DNA from: Paracoccaceae bacterium
GTDB taxonomy: Bacteria > Pseudomonadota > Alphaproteobacteria > Rhodobacterales > Rhodobacteraceae
Direction: 5' to 3'
NCBI GenBank assembly: GCA_027486345.1
Contig: JAIXPH010000058.1
Span: 1-57,279 of the forward strand
DNA length: 57,279 nucleotides
Part shown: piece by piece, positions 1 through 57,279 of the stretch
Numbering within the stretch: the stretch's first letter is position 1
How the letters are laid out: each line of letters begins with the position of its first letter
Made by a program: the position numbers and the translations under genes
The notes under the pieces: model-generated
What the model was told of the DNA's origin: nothing
Databases searched by the model: none
The model's input: the letters and a program-made list of their open reading frames with translations, nothing else

Positions 1-1427
1 AGTTTCAGCACGTTCAGGAAATCGCTTTCCAGCTTTTGCAGGCGCGCGGCCTCTTTGCGGATTTCGCTGAAATTGCGGTTGGAGCGGAACAGAGGCAGCG
101 CCCATGCGCCCGAGATCACCGAGATCTGGGCATGCGGGTCCAGCGCCATAAACCACATCAGCGCCTGATTGTCGGCGGGGCCGAACTGGAAGCTCTGCCG
201 TTCCCCGCGTGTGGACCAGATCAGGTTGGTCAGGAAACTGCGCGGGTTGTAGTCGCGCAATTTGGCGCTGTCGGACAGGGCGCCGTTATAGATCGTCTCC
301 CCCCCGGCGAAATGGGCACGGTCAGGCGCGAACAGGTGGCCATGCACCCGCGTGCCCGTGACCTTGCCCAGCCATGTGTCAAAATTCTCGAACACATCGG
401 CAAAGCCTTGGAACACCGAATAGGGCGCGGCGGTCTTGCCGTTCTCCCAATCGGCGTTCGGGAAGCGGCTTTGCATATACAGCCCCGCGCGCCCCTTTGT
501 CCGCCGTTCCACCGCCTTGGCGAACAGGCGGTCGATTTTGCCGGGGTTGGGTTCGCCACCCGCCTGCGCCTCGGCGTCGTCGTTCAGGAAGGTGCTATAC
601 AGCTTGGTCGCGTAGGGCCAGATCTTGCGCGCGACAAAGCAATCAGACCGCCGCAGAAGTTGCAGGTGATCGTCGTAAAAGATGTGCGGCTTGCCCTGAA
701 AGTCGAATTTCGACAGCGTCAGAGACCGGCTTTCCACGTTGGAGGACACTTGCCGGACCAGCGTCTGGAAATAGCTTTCATCGGGAATCCAGACCCGGCG
801 GAAGTAGCGGTCATTCGCCGCGCGGTCGGGGCCCTCAAGGATGGCCGACAGTGTTTGCCGCGTCAGGCACCACCACTGGCTGCCCAGATGCGGCACCAGC
901 CCGTCCGGAACCTGACGGCGAAACCCGATCTGGCGTTGCAGGCCGACGTAGATGTCAAACAGCATGCGCTGCTTGCGCCAAGAAAACGGGAAGCGCAGGG
1001 TGAAGCGTTCGAAATCAAGGCCGCCGATGGTCCAGCCCACATCCTCGGTCGTGACGGATTCGATGAAATCGGTGCGCGGGCGCTGATCCAGATAGGCCAC
1101 CAGATCCGCCACCGGGCGCAGCGGCAGGCAAGAGCCCGACGCAAGGTAGACATGCCGCACGGCCGGGAAGTCGGCCAACATCATCTCGGCCGCGTCCTGC
1201 GTTGCGGCGACAAGGCCCCATGTGCCCCATTCGCAGGCATGCCGGGCCGAAAAGCGCACGTTGGACAGGTCCGACAGATCGGCGCGCAGGCGGTCGTAGT
1301 TCCACTTCTCCACCCGCTTGTCGACATGGATCACCACGGGACAGGCGCGTTCGGCCCAGTGCCGCGCGACCTGCGCCGCGCGTTCCAGCGCGGTATGGCA
1401 CAACATGACAAAGCCGACGGTGGTCAT
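1..1427 (-). CDS. Core-2/I-branching-type glycosyltransferase (partial, C-terminus outside window)
   Basis: The reading frame opens at an ATG at 1427 and stays open to the window edge, so about 475 codons are visible and the C-terminus is missing. The N-terminus (MTTVGFVMLCHTALERAAQV) followed by a VVIHVDKR segment matches the start of GT14 'Branch' beta-1,6-N-acetylglucosaminyltransferases. The part after about residue 250 looks like the extra domain that accompanies this family in Rhodobacteraceae (DUF5927, from memory). An AAGGGGA ribosome site lies within the end of the upstream glycosyltransferase gene, and the two genes overlap as ATGA, so they are translationally coupled. Role inferred: adds a sugar branch to a cell-surface glycan; acceptor unknown. 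The activity class is fairly sure, the substrate is not. Confidence 0.8.
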   Translation of the reverse strand, partial: MTTVGFVMLCHTALERAAQVARHWAERACPVVIHVDKRVEKWNYDRLRADLSDLSNVRFSARHACEWGTWGLVAATQDAAEMMLADFPAVRHVYLASGSCLPLRPVADLVAYLDQRPRTDFIESVTTEDVGWTIGGLDFERFTLRFPFSWRKQRMLFDIYVGLQRQIGFRRQVPDGLVPHLGSQWWCLTRQTLSAILEGPDRAANDRYFRRVWIPDESYFQTLVRQVSSNVESRSLTLSKFDFQGKPHIFYDDHLQLLRRSDCFVARKIWPYATKLYSTFLNDDAEAQAGGEPNPGKIDRLFAKAVERRTKGRAGLYMQSRFPNADWENGKTAAPYSVFQGFADVFENFDTWLGKVTGTRVHGHLFAPDRAHFAGGETIYNGALSDSAKLRDYNPRSFLTNLIWSTRGERQSFQFGPADNQALMWFMALDPHAQISVISGAWALPLFRSNRNFSEIRKEAARLQKLESDFLNVLK

Positions 1428-2434
1428 GCCCAGTTCCCCTTGGACATGAGCCCCAGAATCTCCAACTGGCGCCAGTTGATGTACTTCTCGCTCCAGCGGC
1501 ACCACAGATCGGGATGGCGGGCCAGACCGGCCTTGTAGGCCTTGTATTCATGGCTGGCGGCGTAGTGCTGGTTGCGCGACATCTCTTCGTCGGCCTTGGC
1601 GGCGAAGGTATCAAGGAATTTGGCATGCAGCAGGCAACCGCTGGCCTTTTCCCCGCCCCATTCGTCATAGACCAGATTGAGGCCCCGCGGCAGCAGCATA
1701 TGGGTCGAGGAGACATAGGCGAATTCCCGGCTCCACCGGACCAAAGGCACCTTGTTCAGCGCCGGCGCGCGTTCGGGAATGTCGGCAAAGAACAGTCGCG
1801 CGCGCGGGCCGCCCTGAATCCACAGATTGCCGAAGCGACGGTTGCGGCTGACCGTGTAATTGCCACTGTCGAAATACTGGGTGATTTCCAGCGGGTCCTG
1901 CCCTTCGGCATAGGGGCGGGAGTCAATCGGCCCCTTGGGATACATGTCCAGAAGCATCGCCGAAAAGGATTTGATCGACGAGGCATCCAGCCAGTCCGTC
2001 AAGGCGCGCAGGGGCCGCGTGTCACAGAAGGGATAGACGAAGAATTCATCCGGATCGACACAGAGCGTCCAATGCCCGTGGCCATGCTTGGCCAGCAGGT
2101 AATTCATCCAGTCCATGCCAAAGCGCGCGCGCTTGTAACTGCCCTTGCTGTGCCACAGCGACACATCGGGTTGCGAGGCCAGATATTCGCGCGAGCCGTC
2201 CGTGCTGTCATTGTCCACGAAAACGAAATGGTTCACGCCAAGGTCACGGTAATACCGCAGAAAGAACGGCAGGCGGATGCGTTCATTGCGGATGGTCGAA
2301 AAGACCATGATGTGATCGGGCCGAATCTGGCTGGTGCGATTGACCACGACACGCAATTCGCGCCCCTTGCGCCACGCGCGCACGCGCCAGCGCTGGCGTG
2401 ACAATCGCAAGGCGTATCGTGTCAGGAGTCCCAA
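1424..2434 (-). CDS. Glycosyltransferase family 2-like protein
   Basis: A 336-residue protein. After a basic N-terminus comes the block IMVFSTIRNERIRLPFFLRY, then FVDNDSTDGS and CVDPDEFF, the latter being the metal/nucleotide-sugar binding acidic motif. This pattern is that of the Glyco_tranf_2_4 (GT92-like) group of inverting glycosyltransferases. No membrane segment is evident, so it is probably cytoplasmic or peripheral. I chose the TTG start at 2434 because GGAAGAG lies 6 bases upstream; a start further in would remove part of the basic leader. It is the middle gene of a minus-strand glycosyltransferase run and overlaps the next gene by 4 bases. Donor and acceptor sugars cannot be read from sequence. 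Confidence 0.82.
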   Translation of the reverse strand: MGLLTRYALRLSRQRWRVRAWRKGRELRVVVNRTSQIRPDHIMVFSTIRNERIRLPFFLRYYRDLGVNHFVFVDNDSTDGSREYLASQPDVSLWHSKGSYKRARFGMDWMNYLLAKHGHGHWTLCVDPDEFFVYPFCDTRPLRALTDWLDASSIKSFSAMLLDMYPKGPIDSRPYAEGQDPLEITQYFDSGNYTVSRNRRFGNLWIQGGPRARLFFADIPERAPALNKVPLVRWSREFAYVSSTHMLLPRGLNLVYDEWGGEKASGCLLHAKFLDTFAAKADEEMSRNQHYAASHEYKAYKAGLARHPDLWCRWSEKYINWRQLEILGLMSKGNWA

Positions 2435-2484
2435 TCGCTACTCTTCCCAAGGGCGGACTGCCCGAAATGAATAAACGGCACAGA

Positions 2485-3681
2485 TCACGCACCAGTTAAG
2501 ACCGCCCGGAAATGTTCTTCCCACTGTGGCAAAACCTGCCGAGCGCCGAGGTCGGCATAGCCGTCTGAACGGGATAGCCGTTTTATTGTTTCCGACCAAG
2601 AATATATATCGTCGGGCCGCAGGTAAACGGGATAGTCGGTCAATATCTCGCGGAAAACGGCCAGATCGCTGCAAATCACCGGCACAGACAGGGCAGCGGC
2701 CTCGATCGCGGGCAGGCCGAAGCCTTCGGCATGGCTGGGAAACAACAGCGCCCGCGCGCCTGACAGCAGGGCAGAGACCGCGCCATCGGTCAGACCGGGC
2801 AATTCCGTCACCCCCGCAGGACGGCCATCCAGACGCGCCAGCAGGTCAGCACCGGCCCATCCGCGCCCGCCGACGATGAAAAGCCGGGGCAAAGGGTCAC
2901 CGGTTTTGGCCAGATGGTCCCAGACATCCAGAAGCAGCCCGTGGTTCTTGCGCGGCTCGATGGTGCCAAGGATCACGAAATAGGGGTGGGTCAGGTCCAG
3001 GCCCGGCGGCAGGGCTGACGGATCGGGTGGGGCGACCGTCACCCCCAAAGGCGCGACGATGCCCGGCGGCACACGGCCAAGGCGGGCCAGATGCCCTTCG
3101 GTCCCCGCCTGGCCGGTGCGGGTCAGATGGATGACCGCATCGGCATGGGCCGACACGGCGGCCAGCTTCGCGGCAAAGGCGGCGGGCGCGTCGGCGCGGC
3201 TGTAAGCGGGATGATCCAGCGGGATGCAGTCATGGATCATCACCAGACGCCGCAACCCCGCCTGTCCCAGCGCCGCCATGACCGGCGCGCTCAGGTTGCT
3301 GTGACCTAGGTTCAGGTAGAGCGCGCCCTTGGGCAAAGGCCCCCGCGCCAGCGCCCAGACCGGCAGCCGGGCCACGGCCATCCGCCGCAGATGCGCCTCT
3401 GCCCGCCCCCGCGCCGGATTGCCCCGCCGCGTCAGGCGCGAGATCAGGTCCAGCCGATCCGGCACCAGCCGCCCCAAGGCCATGTCCTGCACCGCCCGCG
3501 CCCCGTCCCGCGGCAGCACCAGACAGCCCGCTGGCGTGCGGACCAGCGCATAAAGCGGGGTATCAAGCGTCAGAAGATGCGACAGCCACGCCAGTTCCAC
3601 CCGGTCGATGCCGGTCAGGGTGCGATGACCCTGACGCGACACCAGCCGCGTCAGGTCAATCACATGGGCGGAAGCCGCCAC
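2485..3681 (-). CDS. Glycosyltransferase family 4 (GT-B) protein
   Basis: A 398-residue GT-B fold protein. The C-terminal half carries the standard Glycos_transf_1 features: YFVILGTIEPRKNH, the LFIVGGRGWAG strand-loop, a GLTDGAVSALLSGARALLFPS segment and the catalytic E-x7-E-type stretch SHAEGFGLPAIEAA. The start is a GTG at 3681, only 10 bases after galU stops, so it is almost certainly cotranscribed with galU, whose UDP-glucose may feed the glycans made here. A 50-base gap separates it from the next glycosyltransferase. Family membership is firm; the transferred sugar is unknown (GT4 includes mannosyl-, glucosyl- and rhamnosyltransferases). Confidence 0.85.
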   Translation of the reverse strand: MAASAHVIDLTRLVSRQGHRTLTGIDRVELAWLSHLLTLDTPLYALVRTPAGCLVLPRDGARAVQDMALGRLVPDRLDLISRLTRRGNPARGRAEAHLRRMAVARLPVWALARGPLPKGALYLNLGHSNLSAPVMAALGQAGLRRLVMIHDCIPLDHPAYSRADAPAAFAAKLAAVSAHADAVIHLTRTGQAGTEGHLARLGRVPPGIVAPLGVTVAPPDPSALPPGLDLTHPYFVILGTIEPRKNHGLLLDVWDHLAKTGDPLPRLFIVGGRGWAGADLLARLDGRPAGVTELPGLTDGAVSALLSGARALLFPSHAEGFGLPAIEAAALSVPVICSDLAVFREILTDYPVYLRPDDIYSWSETIKRLSRSDGYADLGARQVLPQWEEHFRAVLTGA

Positions 3682-3691
3682 GCCGCAGACC

Positions 3692-4585
3692 TTATTGCGC
3701 GGCCTTTTGCAGCGCGATCATGTCGTTCAGATAGCTGGCGAATTCGTCGCGCAGATCGGGACGCGCCAGACCAAAGGCCACGGTGGCCTGCAGGAACCCC
3801 GCCTTCGACCCGCAGTCATAGCGCTGGCCCCGGAAGCGGTAGCCGAACACCTTGCCCGACTTCACCTCTTCGGCGATGGCGTCGGTCAGCTGGATTTCGC
3901 CCCCCGCACCCTGCTTCATCTTGTTGAGGTTGGTCATGATCTTGGGCGTCAGGATATAGCGCCCGATCACCGCGAGGTTCGACGGCGCGGTCCCGGCCTT
4001 GGGCTTTTCGACCATGCCCTTTGCCTGAACGATGGCCCCCATATCCTCGGCGATGTCCAAGACGCCATAGGACGAGGTCTTTTCAGGTGCCACTTCCATC
4101 GCGGCGACGACGTTGCCACCGGTCTGTTCATAGGCATCCATCATCTGGGCGAGGCAGGCCTTTTCCGCCGCGATCACGTCATCGGGCAGCAGCACGGCAA
4201 AGGGTTCATTGCCGATCAGCCGCCGCGCGCACCACACCGCATGGCCCAGCCCCATCGGGCGGTTCTGGCGGATATAGGCGATGGCCCCGGAATCCATGTT
4301 GGTTTCCTTGAGGATATCCAACAACTGGTCCTTGCCCGCCTTGCGCAGCGCGGATTCCAGTTCGGGGGCCACGTCGAAGTAATCCTCAAGCGCGGATTTC
4401 CCGCGCGAGGTGACGAAGATGAATTCCTTGATGCCCGCTGCCCGCGCCTCATCGATGGCGTATTGGATCAAGGGGCGGTCCACCAGCGTCATGATCTCTT
4501 TCGGGATCGACTTGGTGGCGGGGAGAAAGCGGGTCCCAAGACCCGCCACGGGAAAGATGGCCTTCGTGACCTTCTTCGGCTTCAT
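3692..4585 (-). CDS. galU: UTP--glucose-1-phosphate uridylyltransferase
   Basis: Makes UDP-glucose from UTP and glucose-1-phosphate in the cytoplasm, the precursor for glucosylated surface polysaccharides and for UDP-galactose/UDP-glucuronate. The 297-residue protein has the nucleotidyltransferase signature PVAGLGTRFLPATKSIPKEI near residue 12, VDRPLIQYAIDEA, the LPDDVI metal site near residue 130 and the VEKP motif near 190, all standard for bacterial GalU at standard length. The ATG at 4585 gives the family's usual N-terminus. It heads a galU-GT4-GT2-GT14 run, and a 133-base gap separates it from the cysQ-kdsB-GT2 run upstream, so it probably has its own promoter. Confidence 0.96.
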   Translation of the reverse strand: MKPKKVTKAIFPVAGLGTRFLPATKSIPKEIMTLVDRPLIQYAIDEARAAGIKEFIFVTSRGKSALEDYFDVAPELESALRKAGKDQLLDILKETNMDSGAIAYIRQNRPMGLGHAVWCARRLIGNEPFAVLLPDDVIAAEKACLAQMMDAYEQTGGNVVAAMEVAPEKTSSYGVLDIAEDMGAIVQAKGMVEKPKAGTAPSNLAVIGRYILTPKIMTNLNKMKQGAGGEIQLTDAIAEEVKSGKVFGYRFRGQRYDCGSKAGFLQATVAFGLARPDLRDEFASYLNDMIALQKAAQ

Positions 4586-4718
4586 GTATCACCCACTCAT
4601 CGCGTTGGCCCCGACCACAACCCGAGGCATCGCCCAACATATGCAAGAAACTGGCGAAATTATGCCAAGAACAAGTTAATCGTAACATAGATGGAAACGA
4701 CGTTGGGGCGATATTCGC

Positions 4719-5918
4719 TTATCCGGTGGCTCGCAAGCGACAAAGGCGTGCGATTTCGTGATCCACACGGGCCGCCAGACCCCACAGGCGGAAGATCGCC
4801 GCAGACCGCTCCGCGCGCCCGAACAGCCCGCCCTGCTGCCGCCAGATTCCATCCGCGCCGAACCCATGCCAATGCGGGCGGGCGTCCGGGGTGAACAGGA
4901 CCAGCGTGACGATCCGGCCTTCGGCCACCGCCGCGCGGGCCTGCGCCTCCAGCCGGGCCGCCTGATGCCGCCAACCGGAAAGCACCAGACCGCGCCGGAG
5001 ACCGGGACCCTGCAACGGCAGGAAATCGGCAGATGGCGGCGGAAGGGGTGGCAGGTCCGACAGCGGGCGCGACAGGCCATCGGCCCACCCGGCCTCCAGC
5101 GTGGCCATCAGCCGCCCCACGTCGCGCGGTTCGATCCGCCCGGCGACCATATGGCCCAGCGCGCGGCGGCGTTCGCGGTCGGTCAGGGCGTTTTGCGCGG
5201 GCACCCCTGCCCCGCCCGCGTGGCGGCGCAGGAACACTACCGTGCTGGCGGCGATCTCGTGCAGGGATTTCGGCACGCGGTCGGCGCGGCGGTGTGGGCC
5301 TGCGGCAAAGCCGTGATGCACCTGCGCGTCGGGCACGATGGCGGTCAGCCCCTGCCCGGCAAGGCGCAGGTTCAGGTCGGTCTCGTCATGGAAAAACCGG
5401 AAGGCCGGATCGAACCCCCCTGCCCCGGCAAGCGTTTCGCGGCGAAACGCGCAGTTGGTGCCTTGGGTCTTGACCGCCTTGGCGGGGGTGGATGGCAGCA
5501 GCGTCACGCCATCCACCGCCAAAGGACTGTCATTACCGTCGGCATCCACCCATGCCGCCTTCCATTGAAAGCTGATCCCGTTGCGCCCGCGCACAAAACC
5601 GGTTGCGGCCATCACGGCGAAGTCAGCAAAAGGCGCGGTCAGGCGGGACAGCCAAGTCGGTTCCGGCACGGCGTCGTCGTCGATGAAAGCCACCACCTCC
5701 CCGCCCGCCTGCCCGATGCCAAGGTTGCGCGCGGCCGAGATGTTGGGTTCGTCAAACCCCACCGTCTTGACCGAAAACCCCTGCGTTGCAGCAATCCCGG
5801 CGGGATCGGCGACCACCACCACTTCGAACCCCGGCAGGTTCTGTTGGGTCAGACCCAGAAGGCAGCGCCGCAACAGCGCGGGGCGGTGGCGGCTGACGAT
5901 GACGACGCTGACCCGCAC
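4719..5918 (-). CDS. Glycosyltransferase family 2
   Basis: A 399-residue protein that opens with the GT-A signature SVVIVSRHRPALLRRCLLGL and continues with NISAARNLGIG and VVAFIDDDAVPEP. The DDD cluster is the metal-binding DxD of family 2 transferases. The catalytic domain covers roughly residues 1-230; the C-terminal 170 residues have no family I recognise. The start is a GTG at 5918, 12 bases after the kdsB stop, so cysQ, kdsB and this gene form one operon. Probable role: sugar transfer in lipopolysaccharide or capsule assembly, in keeping with the CMP-Kdo gene beside it. Substrate unknown. Confidence 0.85.
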   Translation of the reverse strand: MRVSVVIVSRHRPALLRRCLLGLTQQNLPGFEVVVVADPAGIAATQGFSVKTVGFDEPNISAARNLGIGQAGGEVVAFIDDDAVPEPTWLSRLTAPFADFAVMAATGFVRGRNGISFQWKAAWVDADGNDSPLAVDGVTLLPSTPAKAVKTQGTNCAFRRETLAGAGGFDPAFRFFHDETDLNLRLAGQGLTAIVPDAQVHHGFAAGPHRRADRVPKSLHEIAASTVVFLRRHAGGAGVPAQNALTDRERRRALGHMVAGRIEPRDVGRLMATLEAGWADGLSRPLSDLPPLPPPSADFLPLQGPGLRRGLVLSGWRHQAARLEAQARAAVAEGRIVTLVLFTPDARPHWHGFGADGIWRQQGGLFGRAERSAAIFRLWGLAARVDHEIARLCRLRATG

Positions 5919-5930
5919 CGCCGCCCGACC

Positions 5931-6719
5931 TTAGGCCATCTCGGCCATCATGGCCTCAATCACCGGGACGTCGCTGGGGTTGTTCAACTCCCAGAACTGC
6001 CGTCCTTGGGCCTGCACTTCGACACACAGCACCTGCCGCCCGTTTTCAAGGAAACGCAGCTGCTCCAACCCCTCCAGCTTTTCCAGCGGACCTGTGGGCC
6101 AAGCGGGATAGGCGGCCAAGGCAGCAGGGCGATAAGCATAAACGCCGACATGGTGGAACACCGGGGTCGGGTCCTCATCGCCATAGGTCTGGCCGGTGAA
6201 GGGGATGACTTCTTTGGAGAAATACAGCCCCCGCCCCCCCGCGCCGAACACGGCGGTCGTCCCGCCCACGCGGCCATTGCGGCGATCTTCCAGCAATTTG
6301 GCCAGCATCCGCCCTTCGCAGCGCAGCACCGGGGTCGCAATCTCTGCCGCCGGATTGGCGCGCAGACCGGCGACCAGATCTTCGATGAACCAAGCGGGGG
6401 TCAGCGGCGCATCGCCTTGCAGGTTCACCACGATGTCGAACCCCGGCAGTTTCGCCGCCACCTCGGCACAACGCTCCGTGCCGTTCTGGCACTCAGAGGA
6501 GGTCATCACAACCTCGGCCCCAAACCCCAAGGCATGGTCGCGGATACGGTCGTCATCGGTGGCCACCACCACGCGGTCGGCACCGCGCACGGCCATCGCG
6601 GCGTCCCAACTGCGGCGGATCAGGGTCTTTTCCCCATCCGGGCCTTTCAGCGCCACAAGCGGTTTGCCGGGATAGCGGGTGCTGGCATAGCGGGCGGGAA
6701 TGGCGATCAGGACGGTCAT
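5931..6719 (-). CDS. kdsB: 3-deoxy-manno-octulosonate cytidylyltransferase
   Basis: Activates Kdo to CMP-Kdo for transfer to lipid A or, in KpsU-type paralogues, to a capsule anchor. The 262-residue protein shows the KdsB N-terminus IPARYASTRYPGKPL, then VATDDDRI, NLQGDAP (metal site) and VFHHVGVYAYR. The ATG at 6719 overlaps the cysQ stop (ATGA), implying coupled translation. Because it sits with a KpsM-like permease and glycosyltransferases rather than with other lipid A genes, a capsule-specific (KpsU-like) role is possible; sequence alone does not decide between KdsB and KpsU. Confidence 0.94.
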   Translation of the reverse strand: MTVLIAIPARYASTRYPGKPLVALKGPDGEKTLIRRSWDAAMAVRGADRVVVATDDDRIRDHALGFGAEVVMTSSECQNGTERCAEVAAKLPGFDIVVNLQGDAPLTPAWFIEDLVAGLRANPAAEIATPVLRCEGRMLAKLLEDRRNGRVGGTTAVFGAGGRGLYFSKEVIPFTGQTYGDEDPTPVFHHVGVYAYRPAALAAYPAWPTGPLEKLEGLEQLRFLENGRQVLCVEVQAQGRQFWELNNPSDVPVIEAMMAEMA

Positions 6720-7510
6720 TTCTTCAACTCCACCCCCGGCGCATAGGCGATGAAGAACGGGTTGTCCCAGCCCGGCTTGCCATAGGTCAAGGGCGAGTGG
6801 TCATCCATCCGCACCACATGGCCCCCCGCCCCGCGCAAGACGGCATCGCCCGCTGCCGTGTCCCATTCCATCGTGCGGCCAAGCCGGGGATAAAGATCGG
6901 CCTCTCCCGTCGCCACAAGGCAGAATTTCAGCGACGACCCGGCGCTTCGGCTGTCCTTCACCGCATATTTTCCGATATAGTCATCCGTCGCCGCATCGCG
7001 GTGGGATTTTGACGCCACCACCATCAGCGCGGCATTGTCCGGGGTTGCCACGCGGATCGGGGTCAGCGCACCCGGGGTGGCCTTGTCAAACGGCCCAACC
7101 TCTTCCACCGCCTGCCCATCGGCCTGCGTGTAGAACAGCCGTCCCTGCGCCGGCGCATAAACCACGCCGCGCAGGGGCACGCCGTCCTGCACATAGGCGA
7201 TGTTGACGGTAAAATCCCCACGGCGCTGGACGAATTCCTTGGTCCCGTCCAAGGGATCGACGATCAGGAAGGTCCGCGCCGTCAACGCATGACTCTCAGC
7301 CTGTTCTTCCGTGATCAGCACCACATCCGGAAATTCCGCCCGCAGGCCAGCCGAGATCAGCGCATCCGCCGCCTCATCCGCCTCGGTCACTGGGGAGGAA
7401 TCGCCCTTGGCCTTCACCTCGAAATCCGGGCCATTATAGACCTCCATGATCCGGTCGCCCGCTTCCAGCGCCAGACGGCGGATAACGGGAATGAGGGCGG
7501 CGAAATCCAT
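6716..7510 (-). CDS. cysQ: 3'(2'),5'-bisphosphate nucleotidase
   Basis: Hydrolyses 3'-phosphoadenosine 5'-phosphate to AMP and recycles the by-product of sulfate assimilation and sulfotransferases. The 264-residue inositol-monophosphatase-fold protein has VTEADEAAD, the metal-ligand stretch ITEEQAES, the hallmark DPLDGTKEFVQRRGDFTVNI and the late WDTAAGDAVLRGAGG motif. I placed the start at the ATG at 7510 because it gives the family's normal N-terminus; the frame stays open upstream to about 8506 but that part runs opposite the permease gene. It overlaps kdsB by 4 bases. Its need for PAP as substrate fits with a sulfotransferase-like gene later in the window, but no link is shown. Confidence 0.93.
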   Translation of the reverse strand: MDFAALIPVIRRLALEAGDRIMEVYNGPDFEVKAKGDSSPVTEADEAADALISAGLRAEFPDVVLITEEQAESHALTARTFLIVDPLDGTKEFVQRRGDFTVNIAYVQDGVPLRGVVYAPAQGRLFYTQADGQAVEEVGPFDKATPGALTPIRVATPDNAALMVVASKSHRDAATDDYIGKYAVKDSRSAGSSLKFCLVATGEADLYPRLGRTMEWDTAAGDAVLRGAGGHVVRMDDHSPLTYGKPGWDNPFFIAYAPGVELKK

Positions 7511-7657
7511 TGACGACTCCTTGATCGGCGCGGCAACCATAAGACGATTGCGGCGATTGAACGAAACACTTCCCCGCCTTATCATGCGGGCCGCAGGAAA
7601 CGGCAAGATTCCTGCAAGGTGGCGGGAGAACTCTCCCCGCAGGTCAAGAGGCGCGCC

Positions 7658-8482
7658 GTGATTTTCAAGGCCAAGATAGACCCGAAACGCGGCCAAAGCG
7701 CCGCGACCATGTTCGAGTTGATCTTCCACACGGCGGTGCACAACGTCCGCATCGGCCACCAAAGCCCGATCATCGGCCTTGTGCTGTCGATGCTGCAAAC
7801 GATCATGATGGTCGCGGGCTTTTACGTGATGTTCCACTTCGCCGGGATGCGCGGCTCTGCGATCCGGGGGGATTACATCCTGTATATCTTCTCGGGCATC
7901 TTCATGTTCATGCTGCACACCAAGGCGATGGGTGCGGTGATGAAGGCCGATGGTCCGACATCCAACATGATGAAACATGCGCCGATGAACACCATCGTGG
8001 CGATCTGCGGATCGGCGCTGAGCGCGCTGTATCTGCAGATGCTGGCGCTGTTCGTGGTGCTTTGGTTCTATCATGCCATGTTCAACCCGATCACCATCGA
8101 ACAGCCGGTGCAGGTGATGGGGATGATGCTGATCTCCTGGGGCAGCGGGGCGGCCATCGGGATGGTCTTCCGCTCTGCCTCGCCCTGGAACCCGCGGCTG
8201 GTGTCGATCATCTCCGGCCTGTACATGCGCCTGAACATGATCTCGTCGGGCAAGATGTTCGTCGCGAACACCATGCCCTCGGCGTTTGTCGCCATCTTTG
8301 ACTGGAACCCGCTGTTCCACACCATCGATCAGGGGCGGGGCTTCATCTTCCTGAACTACAACCCGCATTATTCCAGCATCGGCTATCCGATCGTCATCAC
8401 CCTGATCTGCATCGTGATCGGCCTGATGGGCGAATTCTACACCAAGCAATATGCCTCCTTGTCGTGGCAGCAGGGCAAGTGA
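7658..8482 (+). CDS. KpsM-type ABC-2 transporter permease (polysaccharide export)
   Basis: An integral inner-membrane protein with about six hydrophobic segments, starting around IIGLVLSMLQTIMMVAGFYV and ending with YPIVITLICIVIGLMGEFY. This is the ABC-2 permease topology of the KpsM/CtrC/Wzm group that exports capsule or O-antigen across the inner membrane. I prefer the GTG at 7658 (274 residues) because AAGAGG lies 6 bases upstream; an earlier GTG at 7619 is also possible. It is divergent from cysQ-kdsB. No KpsT-type ATPase, KpsD or KpsE gene is next to it, which is unusual, so its partner ATPase must be encoded elsewhere. Confidence 0.8.
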   Translation: MIFKAKIDPKRGQSAATMFELIFHTAVHNVRIGHQSPIIGLVLSMLQTIMMVAGFYVMFHFAGMRGSAIRGDYILYIFSGIFMFMLHTKAMGAVMKADGPTSNMMKHAPMNTIVAICGSALSALYLQMLALFVVLWFYHAMFNPITIEQPVQVMGMMLISWGSGAAIGMVFRSASPWNPRLVSIISGLYMRLNMISSGKMFVANTMPSAFVAIFDWNPLFHTIDQGRGFIFLNYNPHYSSIGYPIVITLICIVIGLMGEFYTKQYASLSWQQGK

Positions 8483-8526
8483 CCTGAGCGCGCGAAAATT
8501 CCGCACAGATTCCCTGAGTGCCAGCG

Positions 8527-8555
8527 CTTGCAGGCCTCATGGCCCCCCCTTATAT
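8527..8555 (+). promoter_or_regulatory. Sigma-32-type heat-shock promoter of dnaK
   Basis: CTTG at 8527-8530 and CTTATAT at 8549-8555 are 18 bases apart. This matches the alphaproteobacterial RpoH consensus CTTG-N17/18-CYTATNT without mismatch in the CTTG and CTTATAT parts. It lies 112 bases before the dnaK ATG. No CIRCE (HrcA operator) inverted repeat is present between 8483 and 8667, so dnaK appears to be under RpoH and not HrcA control. Confidence 0.75.
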
Positions 8556-8667
8556 ACGGCCAGATGCCGAAGGGGCGGGCCGCCCCAACGGATGCACTTG
8601 GGATCGGGGTCGGGTGCCGCAGATGGGCCCAACCCCTCAACATCGCCGAAAGAAGAGGTAGCATATC

Positions 8668-10575
<1,908 letters not shown>

Positions 10576-10594
10576 CACCGCGTGAATCGGAAAG

Positions 10595-10622
10595 GGGGGC
10601 GGTCTGGAAACGGACCGCCCCC
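10595..10622 (+). terminator. Strong hairpin between dnaK and dnaJ
   Basis: A 10-bp perfect GC stem (GGGGGCGGTC at 10595-10604 with GACCGCCCCC at 10613-10622) encloses an 8-base loop, 19 bases after the dnaK stop. There is no T-tract directly after it, so it is more likely an mRNA-stabilising or partially terminating element that lowers dnaJ relative to dnaK than a full terminator. Confidence 0.55.
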
Positions 10623-10651
10623 ACCCGGTTCTGAGAGGGGGTTTTGTCCGG

Positions 10652-11806
10652 ATGGCAAAACGTGACTATTACGATGTGCTTGGCGTTGCGCGCGGGGCTT
10701 CGGCGGAAGAGCTGAAGAAAGCCTATCGCCAAAAGGCGAAAGAGCTGCACCCCGACCGCAACTCTGACAACCCGAACGCCGAAGCCCAGTTCAAAGAGGT
10801 GAACGAGGCTTATGACGTCCTGAAGGACGGCGACAAGAAAGCCGCCTATGACCGCTATGGTCATGCGGCCTTTGAGGGCGGCTCGCGCGGGGGCGGCGGT
10901 GGTGCGGGCTACGGCGGCAACGCTGACTTCGCATCCGCGTTTTCTGACGTGTTCGAGGACCTGTTCGGCGATTTCATGGGCGGCCGCGGCGGTGCTGGCG
11001 GTGGCGGCCGGTCGCGCGCCCAGCGCGGATCGGACCTGCGCTACAACCTGCGTGTCAGTCTGGAAGAGGCCTATAGCGGCGTCCAGAAAACCATCAATGT
11101 CCCGACCTCGGTCAGTTGCGACACCTGCCGGGGCACCGGGGCCGAAGGCGGCGCCGAACCCGTCACCTGCCCCACCTGTTCGGGCATGGGCAAGGTCCGG
11201 GCGCAGCAGGGCTTTTTCACCGTCGAACGCACCTGCCCGACCTGCAACGGCATGGGCCAGATCGTCAAGAATCCTTGCCGGTCTTGTGGCGGTGCAGGCC
11301 GGACCGAAAAAGAACGCGCCCTGTCGGTCAACATCCCCGCCGGGGTGGAAACCGGCACCCGCATCCGTCTGGCGGGTGAGGGCGAGGCTGGCTTGCGCGG
11401 CGGACCCTCTGGGGATCTCTACATCTTCATCGAGGTGAGAGAGCACCCGATCTTCCAGCGCGACAGCGTCAATCTGTTCTGCCGCGTGCCGATCAGCATC
11501 ACCACGGCCGCCTTGGGCGGCGAGGTTGAGGTGCCCACGATCGACGGCGGCAAGGCGCGGGTCAAAGTCCCCGCCGGGGCCCAGACTGGCAAGCAACTGC
11601 GCCTGCGCGCCAAGGGCATGCCCGCCCTGCGCGGCGGTGGATCGGGCGATATGGTGCTGGAACTGGCGGTGGAAACCCCGGTCAACCTGACCGCGCGGCA
11701 ACGCGAACTCTTGGAAGAGTTTGAACGCCTGTCCGAGGAGAACAATCCCGAAGGCAGCACGTTCTTCAAGAAAGTCAAAGGCTTCTGGGACGGTATGAAG
11801 CCCTGA
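10652..11806 (+). CDS. dnaJ: Co-chaperone DnaJ (Hsp40)
   Basis: Stimulates DnaK ATPase and delivers substrates. The 384-residue type I protein has a J-domain with HPD at residues 33-35, a Gly-rich linker (about 75-125), and four zinc-finger repeats ([32 protein letters not shown]) at about 155-215. The two beta-barrel substrate domains follow, with the [11 protein letters not shown] and [13 protein letters not shown] motifs. It lies 76 bases after dnaK and is presumably read from the same heat-shock promoter, modulated by the hairpin between the genes. Nothing is missing from the family pattern. Confidence 0.99.
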
Positions 11807-11815
11807 CATACGCGC

Positions 11816-11885
11816 GCCCGGCACCACGCCGGGCCGCGAATTCTTTCTTGAAGAATTCGTTACGGAGTTTTTCTTAAAACTCCGT
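11816..11885 (+). terminator. Three tandem hairpins downstream of dnaJ
   Basis: Three consecutive perfect stems follow the dnaJ stop: GCCCGGC/GCCGGGC (11816-11834, 5-base loop), CGAATTCTT/AAGAATTCG (11837-11859, 5-base loop) and ACGGAGTTTT/AAAACTCCGT (11862-11885, 4-base TCTT loop). They are only 2 bases apart. No long T-tract follows the last one, although its own stem ends the left arm in TTTT. Likely the 3' end signal of the dnaK-dnaJ transcript; the two AT-containing hairpins may be a dispersed family repeat. Confidence 0.6.
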
Positions 11886-11933
11886 CCGGCCAGCGTTAGG
11901 GATTTCTTTACCGAACCGGCGCAGTCTGCGCGC

Positions 11934-12701
11934 ATGACCCAACGCGCATTCCATGATTCCGCCCTGCCGCTCTTTGCCGCTGACGCGGACGAGGCGGTGA
12001 CCGCTGCGCCCTTGGACGCAGGCCGCCTGCCCAGCTACATCGCCGACCATCGCAAACGCCTGCGTGACCGGTTCCGCGATGGCGGGCCGGGGGCGGTAGC
12101 GGACTATGAACTGCTGGAACTCCTGCTCTTCCGTGCCATCCCCCGGCAGGATGTCAAACCCCTCGCCCGTGATCTGATCGACACCTTCGGCGATCTCTGC
12201 GGCGTGATCTCTGCCCCTGCCGCGCGCCTGATGCAGGTGCGCGGGGTGGGGGAATCGGTCGTGCTGGAGCTCAAGCTGATCGAGGCCGCCGCCCAGCGCA
12301 TGGCCCGCGCGCGGGTGATGAACCGGCCTGTTCTGTCCTCATGGAACGCGCTGCTGGACTATTGCCACACCGCCATGGCGCACCGGTCCACCGAACAATT
12401 CCGCATCCTGTTTCTGGACCGCAAGAATGTGCTGATCGCGGATGAGGAACAGGCGAAAGGCACCGTCGATCATGTCCCGGTCTACCCCCGAGAGGTTGTG
12501 AAACGCGCGCTGGAACTGGATGCCTCGGCCATGATCATCGTGCACAACCACCCCTCGGGCGATCCGACGCCGTCGCAGGCCGATGTGTCCATGACCCAAC
12601 AGATCCTTGAGGCGTGTCAGGCGCTTGGCCTGACCCTGCATGACCATCTGGTGATCGGACGGGAGCGCGAGGTCAGTTTTCGGGCGCAGGGTCTGCTTTG
12701 A
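11934..12701 (+). CDS. radC: RadC family JAB/MPN-domain protein
   Basis: The 255-residue protein has an N-terminal helix-hairpin-helix-like UPF0758 region ([20 protein letters not shown], then [14 protein letters not shown]). The C-terminal JAB metalloprotease-like domain carries the JAMM signature [14 protein letters not shown] near residue 203. The name comes from an E. coli radiation-sensitive mutant later shown to map to another gene, so a DNA repair role is not established; nuclease or regulatory roles have been suggested for relatives. Its 3' end overlaps the converging OmpA-like gene by 29 bases. Confidence 0.92.
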
Positions 12702-14190
12702 AATCGGGCCGCAACCAAAGCTCCACCCGCCGGTTCAGCCGCCGTCCCGCCGCGGTTTCGTCGCAGGCCATCGGCAGCGCCTCGCCAAAGGCCAGAACCT
12801 GCGGCAGGCGGTCGGCGGGCACGCCGGGGGCCGCGTCGCGCAGGGCCTTGGCCACGGCCTCGGCCCTTTCCCGCGACAGGTCCAGATTGGCCTCTGCCGC
12901 GCCGGAGCCGTCAGAGAACCCGGCCAGAACCAGCGCCTGACCCTTGAACATGGCGGCCTCCAGCAGCAGTGCCAGATCGGCAAGGTTGTCGCGCGAGGCG
13001 GCATCCAGCGTGCTGGACCCATCCTCGAAGCGGAAGGTCAGCGACAAACGGTCCGCGCCATCCATCGCATCAACCAGCGTTTTCAGATCTTCCAGCGTGG
13101 TTTCGGCGCCTGCCCCCTGAATCGCGTTGATCAGGCGCAGCCCGTCCAGCGTCATCGGCTGGCGTTCGGGCAAGCGGTCCACGTAACCGCTTTTCGCAAT
13201 CGCGGCCTGCGCCTGCGGATAGGACAGAAACTCCAGAAACTCGCGCGCCAGCAGGGGCAGGCGGCGTTTCGGTGTCAGCAGGTGGATCGGCAGCGCCAGC
13301 GGGTAATCCTCGGCCTTGACCGCCAGCGGGGTGGGCAGCAGCGGAAAGCCGCAGGAGTCCGTCAGGGTGATGGCCTTCGCCGCGCCGATGCTGGACCGGC
13401 CTGTCACCGCGATGGCCCAGGGGTCACGCGCCACGGCGGCGGCGAGGGCGGTCAGGTCGGGATGCACCTCTGCCGCCTTGATCGTGCGCCCCAGACGCGC
13501 GCCCAGCGCCTTTTGCAACCCGTTGTCGGCCGGCAGGGCGTGCAAGACAAGCGGCATGTCCGGACCGCCAATCTCGGCCCAGTTCGCCACCTCACCGGCC
13601 AGCACACGGGCCAGATCGGCGGACGACACCTTTGCTATGGGATTGTCCGCCGCGACGATGGGCACCAGCGCATCCAGCGCCAGCGTGCGCGCGCCCAGAC
13701 CCTCCGGCGTTTCGGCGGCGATGACCAGATCGGCCTGTCCCCCCTCCAGCAGCGGCAGGGCCTGCGCCACTGGCAGCGCGGCAAAGGAGAACGCGGCCAG
13801 CAACTGCCCTGTCGTCGGGTCGATCAGGCGGGTGGCGTCGCCACCCACCTCAAGCGTCAGGCGGCGGAAATCGGCAAAGGCGCGGATCAGACCGGGCAGG
13901 ATGCGTGCGCCCGGATCACCTTCGCCCACGATCCGGATGACAGCGCGCGGGGCGGTCAGTCCGGGGCAGCCGGGGCCCTCGCAGATCACGCCCTGCGCGT
14001 CCACGGTCAGGGGGCCGTAGGCGCTGAGGATGCGGTAAAACTCGCCGTCAAAGGCCTGCAACGTGCCGCTGAGTTCCAACCCCCCATCGCGCGCGATCAG
14101 GGTGACATCCTGCGCCAGAGCACGGGACCCTACAGAAAAAACCGAAAGCGCGGCGATCACCGCCGCGCCACACGCGAAAAACCGTCTCAC
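12673..14190 (-). CDS. Exported PstS-like substrate-binding / OmpA-domain fusion protein
   Basis: A 505-residue secreted protein. Residues 1-27 form a signal peptide ending ALA-Q. Residues of about 85-320 look like a PstS-type (PBP-like) periplasmic binding domain ([58 protein letters not shown]). The final 130 residues are an OmpA peptidoglycan-binding domain ([39 protein letters not shown]). So a solute-binding domain is tethered to the cell wall; the ligand is unknown, and no permease genes are nearby. It follows another exported protein gene by 19 bases and is probably cotranscribed with it. Its 3' end overlaps radC on the other strand. Confidence 0.85.
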
Positions 14191-14209
14191 TGCAACGCCT
14201 GACCAAAGA

Positions 14210-15151
14210 TCACTCTGACGAGGCGAGTGTCAGGTCACCGCGCGGATTGTTCAAGACAATAAAGTCACCCAGCGCATCACAACCGGGCATCGCCATCGAC
14301 AGGTCCTGCACCCTGACCTTGCCGTCGCGGCTGTCCAGCATTTCGCCCAGAAGCTCGCGCCCGCAGGTTTGCGCGGTGACCTGCGCCTCGACCGACAGCT
14401 CGACCTTGCCTGTGGCGGGCAGCGTATAGACCTCGGCCAGCAAGGGCAGGGGGACGGTGGCATCGCCCAAGGCGACGACAGCGGCACCCGCCTCGGTGAT
14501 GCCGTCCAGCATGGCGAGCGGTTGTGCGGTCAGATGGCCCGCTTCGCCATAGGTCGCGCCATCGCGGAAGGCATTCAGGGCAAAGCGGTCCTCGCCGGAC
14601 CATTGCACCACGAAGCGCTGCATGTCCTGCAATTCCGGCATCGGCATCATCGCCTCTTCACGGGACTTGTCGGCGAAGGTGACGTCGACTTCACCCGCCA
14701 TATCCAGCGCGGGCAGGGCGGTGAACAGCGAGCCTGTGGCCGTGGTCCGGGCCGTCACCGTCAACCCGGCATGGGACAGGGTCACCCGCTCTTCCGCATG
14801 GCAGGGGGCGACGAGGGTCACGCCCAGCATCGCGCCATCCTGCGGCACGAGATCCAGATGGACCGGGCAGTCCGGTGCCACGGATTCCGGCTGTGCTGGC
14901 GTTGCGGCGGCTGTCTCTGGCAGGGTGGCGGCGGCCGGGAGCAGCACAGGGTCCGGGTCCTTCACCACGGGCGCCACGGCGGCAGGCGGTGAAGGTGGAA
15001 CCTCGGCCCGGGCAAGCTGCGGCGCCGGCGCTTCTGGCAGAGCGGTCACATCCGCCGCATCGGCGGTGGCTTCTGCCTGCACGAATTGCCCCGCGGCCAG
15101 CGCCACGGCCACAATGGCGAAAACCGAAGACAGGCTGCGCTTACGATCCAT
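14210..15151 (-). CDS. Exported protein of unknown function, Pro/Ala-rich N-terminal linker
   Basis: 313 residues. The ATG at 15151 (AAAGG 7 bases upstream) gives a clean signal peptide (RKRSLSSVFAIVAVALAAGQ, cleaved near QAEA). An earlier ATG at 15196 would put 15 extra residues before it. After the signal comes about 90 residues rich in Pro and Ala, likely a flexible linker. A globular domain of about 200 residues follows, with two Cys pairs' worth of cysteines (PDCPVHLDL, APCHAEERV, QTCGRELL, PGCDALGDF) that could form disulfides in the periplasm. I recognise no family. It lies between a lipoprotein gene and the PstS/OmpA fusion gene, all downstream of secA on the same strand. Confidence 0.75.
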   Translation of the reverse strand: MDRKRSLSSVFAIVAVALAAGQFVQAEATADAADVTALPEAPAPQLARAEVPPSPPAAVAPVVKDPDPVLLPAAATLPETAAATPAQPESVAPDCPVHLDLVPQDGAMLGVTLVAPCHAEERVTLSHAGLTVTARTTATGSLFTALPALDMAGEVDVTFADKSREEAMMPMPELQDMQRFVVQWSGEDRFALNAFRDGATYGEAGHLTAQPLAMLDGITEAGAAVVALGDATVPLPLLAEVYTLPATGKVELSVEAQVTAQTCGRELLGEMLDSRDGKVRVQDLSMAMPGCDALGDFIVLNNPRGDLTLASSE

Positions 15152-15249
15152 ACCAACACCTTTGACCGAGTCTTTACCTCCGAAAGGGTGGATCATCCGC
15201 AGGGCAAAAACATGGCCATTCCGTGGAGAAAAATGGCAAAGGCCGGGCG

Positions 15250-15864
15250 TCAGGTATAGCCGTAATGCCAGCGCAGGGTCTTGAAGCGGATCAGCGGGAT
15301 GGGTCGTTTCAAGGCGTCGGACAGATCCAGCATAATCTCTTCTGGCGCGGTGTCCCTGGGAAGGTCAAAGCGCAGCGTCACACTGGCAAAGCCCTGCGCT
15401 GCGACGCTGACGGGTTCGGACAGCCCTAAGATACGGGCGGACCGGCCTGCCAGCGCCGCCCCGATCGGCGTCAGGTCTTGTCCCTTTGCCGTGATCCGCA
15501 CGCGCCCGGGAAGGATGGACACAGCGCGCGGGCCGGGCTGGACATCCAGCGTCAGGGTCATTTCCCCGTCGCCCGCCGTGCGCGCCCGATCCCCCAGCGT
15601 GATCGAGGTGGGCACCACCGCCAGCACCACCTGCACATCGCTGCTGCGGACATCTTCGCCCAAGGTGATGGTCAAGGCCACGCCATCGCGCGTCAGCGTG
15701 CGGGTCTGGTTGATTTCATAAATGGTGCCGGGCTGCGTGCTGGGCGGTTCCGTGCCCACAAAATAGGGCGCCGCCATGGTGCCGCTGCGAAAGCCGGCAC
15801 AGGCCGATGTCAGGGCCAGCACCGCGGCACATACAGCCAAAAGGTAAGTTCGACGGCGCGCCAT
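15250..15864 (-). CDS. Putative outer-membrane or periplasmic lipoprotein, unknown function
   Basis: 204 residues beginning MARRRTYLLAVCAAVLAL, followed by a lipobox-like LTSAC, so the mature protein should start at the lipidated Cys (about residue 22). The rest is predicted beta-rich (alternating hydrophobic strands such as VALTITLGEDV, MTLTLDVQPG, VTLRFDLPRD) with no motif I can name. I chose the ATG at 15864 because it gives the lipoprotein signal; the frame is open further upstream but that part lacks a plausible start. It sits 103 bases after secA on the same strand. Confidence 0.72.
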   Translation of the reverse strand: MARRRTYLLAVCAAVLALTSACAGFRSGTMAAPYFVGTEPPSTQPGTIYEINQTRTLTRDGVALTITLGEDVRSSDVQVVLAVVPTSITLGDRARTAGDGEMTLTLDVQPGPRAVSILPGRVRITAKGQDLTPIGAALAGRSARILGLSEPVSVAAQGFASVTLRFDLPRDTAPEEIMLDLSDALKRPIPLIRFKTLRWHYGYT

Positions 15865-15967
15865 CCTTGCCCCCCTCAACACAGCGGATGCCAAAGAGTA
15901 ACGGCGCTTTGACGGGTCAGGCAAGGCAGAGGCCGCGCCCCTGTTCAGGGCGCGGCCTTGGTGTGCC

Positions 15968-18712
<2,745 letters not shown>

Positions 18713-18897
18713 GTTTTCTCCGCCTGGTCGTTACCTGACATCATCGTGTGAGGCTGTGGCTTGCCCGCCCCCAACGCCTTCCATAGAAGAGCCAAGTGGA
18801 CCGGCCGGCCCCGTCGCACGCGACCACCGCGATGTAAGGGGAATGGCCGCGTCAGTCAACGTCGCGTGAGGGCGCGGCCACATCAGGAGATGGTGAA

Positions 18898-19767
18898 ATG
18901 GCGAAACAAACGGGGTTCTGGGCGGGTCTGGCAGTTGTCTGCGCCGCAGCGATGCCGGTCTATGCACAGGATGACGCGGCCGCCGCGCCAACCGACCTGA
19001 CGGCATCCACGGTGGTTGCGACCGTGAACGGCACGGAAATCACGCTGGGTGAGTTGATCGTGCTGCGCGAGAAACTGCCGGCGCAGTATCAATCGCTGCC
19101 CGATGATGTGCTGTTCAAGGGTCTGATCGATCAGGCCGTGCAGCAGGCCGCCTTGGCGCAATCGGTCGGTGCGCCGTCCAAGCGCGATGAGCTGTGGATC
19201 GCCACCGAAGGCCGCAACTATCTGGCCGGCAAGGCGCTGCAAGCCGTGGTCGCTGCCGCCGTGACGGATGAGGCGCTGCAAGCCGCCTATGACGCGAAAT
19301 ATGCCGCGGCCCCCGCCGAGCAGGAATTCAACGCGGCCCATATCCTTGTCGAGACCGAGGAAAAGGCCAAGGAACTGAAGGCGCAGATCGACGGCGGCGC
19401 GGATTTTGCCGAACTGGCCAAGGCCAATTCCACCGACACCGGTTCGGGCGCGAATGGCGGCGATCTGGGCTGGTTCCGCAAGGGCATGATGGTGGCACCG
19501 TTCGAAAACGCCGTTGCCGCGATGCCGGCGGGCACCGTGTCCGACCCGGTGAAGACGGATTTCGGCTGGCACATCATCAAGTTGAACGAAGTCCGCGACG
19601 CGGCGAAGCCGACGCTGGATGACGTGCGCGAAGAACTGGCCTCCGAAATCGAACAGAAGGCCGTCGAGGATCAGATCACCAAGGTGACGGCCGAAGCCAC
19701 GGTCACCCGTCCGGGCGAGGGCATCGATCCGGCGGTCTTGCGCGACGCGACCATTCTGGACAAATAA
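18898..19767 (+). CDS. Periplasmic peptidyl-prolyl cis-trans isomerase, parvulin type
   Basis: 289 residues with an N-terminal signal peptide (GFWAGLAVVCAAAMPVYAQD) and a PpiC/rotamase domain at about 135-240. That domain has FNAAHILVETEEKAKEL, FAELAKANSTDTGS, GGDLGWFRKGMMVAPFE and the closing FGWHIIKLNEVRDA. The flanking helical parts resemble the SurA/PrsA chaperone arm. It probably assists folding of exported or outer-membrane proteins. Transcribed divergently from secA with a 185-base shared upstream region, and followed by argJ after 27 bases. Confidence 0.92.
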   Translation: MAKQTGFWAGLAVVCAAAMPVYAQDDAAAAPTDLTASTVVATVNGTEITLGELIVLREKLPAQYQSLPDDVLFKGLIDQAVQQAALAQSVGAPSKRDELWIATEGRNYLAGKALQAVVAAAVTDEALQAAYDAKYAAAPAEQEFNAAHILVETEEKAKELKAQIDGGADFAELAKANSTDTGSGANGGDLGWFRKGMMVAPFENAVAAMPAGTVSDPVKTDFGWHIIKLNEVRDAAKPTLDDVREELASEIEQKAVEDQITKVTAEATVTRPGEGIDPAVLRDATILDK

Positions 19768-19794
19768 GACCACAGCGCATCGCAGGGGGCGGAG

Positions 19795-21171
19795 ATGGCC
19801 GAGACGAATTGGAAATCCAAGGCGCAGAAGCTGAAGAAGCGTCTGAAGGACCTGAAGAAACGTCTGGCCGAGGATGCGGTCGCGCGGGCGGCCGCCTCTG
19901 CCCTTGCGGCTCCGGTGAAGCCCAAGGCGGCCAAGCCGGTCTCCCCCCTTGCCCCCAAAGACGGATTCCCGGCGCTGCCGCGCATCGCCGGGGTCGAATT
20001 TGCCGCCGTCGGGGCGGGGATCAAGTATCAGAACCGCAAGGATGTGATGCTGATCCGTCTGGCCCCCGGCACGGCGATGGCGGGGGTGTTCACCCGATCC
20101 TCCACCCGGTCGGGCTGCGTGCGTGACGGGCAGGAAAAACTGTCGCTGCCAGTGCCCAAGGGGGCAGGGGCGGCGATCATCGTGAATTCAGGAAATTCGA
20201 ACGCCTTCACCGGCAAGGTCGGTGACAAGGCAGTGGCGGCGGTCTGCGGATCGGTCGCCAAGGCGCTGGATATCCCCGAAAGCCGGGTGTTTTCCTCCTC
20301 GACCGGGGTGATCGGCGAACCGCTGCCGTTCGAGAAGATCACCGCCAAGGTTCCCGAACTGGTCGCCGATCTGCGCGAGGATGCCATCGAGATGGCGGCG
20401 CAGGCGATGATGACCACCGACACCTTTCCGAAAGGTGCCGCAGCCACCGTGCAGGGCGAGGGCGGCGAAATCCGCATCGCAGGCATCGCCAAGGGGTCGG
20501 GCATGATTGCGCCGGATATGGCCACGATGCTGGTCTATATCTTCACCGACGCCAAGATCAGCGCGGCAAACCTGCAAAAGATGCTGTCGCGCAACGTGGA
20601 TGACACGTTCAACTCCATCACCGTGGACAGCGATACCTCTACCTCTGACACGCTGCTGGTCGCCGCCACCGGTCAATCCCCGGCGGCAGAGGTCAAGGCG
20701 ACAGGGCCGGTGGCCAAGGCCTTTGAGGCCGCGCTGAAAGGCGTGATGCGGGATCTGGCGTTGCAGGTGATCCGCGACGGCGAAGGCGCCACCAAACTGG
20801 TCGAAGTGCGCGTGACCGGCGCAGCATCTCCCGAAGATGCAGCCAAGGTCGCGTTTTCCATCGCCAATTCGCCGCTGGTCAAGACCGCCGTGGCGGGGCA
20901 GGACCCGAACTGGGGCCGCATCGTCGCCGCTGTCGGCAAGTCGGGTGCGCAGGCGGATCGGGACCGTCTGACCATCCGCTTTGGAGATATCCTCGTGGCG
21001 CAAAAGGGCTGGCGCCACCCGGGCTACAAAGAAGAAGACGGCGCGAATTACATGCTGCAACCCGAACTGGTGATCGCCGTCGATCTGGGTCTGGGCAAGG
21101 CAGCGCGCACGGTCTGGACCTGTGACCTGACCAACCGCTACGTGGAGATCAACGCGGATTACCGGTCTTGA
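19795..21171 (+). CDS. argJ: Bifunctional ornithine acetyltransferase / N-acetylglutamate synthase
   Basis: Transfers acetyl from N-acetylornithine to glutamate in the cyclic arginine pathway (argG is also in this window). 458 residues. The autoproteolytic site is in APDMATMLVYIF, with the nucleophile Thr at about residue 244; other family motifs are IVNSGNSNAFTG, SSSTGVIGEPLP, DSDTSTSDT and QDPNWGRIVAAVGKSG. The N-terminal 50 residues are an unusual Lys-rich, heptad-like leader (KLKKRLKDLKKRLAED) followed by an Ala/Pro/Lys linker before the normal start of ArgJ at PLAPK. A GTG at 19915 would remove the leader but lacks a ribosome site; GGGGGC precedes the ATG used here. It overlaps mutT by 4 bases. 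Confidence 0.96.
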   Translation: MAETNWKSKAQKLKKRLKDLKKRLAEDAVARAAASALAAPVKPKAAKPVSPLAPKDGFPALPRIAGVEFAAVGAGIKYQNRKDVMLIRLAPGTAMAGVFTRSSTRSGCVRDGQEKLSLPVPKGAGAAIIVNSGNSNAFTGKVGDKAVAAVCGSVAKALDIPESRVFSSSTGVIGEPLPFEKITAKVPELVADLREDAIEMAAQAMMTTDTFPKGAAATVQGEGGEIRIAGIAKGSGMIAPDMATMLVYIFTDAKISAANLQKMLSRNVDDTFNSITVDSDTSTSDTLLVAATGQSPAAEVKATGPVAKAFEAALKGVMRDLALQVIRDGEGATKLVEVRVTGAASPEDAAKVAFSIANSPLVKTAVAGQDPNWGRIVAAVGKSGAQADRDRLTIRFGDILVAQKGWRHPGYKEEDGANYMLQPELVIAVDLGLGKAARTVWTCDLTNRYVEINADYRS

Positions 21172-21566
21172 GGATCGTCCTCGTCACCGCCGTCGCCCTG
21201 ATCGACGCCGACGGCAGGGTGCTGCTGGCGCAACGGCCAGAGGGCAAGTCCTTGGCCGGCCTGTGGGAATTTCCCGGCGGCAAGGTGGAACCGGGCGAAA
21301 CCCCCGAAGCCGCCCTGATCCGCGAGCTGAAGGAAGAGCTGGGCATCGACACATGGAAAAGCTGTCTGGCCCCGCTGACTTTTGCCAGCCACAGCTATGA
21401 CGACTTCCACCTGCTGATGCCGCTTTTTGCCTGCCGCCGCTGGGAAGGCACGCCGCAGGGACAAGAGGGCCAGACGCTGGCATGGGTGCGCCCCAACGCG
21501 CTGAAGGATTACCCGATGCCGCCCGCCGACATTCCCCTGATCCCGATCCTGCGCGACTGGCTGTGA
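21168..21566 (+). CDS. mutT: 8-oxo-dGTP diphosphatase (Nudix, MutT)
   Basis: Hydrolyses 8-oxo-dGTP and so prevents A:T to C:G transversions. 132 residues with a complete Nudix box starting GGKVEPGETPEAAL and continuing REL-x2-EELG (about residues 33-56), and the MutT-type C-terminus WVRPNALKDYPMPPADIPLI. The start is a rare TTG at 21168 that overlaps the argJ stop (TTGA), so translation is probably coupled to argJ; no independent ribosome site is obvious. The argJ-mutT order is common in alphaproteobacteria. Confidence 0.93.
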   Translation: MRIVLVTAVALIDADGRVLLAQRPEGKSLAGLWEFPGGKVEPGETPEAALIRELKEELGIDTWKSCLAPLTFASHSYDDFHLLMPLFACRRWEGTPQGQEGQTLAWVRPNALKDYPMPPADIPLIPILRDWL

Positions 21567-21627
21567 ACCCATACCCATTGGGGCATTTTACCTGTTTTGC
21601 ACCAGAAAAGGCCCATCCATAGGGATG

Positions 21628-21646
21628 TGTTCACGAAATGTGAACA
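21628..21646. promoter_or_regulatory. Perfect palindrome, candidate operator
   Basis: TGTTCAC-GAAAT-GTGAACA is a perfect 7-bp inverted repeat with a 5-base spacer in the 159-base gap between mutT and the small gene at 21726. The arrangement is typical of a dimeric helix-turn-helix regulator's site. I cannot match it to a known regulator. It lies 79 bases before the next start codon, in an AT-richer stretch than its surroundings. Confidence 0.5.
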
Positions 21647-21725
21647 ATTTATGGTGGATTTGTAGATCGAGAGTCGTACACTCTTCATCAACGACAGAAT
21701 GCGTTTTCCGGGGGGAGAAACGATC

Positions 21726-21866
21726 ATGATCCGCACCATCAGCGTTGGCAGTTGCGTGTCCATCCAAGGGCTGTTCGTCAGCCAGTTGTCGGATGGAAAG
21801 ATCGTCGTGAAGGTCGATGAAAAGACCTTTGTCGGCTATCCGGTGGCACAACAGCGCGCGTCCTGA
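21726..21866 (+). CDS. Small 46-residue protein of unknown function
   Basis: Starts MIRTISVGSCVSIQGLFVSQ and ends PVAQQRAS. A strong ribosome site (GGGGGAGAA) lies 7-14 bases before the ATG, and a rho-independent terminator follows 23 bases after the stop, so it looks like a complete one-gene transcription unit. The predicted product is one compact beta-rich module (VSIQGLFV, GKIVVKVDEKTFVG), with one Cys and no membrane segment or signal. I recognise no family, though I have an impression of similar tiny proteins in other Rhodobacteraceae. A perfect palindrome (21628-21646) upstream suggests regulation. Confidence 0.65.
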   Translation: MIRTISVGSCVSIQGLFVSQLSDGKIVVKVDEKTFVGYPVAQQRAS

Positions 21867-21888
21867 AACCCACATCACCACAGGTTTG

Positions 21889-21915
21889 GCCCTGTCGCTT
21901 GCGGGAGGGCTTTTT
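21889..21915 (+). terminator. Rho-independent terminator of the 46-codon gene
   Basis: GCCCT at 21889-21893 pairs with AGGGC at 21906-21910 and is followed immediately by TTTTT and CATTT. The stem is short but GC-rich and correctly placed 23 bases after the stop codon at 21866. Confidence 0.65.
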
Positions 21916-21940
21916 CATTTGCGCCGCCCGCCCGCAAGCA

Positions 21941-21965
21941 AAAGGCCCGCATCGCTGCGGGCCTT
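21941..21965 (-). terminator. Rho-independent terminator of the infB operon
   Basis: AAGGCCCGC at 21942-21950 pairs with GCGGGCCTT at 21957-21965 around a 6-base loop. On the minus strand the stem runs straight into TTTTGC, 34 bases past the infB stop. It separates infB from the converging small gene and may act in both directions. Confidence 0.75.
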
Positions 21966-21998
21966 CTGTATTTCTGGAGGCGACGATCAGGCCGTGGC

Positions 21999-24611
21999 TT
22001 ACGCCAAGCTGCGCTGGAATTCCTCGCGTTCGAAGATTTCGATGACGTCGCCTGCGCGCACATCTTCGTAGCGTTCAAAGGCCATGCCGCATTCCTGACC
22101 GGACTGCACCTCCTTGACCTCATCCTTGAAGCGCTTGAGCGTCTTGAGCGTGCCTTCGTGGATGACCACGTTGTCGCGCAGCAGACGCACCCCGGCCGAG
22201 CGGCGGGCGATGCCTTCGGTGACCAGACAGCCTGCGACGTTGCCAACACCGGTGATGCGGAAGACTTCCTGAATCCGCGCATAGCCGATGAAGTTTTCGC
22301 GCACTTCGGCCTTGAGCAGACCCGAGGCCGCTTTCTTGATGTCGTCGATCAGGTCGTAGATGATCGAATAGTAGCGGATCTCAACGCCCTTCTGCTGGGC
22401 AGAACCGCGTGCCGTGGCATTGGCGCGCACGTTGAAGCCGATGATCGGGGCTTTCGACGCCTCGGCCAGACCCACGTCCGAGTCGGTGATCGCGCCCACG
22501 CCGTAATGCAGGACACGCACCCGCACTTCGGCGTTGCCGACCTTTTCCAGCGCCTGAACGATGGCTTCTGCAGAGCCTTGCACATCGGCCTTGACCAGAA
22601 CCGGCAATTCCGTGACCGACTGGTCGGCCTTGGCCTTGGCCATAAGCTGTTCCAGCGTGGTCGCGGCCCCGGCGGCGGCGCGTTTGTCCTTGGTCGCCTT
22701 TTCGCGGTATTCCGCAATCTCGCGGGCCTGCGCTTCGGTTTCCACGACGTTCAGCACGTCACCGGCTTGCGGCGTGCCGTTCAGGCCCAGCACCTCGACC
22801 GGAACCGACGGCCCGGCTTCGGTGACAGTTTCGCCCTTGTCGTTGATCAGCGCGCGAACCTTGCCCCACTGTTCGCCGACGACGAAGATATCGCCTTTGC
22901 GCAGCGTGCCGTTCTGCACCAGAACCGTGGCGACCGGGCCACGGCCCACGTCGAGCTTGGCTTCGATCACGGCGCCGATGGCCGAACGGTTCGGGTTGGC
23001 GCGCAGTTCCAGCAGTTCGGCTTGCAGCGCGATGGCCTCAAGCAGGTTGTCCAGACCCAGACCGGTCTTGGCCGAGACTTCGACGTCCTGCACTTCGCCC
23101 GACATCTGTTCCACGACGACGTCATGTTGCAGAAGATCGGTCCGCACCTTTTGCGGGTTGGCCTCGTACTTGTCGACCTTGTTGATGGCGACGATCATCG
23201 GCACCTTGGCGGCCTTGGCGTGGTTGATCGCCTCGATCGTCTGGGGCATCACGGCGTCATCCGCCGCGACGACCAGAACCACGATGTCGGTCACCTGCGC
23301 GCCACGGGCCCGCATCGAGGTGAAGGCCGCGTGGCCCGGGGTGTCGAGGAAGGACACCAGCGCGCCATTCGGCGTCTTCACCTGATAGGCACCGATGTGC
23401 TGGGTGATGCCACCGGCTTCGCCCGACACGACATTGGCCTTGCGGATCGCATCCAGCAGCGAGGTCTTGCCGTGGTCGACGTGACCCATGATCGTGACGA
23501 TCGGCGGGCGCGGTTGCAGGTCTTCGGACCGGTCGTTGACCGCCTCGATGGCCTGTTCCACGTCGGCATCCGAAACACGCACCGCCTTGTGACCGAATTC
23601 CTCGATCACCAGTTCGGCGGTATCGGCGTCGATGGCCTGGTTCATGGTGACCATCATGCCCATTTTCATGAGCGATTTGACCACATCCGCCGCACGTTCC
23701 GCCATGCGGTTCGCCAGTTCCGACACCACGATGGTTTCGGGCAGCTGCACATCGCGCACCTGCTTTTCGGGCTTCTGGCCCAGACCCAGCGCCTTTTGCC
23801 GGGCCTTTTCCTGCTTGCGCTTCATCGCGGCGAGCGAGCGCTGGCGCCCGCCTTCATCCGAGGTGGCGTCCGACAGCGTCAGCTTGCCCGAGCGGCGGCC
23901 TTCGTCGCCCTTGGTCTTGCCGCGATCGCGGTCGGTGGCGCGTTCGTCGCGTTCCCGGTCCGTCTTGCGCGGCGACAGGCCCGGCTTGGCCCCGGCCGGC
24001 GCGGACGAGCGGTTGTTGTCCGTGCCCGCATCGGCGGCGGCGGGTTTTTCCGCAGCGGCAGTGGTGGCGGGTTTTTCCGTGGCCGCAGCCGGTTTTTCCG
24101 GCGGCGTGTTCGAGCGCGAGCGCGTGCCCAGCACATCCGCCTTGCGGGCGGCGGCGGCGGCAACGCGGGCCTCTGCCTCTGCCTTGCGGGCAGCTTCTTC
24201 TTCTTCCGCCTTCAGGCGGCGCGCTTCGGCGGCGGCGCGTTCTTCACGCTCCTTCGCCTCGATCTCGGCGCGGCGGCGCTGGCGGTCTTCTTCCCGCTGA
24301 CGCTCATCCTCGGCGCGCTTGGCGGCGTCTTCCTGTTCGCGTGCCTTGGCGGCCCGCAACGCAGCAAGGCGACGTTCCATCTCGGCGTCGGAAATGCCTG
24401 CGGGGCGTTTCGACGGATCACCAAGATGCGTGGCCCCCGTCCCAGCAGCAGCCGCGCCTGCTGCACCGGGCTTGGCCGGTACGACAACGCGTTTGCGCTT
24501 GGTCTCGACCACGACGCTCTTGGTCCGGCCGTGGCTGAAGCTTTGCTTCACCTGTCCAGAACGCGGTGCGCCACCCAGGCCGAGGGGTTTTTTGCCGTCA
24601 GTATCGCTCAT
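21999..24611 (-). CDS. infB: Translation initiation factor IF-2
   Basis: GTPase that places initiator fMet-tRNA on the 30S subunit and promotes subunit joining. 870 residues. The first ~290 are a charged Ala/Glu/Arg-rich region typical of proteobacterial IF-2, followed by an IF2_N module ([20 protein letters not shown]). The G domain has G1 [14 protein letters not shown] near residue 375, G3 [15 protein letters not shown] and G4 NKVDKYEAN. Domains II-IV follow to the end. Last gene of rimP-nusA-YlxR-infB; its start overlaps the preceding gene by 4 bases. The low-complexity N-terminus produces long spurious open frames on the other strand. Confidence 0.99.
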
Positions 24612-25240
24612 GCCGTCTTCGTATCCTCTCCGGCGATCTCGTCGCCGATTAGCCCGCGGATGCCCGCAAGCCGTGCCGCTTCCTCTACTACACGTGTCGT
24701 GAGTCCGCCAGCCGCCAGCGCGGCGTGTATCGCACGTTCACGACCGAATGCCAAACCCAATTCCCCCGAGGAAAGACAGCCGATAAAGGTGCCTTCGCCC
24801 TGCGGAGGATGCAGCTTGGTCTTGCCGCGTTCCGACCCGTCGCTGGCCTGGATCAGGACACGTCCCTGACCCTTGGCCAACCACTCCTTGACCTTTTCGT
24901 AGCCGGTCACGGCCTTGCCTGCCTTGCGCGTCATCGCCAGCAATTCGACGACCCGGCGCAAGAGCTGGCCTTCGATCAGATCGGCCAGCCCGTCCGGTGC
25001 TGTCACCGCCTGCCGTGCGGCACGCGAGAACAGGCCCTTCTTGGCCGCCTTCTCGATGGCCGCCCGGTCGGCGGAGACATAGACACCCCGCCCCGGCAGA
25101 CGGCCCAGCACATCGGCCACCACCACGCCCTCGGGCGAGATGGCAAAGCGGATCAGCCCCGCCTTGGGCTGTGAAAGCCCCGAGACGATGCATTTCCGTT
25201 CCGGTCCGTCGTCCTGGTCCTTGCGGCCACCGCGTGTCAT
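24608..25240 (-). CDS. YlxR/L7Ae-type RNA-binding protein
   Basis: 210 residues with two modules. The N-terminal YlxR (DUF448) domain has [20 protein letters not shown] and the [20 protein letters not shown] signature; the C-terminal L7Ae/L30e-like fold (residues ~95-180) starts [20 protein letters not shown]. Such fusions are the usual form in alphaproteobacteria and sit between nusA and infB, as here. Probably binds RNA in ribosome or transcription-complex function; the exact role is not established. 26 bases after nusA and overlapping infB by 4 bases. Confidence 0.92.
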
Positions 25241-25266
25241 GCCCGCACCCTATCCGAGGCCTGAAA

Positions 25267-26883
25267 TCAGGCCTCAGCCTCTTCTTCTTCATCGGCGTCC
25301 GCGTCATCCGCGGCACCGGCCATTTCGGTCGGATCGACCCAGCCGAGCATGACCCGCGCGGTCATGACCAGCGTCTGCGCTTCTTCAAGGCTGACTTCGA
25401 ACTTTTCGAGGATGCCTTCGTCCTTCTTGCGCTGACCGTTCTCGGTGGTCCAGCCACCGGCCAGTTCCCAATCCGCGCAGGTGGCGAAGTCTTCCAGCGT
25501 CTTGATGCCATCCTTGGCCAAGGCTTCGACCATCTGGGGTGTCAGACCCTCGAATTCAATGAGCGCCTCTTCCACACCCAGCGACCGGGCGGTTTCCAGC
25601 GCCTTGCGGTTCTGCTCTTCCAGATAGTCGCGGGCCCGCGCCTGAAGTTCCGCCGCCGTATCCTCGTCGAAGCCGTCGATGGACAAGAGTTCATCGGATT
25701 CGACGTAGGCCACCTCTTCCAGATTGGTGAAGCCTTCGGAGACCAGCAGTTGCGCCATCATCTCGTCCACGTCCAGCGTGTCCATGAACAGCTTGGTGCG
25801 TTCCGCGAATTCGGCCTGACGGCGCTGCGATTCTTCGGATTCGGTCATGATATCGATATCAAGGCCGGTCAGTTGCGAGGCCAGACGCACGTTCTGGCCA
25901 CGGCGACCGATGGCGAGCGACAGTTGCTCATCCGGCACCACGACCTCGATCTTGCCGGCCTCTTCGTCGATCACGACCTTGGACACTTCGGCGGGTTGCA
26001 GCGCGTTCACAAGGAACGTCGCCTGATCCTGGTTCCACGGAATGATGTCGATCTTTTCGCCCTGAAGCTCATTCACCACGGCCTGCACACGGCTGCCGCG
26101 CATACCGACGCAGGCGCCGACCGGGTCGATGGAGTTGTCAAAGCTGATCACGGCGATCTTGGCGCGCGACCCCGGATCACGGGCGACGGCCTTGATCTCG
26201 ATGATGCCGTCATAGATTTCCGGCACTTCCATCTTGAACAGTTCGGCCATGAACTGCGGATCGGTGCGCGACAGGAAAACCTGCGGACCGCGCGCTTCGC
26301 GGCGCACATCCTTGATGTAGCAGCGGATGCGGTCGTTCGGGCGATAGCTTTCGCGGCCGATCTTTTCGTTGCGACGCAGGATGCCTTCGCCCCGGCCGAT
26401 ATCGACGATGATGTTGCCGTATTCCTCGCGCTTAACGACACCGTTGATGATGCTGCCCTTGCGGTCCTTGAATTCGTCATACTGACGGTCGCGTTCGGCT
26501 TCGCGCACCTTTTGCAGGATCACCTGCTTGGCCGATTGCGCGGCGATGCGGCCCAGATCAACCGGCGGCACTTCGTCGATGATCTCATCGCCGATCTGCG
26601 GATCGGGACGGAAGGCCTTGGCCTGCTTGACCGTCATCTGGGCGTGGTGATTTTCCAGCGCCTCATCCTCGACCACCGTGCGCACGCGGGCAAAGGTGGC
26701 GCGGCCGGTCTTGCGGTCGATCTTCACGCGGATGTCCAACTCGGACCCGTAGCGCGACTTGGCGGCACGGGCGAGGGATTCCTCCATCGCCTGGATCACC
26801 AGATCGGGGTCGATCATCTTCTCGCGGGCAACGGCCTCGGCCGTCTGGAGAAGTTCAAGCTGGTTCGCAGAGGTAATCGCCAT
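25267..26883 (-). CDS. nusA: Transcription termination/antitermination factor NusA
   Basis: Binds RNA polymerase, promotes pausing and intrinsic termination, and takes part in antitermination. 538 residues: N-terminal RNAP-binding domain (1-~125), S1 domain ([20 protein letters not shown]), two KH domains ([20 protein letters not shown] and [18 protein letters not shown]), then helix-hairpin-helix repeats ([30 protein letters not shown]) and an acidic tail. The C-terminal repeats are of the proteobacterial long form. It lies 15 bases after rimP. A terminator-like hairpin in the rimP leader makes autoregulation by NusA plausible. Confidence 0.99.
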
Positions 26884-26898
26884 AAGGGCCTCCAGGGA

Positions 26899-27510
26899 TC
26901 AGTGTTTGGTTTCGGGCGCGTCGGAAATCTCTTCCTCTTCGCCTTCGAATTCTTCGATGTCGGTGAACTGGGATTCGTCGATGGTGCCAGACGCCTTTTT
27001 CTGGCGCAGCATTTCGGCGATCAGCTCGTCGGTCAGGATCAGCTTGGCATCCGACAGCCAGTCAAAGCGCAGGCCGATGGTGATGTCCTGCCCGGCTTCC
27101 TCGATCTCGATCAGGATTTCTTCGCCTTCGACGCCCATCAACCCGCCCTTGAAGCGGCGGCGACCGTCGATCAGTTCGGATGTCTCGATCCGGGCTTCCC
27201 AGCCCTTCCACATCTCGAAGTCCTTCAGCCGCGTCAGCGGGCGGTCGATGCCGGGCGAGGAGACTTCAAGGACGTAATTTTCTTCGATCGGGTCTTCGAC
27301 GTCCAGAACGGCGGAAACGGCGGTGGAAATGGCCCCACATTCATCGACGCCGATGCCGCCCTCGGGCCGGTCGGCCATGATCTGCAACACGCGCGTCCGT
27401 CCGCCCATCAGGCGGATGCGCACGAGTTCAAACCCCAGCCCCTCAATCACGGGGCCGACGATGTCCGCAAGGCGGCGGTCGATGGCAGTCTTTGCGACGA
27501 GATCGGTCAT
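26899..27510 (-). CDS. rimP: Ribosome maturation factor RimP
   Basis: Needed for 30S subunit maturation. 203 residues with the RimP N-terminal domain ([20 protein letters not shown], then the [16 protein letters not shown] signature) and the C-terminal SH3-like domain ([14 protein letters not shown]), ending in an acidic tail. The ATG at 27510 has AGGAA 5-9 bases upstream and gives the normal N-terminus; open frame continues upstream through the leader but without support. First gene of the rimP-nusA-ylxR-infB operon, with a promoter and an intrinsic-terminator hairpin both within the 128 bases before it. Confidence 0.97.
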
Positions 27511-27520
27511 CAGGTTCCTG

Positions 27521-27548
27521 AAAACGAAAAAGCGGGCCAGCGGCCCGC
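27521..27548 (-). terminator. Intrinsic terminator in the rimP leader (candidate attenuator)
   Basis: Read on the minus strand: GCGGGCC (27548-27542), a 3-base GCT loop, GGCCCGC (27538-27532), then TTTTTCGTTTT. This is a textbook intrinsic terminator, but it ends about 11 bases before the rimP ATG and lies downstream of the promoter at 27601-27629. It could therefore end transcripts from smr and also attenuate the rimP operon itself. A CGGCCC segment earlier in the leader could pair with GGGCCG in the left arm to give an alternative structure. Confidence 0.7.
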
Positions 27549-27600
27549 ATCGGATGCTTCGGTGGGGCCGGGTTTGGACGCCGACTCCGCTGTTGACCGC

Positions 27601-27629
27601 TACATAGGCGGGGCGGGGCGAAGTTGCAA
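27601..27629 (-). promoter_or_regulatory. Sigma-70-type promoter of the rimP-nusA-infB operon
   Basis: On the minus strand TTGCAA (27629-27624) and TATGTA (27606-27601) are separated by exactly 17 bases. It lies between the end of smr (stop at 27639) and the rimP start, and would give a leader of about 85 bases. The boxes differ from consensus by two bases each. Confidence 0.6.
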
Positions 27630-27638
27630 GGGGAAAGC

Positions 27639-28250
27639 TCAGCGCCGCCGCAGGTAGACGTAATAGGCCCCGGACCCGCCGTGGCGCAGATGCGCTTCGG
27701 ACACCTGCAACACGGCCTGACCCAAAGGCGGCAGGCGCAGCCATTGCGGCACCTGATGGCGCAGCGCGCCCATGCGCTGCGGGATGGGGCCGAAATCCTC
27801 GCCCCTTTTACCCTTGCCGGTGATGACCAGCACCAGCCGCATTCCCGACGATTGCGCGTTCAGGATGAAACGGATCAGTTCCGGATGCGCCTCAGCGAGG
27901 GTCAGCCCGTGCAGGTCGATCCGCGCCTCGGGTGCCAGCTTGCCACGCGTCATCTTGCCGAATTTCTTGGCATCCATCGCCAAGGGGGCGGCGGCGATCT
28001 GGTCGCGCAGGCTGGGCGCGATGTCATGGCGCGGGGTGGTGCGGGCCTTTTCGCCCAGAAGGAACGGCTCCAGCCGGGGTTTCGACAGCGCCAAGGGCGG
28101 CGGGTCCATCGGATCGGCCACCGGGCGCGGATGCGCCGGGGCGTCCACCTGCTTTAGTAGGATGCGGCTGCGGTGCAGCGGGTTTGCGGTCCGGGCGACC
28201 GCGTTCCAGAGTTCTTCCTCCTCAGGCCGGAGGTGGCGTCTTCGGGCCAT
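27639..28250 (-). CDS. Smr/MutS2-type domain protein
   Basis: 203 residues. The last ~90 form an Smr domain: [36 protein letters not shown] and the terminal [14 protein letters not shown], which are the conserved strand/loop motifs of these nucleic-acid endonuclease-like domains. The N-terminal half is basic and disordered-looking and lacks the MutS2 ATPase, so this is the stand-alone 'SmrA/YdaL-like' form. Function in DNA or RNA cleavage is inferred from the domain only. It starts 3 bases after the mltA stop, so both genes are cotranscribed. Confidence 0.9.
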
Positions 28251-28253
28251 ATG

Positions 28254-29270
28254 TCAGCCATCCGGCATCATGGCATAGGCGCGGTCGATGGGCAGCAAAA
28301 GCACCATCCGCCCGCCATCGCGGATCGTTCCGGCACGATCCCCCGCCGCGTCGCCGGTGCCGTAGAAGATATCTGCCCGCTGCGGACCCTTGATCGCGCC
28401 GCCGGTATCCTGCGCCACCATCAGGCTGCGGATCGGGTCGCGCCCGTCCTTTTCGATCCAGACCGGCACGCCCATTGGCGTGAAATCCGGATCGATGGCC
28501 ACCGACCGCATCGCCGTGATGGGCCGGGTCATCGCACCGATGGGGCCCATGTCATCCTCCAGCGTGTCGATCTTGCGGAAGAACACATAGGACGGGTTCA
28601 GGTTCAACAGCCCCTTGCCCGAGACGTTGCGGACATAGGACCGGATTTCCTGCGCCGAAACCTGATCCAGCGTATGGGTGCCGCGATCCACCATCGCTTT
28701 GCCAACCGAGCGGTATTCATGCCCGTTCCGCCCGGCGTAACCCACGCGGATCGTGCGGCCATCCGTCATGCGGATGCGGCCAGAGCCTTGGACTTGCAGG
28801 AAATACACCTCAACCGGGTCATCCAGCCAGGCCAGCTCCAACCCGCGCCCCCGAAGCGCCCCGCCTTCGATCTGCGCGCGGGACAGATAGACCTGCCCAT
28901 CGCGCAACTCCGGCGGTCGGCGGTAGATCGGATAGGCAAAGCGCGGAGTCCGGACGGGGGAGCCGTCCAGTTCAGGCTCGTAATACCCCGTGAACAGGGC
29001 AGGGGGGTCCCCCACCATCACCGGGCGGAACATCAGTTCAAAGAAATCCCGCGCCTGCGGGGCGGTCTGGATATCGGCGGCCAGCTTGCACAAGGGCCCC
29101 CATTCCGGCGCATCCAGCAAATCGCAGGTGGCGCGGAAACTGGCCAAAGCGGCCAGTTGGTCATCATCCCGCCAACCGTCCAGATCGGAAAACGACAAAA
29201 CCTGCGCGGGCGCAGGTGTCGCGGCCATCACGGCCAATCCGAGACAGAGGGCAAGACCAAGGCCACGCAT
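28254..29270 (-). CDS. mltA: Membrane-bound lytic murein transglycosylase A
   Basis: Cleaves peptidoglycan glycan strands to 1,6-anhydro-muropeptides in the periplasm. 338 residues with a signal peptide (LGLALCLGLAVMAATPAPAQ), no lipobox Cys, the MltA barrel domain (GYYEPELDGSPVRTPRFAYP, VQGSGRIRMTDGRTIRVGYA) and the C-terminal 3D domain. The 3D domain shows MVAQDTGGAIKGPQRADIFYG, with the catalytic Asp and the three-Asp pattern present. It follows the Tim44-like gene by 8 bases and precedes smr by 3, a conserved alphaproteobacterial trio. Confidence 0.95.
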   Translation of the reverse strand: MRGLGLALCLGLAVMAATPAPAQVLSFSDLDGWRDDDQLAALASFRATCDLLDAPEWGPLCKLAADIQTAPQARDFFELMFRPVMVGDPPALFTGYYEPELDGSPVRTPRFAYPIYRRPPELRDGQVYLSRAQIEGGALRGRGLELAWLDDPVEVYFLQVQGSGRIRMTDGRTIRVGYAGRNGHEYRSVGKAMVDRGTHTLDQVSAQEIRSYVRNVSGKGLLNLNPSYVFFRKIDTLEDDMGPIGAMTRPITAMRSVAIDPDFTPMGVPVWIEKDGRDPIRSLMVAQDTGGAIKGPQRADIFYGTGDAAGDRAGTIRDGGRMVLLLPIDRAYAMMPDG

Positions 29271-29278
29271 TCCGCCAG

Positions 29279-29941
29279 TTAATCACCGGTGGCGACAAGT
29301 TGCCAGTTCGGATCGCTGCTGCCCATCTTGCGCGCAAAGGTCCAGATGTCGCGCTGGCGCTTGATCTCATTCGGCGCGCCCTCGACGATCTCGCCCGCCG
29401 CGTTGCGGACGACCGAGGTCAGTTCGGCGACAAAGCGCACCGAGACCTCAGCCTCGCGCGTGGCGCTGTCAAAGGTGGCGTCGTGCAGCGCCAGTTCGCG
29501 CATCCCGACAAAGGAGGACTCGATGGTCAGACCCTGCGCCTTGCGCTCGGCAATCGCCTCACCGAAGCTTTCGGCCACATCGGCCGAGAGGAAGGGGCGG
29601 ATGCTGTCCAGATCGCCCTTTTCATAGGCCATCAGGATCATCTCATAGGCCCCGCGCGCGCCGGACAGGAAGCCGGTCAAGGCAAAGGACGGTTCCGCCG
29701 TTTTCATGGCCGCCAAGGCCTTTGCGGCGGCGGAGCCTTCGGCCACGTGATCGGTGATATCGCGGTCCGGGCCGCCTTCGATCACGTCAAAGTTGCGGCG
29801 CACCGGGGCGGGGCGCAGATCCTCCGCCGGCAGCGGCGGCTTTTCAAAACCTTCACGCGTCCCCAGAACGGAGCGCAGCTTCAGGATCAGGAACACTGCA
29901 ATCCCGGCCAGAACGAGAAGCTGGAGCAGGGAATTGTTCAT
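29279..29941 (-). CDS. Tim44-like domain protein (TimA family)
   Basis: 220 residues with one N-terminal membrane anchor (LLQLLVLAGIAVFLILKL) and a C-terminal Tim44-like domain. That domain has FLSGARGAYEMILMAYEKGD, LDSIRPFLSADVAESFGEAI and RQRDIWTFARKMGSSDPNWQ. Relatives are homologues of the mitochondrial import component Tim44; the bacterial role is inner-membrane and not firmly known. The gene is the first of Tim44-mltA-smr and is divergent from fxsA. secB and secA in this window deal with export, so a protein-trafficking context is plausible but not shown. Confidence 0.92.
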   Translation of the reverse strand: MNNSLLQLLVLAGIAVFLILKLRSVLGTREGFEKPPLPAEDLRPAPVRRNFDVIEGGPDRDITDHVAEGSAAAKALAAMKTAEPSFALTGFLSGARGAYEMILMAYEKGDLDSIRPFLSADVAESFGEAIAERKAQGLTIESSFVGMRELALHDATFDSATREAEVSVRFVAELTSVVRNAAGEIVEGAPNEIKRQRDIWTFARKMGSSDPNWQLVATGD

Positions 29942-30004
29942 TCATTAAACCTCTGTCGGACGCTGCGGCATTGAAAAGACCGCTGGCGATTGGCGGGGTA
30001 AGGG

Positions 30005-30034
30005 TTGGTAACTTGGCCTATTGACCCTTATGTA
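30005..30034 (+). promoter_or_regulatory. Possible sigma-70 promoter of fxsA-secB
   Basis: TTGGTA at 30005-30010 and TATGTA at 30029-30034 are 18 bases apart, in the 164-base region shared with the divergent Tim44-like gene. The match to consensus is moderate. It would give a leader of about 65 bases before the fxsA ATG at 30106. Confidence 0.4.
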
Positions 30035-30105
30035 GGGACGAGGGGTGCCCCTGTCCATGCCGGGGCACAGGAAACCCACTGAAACGCCCGTGATCGGAGG
30101 GGTCC

Positions 30106-30612
30106 ATGCGTCTTTTCACCCTGTTCCTGCTGTGGCCTTTGGCCGAAATCGCATTGTTCGTCACCGTGGGGGGCGCGATTGGCCTGCTGTGGACACTTGT
30201 CGTGATCGCGGGCAGCGCGGTTCTGGGGGTCTGGCTGCTGCGGTCGCGCGGGGTACGGTCGGCGGCAGAGATGCGGCGCGGCCTGACCGTGGTGCGCGGC
30301 GGCGGCTTGGGGCAGCTTGCCGGCGACGTGCTGGTCATGCTGGCGGGGGTGCTGCTGATCCTGCCGGGGTTCCTGACCGATGCCATAGGGCTTTTGCTGC
30401 TGCTGCCGCCGGTGCGGGCGCTGGTGATCCTCTGGGCCGCGCGGCGTGTGGGCGACGGCATCCGCGCCCATACCGCGCGGAGTGCTGCGCCCTCCACCGG
30501 CCGTTTTGGCGAGGGTCGGCCCGACATCATCGACGCCGAATTCATCGAGGTGGACCACGACACGCCCCGCTCGGACTCTGCGCGCCCGCCGTCAGGCTGG
30601 ACCCGGCATTGA
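30106..30612 (+). CDS. fxsA: FxsA family membrane protein
   Basis: 168 residues with three hydrophobic segments in the first ~110 (LFTLFLLWPLAEIALFVTVG, IGLLWTLVVIAGSAVLGVWLL, VLVMLAGVLLILPGFLTDAI) and a hydrophilic C-terminal tail. The ILPGFLTDAIGLLLLLPPVR stretch is the FxsA family signature. The E. coli homologue suppresses F-plasmid exclusion of phage T7 when overproduced; its normal role is unknown. It precedes secB by 56 bases and both are probably cotranscribed, a conserved order in alphaproteobacteria. Confidence 0.92.
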   Translation: MRLFTLFLLWPLAEIALFVTVGGAIGLLWTLVVIAGSAVLGVWLLRSRGVRSAAEMRRGLTVVRGGGLGQLAGDVLVMLAGVLLILPGFLTDAIGLLLLLPPVRALVILWAARRVGDGIRAHTARSAAPSTGRFGEGRPDIIDAEFIEVDHDTPRSDSARPPSGWTRH

Positions 30613-30668
30613 GTGGCCCTGCCACTGGTGATAGGAACGCGCCAACGGTTTCATGAGGAGCGAAACGG

Positions 30669-31184
30669 ATGGCCGAGGAAAACGGAAGCGCCGGTGCCGA
30701 AGGCGCAGCGCAAGGCGCGACCGCGCAGGGACTGCGGATGCAGGTACTGGCGCAATTCGTGCGCGACATGTCCTTTGAGAATATCGTCGCACAAAAGGGC
30801 CTGACCGGCTCTGACCTGCAGCCCGACATTCAGGTGGCGGTCAGCCTTGACGCGCGCAAGCGCCCGGCGCCGAACCAGTATGAAGTGACCACGAAATACA
30901 AGATCACCTCGAAGAACAAGGCCAATGGTGACACGCTGTTCCTGCTGGAATGTGATTACGTCGGCATTTTCCACATCGACGGCGTGCCGGAAGAGCAGTT
31001 GCATCCTTTCCTGCTGATCGAATGCCCGCGCCTGATGTTCCCCTTCGTGCGCCGCATCATCTCGGACGTGACGCGCGACGGTGGCTTCCCGGCGCTGAAC
31101 GTCGATACGGTGGATTTCGTCACGATGTATCGTCAGGAACTCGCCCGCCGCGCGCAGGCGCAACAGGCCGCGACGGTCAACTGA
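30669..31184 (+). CDS. secB: Export chaperone SecB
   Basis: Holds preproteins unfolded in the cytoplasm and hands them to SecA; acts as a tetramer. 171 residues with the SecB core: MQVLAQFVRDMSFENIVAQK, LDARKRPAPNQYEVTTKYKI, the YVGIFHIDGVPEEQLHPFLL region and CPRLMFPFVRRIISDVTRDG. Alphaproteobacterial features are the Ala/Gly-rich N-terminal extension of about 18 residues and the Gln/Ala-rich tail. A GAGG site precedes the ATG. The partner SecA with an intact zinc tail is at 15968-18712. Confidence 0.97.
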   Translation: MAEENGSAGAEGAAQGATAQGLRMQVLAQFVRDMSFENIVAQKGLTGSDLQPDIQVAVSLDARKRPAPNQYEVTTKYKITSKNKANGDTLFLLECDYVGIFHIDGVPEEQLHPFLLIECPRLMFPFVRRIISDVTRDGGFPALNVDTVDFVTMYRQELARRAQAQQAATVN

Positions 31185-31195
31185 CGCAATAACGT

Positions 31196-31216
31196 GCGCC
31201 CGTTTTCTTTGGGCGC
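31196..31216. repeat. Hairpin after secB
   Basis: GCGCCC (31196-31201) and GGGCGC (31211-31216) flank GTTTTCTTT, 11 bases after the secB stop. Together with the following text up to about 31250 it resembles intergenic repeats I associate with Rhodobacteraceae genomes; no second copy was seen in this window. Confidence 0.4.
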
Positions 31217-31270
31217 CCGGTTTCTCTGCGGAAATATCCTCAGGGGGGGAATGGGCCGGAACGGACCAGA

Positions 31271-31294
31271 GGGGGCGCGAGCGCCCCCTTTCTT
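31271..31294 (+). terminator. Terminator between secB and dnaQ
   Basis: GGGGGCG (31271-31277), a CGAG loop and CGCCCCC (31282-31288) are followed by TTTCTT. It ends on the dnaQ stop codon (31293-31295), so the secB terminator and the end of the convergent dnaQ gene abut. Confidence 0.65.
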
Positions 31295-31994
31295 ATTGCC
31301 GCTTCCGCCAGATCGCCGCATCGCCCAGCTTGCCGACAAAGGCCGCATGGGCCGCCGCCTCTGCCTCTGTGACGCGGGGCGGCAGCGGGGTGGGGCGCGG
31401 ACGCGGACGCCATTCCTGTGACGGCCCGGACCCGGAGGCGGCAGAGCCGGACCGGTCCGAGGCGGACAGCCCGAAATCGCGCTGACGCCCGCCGATCAGT
31501 TCCAGATAGACCTCGGCCAGAATCTCGGAGTCGAGCAACGCCCCATGCTTTTCGCGCGCCGAATTGTCCACGCCAAAGCGGCGGCACAACGCATCGAGCG
31601 AGGCTTGCGCGCCCGGAAACTTCTGCCGCGCCATGGTCAGCGTATCGGTCACCCGGTCCCATGTCAGGGCGGGCAGGCCGATCCGTTGCAGTTCGAAATT
31701 CAGGAATTTGATGTCGAAGGCGGCGTTGTGGATCACCAGCCGCGCATCGCCGATGAAATCCAGGAAATCCTGCCCGACGGCGGCAAAGACGGGATGGCCG
31801 CGCAGGAAGTCATCGCCCAGCCCGTGCACGTCGAACGCCTCTTTCGGCATGGAACGTTCGGGATTGATATACTGATGATAGGTGCGCCCCGTGGGCAGGG
31901 AGTTGACCAGCTCCACCGCGCCGATCTCGACGATGCGGTGACCTTCGGTCGGTTCAAAGCCGGTGGTTTCGGTATCGAGGACGATCTCACGCAT
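31293..31994 (-). CDS. dnaQ: DNA polymerase III epsilon subunit (3'-5' proofreading exonuclease)
   Basis: 233 residues. Exonuclease motifs are complete: Exo I IVLDTETTGFEP near the N-terminus, Exo II VIHNAAFDIKFLNFEL near residue 87 and Exo III EKHGALLDSEILAEVYLELI near 148, including the catalytic His and Asp. The tail after ~175 is Pro/Arg-rich with a terminal Ala-rich helix that would bind the alpha subunit. The start at 31994 overlaps the coaE stop by 8 bases. The dnaQ-coaE-aroE-maf order next to the origin is conserved in alphaproteobacteria. Confidence 0.97.
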   Translation of the reverse strand: MREIVLDTETTGFEPTEGHRIVEIGAVELVNSLPTGRTYHQYINPERSMPKEAFDVHGLGDDFLRGHPVFAAVGQDFLDFIGDARLVIHNAAFDIKFLNFELQRIGLPALTWDRVTDTLTMARQKFPGAQASLDALCRRFGVDNSAREKHGALLDSEILAEVYLELIGGRQRDFGLSASDRSGSAASGSGPSQEWRPRPRPTPLPPRVTEAEAAAHAAFVGKLGDAAIWRKRQ

Positions 31995-32583
31995 GGGGCA
32001 CCAGATAGGCGATCAACGCGCGCACAGCGGCGCGGGCGCTGTCGGGGGACAGGGTTTCAATGATATGGTCCGCGCGAGCGCGTTTGTCACGGTCTGGCAT
32101 CTGGCGGGCGAGGATGGTGGCAAACTGCGCCTCTGTCATGCCGGGGCGCGCGAGGACGCGGGCGCGTTGCAGCGCCGGGGGGGCGGTGACCAGCAGGGTG
32201 GCGTCCATCATCGCCTCAGTCCCCTTTTCGAACAGCAGGGGGATGTCAAAGACGATCAGCGGCGCGGTGGCCGTGGTGGCAAAGGCATCACGATCCGCTG
32301 ACACCAGCGGATGCACCACGGCTTCGATCCGGGAAAGCGCCGTGGGATCGGCGGCAATCCAGTCCTTCAACCCGGCGCGGTCAATCCCGCCATCCTTGAC
32401 CGCCGTAGGGCAGAGCGCCGCCAAGGGGGCCACTGCCGCGCCGCCGGGCGCATAAAGCCGGTGCACGGCGGCATCCGCATCCCAGACCGGCACGCCCTGT
32501 TCCCGGAACAACGCGGCGGTGGTGCTTTTGCCCATGCCGATGCTGCCGGTCAGGCCAAGGCGGAAGGGTCGCGCTGCCCTCAT
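31987..32583 (-). CDS. coaE: Dephospho-CoA kinase
   Basis: Last step of coenzyme A synthesis: ATP-dependent phosphorylation of dephospho-CoA. 198 residues with P-loop LGLTGSIGMGKSTTAALF, the substrate motif VPVWDADAAVHRLY, PLIVFDIPLLFEKG and the R-Q motif ILARQMPDRDK. Typical length. Its start overlaps the aroE stop by 4 bases and its end overlaps the dnaQ start by 8, so translation along maf-aroE-coaE-dnaQ is tightly coupled. Confidence 0.97.
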   Translation of the reverse strand: MRAARPFRLGLTGSIGMGKSTTAALFREQGVPVWDADAAVHRLYAPGGAAVAPLAALCPTAVKDGGIDRAGLKDWIAADPTALSRIEAVVHPLVSADRDAFATTATAPLIVFDIPLLFEKGTEAMMDATLLVTAPPALQRARVLARPGMTEAQFATILARQMPDRDKRARADHIIETLSPDSARAAVRALIAYLVPHA

Positions 32584-33419
32584 GCCGATAGAACGGCGGC
32601 GCGGGTGGCCTCGTCCACCTCTGGCCGCTGGCCGAACCAGCGTTCAAAGCCGGGTGCTGCCTGATGCAAGAGCATCCCCAGACCATCGACCACGGTGCAG
32701 CCCTTGTCCTGGGCCTCGATCAGGAATTGGGTCATCAGGGGGGTATAGACGATGTCGGTCACCAAGGCGGTGGGGGACAGTGTCTCAAGCGGGACGTTGA
32801 AATCGCTTTTGCCGGTCATGCCGAGGGCGGTGGTGTTCACCACCGTCGCCGCCCCGTCCAGCATGGCGGGGGCCTGCACCCATTCCTGTACGGTGATCTT
32901 GGCACCGAAATCGGCCTTGATCGCCTCTGCCCGCGCCCTTGTGCGATTGGTCAGGCGGATTTCCGGCACCCCCACCTCGATCAGCGCGGCAATCACCGCC
33001 CGCGCGGCACCACCCGCCCCAAAGACCACGGCCGGACCGGAGGCGGGTTTCCAATGCGGCGCGTTCTGGCGCAGGTTGGCGATGAAGCCCGCGCCATCGG
33101 TGTTGTCGGCGTGGATCTTGCCATCCTTGCGGAAGATCAACGTATTCGCCGCCCCGATCAGCGCGGCGCGGTCGGTGACCACATCGGCAATCTGCAAGAT
33201 CGCCTCTTTATGCGGGATGGTCACATTGCAGCCGACAAAGCCCATCTTGGGCATCATCCGCAGCGCGTCCCGCAAATCGGATTGCGCGATGTCCAAGGGC
33301 ACGTAATGCCCCTTCAGACCGTAACGCTTCAGCCAATAGCCATGCAGCGCCGGCGAGCGGCTGTGCGCGATGGGAGAGCCGATGACCCCGGCCAGCGGGA
33401 TGCGCGGATGATCCGTCAT
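32580..33419 (-). CDS. aroE: Shikimate dehydrogenase (NADP+)
   Basis: Reduces 3-dehydroshikimate to shikimate in the aromatic amino acid pathway. 279 residues: the substrate domain has [27 protein letters not shown] (catalytic Lys) and [12 protein letters not shown] (catalytic Asp). The NADP domain has [16 protein letters not shown] and [13 protein letters not shown] chose the ATG at 33419, which overlaps the maf stop as ATGA and gives the standard N-terminus; a start 10 codons earlier would lie inside maf. Confidence 0.96.
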
Positions 33420-34015
33420 GACGCGATGTACCCTTTCAGTCCCAACCAAGCCAAGAGCGGCAGCAGGGGCAGCCCCAGAACGGTGAAATAGTCGCCTTCG
33501 ACCGCGCTGAACAGCCGGACACCTTCCTCTTCCAACTTATACGCCCCGACCGAATCGCGCACCTCCGGCCAGTTGCGCGCCAAGTATTCGTCCAGAAACG
33601 CGTCGGAAAAATCACGCATGGTCAGGCGCACCTCTCCGACGTGGCGCCAGACGGGCTCGGCCCGGTCATAGACCACGACGGCGGACAGCAGGCGGTGGGT
33701 CTGGCCGCGCAAGGTGAGGAGTTGCGCGCGCGCCTCTTCCAGCGTTTCGGGCTTACCAAAGACGGTCTTGCGGAACTCCAGCACCTGATCGCAGCCGATC
33801 ACCACGGCATCGGGGTTCCGTTCGGCCAGTTTGCGCGCTTTCATCTCGGCCAGCGTATCCGCGATGTCGCGGGGGGTGGCGGCTTCGGCCTCCAGCGCAG
33901 TGCGGATGGCGGTTTCATCGATGCGGGCGGGCAGGGCCTCGACCGTCACGCCCGCCTGCGACAGCAGGCGGGCGCGGATGGCCGATTGCGAGGCGAGGAT
34001 CAGGCGCGGGGTCAT
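33416..34015 (-). CDS. maf: Maf-type nucleotide pyrophosphatase
   Basis: 199 residues with the Maf signature [18 protein letters not shown] at the N-terminus and downstream conserved pieces [41 protein letters not shown] and [30 protein letters not shown]. These enzymes hydrolyse non-canonical or canonical NTPs and are linked to septum arrest. The gene is the first one left of the predicted origin and reads away from it; its promoter must lie within the origin region. Confidence 0.93.
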
Positions 34016-34493
34016 GACGACGGTGGAGCCTTTGGTTGCGGCGCAGAGAGAGGATCTTGGGGGCGGGCCTGTGGATAGTGCCGTTTTGTTCTCGGGGCCC
34101 GACCATGGGGCAAGCGGGGGGCAAAGCAGGGTCGGGGACGAAAGGGACAGGGTTCACGGGTGTTTGTCAAGGAAAGCGGGCGGCTTTTCCACCTGTGCGT
34201 GACCGCCCAGGCATCATGGGGGCGACAGGGTTATCCACCGTTCCACGTGAAACAGGGCTGTGGGTGGAAAGCAGAGCCAACCGTCGCGCAAGGTATTGCA
34301 AAACATGTAAGATCATGGCGCAGGATTCACAGGACGGTGCGATGCGCTACACCGGATTACCCACAGAAACACCGCTGTGAATAACTGTCTGGACCATATT
34401 CGACCAAGGGTTACCCACAGCCCCTTCATCATCATCTTCCTTTCAGAATCTTTTTCTTTAAGAAGAAGCAGTGGTCAGGGTGGAGCAGGCAGG
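34016..34493. other. Predicted chromosomal replication origin (oriC)
   Basis: No gene in 478 bases. DnaA-box-like 9-mers: perfect TTATTCACA (34384-34376, minus); one mismatch CTATCCACA (34078-34070, minus), TTATCCACC (34231-34239), TTACCCACA (34357-34365 and 34411-34419). Weaker ones occur at 34185-34193, 34267-34259 (minus) and 34324-34332. An AT-rich stretch, including CTTTTTCTTTAAG, spans about 34424-34470 next to the last box and could be the unwinding element. GANTC sites (CcrM) lie at 34324 and 34446, and a parS-like palindrome at 34239. Genes on the left (maf, aroE, coaE, dnaQ) run left and those on the right (hemJ, rho, mnmE, mnmG, parAB) run right, as expected for a bidirectional origin. 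The maf-aroE-coaE-dnaQ side matches the known Caulobacter/Rickettsia origin neighbourhood. Confidence 0.8.
34239..34254. promoter_or_regulatory. parS-like palindrome inside oriC
   Basis: CGTTCCACGTGAAACA matches the ParB site TGTTTCACGTGAAACA at 14 of 16 bases; the inner 14-mer has one mismatch. It shares its first base with the end of the DnaA-like box at 34231-34239. Possible low-affinity ParB site. Confidence 0.5.
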
Positions 34494-34943
34494 ATGGACG
34501 GGTTTCTGGCGGATATGTATCCTTGGACCAAGGCGCTGCACGTGGTGTCCGTGGTCGCCTGGATGGCCGGGCTGTTCTATCTGCCGCGTCTCTTCGTCTA
34601 CCATGTCGAGGAGGTCGGTCGCGGCAGCCCCACGGACCTGCTGTTCCAGACGATGGAACGACGCCTGCTGCGCGCGATCATGAATCCGGCGATGGTGGCG
34701 ACCTGGGTCTTCGGGCTGGCGCTGGTCTTCACACCGGGCATCGTGGTCTGGTCAGAGGTCTGGCCCTGGACCAAGGCGGCAGCGGTGCTGGGGATGACGT
34801 GGTTCCACCATTGGCTGGGCCTGCGCCGCAAGGATTTTGTCGAAGGCCAGAACACGCTGACCGGGCGCAGCTACCGCATGATGAATGAGGTGCCGACGCT
34901 TCTGCTCATCCTCATCGTGTTTTCCGTCATCGTGAAATGGTGA
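34494..34943 (+). CDS. hemJ: Protoporphyrinogen oxidase HemJ
   Basis: Converts protoporphyrinogen IX to protoporphyrin IX in organisms lacking HemG/HemY. 149 residues, four membrane helices, with the family N-terminus YPWTKALHVVSVVAWMAGLF (conserved His) and PRLFVYHVE; MNPAMVATWVFGLALVF, WPWTKAAAVLGMTWFHHWLG and a final LLLILIVFSVIVKW follow. I chose the ATG at 34494 (AGGCAGG upstream) over an open frame that runs back into the origin. It is the first gene right of the predicted origin; hemW at 42220 is also haem related. The hemE gene often found here is absent. Confidence 0.9.
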   Translation: MDGFLADMYPWTKALHVVSVVAWMAGLFYLPRLFVYHVEEVGRGSPTDLLFQTMERRLLRAIMNPAMVATWVFGLALVFTPGIVVWSEVWPWTKAAAVLGMTWFHHWLGLRRKDFVEGQNTLTGRSYRMMNEVPTLLLILIVFSVIVKW

Positions 34944-34967
34944 TGCGGGCGGTCCTGCCGCTTTGCG

Positions 34968-34995
34968 TTGACTTTTGCGGGCACAGCGCTTAACT
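34968..34995 (+). promoter_or_regulatory. Possible promoter of rho
   Basis: TTGACT (34968-34973) and TTAACT (34990-34995) are 16 bases apart, giving a leader of about 105 bases before the rho ATG at 35108. The -35 is near consensus, the -10 is weak. A long leader is usual for rho, which autoregulates. Confidence 0.4.
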
Positions 34996-35107
34996 GCCAG
35001 CCAATGCAGGGCCGTCCGGCCCAATGCGCCCCCCTTTGTGCCCGACGCTTCTGGCGTCACCGACCCGCAAGTTCCGCGCCATGGCGCGTGATCAGGATGT
35101 TTCCCGC

Positions 35108-36379
35108 ATGACGACCGAACGGCTGAACCTGTCCGACCTCAAGGCCAAGACCCCCGCCGACCTTCTGGCCATGGCCGAGGAGTGGGAGATCGAGAACGCG
35201 CCTTCCATGCGGAAGGGCGAGATGATGTTCCAGATCCTCAAGGAACACGCCGAGGAAGGGTTCGAAATCGGCGGCGATGGCGTGCTGGAGGTGCTGCAAG
35301 ACGGCTTCGGCTTCCTGCGCAGCCCCGAGGCGAACTATCTGCCCGGCCCGGATGACATCTACGTCTCACCCGACATGATCCGTATGTTCAGCCTGCGCAC
35401 GGGTGATTCCATCGAAGGCGTGATCCAGGCCCCGCGCGAGAATGAGCGGTACTTCAGCCTTGTGAAGGCGACGAAGATCAATTTCGACGACCCGGAGCGC
35501 GCGCGCCACAAGGTGCACTTCGACAACCTGACGCCGCTTTATCCCGATGAGCGGCTGAAGATGGAAATCGAAGACCCGACGATCAAGGACCGCTCGGCCC
35601 GGATCATCGACCTTGTCTGCCCCATCGGCAAAGGCCAACGCGCCCTGATCGTGGCCCCGCCGCGGACGGGCAAGACGGTGCTGTTGCAGAACATTGCCCA
35701 TTCCGTGGCCACCAATCACCCGGAATGCTACCTGATCGTCCTGCTGATCGACGAACGCCCCGAGGAAGTCACCGACATGCAGCGGTCCGTGAAGGGGGAG
35801 GTTGTGTCTTCCACCTTTGACGAACCGGCGACGCGGCACGTGGCCGTGGCGGAAATGGTGATCGAAAAAGCCAAGCGCTTGGTCGAACATAAACGAGATG
35901 TTGTGATATTGCTCGATTCGATCACAAGACTTGGTAGGGCCTTTAACACGGTTGTGCCGTCTTCGGGCAAGGTTCTGACCGGCGGTGTGGATGCGAACGC
36001 GCTGCAACGGCCGAAGCGGTTCTTCGGTGCGGCGCGGAACATCGAAGAGGGTGGGTCGCTGACCATCATCGCCACCGCCCTGATCGATACCGGCAGCCGG
36101 ATGGACGAGGTGATCTTCGAAGAATTCAAGGGCACCGGCAACTCCGAGATCGTGCTGGACCGCAAGGTGGCGGACAAACGCGTTTTCCCGGCGATCGACA
36201 TCCTCAAATCGGGCACCCGGAAAGAGGATCTGCTGGTCGAAAAGGTGGACTTGCAGAAGACCTACGTGTTGCGGCGCATCCTCAACCCGATGGGCACCAC
36301 CGACGCCATCGAATTCCTGTTAGGCAAGCTGAAGCAGACCAAGTCGAATTCGGAATTCTTCGACTCGATGAACACCTGA
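35108..36379 (+). CDS. rho: Transcription termination factor Rho
   Basis: Hexameric RNA-dependent ATPase helicase that ends transcription. 423 residues with RNA-binding cold-shock-like domain ([20 protein letters not shown]), Walker [14 protein letters not shown] near residue 183, Walker [17 protein letters not shown], the Q-loop/R-loop segments [20 protein letters not shown] and the C-terminal [11 protein letters not shown] chose the ATG at 35108 (AGGA 10 bases upstream) which gives the standard N-terminus [12 protein letters not shown]; earlier in-frame starts add 28 residues inside the leader. 22 bases before mnmE. Confidence 0.98.
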
Positions 36380-36401
36380 TCCCTGACCGAAGGGTTCGAC
36401 C

Positions 36402-37676
36402 GTGGACACGATCTATGCCTTGGCCAGCGCGCGCGGCAAGGCCGGGGTGGCGGTGCTTCGCCTGTCCGGCCCGTCGGCACATGCGGCGGCATCGCGCCTG
36501 ACCGGACCTTTGCCCGCCCTGCGCCAGGCCAGCCTGCGATCCCTGCACTGGCACGGCGAGGTTCTGGATCAAGCGCTGGTCCTGGCCTTTGCTGCGGGGG
36601 CGAGTTTCACCGGCGAAGATGTGGTGGAATTGCACCTGCACGGCTCTGTCGCGGTCGTTCAATCCGTCCTGCGTGTGCTGGGGCAGATCGAGGGGCTGCG
36701 ATTGGCCGAACCGGGGGAGTTCACCCGGCGGGCGCTGGAAAACGGCTGTCTCGATCTGGCGCAGGTCGAAGGACTCGCCGATCTCATTGATGCGGAAACC
36801 GAATCCCAACGCAGGCAAGCCCTGCGCGTGCTGTCGGGCGCCATCGGTGTGCGGGCCGAAGGCTGGCGGACCCGGTTGATCCGCGCCGCGGCGCTGATCG
36901 AAGCCACCATCGACTTTGCGGATGAGGATGTGCCCGTCGATGTGACGCCCGAAGTGCGGGCGCTGTTGCAGGGCGTTCAGGCGGAGCTTGCCGCGGAACT
37001 GTCCGGGGCGAGGGCGTCAGAACGGATTCGCGAAGGGTTCGAGGTGGCGATCCTTGGCGCGCCGAATGCGGGAAAATCCACCTTGCTCAACGCCTTGGCG
37101 GGACGTGAGGCGGCAATCACCTCGGACATCGCGGGCACAACGCGCGACGTGATCGAGGTGCGGATGGACATCCAAGGTCTGGCCGTCACACTGCTGGACA
37201 CCGCCGGGTTGCGCGAAACCGAGGATCGGGTGGAACGCATCGGCATAGACCGGGCGCTGCAACGGGCGCAGGCGGCGGATCTGCGCGTGTTCCTGACCAG
37301 TGACACGCCGATCACCGGGGTGGAGCCGCAGCCGGAGGACATCGTCATTTCCGGCAAGGCCGATCTGACCGGGCAGGGGGTGTCCGGCAAGACCGGGCAA
37401 GGCATTGCCGATCTGATCGACCGCATCGGCGAAATCCTGCAAGCGCGGGTCGCGAACGCCGCGACCGTGACGCGGGAACGCCATCGCTTGGCACTTGATC
37501 GCACGATCCGGGCTATGGAATCGGCGGCGATTGAGGTAGAGAGAGGCGCAGGGCGGGCGGAACTTGCGGCGGCAGAGCTGCGGGTGGCCATTCGCGCCTT
37601 GGAATCGCTGGTCGGGCGGGTCGATGTCGAAAATCTGCTGGACGAAATCTTCGCCAGCTTTTGTATCGGGAAGTGA
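36402..37676 (+). CDS. mnmE: tRNA uridine-5-carboxymethylaminomethyl modification GTPase MnmE
   Basis: With MnmG it modifies U34 of certain tRNAs. 424 residues: N-terminal folate-binding domain ([34 protein letters not shown]), helical domain, and a G domain with [14 protein letters not shown] near residue 218, [18 protein letters not shown] and a G4 site ISGKADL in place of the usual NKxDL. The C-terminus FCIGK supplies the catalytic Cys. The start is GTG at 36402. The gene ends 2 bases before the mnmG GTG, so the two complex partners are adjacent and probably cotranslated. Confidence 0.97.
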
Positions 37677-37678
37677 GG

Positions 37679-39553
37679 GTGTTTCACGTGAAACATTTTG
37701 ACGTCATCGTCATTGGTGGCGGCCATGCCGGTTCCGAAGCGGCAGCGGCCTCGGCCCGTATGGGCGCGCGCACGGCGCTGGTGACGCTGCGGATCGACGG
37801 GATCGGCGTCATGTCCTGCAATCCGGCGATTGGCGGGCTGGGCAAGGGCCATCTGGTGCGCGAAATCGACGCGATGGATGGCGTGATGGGGCGCGTGGCA
37901 GACAAGGCGGCCATCCAGTACCGCCTGCTGAACCGGCGCAAGGGCCCAGCCGTGCAAGGTCCGCGCACGCAGGCCGACCGGAAGCTCTACCGCCAGGCGA
38001 TGCTGGCCGAGTTGTCGGCGACGCCGAATCTGTCGCTTGTGGAAGGCGAGGTTGCGGATCTGATCCAGGACGCCGGCCGATTCGCTGGCGTTGTTCTGGC
38101 GGATGGCAGTGCGATCACCGCGCAAGCCGTGATCCTGACGGCGGGCACCTTCTTGAACGGTTTGATCCATATCGGGGACGTCAAACGCCCCGGCGGCCGG
38201 ATGGGTGACCGCCCGTCACTGCCGCTTGCCGCGCGTCTGGCGGCGCTGGATCTGGGGCGGGGACGCCTCAAGACCGGCACCCCGCCGCGTCTGGATGGCA
38301 AGACCATCGATTGGGCAAAGTTGGACAGCCAGCCCGCCGATGATGACCCGGTGATGTTCTCTTTCCTGCACAAGACGCCCTTTGTCCGGCAAATCGCTTG
38401 CGGGATCACCCATACCAACGAACAGACCCACGACATCATCCGCCGCAACCTCGACCGCTCGGCCATGTATGGCGGCCATATCGAGGGCGTCGGTCCCCGG
38501 TATTGCCCCTCGATCGAGGACAAGGTCGTCCGCTTTGCGGACAAGACCGGGCATCAGGTGTTTCTGGAGCCGGAAGGGTTGGACGACGACACCGTCTATC
38601 CCAACGGCATCTCCACCTCGCTGCCCGAGGATGTGCAGACGGATTATGTCCGGTCCATCTATGGGCTGGAGTCCGTTCGCATCCTGCAACCGGGATATGC
38701 CATCGAATACGACTACTTCGATCCGCGCGGCCTGCAGTCGACGCTCGAGGTGAAATCTGCCCCAGGTCTGTATTTCGCCGGTCAGATCAATGGCACCACC
38801 GGATATGAAGAGGCCGCAGCACAGGGAATGGTGGCCGGTTTCAACGCGGCGGCGGCGGCCTTGGGCCGTGACCCGGTCACGTTCAGCCGGGCTGACAGCT
38901 ATATCGGTGTGATGATCGACGATCTGACGACGCGCGGGGTGACCGAACCCTATCGCATGTTCACCTCACGTGCGGAATATCGTCTCGCCTTGCGGGCGGA
39001 CAATGCCGACCAGCGCCTGACCCCACAGGCCATCCGCATCGGTGCGGCGGGCGAGGCGCGGATGCGCGCCTTTGAGGACAAGATGGCGCAATTGACCGCC
39101 GCGCGGTCCGTGTTGGAGGCGCATCGCGTTTCCCCGAAAGAGGCGATTGCCGCAGGGGTGTCGGTCAGTCAGGACGGCGTCCGCCGCTCTGGCTTTGACC
39201 TGCTGTCGCTGGGCGAAACGGCGCAGTCGGCGGTGGAAACGCTGTTTCCGGAGTTTGCGGCTTTTGACGGCGCGATCCGTCAGCAGGTGGCGATAGACGC
39301 GCTCTATGCCCAATACCTTGACCGCCAGAACGAGGATATCGCCATGCTGCGGCGCGAAGAGGCTGCGGAAATACCGCTGTCCTTCGATTATGATGTGCTG
39401 TCGGGCCTGTCGAACGAATTGACGACCAAGCTCAAGCGGGTTCGTCCGGCCAATCTGGCGCAGGCCGCGCGGATTGAGGGGATGACGCCAGCGGCGCTGA
39501 CCTTGATCCTCGCGCATCTGCGCAAGGCGCAACGGGCCAGAGCGACGGCATGA
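37679..39553 (+). CDS. mnmG: tRNA uridine-5-carboxymethylaminomethyl modification enzyme MnmG
   Basis: FAD-dependent partner of MnmE. 624 residues from a GTG at 37679: FHVKH leader, then the FAD motif [60 protein letters not shown] and the C-terminal [23 protein letters not shown] at 37688 is an alternative start that would drop three residues. The first codons are made of a perfect parS site (37680-37695), so ParB binding could affect translation or transcription of this stretch. It overlaps rsmG by 4 bases. Confidence 0.97.
37680..37695. promoter_or_regulatory. Perfect parS site at the start of mnmG
   Basis: TGTTTCACGTGAAACA, a perfect 16-bp match to the conserved chromosomal ParB-binding site. 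It begins one base into the mnmG GTG and encodes residues 2-6 (FHVKH). It lies 3.2 kb from the predicted origin and 2.5 kb from parA. Confidence 0.9.
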
Positions 39554-40170
39554 CGGACACCACACTTGCGGGTGTTTATGTTTCACGTGAAACATTTGAC
39601 CGTCTGACCGCCTTGACCGCGCTGCTGCAAAAATGGAATCCGGCGATCAATCTGGTCGCCAAGTCCACAGTGCCCGAGGCATGGGGCCGCCACATCCTTG
39701 ATTCCGCCCAGCTTTACCGCCTTGCCCCGTCGCAGCCGCACCATTGGGCCGATCTGGGCAGCGGTGGTGGTTTCCCCGGTCTGGTCATCGCCATTCTGGC
39801 GCAGGAAAAGGACCCGGGCTGTCGAATCACGCTGGTCGAATCCGATCAACGAAAGGCGACTTTCCTGCGCCAGGCTGTGAGAGAGCTTGGCTTGCTCAAG
39901 GTCACGGTTCTGGCCGAGCGTATCGAAACCCTTTCGCCGCTTGCCGCCGATGTCCTCTCGGCACGCGCTCTGGCTGCCTTGCCGCAGCTTTGCCACTTTG
40001 CCCTGCGCCATCTGTCCCCCGAGGGGCTCGCCCTGTTCCCAAAGGGCGCGCAGCATCTGGATGAGGTCGCGCAGGCCCGGCACGATTGGCATTTTGACTT
40101 GTCGACGTTTCCCAGTGACACAGACCCCGCTGCGGTGGTTCTGGCAATGAAGGCGATCCAGCATGTCTGA
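39550..40170 (+). CDS. rsmG: 16S rRNA 7-methylguanosine-527 methyltransferase RsmG
   Basis: Methylates G527 of 16S rRNA (loss gives low-level streptomycin resistance). 206 residues with the N-terminal [20 protein letters not shown] helix, [11 protein letters not shown], the SAM motif [19 protein letters not shown] near residue 69 and [12 protein letters not shown]. The VSRET part is encoded by a second perfect parS site (39579-39594). It overlaps mnmG by 4 bases and parA by 8, giving the conserved mnmG-rsmG-parA-parB order. Confidence 0.97.
39579..39594. promoter_or_regulatory. Perfect parS site at the start of rsmG
   Basis: TGTTTCACGTGAAACA identical to the site at 37680-37695, 1.9 kb away. 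Here it is read in a different frame than in mnmG and encodes the VSRET of RsmG. The same palindrome is thus accommodated as FHVKH in one protein and VSRET in the other. Confidence 0.9.
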
Positions 40171-40984
40171 CCCGACCCGTCCAAATCAACCGCGCATCAT
40201 CGCCATCGCCAACCAGAAGGGCGGTGTCGGCAAGACAACCACCGCCATCAACCTTGCCGCCGGACTGGTAGAGCAGGGCGCGCGGGTGCTGCTGGTCGAT
40301 CTCGATCCGCAGGGCAACGCCTCTACAGGTCTGGGAATTGGGGCGGACCAGCGCAATCTGACGACCTATGATCTGATCGTTGACGACGCGCCTTTGGCGG
40401 AGGTGATCCAGCCCAGCACGATTCCGGGCCTCTGGGTGTGCCCGGCGAATGCGGACCTTTCCTCGGCGGATATCGAACTGGTCGCCAATGAAAAGCGCAG
40501 TTTTTTGCTGCACGACGCCCTGCGGCAGCCGTCGATGGACAGCTATGATCTGGATTTCATCCTGATCGACTGCCCGCCCTCGCTCAGCCTGCTGACCGTC
40601 AACGCGATGATTGCCTGCCATTCGGTGCTGGTGCCGCTGCAATCGGAATTCTTCGCGCTGGAAGGGCTGTCGCAACTGATGCTGACGATCCGAGAGGTCC
40701 GCCAAACCGCGAATCCCAAGCTGCGGATCGAAGGTGTTGTGTTGACCATGTATGATGGCCGCAACAGGTTGAGTCAGCAGGTCGAAACCGATGCCCGTCA
40801 GAACCTTGGTGATCTGGTGTTCCAGACCGTCATCCCCCGCAATGTCCGTGTGTCCGAAGCGCCCTCTTACGCGCTGCCAGTTCTGCACTATGATCCCCTG
40901 TCCAAGGGGTCAGAGGCGTATCGCGCCCTTGCCGCCGAACTGATCTCCCGTCACCCCGCCGCCCGCAGCAAGGAACACGCCTGA
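40163..40984 (+). CDS. parA: Chromosome partitioning ATPase ParA
   Basis: 273 residues. Deviant Walker A KGGVGKTTTAINLA with the signature Lys at residue 19, the switch region VDLDPQGNASTGLG, and IDCPPSLSLLTVNAM. A typical chromosomal (Soj-type) ParA without the N-terminal DNA-binding domain of plasmid type Ia. Moves ParB-parS complexes and so the origin region to the cell poles. Its start overlaps rsmG by 8 bases, and it shares one base with parB (TGATG). No divergence from the family seen. Confidence 0.97.
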   Translation: MSDPTRPNQPRIIAIANQKGGVGKTTTAINLAAGLVEQGARVLLVDLDPQGNASTGLGIGADQRNLTTYDLIVDDAPLAEVIQPSTIPGLWVCPANADLSSADIELVANEKRSFLLHDALRQPSMDSYDLDFILIDCPPSLSLLTVNAMIACHSVLVPLQSEFFALEGLSQLMLTIREVRQTANPKLRIEGVVLTMYDGRNRLSQQVETDARQNLGDLVFQTVIPRNVRVSEAPSYALPVLHYDPLSKGSEAYRALAAELISRHPAARSKEHA

Positions 40985-41889
40985 TGGACAGAAAGAATGA
41001 ACGCCGTGGTCTGGGACGTGGCCTGTCGGCCCTGATGGCCGATGTGAACATCGACGCCGATCCCGCCGTCGCCGAACGCCCGCGCCGCCCCGACATGCTG
41101 GTGCCGGTCGAAAAACTGGTGCCCAACCCCGACCAGCCCCGCCGCGATTTCCAGCCAGAGGCGTTGCAGGAACTGGCCTCGTCGATCCGGCAAAAGGGCG
41201 TGATCCAGCCGCTGATCGTCCGGGCGCTGCCGGATGGCAAGTTCGAGATTGTCGCCGGGGAACGTCGCTGGCGCGCCGCGCAACTGGCGCAGGTGCATGA
41301 GCTGCCGGTGATCGTGCGCGACTTCACCGATGCCGAGGTGATCGAGGTCGCGATCATCGAAAACATCCAGCGCGCCGATCTGAACGCCATCGAAGAGGCG
41401 CTGGCCTTCAAGCAGTTGATGGAGAAATTCGGTCATACGCAGGAAAAACTGGCCGAGGCGCTGTCGAAAAGCCGCAGTCACATCGCCAACCTGCTGCGCC
41501 TGCTGAACCTGCCGGACGATGTGCAGGGCCATGTCCGCGAGGGCCGCTTGTCGGCGGGCCACGCACGGGCGCTGATCACGTCGGCCAAGGCGTCAGAACT
41601 GGCACGGGCGGTGATCAGCAAGAACCTGTCGGTGCGCGAGACCGAAAATCTTGTCAAATCGCCCGAGCAAAAGGGCGCAGGCAAGACCAGCGGTCCGCGC
41701 CCCAAATCGCATGAAAAGGATGCCGATACCCGGGCCTTGGAAAATGACCTCGCCGCCGCGCTGAACATGCGGGTGGCGATTGATCACGGCATGGATGGCG
41801 GGTCGATCACGGTGCATTACCGCACGCTGGAGGATCTCGATTTCCTCTGCGCCGCGCTGTCGGTCATGCGTCGGGACGTCGCCATATGA
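40984..41889 (+). CDS. parB: Chromosome partitioning protein ParB
   Basis: Binds parS and spreads as a CTP-dependent clamp. 301 residues: N-terminal ParA-stimulating motif RRGLGRGLSALMAD (residues 8-21), CTP-binding core with VPVEKLVPNPDQPRRDF, RQKGVIQPLIVR and the GERRWRAAQL motif. The helix-turn-helix is at about 150-172 (TQEKLAEALSKSRSHIANLL). A flexible linker and the C-terminal dimerisation domain follow. The sites it should bind are at 37680, 39579 and weaker ones at 34239 and 43746. Its end overlaps a convergent gene by 26 bases. Confidence 0.97.
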   Translation: MDRKNERRGLGRGLSALMADVNIDADPAVAERPRRPDMLVPVEKLVPNPDQPRRDFQPEALQELASSIRQKGVIQPLIVRALPDGKFEIVAGERRWRAAQLAQVHELPVIVRDFTDAEVIEVAIIENIQRADLNAIEEALAFKQLMEKFGHTQEKLAEALSKSRSHIANLLRLLNLPDDVQGHVREGRLSAGHARALITSAKASELARAVISKNLSVRETENLVKSPEQKGAGKTSGPRPKSHEKDADTRALENDLAAALNMRVAIDHGMDGGSITVHYRTLEDLDFLCAALSVMRRDVAI

Positions 41890-42223
41890 AGATTAGGACG
41901 GCGGTCAGCACCGCCGCCTGAACCGCCAGAACCCAAAAGGGCAGGGCGAGGATCAGCGACACACCGAAGGCGGCGGCGATGGACAGCGTGGCCAGCCGCT
42001 TTGCCTTCGCGCTGATCGCGCCACTGCGCCGCCAGTCGCGGATCGGTGGGCCAAGGGTCGGATGCGCCAGCAGCCAGTCATGCAGCCGCTTCGACGACCG
42101 GGCAAAGCAGAAGGCCGCCAGCAGCAGAAAGGGCACCGTGGGCAGCAGCGGCGTCACGATTCCCACCGCGCCCAGACCCAGTGCCACTGCGCCACCTACG
42201 GCCCAAAGCGCGCGGGCGATCAC
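41864..42223 (-). CDS. DUF454 (YbaN family) inner-membrane protein
   Basis: 119 residues with an N-terminal hydrophobic pair (WAVGGAVALGLGAVGIVTPL, LPTVPFLLLAAFCFARSSKR), the loop LHDWLLAHPTLGPPIRDWRR that marks the family, and two C-terminal helices (LSIAAAFGVSLILALPFWVL, VQAAVLTAVLIFIW). The function is unknown. It follows hemW with a 4-base overlap, and YbaN-like proteins are often near haem genes, so a haem link is possible but unproved. Its last 26 bases overlap the end of parB on the opposite strand. Confidence 0.9.
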   Translation of the reverse strand: MIARALWAVGGAVALGLGAVGIVTPLLPTVPFLLLAAFCFARSSKRLHDWLLAHPTLGPPIRDWRRSGAISAKAKRLATLSIAAAFGVSLILALPFWVLAVQAAVLTAVLIFIWRRPDA

Positions 42224-43374
42224 GCCGCCAACTCGCGCAGGATGCCGTTCAGCACGGCACGTCCGGCATCTGTCGCCACCAGCCGCCCGTCGGCGTGCCG
42301 CAGCAGACCCAACTCCTCCAACCGTGCCACACGCTCCGCAGGCAAGGGGGCAGGGGACAGGCGTTCATAGCGCGCCACATCCATGCCCTCTGCCAATCGC
42401 ATCGACATCAGCAGGTATTCCGTCGCCTGTTCCTCTCGGCTCACCGCCTCGCGCGGTAGCTCACCGGCTTCGCCCCGCTCCACCCGTGCCAGCCAATCCC
42501 CGGGGGCGCGCGGTGCCTCGGTGGCCCAACGCAGGCCATTCAGCGTGACCCGCCCATGCGCGCCGGGGCCGATACCGACATAGTCGCCCATCCGCCAATA
42601 GACGAGGTTATGCCGGCTTTCCGATCCCGCCGCCGCGTGGTTTGACACTTCATAGGCGGGCATGCCGTGGGCAGCGCAGACCTCTTGCGTCACCTCATAC
42701 ATGTCGGCCTGCACATCCTCATCCGGCAGACCCTTCAGCCCGCCGCGGGCGAAGCGGTCGCCAAAGGCGGTGCCGTCCTCGATCGTCAGTTGATACATCG
42801 ACAGATGGTCAACGGCCATCGACAGCGCCTCGGACAGTTCCGCCCGCCAGGCGGCCAAGGTTTGGTCCTGCCGCGCATAGATCAGATCGAAGCTCACCCG
42901 GTCAAAGGTGTTGCGGGCGATGTCAAAGGCGGCTCGCGCCTCTGCCACCGAATGCAGACGGCCCAGACGGCGCAGGTCGTCGTCGTTCAACGCCTGCACG
43001 CCCATGGAAATGCGGTTCACCCCCGCCTGACGGAAGCCGCGGAACCGCCCCGCCTCGACCGATCCGGGATTGGCCTCCAACGTGATTTCGGGATCGTTCA
43101 CCATGGGCCAAGCCGCACGCACCGCGTCCAGCACATCGGCCACCACTTGCGGGTCCATCAGGGACGGTGTGCCACCGCCAAAGAACACGGTCTGCAAGAC
43201 GCGGCCCGGCGTTTCTGCCGCCAAGCGTTTGATTTCACGCACATAGGCATCACGCCAGCGGCTCTGGTCGATCTTGGCGGCCACGTGGCTGTTGAAATCG
43301 CAATAGGGGCATTTCGACTGGCAGAAGGGCCAGTGCAGATAAAGACCGAACCCTCCGCTCTGCCAATCATCCAT
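42220..43374 (-). CDS. hemW: Radical SAM haem chaperone HemW
   Basis: 384 residues. The 4Fe-4S/SAM motif is at C18-x3-C22-x2-C25 (FCQSKCPYCDF), followed by FFGGGTPSLM, GVQALNDDDLRRLGR, the YQLTIEDGTAFGDR strand and the HemW C-terminal winged-helix domain (RLEELGLLRHADGRLVAT). HemW delivers haem to respiratory proteins and is not a coproporphyrinogen dehydrogenase: it lacks the longer N-terminal cysteine arrangement of HemN. First position after ridA with a 4-base gap, in the operon rph-rdgB-ridA-hemW-DUF454. Confidence 0.93.
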   Translation of the reverse strand: MDDWQSGGFGLYLHWPFCQSKCPYCDFNSHVAAKIDQSRWRDAYVREIKRLAAETPGRVLQTVFFGGGTPSLMDPQVVADVLDAVRAAWPMVNDPEITLEANPGSVEAGRFRGFRQAGVNRISMGVQALNDDDLRRLGRLHSVAEARAAFDIARNTFDRVSFDLIYARQDQTLAAWRAELSEALSMAVDHLSMYQLTIEDGTAFGDRFARGGLKGLPDEDVQADMYEVTQEVCAAHGMPAYEVSNHAAAGSESRHNLVYWRMGDYVGIGPGAHGRVTLNGLRWATEAPRAPGDWLARVERGEAGELPREAVSREEQATEYLLMSMRLAEGMDVARYERLSPAPLPAERVARLEELGLLRHADGRLVATDAGRAVLNGILRELAA

Positions 43375-43378
43375 GCGC

Positions 43379-43753
43379 TTATCCCTTGAACGCGGTAACC
43401 TCGATCTCGACCTTCATCTCGGGCCGGATCAGGCCCGCGATGACCATGGTGGCGGCGGGGCGGATATCGGCCAGGGCCGCACCCAGCACCGGCACCAATT
43501 CTTCGACCAGCGCGGCATCGGTGACAGTGTATTGCACCCGCACGATATCCGCCATGGTGAAGCCCGCCTGATCCAGCACGCCCGCGATGGTGGCAAAGCA
43601 GTTGCGCCCCTGATCGGCGATGCCGTCGGGCATGGTCATCGTGGCGTAATCATAGCCCGTCACGCCGGACACAAAACACCAGCCGCCCTTCACCACCGCG
43701 CGGGAATAGCCCATCGTCGCCTCGAACGGCGACCCCGTCGAAATCCGCTTCAT
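43379..43753 (-). CDS. RidA family protein (reactive enamine/imine deaminase-like)
   Basis: 124 residues. The YjgF/RidA fold is recognised from FVSGVTGYDYATMTMPDGIA, QGRNCFATIAGVLDQAGFTM, VRVQYTVTD and VVAALxD-like PVLGAALADIRPAATMVIAG; the substrate-binding Arg (LIRPEMKVEIEVTAF) is present. Members hydrolyse 2-aminoacrylate or related imines. I chose the ATG at 43753: AGGGG lies 8 bases upstream and it overlaps the rdgB stop. A GTG at 43762 would add FH-type residues. The start sits on a degenerate parS (43746-43761). Confidence 0.88.
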   Translation of the reverse strand: MKRISTGSPFEATMGYSRAVVKGGWCFVSGVTGYDYATMTMPDGIADQGRNCFATIAGVLDQAGFTMADIVRVQYTVTDAALVEELVPVLGAALADIRPAATMVIAGLIRPEMKVEIEVTAFKG

Positions 43754-43761
43754 GTGAAACA
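43746..43761. promoter_or_regulatory. Degenerate parS-like palindrome at the rdgB/ridA junction
   Basis: On the minus strand TGTTTCACATGAAGCG matches the parS consensus at 13 of 16 bases (intact left arm TGTTTCAC). Encodes FHMKR across the start of ridA, echoing FHVKH in MnmG. It may be a decayed or weak ParB site, or chance. Confidence 0.35.
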
Positions 43762-44358
43762 CCCCTCAACCAGTTTGCGGAAGGCGTCGGCCCGGTGGCT
43801 GATCTGGTTCTTGGCCCAGCGGTCCATCTCGCCAAAGGTCACGTCATGGCCGTCGGGCTGAAAGATCGGGTCATAACCATGCCCCTGATCCCCCCGCATC
43901 GGCCAGACCACTTGCCCCGGCATCACGCCCTCAAACACCTCATCATGCCCATCGGGCCAGGCCAGCACCAGCGTGCAGCGGAACTGCGCCAGACGCGGAT
44001 AGGGGGCATTCGCCGCCTCCAGCGCCGCCCAGGTCTTGGTCATCGCCAGTACGAAATCCCGGCCATTGGGCGTTTCCGCCCAATCGGCGGTATAGACCCC
44101 CGGCGCGCCGTTCAGCCCGTCGATGGTGATGCCGGAGTCATCGGCCAGCGCGGGCAGGCCAGAGGCCTGCGCCGCGAAATGCGCCTTGATCCGGGCATTG
44201 CCGATGAAAGTGGTCTCGGTCTCAGCCGGTTCGGCCAAGCCAAGCTGCCCGGCAGAGGTGACGGCCACCGAAAACGGCTCTAACAAGGCGGAAATCTCTT
44301 CCAGCTTGCCTTTGTTGTGCGTGGCGACGACCAGCCGTTCTTCGGTGAACTTGCGCAT
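43750..44358 (-). CDS. rdgB: Non-canonical purine NTP pyrophosphatase (Ham1-like)
   Basis: Removes dITP, ITP and XTP from nucleotide pools. 202 residues with the family N-terminus LVVATHNKGKLEEISALLEP, ETETTFIGNARIKAHFAA, ALADDSGITIDGLNGAPGVY and the C-terminal GHGYDPIFQPDGHDVTFGEM with SHRADAF. The ATG at 44358 shares a base with the rph stop, and the stop overlaps the ridA ATG, so it is translationally coupled on both sides. Confidence 0.95.
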   Translation of the reverse strand: MRKFTEERLVVATHNKGKLEEISALLEPFSVAVTSAGQLGLAEPAETETTFIGNARIKAHFAAQASGLPALADDSGITIDGLNGAPGVYTADWAETPNGRDFVLAMTKTWAALEAANAPYPRLAQFRCTLVLAWPDGHDEVFEGVMPGQVVWPMRGDQGHGYDPIFQPDGHDVTFGEMDRWAKNQISHRADAFRKLVEGCFT

Positions 44359-45074
44359 CACAGACCCAAGGCCGCCTTCTGCGCGGCAACCAGACCGGCG
44401 CAGCCCGCCTCGGCCAGATCCAAGAGTTGCCCCATTTCATCGCGGCTGAAGGTGGCGCCCTCGGCGCTCATCTGCACTTCGATCAGGCGGCCCTTGCCGG
44501 TCAGGATGAAATTGCCATCGGTCCCCGCGGCGGAATCCTCAGCATAGTCCAGATCCAGCACCGCTTGCCCGGCATAGATGCCGCAGGACACGGCGGCGAC
44601 ATGATCGATGATCGGGTCGCTGACGATCACACCCGATTTCAGCAGTTTCGCCACCGCCAGTTTCAGGGCGACCCAACCCCCGGTGATCGAGGCGCAGCGT
44701 GTGCCGCCATCGGCCTGGATCACGTCGCAGTCGATGACGATCTGCCGTTCGCCAAGCGCGGAGCGGTCCACCCCGGCCCGCAGCGCCCGCCCGATCAGAC
44801 GCTGGATTTCCTGCGTGCGGCCCGATTGCTTGCCCGCCGCCGCCTCGCGCCGGTTGCGGCTGTTGGTGGCGCGCGGCAGCATGCCATATTCCGCCGTGAC
44901 CCAGCCCAGCCCGGTGTTCTTCAGGAAGGGGGGGGCCTTGTCCTCGATCGTGGCCGAGCACAGGACATGCGTCTCGCCCATCTTGATCAGACATGACCCT
45001 TCGGCATGTTTCATCACGCCGGTTTCGATTGAAATCGGGCGCATTTCGCTTAGTTTTCGGCCAGAGGGGCGCAT
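44358..45074 (-). CDS. rph: Ribonuclease PH
   Basis: Phosphorolytic 3'-5' exoribonuclease that trims tRNA 3' ends. 238 residues: [38 protein letters not shown], the catalytic-site stretch [20 protein letters not shown], RSLRxV-like [20 protein letters not shown] and [19 protein letters not shown]. The ATG at 45074 gives the conserved N-terminus; open frame beyond it is not supported. Head of the rph-rdgB-ridA-hemW-DUF454 operon, divergent from hrcA with 136 bases between. Confidence 0.96.
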
Positions 45075-45210
45075 CGGATCATCCTTTCGGGTTTTGGCCA
45101 GATATGCAGGCCCACCCTGCGGATGCAACCCCGATTGAAGGGCCTGATTGACGGCCCCGATGGGCGGGCCGTAAGGTCGTCCCCTTGCGGAAAGACTGGA
45201 ACGCAGCACC

Positions 45211-46272
45211 ATGGCCGAAGGCTCGAGAATCCTCGCAGAAATGAACGACCGCTCGAAAGAGGTGTTTCGCCGGGTGGTCGAAGGCTATCTCTCCTCGGGT
45301 GATCCCGTCGGGTCGCGCACGCTGACCCGCAGCCTCAGCGAAAAGCTGTCGGCGGCGACGGTGCGGAACGTCATGCAAGACCTAGAGTTTCTGGGTCTGC
45401 TGGACAGCCCCCACATCTCGGCCGGGCGGATTCCCACCCAGATGGGTTTGCGGATGTTCGTGGACAGCCTGCTGGAGGTGGGGACCGTCGCCGATGAAGA
45501 CCGCGAACGGATCGACGCGACGGCGGGCACGAATGATCAGGATGTGACGGCCCTTCTGGATCATATCGGCACCGCGCTGTCGGGCATCACGCGCGGAGCC
45601 AGTCTGGTGCTGGCGCCAAAGGTCGAGGCTGCGATCAAGCACATCGAATTCGTCAGCCTCAACCAGACCCGCGCCTTGGTGGTGCTGGTCTTTGCCAATG
45701 GCCATGTGGAAAACCGCCTGTTCACCCCGCCCCCCGGCCATACACCGTCCAGCATGCGTGAGGCCGCGAACTTTCTGAACGCGCTGGCCGAGGGCAAGAC
45801 CCTGACCGACCTGCGCCGTGGTATGTCGGCCGAGATTGCGCTGCGGCGGCAGGAAATCGATTCGCTGGCGCGGGAATTGGTCGAAAGCGGTCTGGCCGTC
45901 TGGGAAAACCCCGGTGAATCCTCTGAACGCCTGATCGTGCGCGGGCGTGCGAACCTGCTGGAGGAAGAGGGCGCCGATCTGGAACGCGTCCGCAGCCTGT
46001 TTGACGACCTTGAACGCAAGCGCGACATCGCCGATTTCCTCGAACTCGCCGAGGAAGGCGACGGGGTGCGCATTTTCATCGGGTCGGAAAACAAACTCTT
46101 TTCACTTTCCGGTTCAAGTCTGGTGGTTTCTCCCTATATGAACGCGGACCGTAAGATCATCGGCGCGGTCGGCGTGATCGGTCCGACCCGGCTGAATTAT
46201 GGCCGGATCGTTCCCATCGTCGATTACACCGCGCAACTCGTCGGGCGGATCATGTCCGAACGGGGAACGTGA
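45211..46272 (+). CDS. hrcA: Heat-inducible transcription repressor HrcA
   Basis: 353 residues. N-terminal winged helix ([60 protein letters not shown]), a GAF-like core and the C-terminal [20 protein letters not shown] and [13 protein letters not shown]. HrcA binds CIRCE and represses groESL in alphaproteobacteria. No CIRCE inverted repeat is present upstream of hrcA, grpE or dnaK in this window, so its target should be elsewhere. A weak TTGACG-17-GTAAGG promoter candidate lies about 35-75 bases before the start. grpE follows 17 bases later. Confidence 0.96.
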
Positions 46273-46289
46273 GGAAGCAAGGAAGAACC

Positions 46290-46826
46290 ATGTCTGAGGA
46301 CAAGCCGCTGCCAGAAGAAATCGCCATCGAAGACGTCCTGCAGGACGATGCCCAACTGGGCGAGATTGAGGCCCTGCGCGCCGAGCGGGACGATATGCGT
46401 GACCGCTTCATGCGCGCGCTGGCCGAGGCCGAGAACATCCGCAAGCGCGGTGAGCGTGACCGCCGCGAGGCAGAGCAATACGGCGGCACGAAACTGGCGC
46501 GGGACCTGTTGCCGGTGTTCGACAACCTGAACCGCGCGCTGAAGGCCGCAACCGATGAACAGAAGGCCGCCGCCGCCGCGCTGTTCGAAGGCGTGGAACT
46601 GACCCTGCGGGAATTGACCAATGTGATGACCAAACACGGCGTCACCCCGATCATCCCGGCAATTGGCGACATCTTCGATCCGCAAAGCCATGAGGCGATG
46701 TTCGAGGCCCCCTTGCCCGGCACCAAGGCCGGTCAGATCATCCAGGTGATGACCGAAGGCTTCATGCTGCACGACCGCCTGCTGCGCCCGGCGCAGGTCG
46801 GTGTGTCTTCGAACACGGCGGGTTGA
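46290..46826 (+). CDS. grpE: Nucleotide exchange factor GrpE
   Basis: Releases ADP from DnaK. 178 residues: a long N-terminal coiled coil (IEALRAERDDMRDRFMRALA, then ENIRKRGERDRREAEQYGGT), FARDLLPVxDNL-type LARDLLPVFDNLNRAL, and the C-terminal beta domain (GVTPIIPAIGDIFDPQSHEA, GFMLHDRLLRPAQVGVSS). The ATG at 46290 follows AAGGAAG; an upstream in-frame GTG would add residues from the hrcA junction. Cotranscribed with hrcA; a perfect 53-bp repeat element lies right after it. Confidence 0.96.
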   Translation: MSEDKPLPEEIAIEDVLQDDAQLGEIEALRAERDDMRDRFMRALAEAENIRKRGERDRREAEQYGGTKLARDLLPVFDNLNRALKAATDEQKAAAAALFEGVELTLRELTNVMTKHGVTPIIPAIGDIFDPQSHEAMFEAPLPGTKAGQIIQVMTEGFMLHDRLLRPAQVGVSSNTAG

Positions 46827-46840
46827 CCTGACCTGACAGG

Positions 46841-46893
46841 AGCGGGGGTTTCACACCCCCGCACCCCCGTGGGATATTTGAGCAACGGGGAAG
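46841..46893. repeat. 53-bp dispersed repeat, copy 1 (hairpin GCGGGGGT/ACCCCCGC)
   Basis: Identical over all 53 bases, in inverse orientation, to 52980-53032. It contains a stem GCGGGGGT (46842-46849) with ACCCCCGC (46855-46862), then a second CACCCCCG that can compete for pairing, then GGGATATTTGAGCAACGGGG. It sits between the converging grpE and mutS genes, ending 3 bases before the mutS stop, so it may act as a two-way terminator. Confidence 0.85.
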
Positions 46894-46896
46894 AGG

Positions 46897-49539
46897 TCAG
46901 GGTTTTGCCAGACCTTTGAGTTCATAGACCAACCGCAACGCCTCCATCGGCGTCAACTCATCCGGGTGGACGCTTTCCAGCCGCTTTTCCACCGCACTGT
47001 CCTTTGCCGCAGGTTTTGGGGCCGGTGGCGGGGCGGAGAAACTGAACAGCGGCAGGTCGTCGATCAGCGCCTTGGGCCGCGCGCCGCCTTGGCGTTCGCC
47101 GCTCTCCAGCGCCTCCAGTACCACTTTGGCGCGGTCCACCACGCTTTGCGGCAGGCCCGCCAGACGCGCGACCTGCACGCCATAGGATCGGTCGGCGGCA
47201 CCTTTCTGCACCTCATGCAGGAAGATCACGTCGCCTTCCCATTCCTTGACCCGCACCGTGGCGTTTTCCACCCCCGGCAGCTTGCCTGCCAGCGCGGTCA
47301 TTTCATGGTAATGCGTGGCGAAGAGCGCGCGGCAGCGGTTTTGCCCGTGCAGATGCTCCATCGTGGCCCAGGCGATGGAAAGGCCGTCATAGGTCGCCGT
47401 GCCGCGCCCGATTTCATCGAGGATCACCAGCGCACGGTCATCGGCCTGGTTAAGGATCGCGGCGGTTTCGACCATCTCCACCATGAAGGTGGAGCGTCCC
47501 CGCGCCAGATCATCCGCCGCGCCGACACGGCTGAAGAGTTGGCTGACAAGGCCGATATGGGCATGGGCCGCAGGCACGAAACTGCCCGCCTGCGCCAGCA
47601 GCGCGATCAGCGCATTCTGCCGCAGGAAGGTGGATTTGCCTGCCATGTTCGGCCCGGTCAGCAGCCAGATCGCGGGGGTCTGGCCATCTGTCAGCGCGCA
47701 ATCATTGGCGACGAACGGACCCGCCCCCTGTTTACGCAGCGCGCGTTCCACCACCGGATGCCGCCCGGCGCGGATGTCAAAGGCGCGGCTGTCATCGACC
47801 TGCGGTTCGGTCCAGTCGCCTTCGGCCGCCAGATCGGCGAAGGCGGCGGTCAGGTCCAGTTCCGCCAAGGCCCGCGCCGCGCTGCCGATTTCGCCGGCAC
47901 AGTCGAGGATGGCTTGGCGCAGGATGGCGAAGTGCTTTTTCTCAATCTCCAGCGCGTGATTGCCCGCGTTGAGGATGCGGGTCTCCATCTCGGACAGTTC
48001 CACGGTGGTGAAGCGCACTTGGCCTGCGGTGGTCTGGCGGTGGATGAACCGTTCCGACAGCGGCGGCGACAGCATGCGTTCGGCATGGGTGGCGGTGGTT
48101 TCGATGAAATAGCCGAGCACGTTGTTGTGCTTGATCTTCAGGCTTTGGATGCCGGTTTCCGCGATGAAATCGGCCTGCATCGCCGCAATCACGCCCCGGC
48201 CTTCGTCACGCAGGCGGCGGACCTCGTCCAACTCGGGGTCATAGTCGGGCGCGATGAAGCCGCCATCGCGGGCCAGCAGGGGCGGTTCGGCAACCAGCGC
48301 CTGATCCAGCAGATCGGCCAAGGCATCATGCCCGGTCAGGGCGCGGGCCGCCTCGGCCAACAGGGGCGGTACGTCGTCCAGTTTGGCGGCGATGGCCCCG
48401 GCTTGGGTCAGCCCGGCACGAATGGCGGTCAGGTCACGTGGACCACCCCGGTCCAGCGCAAGGCGGGACAGCGCGCGGTCCATGTCCGGCACGCGGCGCA
48501 GGTCGTCGCGCAGATCGGCGCGAAAGCGGCTCTGTTCCAGCAGAAACCGCACGCTTTCCAGCCGGGAATGGATGATCCCCAGATCCCTCGACGGTGCCGA
48601 AATACGCCGCTCCAACAGGCGCGCGCCGGGGGCGGTGACGGTGCGATCCACCGCCGCCAGCAGCGAGCCATCCCGCCCACCCGACAGCGCCTGCGTCAAT
48701 TCCAGATTGCGGCGGGTGGCGGCGTCGATCTGCATCGCCCCACCTGCCAGTTCCCGCACCGGCGGGCGCAAGAGGGGCAGTTTGCCGCGTTGGGTCAGGT
48801 CCAGATAATCAACCAGCGCCCCCATGGCCGCCAATTCGGCGCGGTCAAAACTGCCGAAACTGTCCAGCGTGCCGACACCGAACAGCGCGCAGAGCCGTTT
48901 CTCAGCAGAGGTGGAGTCGAACGATCCCCGTGACAGCCCGGTCATCGCTGCCCCGCAATCCGTCACTATTTCTGCGAAATCGGCCTCTCGCGCCTCACTC
49001 ACCAGCACCTCACGCGGGGACAGGCGCGCCAGTTCCGGCCCGAGACGCGCGGGCGGGCAGTGCATGACCCGCAACTCACCGGTGGAGATATCGGCCCAAG
49101 CCAGCGCCGATTCCTCCCGCACCTCGGCAAAGGCGGACAGGTAGTTGTGACGCCGCGCCTCCAGCAGCGCATCTTCGGTCAGGGTGCCGGGGGTGACCAG
49201 ACGCACTACATCGCGGCGCACCACGGATTTGGACCCACGCTTCTTCGCCTCGGCGGGGTCTTCCAACTGTTCGGCGATGGCGACGCGAAAGCCCTTGCGG
49301 ATCAGGGTCAGCAGATAGCCTTCGGCCGCATGGATCGGCACGCCGCACATGGCGATGGGTTCGCCCATGTGGAAACCGCGTTTCGTCAGGGCGATGTCCA
49401 AGGCCGCCGCCGCCGCAACGGCATCGTCAAAGAACATCTCGTAGAAATCGCCCATGCGGTAGAACAACAGCGCGGCGGGGTTCTGCGCCTTGATTTGCAG
49501 GTATTGCGCCATCATCGGCGTCACGGTGTCTTCGGTCAT
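46897..49539 (-). CDS. mutS: DNA mismatch repair protein MutS
   Basis: 880 residues. Mismatch-recognition motif GDFYEMF with Phe32 and Glu34, connector and lever domains, ATPase with Walker [21 protein letters not shown], the ABC signature region [20 protein letters not shown], Walker [21 protein letters not shown] and the switch His [12 protein letters not shown]-terminal helix-turn-helix and dimerisation segment present. I chose the ATG at 49539 because it gives the normal N-terminus; the open frame continues to 49683 across the maeB promoter region. Divergent from maeB, convergent with grpE. Confidence 0.97.
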
Positions 49540-49663
49540 GTGTCCCCCGGCCTTCGCGCGAACCCTACAGAAGCGACCCTGCCGCGAAAAGACTGGATTG
49601 ATACCTATGCAGGCCGGTTTCGGGGCGGTATCACGGCGCGGAACACAACAGGATGGCCCCCTG

Positions 49664-51919
49664 ATGACCAAAGCGAAGATCACGCCTGAAGAGGCGCTTG
49701 CCTATCACCTTGAACCGCGCCCGGGGAAGTACGACATCGTCGCCTCGACCCCGATGGCGACCCAGCGCGATCTGTCGCTGGCCTATTCCCCCGGCGTTGC
49801 CGTGCCGGTGCAGGCCATCGCCGACAATCCGGCCACCGCCTATGACTACACGGTCAAGGGCAATATGGTCGCCGTGATCTCGAACGGGACCGCCATTCTG
49901 GGGATGGGCAACCTTGGGGCCTTGGCCTCAAAGCCGGTGATGGAAGGCAAGGCGGTGCTGTTCAAGCGCTTTGCCGACGTGAACGCCATCGATATCGAAC
50001 TGGACACCGAAGACCCGGATGAGATCATCAAGGCGGTCTCGCTGATGGGTCCGACCTTTGGCGGCATCAACCTTGAGGATATCAAGGCGCCGGAATGCTT
50101 TATCATCGAACAGCGGCTGAAAGAGATCATGGACATCCCGGTGTTCCATGACGACCAGCACGGCACCGCAGTGATCTGCGCCGCCGGTCTGATCAACGCT
50201 TTGGAGATGACCGGCAAGAAAATCCAAGACGTCCGCATCGTGCTGAATGGCGCGGGGGCGGCGGGGATCGCCTGTCTGGAACTGTTGAAATCGATGGGCG
50301 CGCGGCATGACAACTGCCTCATGTGCGACACCAAGGGCGTCATCTACCAAGGCCGGACCGAGGGAATGAACCAATGGAAATCCGCCCATGCCGCCAACAC
50401 CCCCCTGCGCACGCTGGAAGAGGCGATGGCGGGCGCGGATGTGTTCCTGGGCGTCTCGGCCAAGGGGGCGGTGACGCAGGCGATGGTCGCCAGCATGGCT
50501 GAAAACCCGGTGATCTTCGCCATGGCGAACCCGGACCCCGAGATCACGCCGGAAGAGGCGCACGCCGTCCGCCCCGATGCCATCGTGGCCACCGGGCGCA
50601 GCGACTATCCCAATCAGGTGAACAACGTCCTTGGCTTTCCCTATCTGTTCCGGGGCGCTTTGGACATCCACGCCCGCGCCATCAACGATGAGATGAAGAT
50701 CGCCTGCGCCAAGGCCTTGGCCGCCTTGGCGCGGGAGGATGTCCCCGATGAGGTGGCGATGGCCTATGGCCGCAAGCTGTCCTTCGGGCGGGATTACATC
50801 ATCCCCACGCCCTTTGACCCCCGCCTGATCTACGTCATCCCCCCCGCCGTGGCGCGGGCCGGGATGGATACCGGCGTGGCGCGGCGGCCGATCATCGACC
50901 TCAAGGCCTATGAGCAGAGCCTGAAAGCGCGGATGGACCCGACGGCCAGCATCCTGCAAGGCATCCATGCCCGCGCGAAACAGGCGCAGGCTCGGATGAT
51001 CTTTGCCGAAGGCGATGATCCCCGCGTGCTGCGCGCCGCCGTCGCCTATCAGCGCGCCGGTCTGGGCCGTGCGCTGGTCGTTGGGCGTGACAGTGACGTG
51101 CGCGAAAAGCTGGAATCGGTCGGTCTGGCCGATGCCGTGCGCGAGCTTGAGGTGGTGAACGCCGCCAATACCCGCCACCTCGACCAGTACAAGGATTTCC
51201 TCTACTCGCGCCTGCAACGGCAGGGCTTTGATCGGCACGACGTCCACCGTCTGGCGGCGCGCGACCGGCATGTGTTCGGTGCCTTGATGCTGCAACACGG
51301 CCACGGCGATGCGCTGGTGACCGGGGCCACGCGCAAATCCGCCCATGTGCTGCAACTGATCAACCACGTCTTCGACGCCCGCCCGCAGGATGGCGCGGTG
51401 GGGGTGACGGCGCTGTTGCACAAGGGGCGGATCGTGCTGATTGCCGATACCTTGGTGCATGAATGGCCCGATGAGAATGACCTTGCCACCATCGCCACCC
51501 GCGCCGCCGGTGTGGCCCGCGATCTGGGGCTGGAACCGCGCGTGGCCTTCGTCAGCTTCTCGACCTTCGGCTATCCGGTGTCGGAGCGCGCGACCAAGAT
51601 GCATCGCGCCCCCGCCATCCTTGACGCCATGAAGGTGGATTTTGAATATGAGGGCGAAATGACTGTCGACGTCGCCCTGAACCCTGACGTGATGGCGAAC
51701 TATCCCTTCTGCCGTCTGACCGGACCTGCGAACATCCTTGTTGTGCCCGCGCGCCACTCGGCCTCGATCTCGGTCAAGCTGATGCAGGAGATGGCGGGGG
51801 CGACGGTGATTGGCCCGATCCTGAGCGGGGTGAAGAAGCCCATTCAGGTCTGCTCCACCAACTCCACGGTGAACGACATCCTGAACATGGCGGTGATGGC
51901 CGCCTGCAAGGTGGGGTGA
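49664..51919 (+). CDS. maeB: NADP-dependent malic enzyme (MaeB, malic + phosphotransacetylase-like domains)
   Basis: Decarboxylates malate to pyruvate with NADPH formation. 751 residues: the malic enzyme part covers about 1-410, with [60 protein letters not shown] and [21 protein letters not shown] phosphotransacetylase-like domain covers ~430-751 ([34 protein letters not shown]); in MaeB this part is regulatory (acetyl-CoA binding), not catalytic. The ATG at 49664 is preceded by AGGA; the frame is open earlier but overlaps mutS. Confidence 0.96.
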
Positions 51920-51942
51920 GGCGGCCAGCCCCCTCACCCCGA

Positions 51943-51966
51943 CCCTCTCCCCCGTCGGGGAGAGGG
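51943..51966. repeat. REP-like hairpin downstream of maeB
   Basis: CCCTCTCCCC (51943-51952), loop CGTC, GGGGAGAGGG (51957-51966), preceded by CCCCCTCACCCCGA. This motif is widespread as an intergenic repeat in proteobacterial genomes. A perfect 10-bp stem, 24 bases after the maeB stop, likely functions as the 3' end of that mRNA. Confidence 0.7.
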
Positions 51967-52078
51967 GGCGCCCGTGGCGGTGGCGGTCCCGCATCTTGCC
52001 GCAGCCTGCGCGGTGAAACCGCCCCTTTCCCTTTTTGCACCGCCCGTCTAGCGTCGCGCCCAGACAGGAGGGGCACCG

Positions 52079-52978
52079 ATGACCGACCACGTTTCTACCC
52101 ACGCCGCCGAAGAGGATGCGCGCAACGAAAGCATCCGGATCTACGTCAACGGGCGCATCCTGCCCAAGGCGCAGGCGGTGGTGTCGGTCTATGACTCGGG
52201 CTTCATGCTGGGCGATGGCGTGTGGGAAGGCATCCGCCTGTACAACGGGCGCTGGGCCTTCATCGACGAACACATGGACCGGCTTTATGAGGCGGCAAAG
52301 GCCATCGACCTCGACATCGGGATGACGCCCGACCAGATGATTGCCGCCGTGCACGAAACACAAGCCGCCAATGGCATGCAGACCGACGCCCATGCGCGCC
52401 TGATGGTGACGCGCGGCGTGAAAACCCGCCCCTTCCAGAACCCGCGTCTGTCACAGCAGGGGCCGACGGTGGCGATCATCATGGAACATTCGCGTCCCAA
52501 GATCCCGCGCCCGATCACCCTTGCCACCGTGCCGCATCTGCGCGGTCTGCCGATGACCCAAGACCCCAAGCTGAACAGCCATTCCAAGCTGAACTGCATC
52601 CTCGCCTGCATCGCCGCGCAAAAGGCCGGCGCGGATGAGGCGCTGATGCTGGACGTCCATGGCTTCGTGAACACCACCAACGCCTGCAACTTCTTCATCG
52701 TCCGCAAGGGCGAAGTTTGGACCAGCACCGGCGATTACTGCATGAACGGCATCACCCGCCAAAAGGTGATCGACCTCTGCCGCGCCAATGGCATCCCGGT
52801 CTATGAACGCAACTTCAGCCTCGTCGACACCTATGGCGCGTCCGAGGCGTTTCTGACCGGCACCTTCGGCGCGCAAACCCCGGTGGGCATGATCGATGGC
52901 CGCCAGATCGGCACCGGCCAGATGGGCCCCGTCACGCAGCGCCTGCGCGATCTTTACAAGGCCCTCGTCTCGGCCTGA
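52079..52978 (+). CDS. Class-IV aminotransferase (D-amino-acid/branched-chain type) with altered PLP-contact residue
   Basis: 299 residues of the IlvE/Dat/PabC fold. SVYDSGFMLGDGVWEGIRLY and the PLP Lys170 in LNSHSKLNCILACIAAQKAG fit the family, as does a C-terminal GITRQKVIDLCRANGIPVYE. In the block where relatives have G-x-V-x-E-x4-N, this protein has GFVNTTNACNFF, so the Glu that holds the pyridine nitrogen of PLP (Glu193 of E. coli BCAT) appears to be Thr. The downstream neighbour is a sulfotransferase-like gene, and the pair resembles plant proteins in which both domains are fused. Substrate unknown; not safely called ilvE. Confidence 0.85.
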   Translation: MTDHVSTHAAEEDARNESIRIYVNGRILPKAQAVVSVYDSGFMLGDGVWEGIRLYNGRWAFIDEHMDRLYEAAKAIDLDIGMTPDQMIAAVHETQAANGMQTDAHARLMVTRGVKTRPFQNPRLSQQGPTVAIIMEHSRPKIPRPITLATVPHLRGLPMTQDPKLNSHSKLNCILACIAAQKAGADEALMLDVHGFVNTTNACNFFIVRKGEVWTSTGDYCMNGITRQKVIDLCRANGIPVYERNFSLVDTYGASEAFLTGTFGAQTPVGMIDGRQIGTGQMGPVTQRLRDLYKALVSA

Positions 52979-52979
52979 C

Positions 52980-53032
52980 CTTCCCCGTTGCTCAAATATC
53001 CCACGGGGGTGCGGGGGTGTGAAACCCCCGCT
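52980..53032. repeat. 53-bp dispersed repeat, copy 2 (inverse of copy 1)
   Basis: Perfect reverse complement of 46841-46893. It begins 2 bases after the aminotransferase stop and ends 27 bases before the sulfotransferase ATG, so here it lies between two same-strand genes. The strand-flipped location shows that the element moves or is copied in both orientations. Confidence 0.85.
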
Positions 53033-53058
53033 TCACCGCCAGCCAAGGACACCGCCCC

Positions 53059-53790
53059 ATGAAAACAGCTCCGCAGCGTATCGCGATGTGGTCCGGCCCC
53101 CGGAACCTGTCGACCGCGATGATGTATGCCTTTGCCGCGCGGGGCGATTGCGCCGTCTGGGACGAACCCTTCTACGCCGCCTATCTGCGCGCCACCGGCA
53201 TTGACCACCCGATGCGCGATGCGATCATCGCCGCGCATGATCCTGACCCTGCCAGTGTCGCCGCGGCCTGCACCGGGCCAATTCCGCAAGGACAGAGCCT
53301 GTTTTACCAAAAGCACATGACCCTGCACATGATCCCGGAATTTGACCGGGCCTTCATGCGCGATCTGACCAATGTGTTCCTGATCCGCCATCCGGCCCGC
53401 GTCATCGCCAGCTACACCAAGAAACGCGAACATCCGACGCTGGCCGATATCGGCTTTGTCCAGCAGGTGGAGCTTTTCGATCAGGTTGCCGGTTGGACCG
53501 GCATCGCCCCCGTGGTGATCGACAGCGCCGACATCCGCGCCGATCCCAAGGGGGCGCTGTCCCGGCTCTGCGCCGCGCTTGGCATCCCCTTTACCGAGGC
53601 GATGCTGCACTGGCCCGCCGGTCCCAAACCCTATGACGGCGTCTGGGCGCCGCATTGGTATAACGCGGTCCATGCCTCGACCGGCTTTGATGATCCCGAA
53701 GGGGCACTGCCCGATCTGCCGCCCGAGGCGCAAGAGCTCGTCGCGCAAGCCCTGCCGCATTACGAACGGCTCGCGGCTTTCAAACTCTGA
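53059..53790 (+). CDS. Sulfotransferase-like P-loop protein
   Basis: 243 residues. The N-terminal PAPS-binding-type loop is WSGPRNLSTAMMYAFAARGD at about residues 11-30, followed by DEPFYAAYLRATG, VFLIRHPARVIASY (3'-phosphate binding segment with Arg) and the C-terminal PYDGVWAPHWYNAV. This matches the branched-chain-aminotransferase-like plant proteins' sulfotransferase domain in my memory. No substrate can be named, and sulfotransferase activity itself is unproved for this group. It follows the aminotransferase gene with only the 53-bp repeat between. Confidence 0.75.
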   Translation: MKTAPQRIAMWSGPRNLSTAMMYAFAARGDCAVWDEPFYAAYLRATGIDHPMRDAIIAAHDPDPASVAAACTGPIPQGQSLFYQKHMTLHMIPEFDRAFMRDLTNVFLIRHPARVIASYTKKREHPTLADIGFVQQVELFDQVAGWTGIAPVVIDSADIRADPKGALSRLCAALGIPFTEAMLHWPAGPKPYDGVWAPHWYNAVHASTGFDDPEGALPDLPPEAQELVAQALPHYERLAAFKL

Positions 53791-53867
53791 CGGCGTCCGG
53801 TCAGCTTTCCCTTGCGGGCACCGCCTCTCCCTTTGCATCATGCGCCCAAGGGTTTTGGGAGGACCGC

Positions 53868-55061
53868 ATGCTGAACCATTCCACCGCCGCCGCCCGCGCA
53901 AACCGCGTCTATCTGCGGGCCGAGGATTGCCGGGTCGCCGACCTTGCCGCGCTTTGTGCCCGCCAGACTGACAAGACGGACTATCCCTTTGCCGCCGATG
54001 TGCAGAAAAACGTGCTGATCTACGATTGCCCGTCGCTTTTGCCCGCGCTGGAGGACCCGACCGACCGCCGCGCGCTGATGGCGGAATGGGCCGAGGCGAT
54101 GCTCACCGGCCCCGGCGTGGTGGTGCTGAAGCGGGCCGAGACCGATCTGGCGATGCTGGACGCGGCCAGCGATGTGTTCTGGCGGTTGATTGACGAACAA
54201 AACCGCGCGGGCACTGGCGGGGGTGACCATTTCGCCAAACCGGGTGCGAATGACCGGCTGTGGAACAGTCTGGAAAAGCACTGCCTCGCCGATCCTGCCA
54301 ATTTCGCGCGCTACTACGGCAACCCCTTCCTTGCCGCGATATCGGAGGCGTGGTTAGGCCCCGCCTATCAGATGACCGCGCAACTGAACGTGGTGAACCC
54401 CGGTGGGGCCGCGCAATCGCCGCATCGGGATTATCACTTGGGCTTTCAGTCGGCGGCGCAGATCGAACGCTATCCACGGCATGTGCAGACCCTCTCGCCC
54501 GTGCTGACGCTGCAAGGCGCAATTGCCCATGTCGATGCCACGCTGGAGACCGGACCGACGCAACTGCTGCCCTATTCGCAGACCTATGAGGCCGGATATC
54601 TGGCGATGGGTCTGCCGGAATTCCGGGCCTATTTCAGCGAAAACTTCGTGCAACTGCCGCTGGAACGCGGGGACATGCTGTTCTTTTCGCCTGCGCTGCT
54701 GCATGCCGCAGGCACCAACCGCTCTGCCGATGTGCGGCGGATGGTGAACCTGTTCCAGGTCTCCTCCGCCTATGGCCGCGCGATGGAGACGGTGGACCGC
54801 AGCCGCATGGTCAAGGCACTGTACCCCGCCCTGCGCGCAGGCAAGCGCGCTGGCAGCCTCACCGAGGCACAGATCGCCTGCGCCCTGGCCGCCAGCGCCG
54901 AAGGCTACAGCTTCCCCACCAACCTCGACCGCGACCCACCCTTGGGCGGCATGGCCCCAAAGACCCAAGCGGCACTGGTGGCCGAGGCTTTGGCAGGCGA
55001 TTGGGAGCCTGAGGTGTTAGAGAGTGCGCTGGATCGCCTAGAATTGAATAGGCTCTCCTAG
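53868..55061 (+). CDS. Phytanoyl-CoA dioxygenase (PhyH) family protein
   Basis: 397 residues of the Fe(II)/2-oxoglutarate oxygenase fold. The metal ligands are His and Asp in SPHRDYHLGF near residue 186 and a distal His in FFSPALLHAAGTNRSADVRR near 280, with Arg(s) for 2-oxoglutarate binding just after it. The substrate of the PhyH superfamily varies widely and cannot be assigned here. The start ATG at 53868 follows GGGAGGA. It lies 77 bases after the sulfotransferase-like gene on the same strand; the relationship is not clear. Confidence 0.85.
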   Translation: MLNHSTAAARANRVYLRAEDCRVADLAALCARQTDKTDYPFAADVQKNVLIYDCPSLLPALEDPTDRRALMAEWAEAMLTGPGVVVLKRAETDLAMLDAASDVFWRLIDEQNRAGTGGGDHFAKPGANDRLWNSLEKHCLADPANFARYYGNPFLAAISEAWLGPAYQMTAQLNVVNPGGAAQSPHRDYHLGFQSAAQIERYPRHVQTLSPVLTLQGAIAHVDATLETGPTQLLPYSQTYEAGYLAMGLPEFRAYFSENFVQLPLERGDMLFFSPALLHAAGTNRSADVRRMVNLFQVSSAYGRAMETVDRSRMVKALYPALRAGKRAGSLTEAQIACALAASAEGYSFPTNLDRDPPLGGMAPKTQAALVAEALAGDWEPEVLESALDRLELNRLS

Positions 55062-55333
55062 ACGCCAAAGTGGCTAGTTCGGGTGTTTTATCCTTCGTCA
55101 AGCACATAATGTGGTGTGTGGACGTAAAAAACGACTCGACTCGCGGTTCAATGTTCCTGAAATAGAAAGCACCCACAGGCGGCAACCTGTGGGTGCAAGT
55201 CTACCGCGGACGGCAGAGTGTTCGTTCAACACAGGTGCAGACTCCCACGGGGAAAGCGCTCACGTCAAGCTGAAAGCGGTGGAAAACAGAAAGGGCATTA
55301 GCCCAACCACGCGCAGCTTTGAAAGGAGCGCAG
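55062..55333. other. Hairpin-rich, lower-GC spacer upstream of the DUF1508 gene
   Basis: 272 bases without a convincing gene. Visible structure: an 11-bp perfect hairpin GCACCCACAGG (55169-55179) / CCTGTGGGTGC (55186-55196) with a CGGCAA loop, a GTGTT/AACAC hairpin around 55218, and GGGC-ATTA-GCCC near 55295. On the minus strand the 11-bp hairpin is followed by TTTCTATTTC and could terminate leftward transcription. Base composition is lower in G+C than the flanking PhyH gene, suggesting different ancestry. A leader RNA or small RNA is possible. Confidence 0.5.
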
Positions 55334-55513
55334 ATGTTCTACTACCTATACAAAGACGTTTCGGGCTACTGGCGTTGGACGCTGTATGCGTCTAACGGCA
55401 GGAAGATCGCTGACTCAGCGGAAGGATACGTTAACAAGATTGACGCCGAGCACGGAGTCGCACTTGTAAAGTCATCCTACAGCGCACCTGTGCGCCAAGC
55501 TTCGGCAGCCTAA
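55334..55513 (+). CDS. DUF1508 (YegP-like) small protein
   Basis: 59 residues, one DUF1508 repeat: FYYLYKDVSGYWRWTLYASN, GRKIADSAEGYVNKIDAEHG, VALVKSS. E. coli YegP has two such repeats; single-repeat forms like this are common. Function unknown. ATG at 55334 with AGGAG 5 bases upstream; an ATG at 55319 has no ribosome site. Preceded by a hairpin-rich spacer and followed by a terminator. Lower G+C than neighbours, consistent with horizontal acquisition. Confidence 0.88.
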   Translation: MFYYLYKDVSGYWRWTLYASNGRKIADSAEGYVNKIDAEHGVALVKSSYSAPVRQASAA

Positions 55514-55528
55514 AGCAAACAGAAAAAG

Positions 55529-55548
55529 GGGTGGCCAAAAGGCCACCC
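55529..55548. terminator. Bidirectional terminator between DUF1508 gene and argG
   Basis: GGGTGGCC (55529-55536) and GGCCACCC (55541-55548) around AAAA. On the plus strand TTA follows; on the minus strand CTTTTTCTG follows, so it is the stronger terminator for argG, whose stop is at 55549. Confidence 0.75.
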
Positions 55549-56778
55549 TTACTTCTTCGCCACCCGCGCGTTGCGCGTGGCGATCAGTTTCAGGCGCAGG
55601 GCGTTCAGGCGGATGAAGCCTTCAGCGTCCTTCTGGTCATAGGCACCGGCGTCTTCTTCGAACGTCACGTGCTTTTCGGAATAGAGCGAGTGGTCCGACC
55701 ACCGCGCCACGGTGCGGGCAGAGCCTTTGAACAGCTTTACCCGCACGGTGCCGCTGACATGCTCTTGGGTCTTGTCGATCAGGGCTTGCAGCGCCTCACG
55801 CTCGGGCGAGAACCAGAAGCCGTTGTAGATCAGTTCCGCATAGCGCGGCATGATCGAATCCTTCAGGTGGCCCGCGCCTGCGTCCAGCGTGATTTGTTCG
55901 ATGCCACGATGCGCCTCCATCAGGATGGTGCCGCCGGGGGTTTCGTAAAGGCCGCGCGATTTCATGCCGACGAAGCGGTTTTCCACCAGATCCAGCAGGC
56001 CCACGCCATGACGGCCACCGATTTCATTCAGGCGGGTCAGGATGGTGGCCGGGGACAACGCCTCGCCGTTGATCGCGACGGCATCGCCGCGTTCAAAGGT
56101 GATCTCGACGAATTCGTCCTGATCGGGGGCTTTTTCCACCGGGACCACGCGCTGATAGACGAACTCCGGCGCTTCTTCGGCGGGGTTTTCAAGAACCTTA
56201 CCCTCGGACGAGGTGTGCAGCAGGTTCGCATCCACCGAGAAGGGGGCTTCGCCGCGCTTGTCCTTGGCAATCGGAATCTGGTTCGCCTCGGCAAATTCCA
56301 ACAGCTTGGTGCGGCTGGTCAGATCCCACAGCCGCCACGGCGCGATGACCTTGATCGACGGGTCAAGGGCGGCCACGCCCAACTCGAACCGCACCTGATC
56401 GTTGCCCTTGCCGGTCGCGCCATGTGACACCGCATCGGCCCCGGTTTCCTGCGCGATCCGGACCAGATGCTTGGAGATCAGCGGACGGGCAATCGAGGTG
56501 CCCAGCAGATACAGCCCCTCATAGAGCGCATTGGCGCGGAACATCGGGAAAACGAAGTCGCGCACGAATTCTTCGCGCAGGTCCACGATGTGGATGTTCG
56601 CCGGGTCGATCCCCATCAACTCGGCCTTCTTGCGCGCGGGCTCCAGTTCCTCGCCCTGGCCCAGATCGGCGGTGAAGGTCACCACCTCACACCCGTATTC
56701 CGTTTGCAGCCATTTCAGGATGATCGAGGTGTCCAGACCGCCCGAATAGGCGAGGACGACTTTCTTGGGCTTCAGCAT
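55549..56778 (-). CDS. argG: Argininosuccinate synthase
   Basis: Ligates citrulline and aspartate with ATP in arginine synthesis. 409 residues with the PP-loop [19 protein letters not shown] at the N-terminus, the Asp/citrulline-binding stretch [17 protein letters not shown] and [20 protein letters not shown], and the type-1 C-terminal [20 protein letters not shown]. The ATG at 56778 (GGAGC upstream) gives the usual start; an open frame runs further to 56850. The argJ gene is 35 kb away, so arginine genes are dispersed. Confidence 0.97.
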
Positions 56779-56903
56779 GGGGAACGCTCCATCGCGGTTT
56801 CGCGTGCGATTAAAGGGAAATGCGGGGAAGGGCAAGGATGGCTTGACCACGCAGGTCGGGGCAGGCAGTTTGCAACTCTTGGTGGTGAAGGCTGGAGTAG
56901 CAA

Positions 56904-57191
56904 GTGCAAGGTTGGTATCTGTTTCGCGACTCGGTCGTTCAACTTTGGGTTCATCGTGGCGCGATGGTGCGAATTGTCCTGCCGGTTGCCGCAGCGTTGA
57001 TGCTGGCTGAATTTGCCATTTCGCAACTGCTGCACATCACCTCCCCGCAGATGGCGCAGGTCGAGGTTTTTGACCTTCAGTCCGCAAGCGACGGGTTTCG
57101 ATCAAGCTGGGTCGTCTTTGCTTTGCTGATTGTTAGCAATATTGTGATCTGGACCGTCGGGCTAGGGTCAGGACTCGTTCTCGCTTCATAG
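56904..57191 (+). CDS. Small membrane protein, probably truncated by an IS insertion
   Basis: 95 residues from a GTG at 56904 (GGAG 7 bases upstream), with two hydrophobic segments ([20 protein letters not shown] and [18 protein letters not shown]). I recognise no family. The last ~9 codons (from 57165) coincide with what looks like the terminal end of an IS5-family element whose transposase stop lies on the other strand at 57186, so the native C-terminus may be lost. G+C is lower than in the core genes around it. Confidence 0.5.
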
Positions 57192-57279
57192 CCAGAAAAT
57201 GACAGTTGCCGCGAGGGCGATGGCGGACAGGAAGACCTTCGGGCACCGGTCGTATCGCGTTGCGACCCGTCGCCAGTCC
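57165..57279 (-). mobile_element. IS5-family insertion sequence end (partial, continues beyond window)
   Basis: The transposase C-terminus at 57186-57279 and the short stretch GGGTCAGGACTCGTT (57165-57179) following CTAG (57162-57165) fit an IS5-type end with an IR of the GGGTCAGGACT kind, from memory. The other end lies outside the window, so the IR and target duplication cannot be confirmed. Confidence 0.6.
57186..57279 (-). CDS. IS5-family transposase (partial, C-terminal 30 residues)
   Basis: The reverse strand reads DWRRVATRYDRCPKVFLSAI followed by [10 protein letters not shown] and a stop at 57186. W-R-R-V-A-T-R-Y-D-R is the highly conserved C-terminal motif (including the Arg of the DDE domain Y-(2)-R-type region) of IS5-family transposases. 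The N-terminus lies beyond the window. Confidence 0.85.
   Translation of the reverse strand, partial: DWRRVATRYDRCPKVFLSAIALAATVIFWL

Follow-up and report, generated by a model that had tools for sequence, protein, structure and literature searches.

The question raised by this locus is whether the intergenic gap between the divergent genes maf and hemJ holds the chromosomal replication origin (oriC). The DNA analysed (hereafter the window) is one whole contig of 57,279 bp from a 65-contig, 4.08-Mb draft assembly that is 97.8% complete. The earlier note had predicted an origin here, and the box cluster, the low duplex stability, the gene order, parABS, the conservation over 80 gaps (best 80 of 582) and the slot shared with hemE-DUF299 loci agree in supporting that prediction. 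As a whole, including its mechanism and the history of its flanking genes, oriC is the best explanation of positions 34016-34493, and we regard it as highly probable; judged from sequence, this is most likely an ordinary DnaA origin of known kind, which would give a draft-genome bacterium a well-supported replication origin. The features concerned, in window coordinates, are these:

34016-34493, no strand: predicted oriC, the intergenic gap separating the divergent genes maf and hemJ
33416-34015, minus strand: maf (PF02545), left neighbour
34494-34943, plus strand: hemJ (PF03653), right neighbour
34070-34078, minus strand: DnaA box CTATCCACA, in the maf-side box region conserved in the family alignment
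34231-34239, plus strand: DnaA box TTATCCACC
34289-34298, plus strand: IHF-like word CAAGGTATTG, in a conserved part of the alignment
34324-34328, no strand: GANTC, putative role only
34357-34365, plus strand: DnaA box TTACCCACA, pairs with the box at 34376
34376-34384, minus strand: DnaA box TTATTCACA, pairs with the box at 34357
34411-34419, plus strand: DnaA box TTACCCACA, ends five bases ahead of the triplet tract at 34425 (NAN phase)
34400-34468, plus strand: core element modelled as R1 (own match 34410-34467)
34424-34441, plus strand: triplet tract CTT CAT CAT CAT CTT CCT, with C at each third position; its opposite strand is a candidate DnaA-trio array
34428-34467, no strand: presumed unwinding element, least stable 40 bp of the window by duplex stability
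34446-34450, no strand: GANTC in the T-rich stretch
37680-37695, plus strand: parS, exact to consensus, at the mnmE-mnmG junction
39579-39594, plus strand: parS, exact to consensus, near the rsmG start
40163-41889, plus strand: parA (ParA-family, 40163-40984) and parB (40984-41889)

Both neighbours read outward from the gap, as had been noted, and the order maf-aroE-coaE-dnaQ-secB is indeed present. Origins of the hemE/COG1806 type have been described, with Cori of Caulobacter crescentus in the hemE/DUF299 gap (PMC1914354). Here the slot beside maf-aroE-coaE-dnaQ is of the Caulobacter type but is flanked by neither gene, hemE lying on another contig (C8:14836-15843) and DUF299 (PF03618) having no match anywhere in the 97.8% complete assembly, both as the earlier note had it. 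In the features that this account of Cori covers, the gap shares with it the maf-side position (shown for other Alphaproteobacteria), a box cluster, an unstable part and perhaps an IHF site, but hemE and DUF299 no longer flank it and TTAA-N7-TTAA is absent (PMC1914354).

For comparison we used the best 80 of 582 confirmed related stretches, the set of gaps consisting of 79 relatives and the window; the closest hemJ loci among these belong to a Rhodobacteraceae MAG, Rhodobacter MAGs, R. ruber and Tabrizicola. The arrangement maf-gap-hemJ is kept in 79 of the 80 loci (best 80 of 582), the sequence of the remaining one (L072) ending before maf, and all 80 have rho after hemJ, some 1 kb farther away in L036 and L049. 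Conservation in the alignment peaks at 34061-34075, around the maf-side box, and at 34405-34465, which spans a box, a GC-rich spacer, the triplet tract and a T-rich stretch.

We counted as DnaA boxes all sites with at most one mismatch to TTATCCACA. The window has ten against 3.59 expected, a number reached in none of 100 shuffles, and five of the ten are in the gap (34070-, 34231+, 34357+, 34376- and 34411+), where 2000 dinucleotide shuffles of the gap gave a mean of 0.07 and never reached five. Elsewhere in the window no 480-bp stretch holds more than one box, and the 5,656 tiles of 480 bp from 2.76 Mb of the relatives' sequence, some of which border the gap itself, hold at most two each. 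The five boxes proposed before are real matches, and three of them do crowd into 34357-34419, but the box described as perfect (34376-34384, minus strand) reads TTATTCACA, which matches TTATNCACA in full and differs from TTATCCACA at one base; measured against TTATCCACA, each of the five boxes has one mismatch. The divergent pair 34357/34376, written as TTAYNCACA-N0-30-TGTGNRTAA (a pattern derived after the pair had been seen), occurs at one place in the 4.08 Mb of the genome, and its reversed control at none. The 80 gaps (best 80 of 582) hold 2.9 boxes on average and their shuffles 0.09, and two gaps lack any box with at most one mismatch. In several relatives three boxes stand at similar distances from hemJ, for example at -138, -119 and -84 in L013 compared with -137, -118 and -83 in the window. 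Of the 80 gaps (best 80 of 582), 61 have a box adjoining the tract that differs from TTATCCACA at no more than two bases, and in the other 19 this box differs at three or more.

As in DnaA-dependent origins, the intergenic box cluster is adjoined by an unstable AT-rich element. An AT-rich stretch at about 34424-34470 had been pointed out, and of 57,240 positions in the window (40-bp stretches, by stacking energies) the one starting at 34428 ranks first for low duplex stability. We modelled the core of the gap from sequence alone (R1; 72 positions from 80 Rhodobacteraceae sequences, best 80 of 582). With a training set that included the own gap and the gaps of five other genomes searched with it, R1 had a single significant match in the own genome, at 34410-34467 (E 1.6e-9; next 0.37).

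Outside the family, R1 counts were read by eye from two tables, in which places are listed for E up to 0.1. DUF299 is present in 99 of 144 genomes of the class and in none of the three Rhodobacteraceae among these. Thirty-eight of the 99, all from other families, also have a listed R1 place (E at most 0.1); the other 61 have none listed, some having a weak match whose place is not given. Among the matches listed, the best one is 234-387 bp from DUF299 and always divergent from it in 24 of the 38 genomes, and away from this slot in 14. At E of at most 0.01, 17 of 22 are at the DUF299 slot, and among the other five the match in G127 is 3.6 kb away but adjoins hemE. Many weak R1 matches occur in small genomes without DUF299. 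The box-plus-triplet core yields a sequence model that locates origins in part of the draft Alphaproteobacteria.

Gene content around DUF299 points to the same place. In 30 DUF299 loci of other families, hemE is present in 29, maf in 27 and both in 26, on opposite sides of DUF299, and one locus (L156) has hemE and then hemJ. In ten of our relatives hemE is elsewhere, and the three chromosomes measured have it 0.5-0.9 Mb away from the gap. On these sequence comparisons, maf-gap-hemJ is the same slot as maf-DUF299-gap-hemE of other Alphaproteobacteria; with DUF299 absent and hemE elsewhere, DUF299 was evidently lost and hemE moved in the Rhodobacteraceae while the origin slot stayed, so that maf and hemJ became the flanks of an origin that stayed put. 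An origin can on this evidence keep its place when its landmarks hemE and DUF299 disappear or relocate, and it would be overlooked if annotation relied on these two genes only. Flank losses are also seen outside the family: L193 (G069) has rho-element-maf, and L190 (G111) has rho on the expected hemE side.

The parAB genes and both parS sites, exact to the consensus, lie within 8 kb of the gap, as the earlier note had stated, although the ParA-family gene at 40163-40984 scores under NCBIfam equivalog cut-offs. Counted from the hemJ start over the 80 loci (best 80 of 582), the +3-kb bin contains 75 parS sites and the +5-kb bin 72. Additional parS sites occur in some relatives at about -2 kb and +9 kb on this scale, and the window has a weaker parS-like word with three mismatches at 43746-43761, beyond parB. 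Proximity of parAB was a criterion for the Ori-Finder-predicted oriCs of 101 Rhodobacteraceae (PMC6699656); these are of the same family as the window, whose own genome is a draft, and the passages of that report considered here say nothing of flanking genes, of how the boxes are arranged or of a triplet tract. The origin regions of R. sphaeroides have been located by cumulative skew (PMC6315104), and further literature was consulted (PMC8116508, PMC10225481, PMC4468827, PMC5043019, each in part). Among the papers listed in our literature search, which had supplements and most subscription papers outside it, no title or abstract start dealt with a triplet tract of alphaproteobacterial origins or with a maf-hemJ origin.

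We used GC skew at fourfold sites, corrected for gene strand, to compare the left and right sides of the gap (Mann-Whitney) in twenty 20-kb stretches from each of six genomes, with 20 further stretches from two. The skew minimum that an origin leads one to expect was borne out in four single-contig relatives of other genera, with left/right values of -0.048/+0.031 in G001 (p 0.017), -0.033/+0.079 in G002 (p 0.0003), -0.046/+0.072 in G003 (p 0.045) and -0.073/+0.050 in G141 (p 0.002), in one of them (G001, QY30) only to within the 50-110 kb that separate its raw skew switch from the gap. It failed in contigs of two nearer relatives, R. ruber (G006; -0.088/-0.257, p 0.029, with values from 19 of the 20 stretches) and Tabrizicola TH137 (G007; -0.220/-0.309, p 0.28), both in contig coordinates. 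Neither has a minus-to-plus switch at the gap, and close to the gap the signs of the two flanks in R. ruber are even the reverse of those expected. Coding-strand bias as the source of the raw skew in these two was rejected for most stretches when the fourfold sites of plus and minus genes were taken separately; the two sets mostly agree, so this is true strand skew, which counts against a simple origin picture. Along these contigs (C1 of G006 and C11 of G007; L206-L245 and L266-L285) the fourfold skew is strong, mostly 0.1-0.5, and its sign flips in patches; values are low in the roughly 10 kb nearest the gap and here and there elsewhere. The patchy flips may reflect recent or repeated inversions, or have another cause.

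Around the gap itself, leading genes exceed lagging genes in 60 of 80 loci (best 80 of 582; Wilcoxon p 3e-5, kinship among loci ignored), with the window taken whole, the relatives over about 20 kb or less and one locus excluded because it had too few sites. In the window the two classes of genes hardly differ (+0.015), and the sign changes of its skew lie close to 15 kb and 40 kb instead of 34 kb. Negative values were obtained for 20 loci, among them L004, L005, L006, L009, L010, L013, L016 and L019 but neither of the two nearest relatives, L002 and L003.

That the skew does not switch at the gap in the contigs of R. ruber and Tabrizicola, nor clearly in the window, is what would be expected if the origin had been relocated in the window's subclade and the gap were a relic that still binds DnaA. 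We nevertheless consider this improbable: the core element is kept in the window, L002 and L003, R1 has its one significant match in the own genome here, parS and parAB still adjoin the gap, and the skew of R. ruber and Tabrizicola flips patchily, as repeated inversions would presumably make it do. An origin at dnaA was rejected because the 4.4 kb around the own dnaA, in which DnaA boxes were looked for, contain none, and this too speaks against relocation.

DnaA also regulates genes, and the gap lies between divergent genes, as would a DnaA-regulated promoter region of maf and hemJ that is no origin. This we hold to be very improbable, since other families carry the element upstream of hemE instead of hemJ, and the hemE locus of the own genome lacks it; the window's lowest duplex stability is in the gap, and a search of the gap for a sigma-70-like promoter, a weak test in this bacterial group, found none. 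That box-like words, each with its one mismatch, clustered here by chance is hardly credible in view of the shuffles, the tiles, the conservation in relatives and the out-of-family R1 matches.

The sequence itself shows the boxes, the low stability and the tract, together with where they lie and how they are conserved. Under the oriC reading, we infer DnaA binding, opening, initiation and segregation at the gap as follows. DnaA-ATP would bind the box array, with the pair 34357/34376 and the box at 34411 as the probable platform, and a DnaA oligomer would pass from box 34411 onto one strand of the triplet tract 34424-34441. The duplex would open at the tract and along the T-rich stretch to about 34467, helicase would be loaded, and two forks would depart, one past maf and one past hemJ. 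ParB on the two parS sites 3-5 kb away would then move the new origin.

The triplet tract lies within one of the gap's two most conserved parts (family alignment, best 80 of 582). In the window the box at 34411 is followed by GCCCC and then by the tract, phased on C from 34424. Lag-3 identity over the 80 sequences (best 80 of 582) is 0.63 in the tract versus 0.25 elsewhere in the gaps. In the same 80 (best 80 of 582), C is found 65, 67, 65, 78 and 58 times at columns 34424, 34427, 34430, 34433 and 34436, A follows it at 34428, 34431 and 34434 in 66-68, and the third base is T or A. In-phase runs of at least three C-first triplets occur in 72 of the 80 (best 80 of 582) versus 37% of same-letter shuffles. 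In other families the figure is 28 of 29 versus 51% shuffled, which is biased upward because the tract was there chosen by lag-3 identity; the best G-free 15-mer of these families has a mean lag-3 identity of 0.64 versus 0.33 shuffled, with at least 0.6 in 14 of 29, and their tracts take the forms CTA, CCA and CAA.

The window shares a box, a 5-bp GC-rich spacer and a triplet array with the basal unwinding system (BUS), as far as the relevant parts of PMC8287927 and PMC10721633 describe it. The search pattern for DnaA-trios is (.A.)3+, and their consensus is 3'-GAT-5', above all adjoining the box (PMC8287927). The window's tract fits the pattern, with six NAN triplets in a row on the lower strand behind the spacer, and has its box within 16 bp of at least three NAN triplets. 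Lower-strand NAN runs of at least three occur in 59 of the 80 tracts (best 80 of 582; control 19%), but upper-strand runs occur in 66 of 80 (best 80 of 582; control 14%), so that the pattern alone picks no strand. The GAT consensus next to the box is not found, the box-proximal triplet being CTT (3'-GAA-5'). By column, the family's commonest bases there are C, T and A, which is 3'-GAT-5' (best 80 of 582), and CTA begins only 21 of 80 C-first runs (best 80 of 582). Compared with 3'-GAT-5', the window reads 3'-GAA-5' and then three 3'-GTA-5' when phased on G, or 3'-AAG-5' and then three 3'-TAG-5' when phased on A. The would-be middle-adenine positions vary between A and T, and in the G-first phase two bases of the triplet are conserved and the third is freer. 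This phase resembles the B. subtilis DnaA structure, in which, in the part of the source relevant here, two bases are captured and one is free (PMC10721633). The tract, new here, fits the general DnaA-trio pattern, not the GAT consensus, and may be a variant of the strand-opening sequence.

At the level of the protein, the own DnaA and those of three relatives have Tyr aligned to B. subtilis Asn187, the residue in contact with the middle adenine. In these four Rhodobacteraceae Glu183 and Glu228 are kept, Arg202 is Lys and Asn196 is Arg. At the Asn187 position the same search aligns Asn for 2z4r and Gln for 1l8q, the DnaA of T. maritima and A. aeolicus, respectively. The joint occurrence of Tyr for Asn187 and this tract form is a correlation within one family, not a test. 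One tentative explanation, which we think rather unlikely, is that the tract is a divergent DnaA-trio array in which the conserved pair that is captured in Rhodobacteraceae would be 3'-GT-5' (upper strand CAT/CAA) in place of 3'-GA-5', with the third base free and the DnaA pocket altered to match (Tyr for Asn187, with the guanine contacts kept, Glu228 as Glu and Arg202 as Lys). Given the CTA, CCA and CAA forms in other Alphaproteobacteria, initiator and single-strand target would then have drifted together across the class. Trios without a middle adenine are named as an open point in the part of the BUS work considered here (PMC8287927), and if the tract is such a variant they could be tested with short DNA scaffolds and one protein residue.

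Several other motifs were considered within the gap. A parS-like word, CGTTCCACGTGAAACA at 34239-34254, has two mismatches to TGTTTCACGTGAAACA and one base in common with the box at 34231-34239; it was rejected as a part of the origin because it occurs in none of the 79 relatives' gaps (best 80 of 582; the L072 gap is incomplete). An RNA element was likewise rejected, with only two Rfam matches far below gathering scores. A CtrA-controlled origin is unsupported, as the window's gap contains no CtrA site TTAA-N7-TTAA, which 5 of the 80 gaps carry (best 80 of 582). The two GANTC sites reported earlier, at 34324 and 34446, are both present and are presumably of the CcrM type. GANTC occurs in the 40-nt T-rich stretch of 17 of the 80 gaps (best 80 of 582) versus about 8 expected from a background of 0.10 per 40 bases, which makes a special role for it weak. 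In the IHF-like word at 34289-34298 the next base is C, so that the window's aligned word misses the last base of the IHF pattern YAANNNNYTGW. This pattern is found somewhere in 54 of the 80 gaps (best 80 of 582) versus 14.6 in mononucleotide shuffles.
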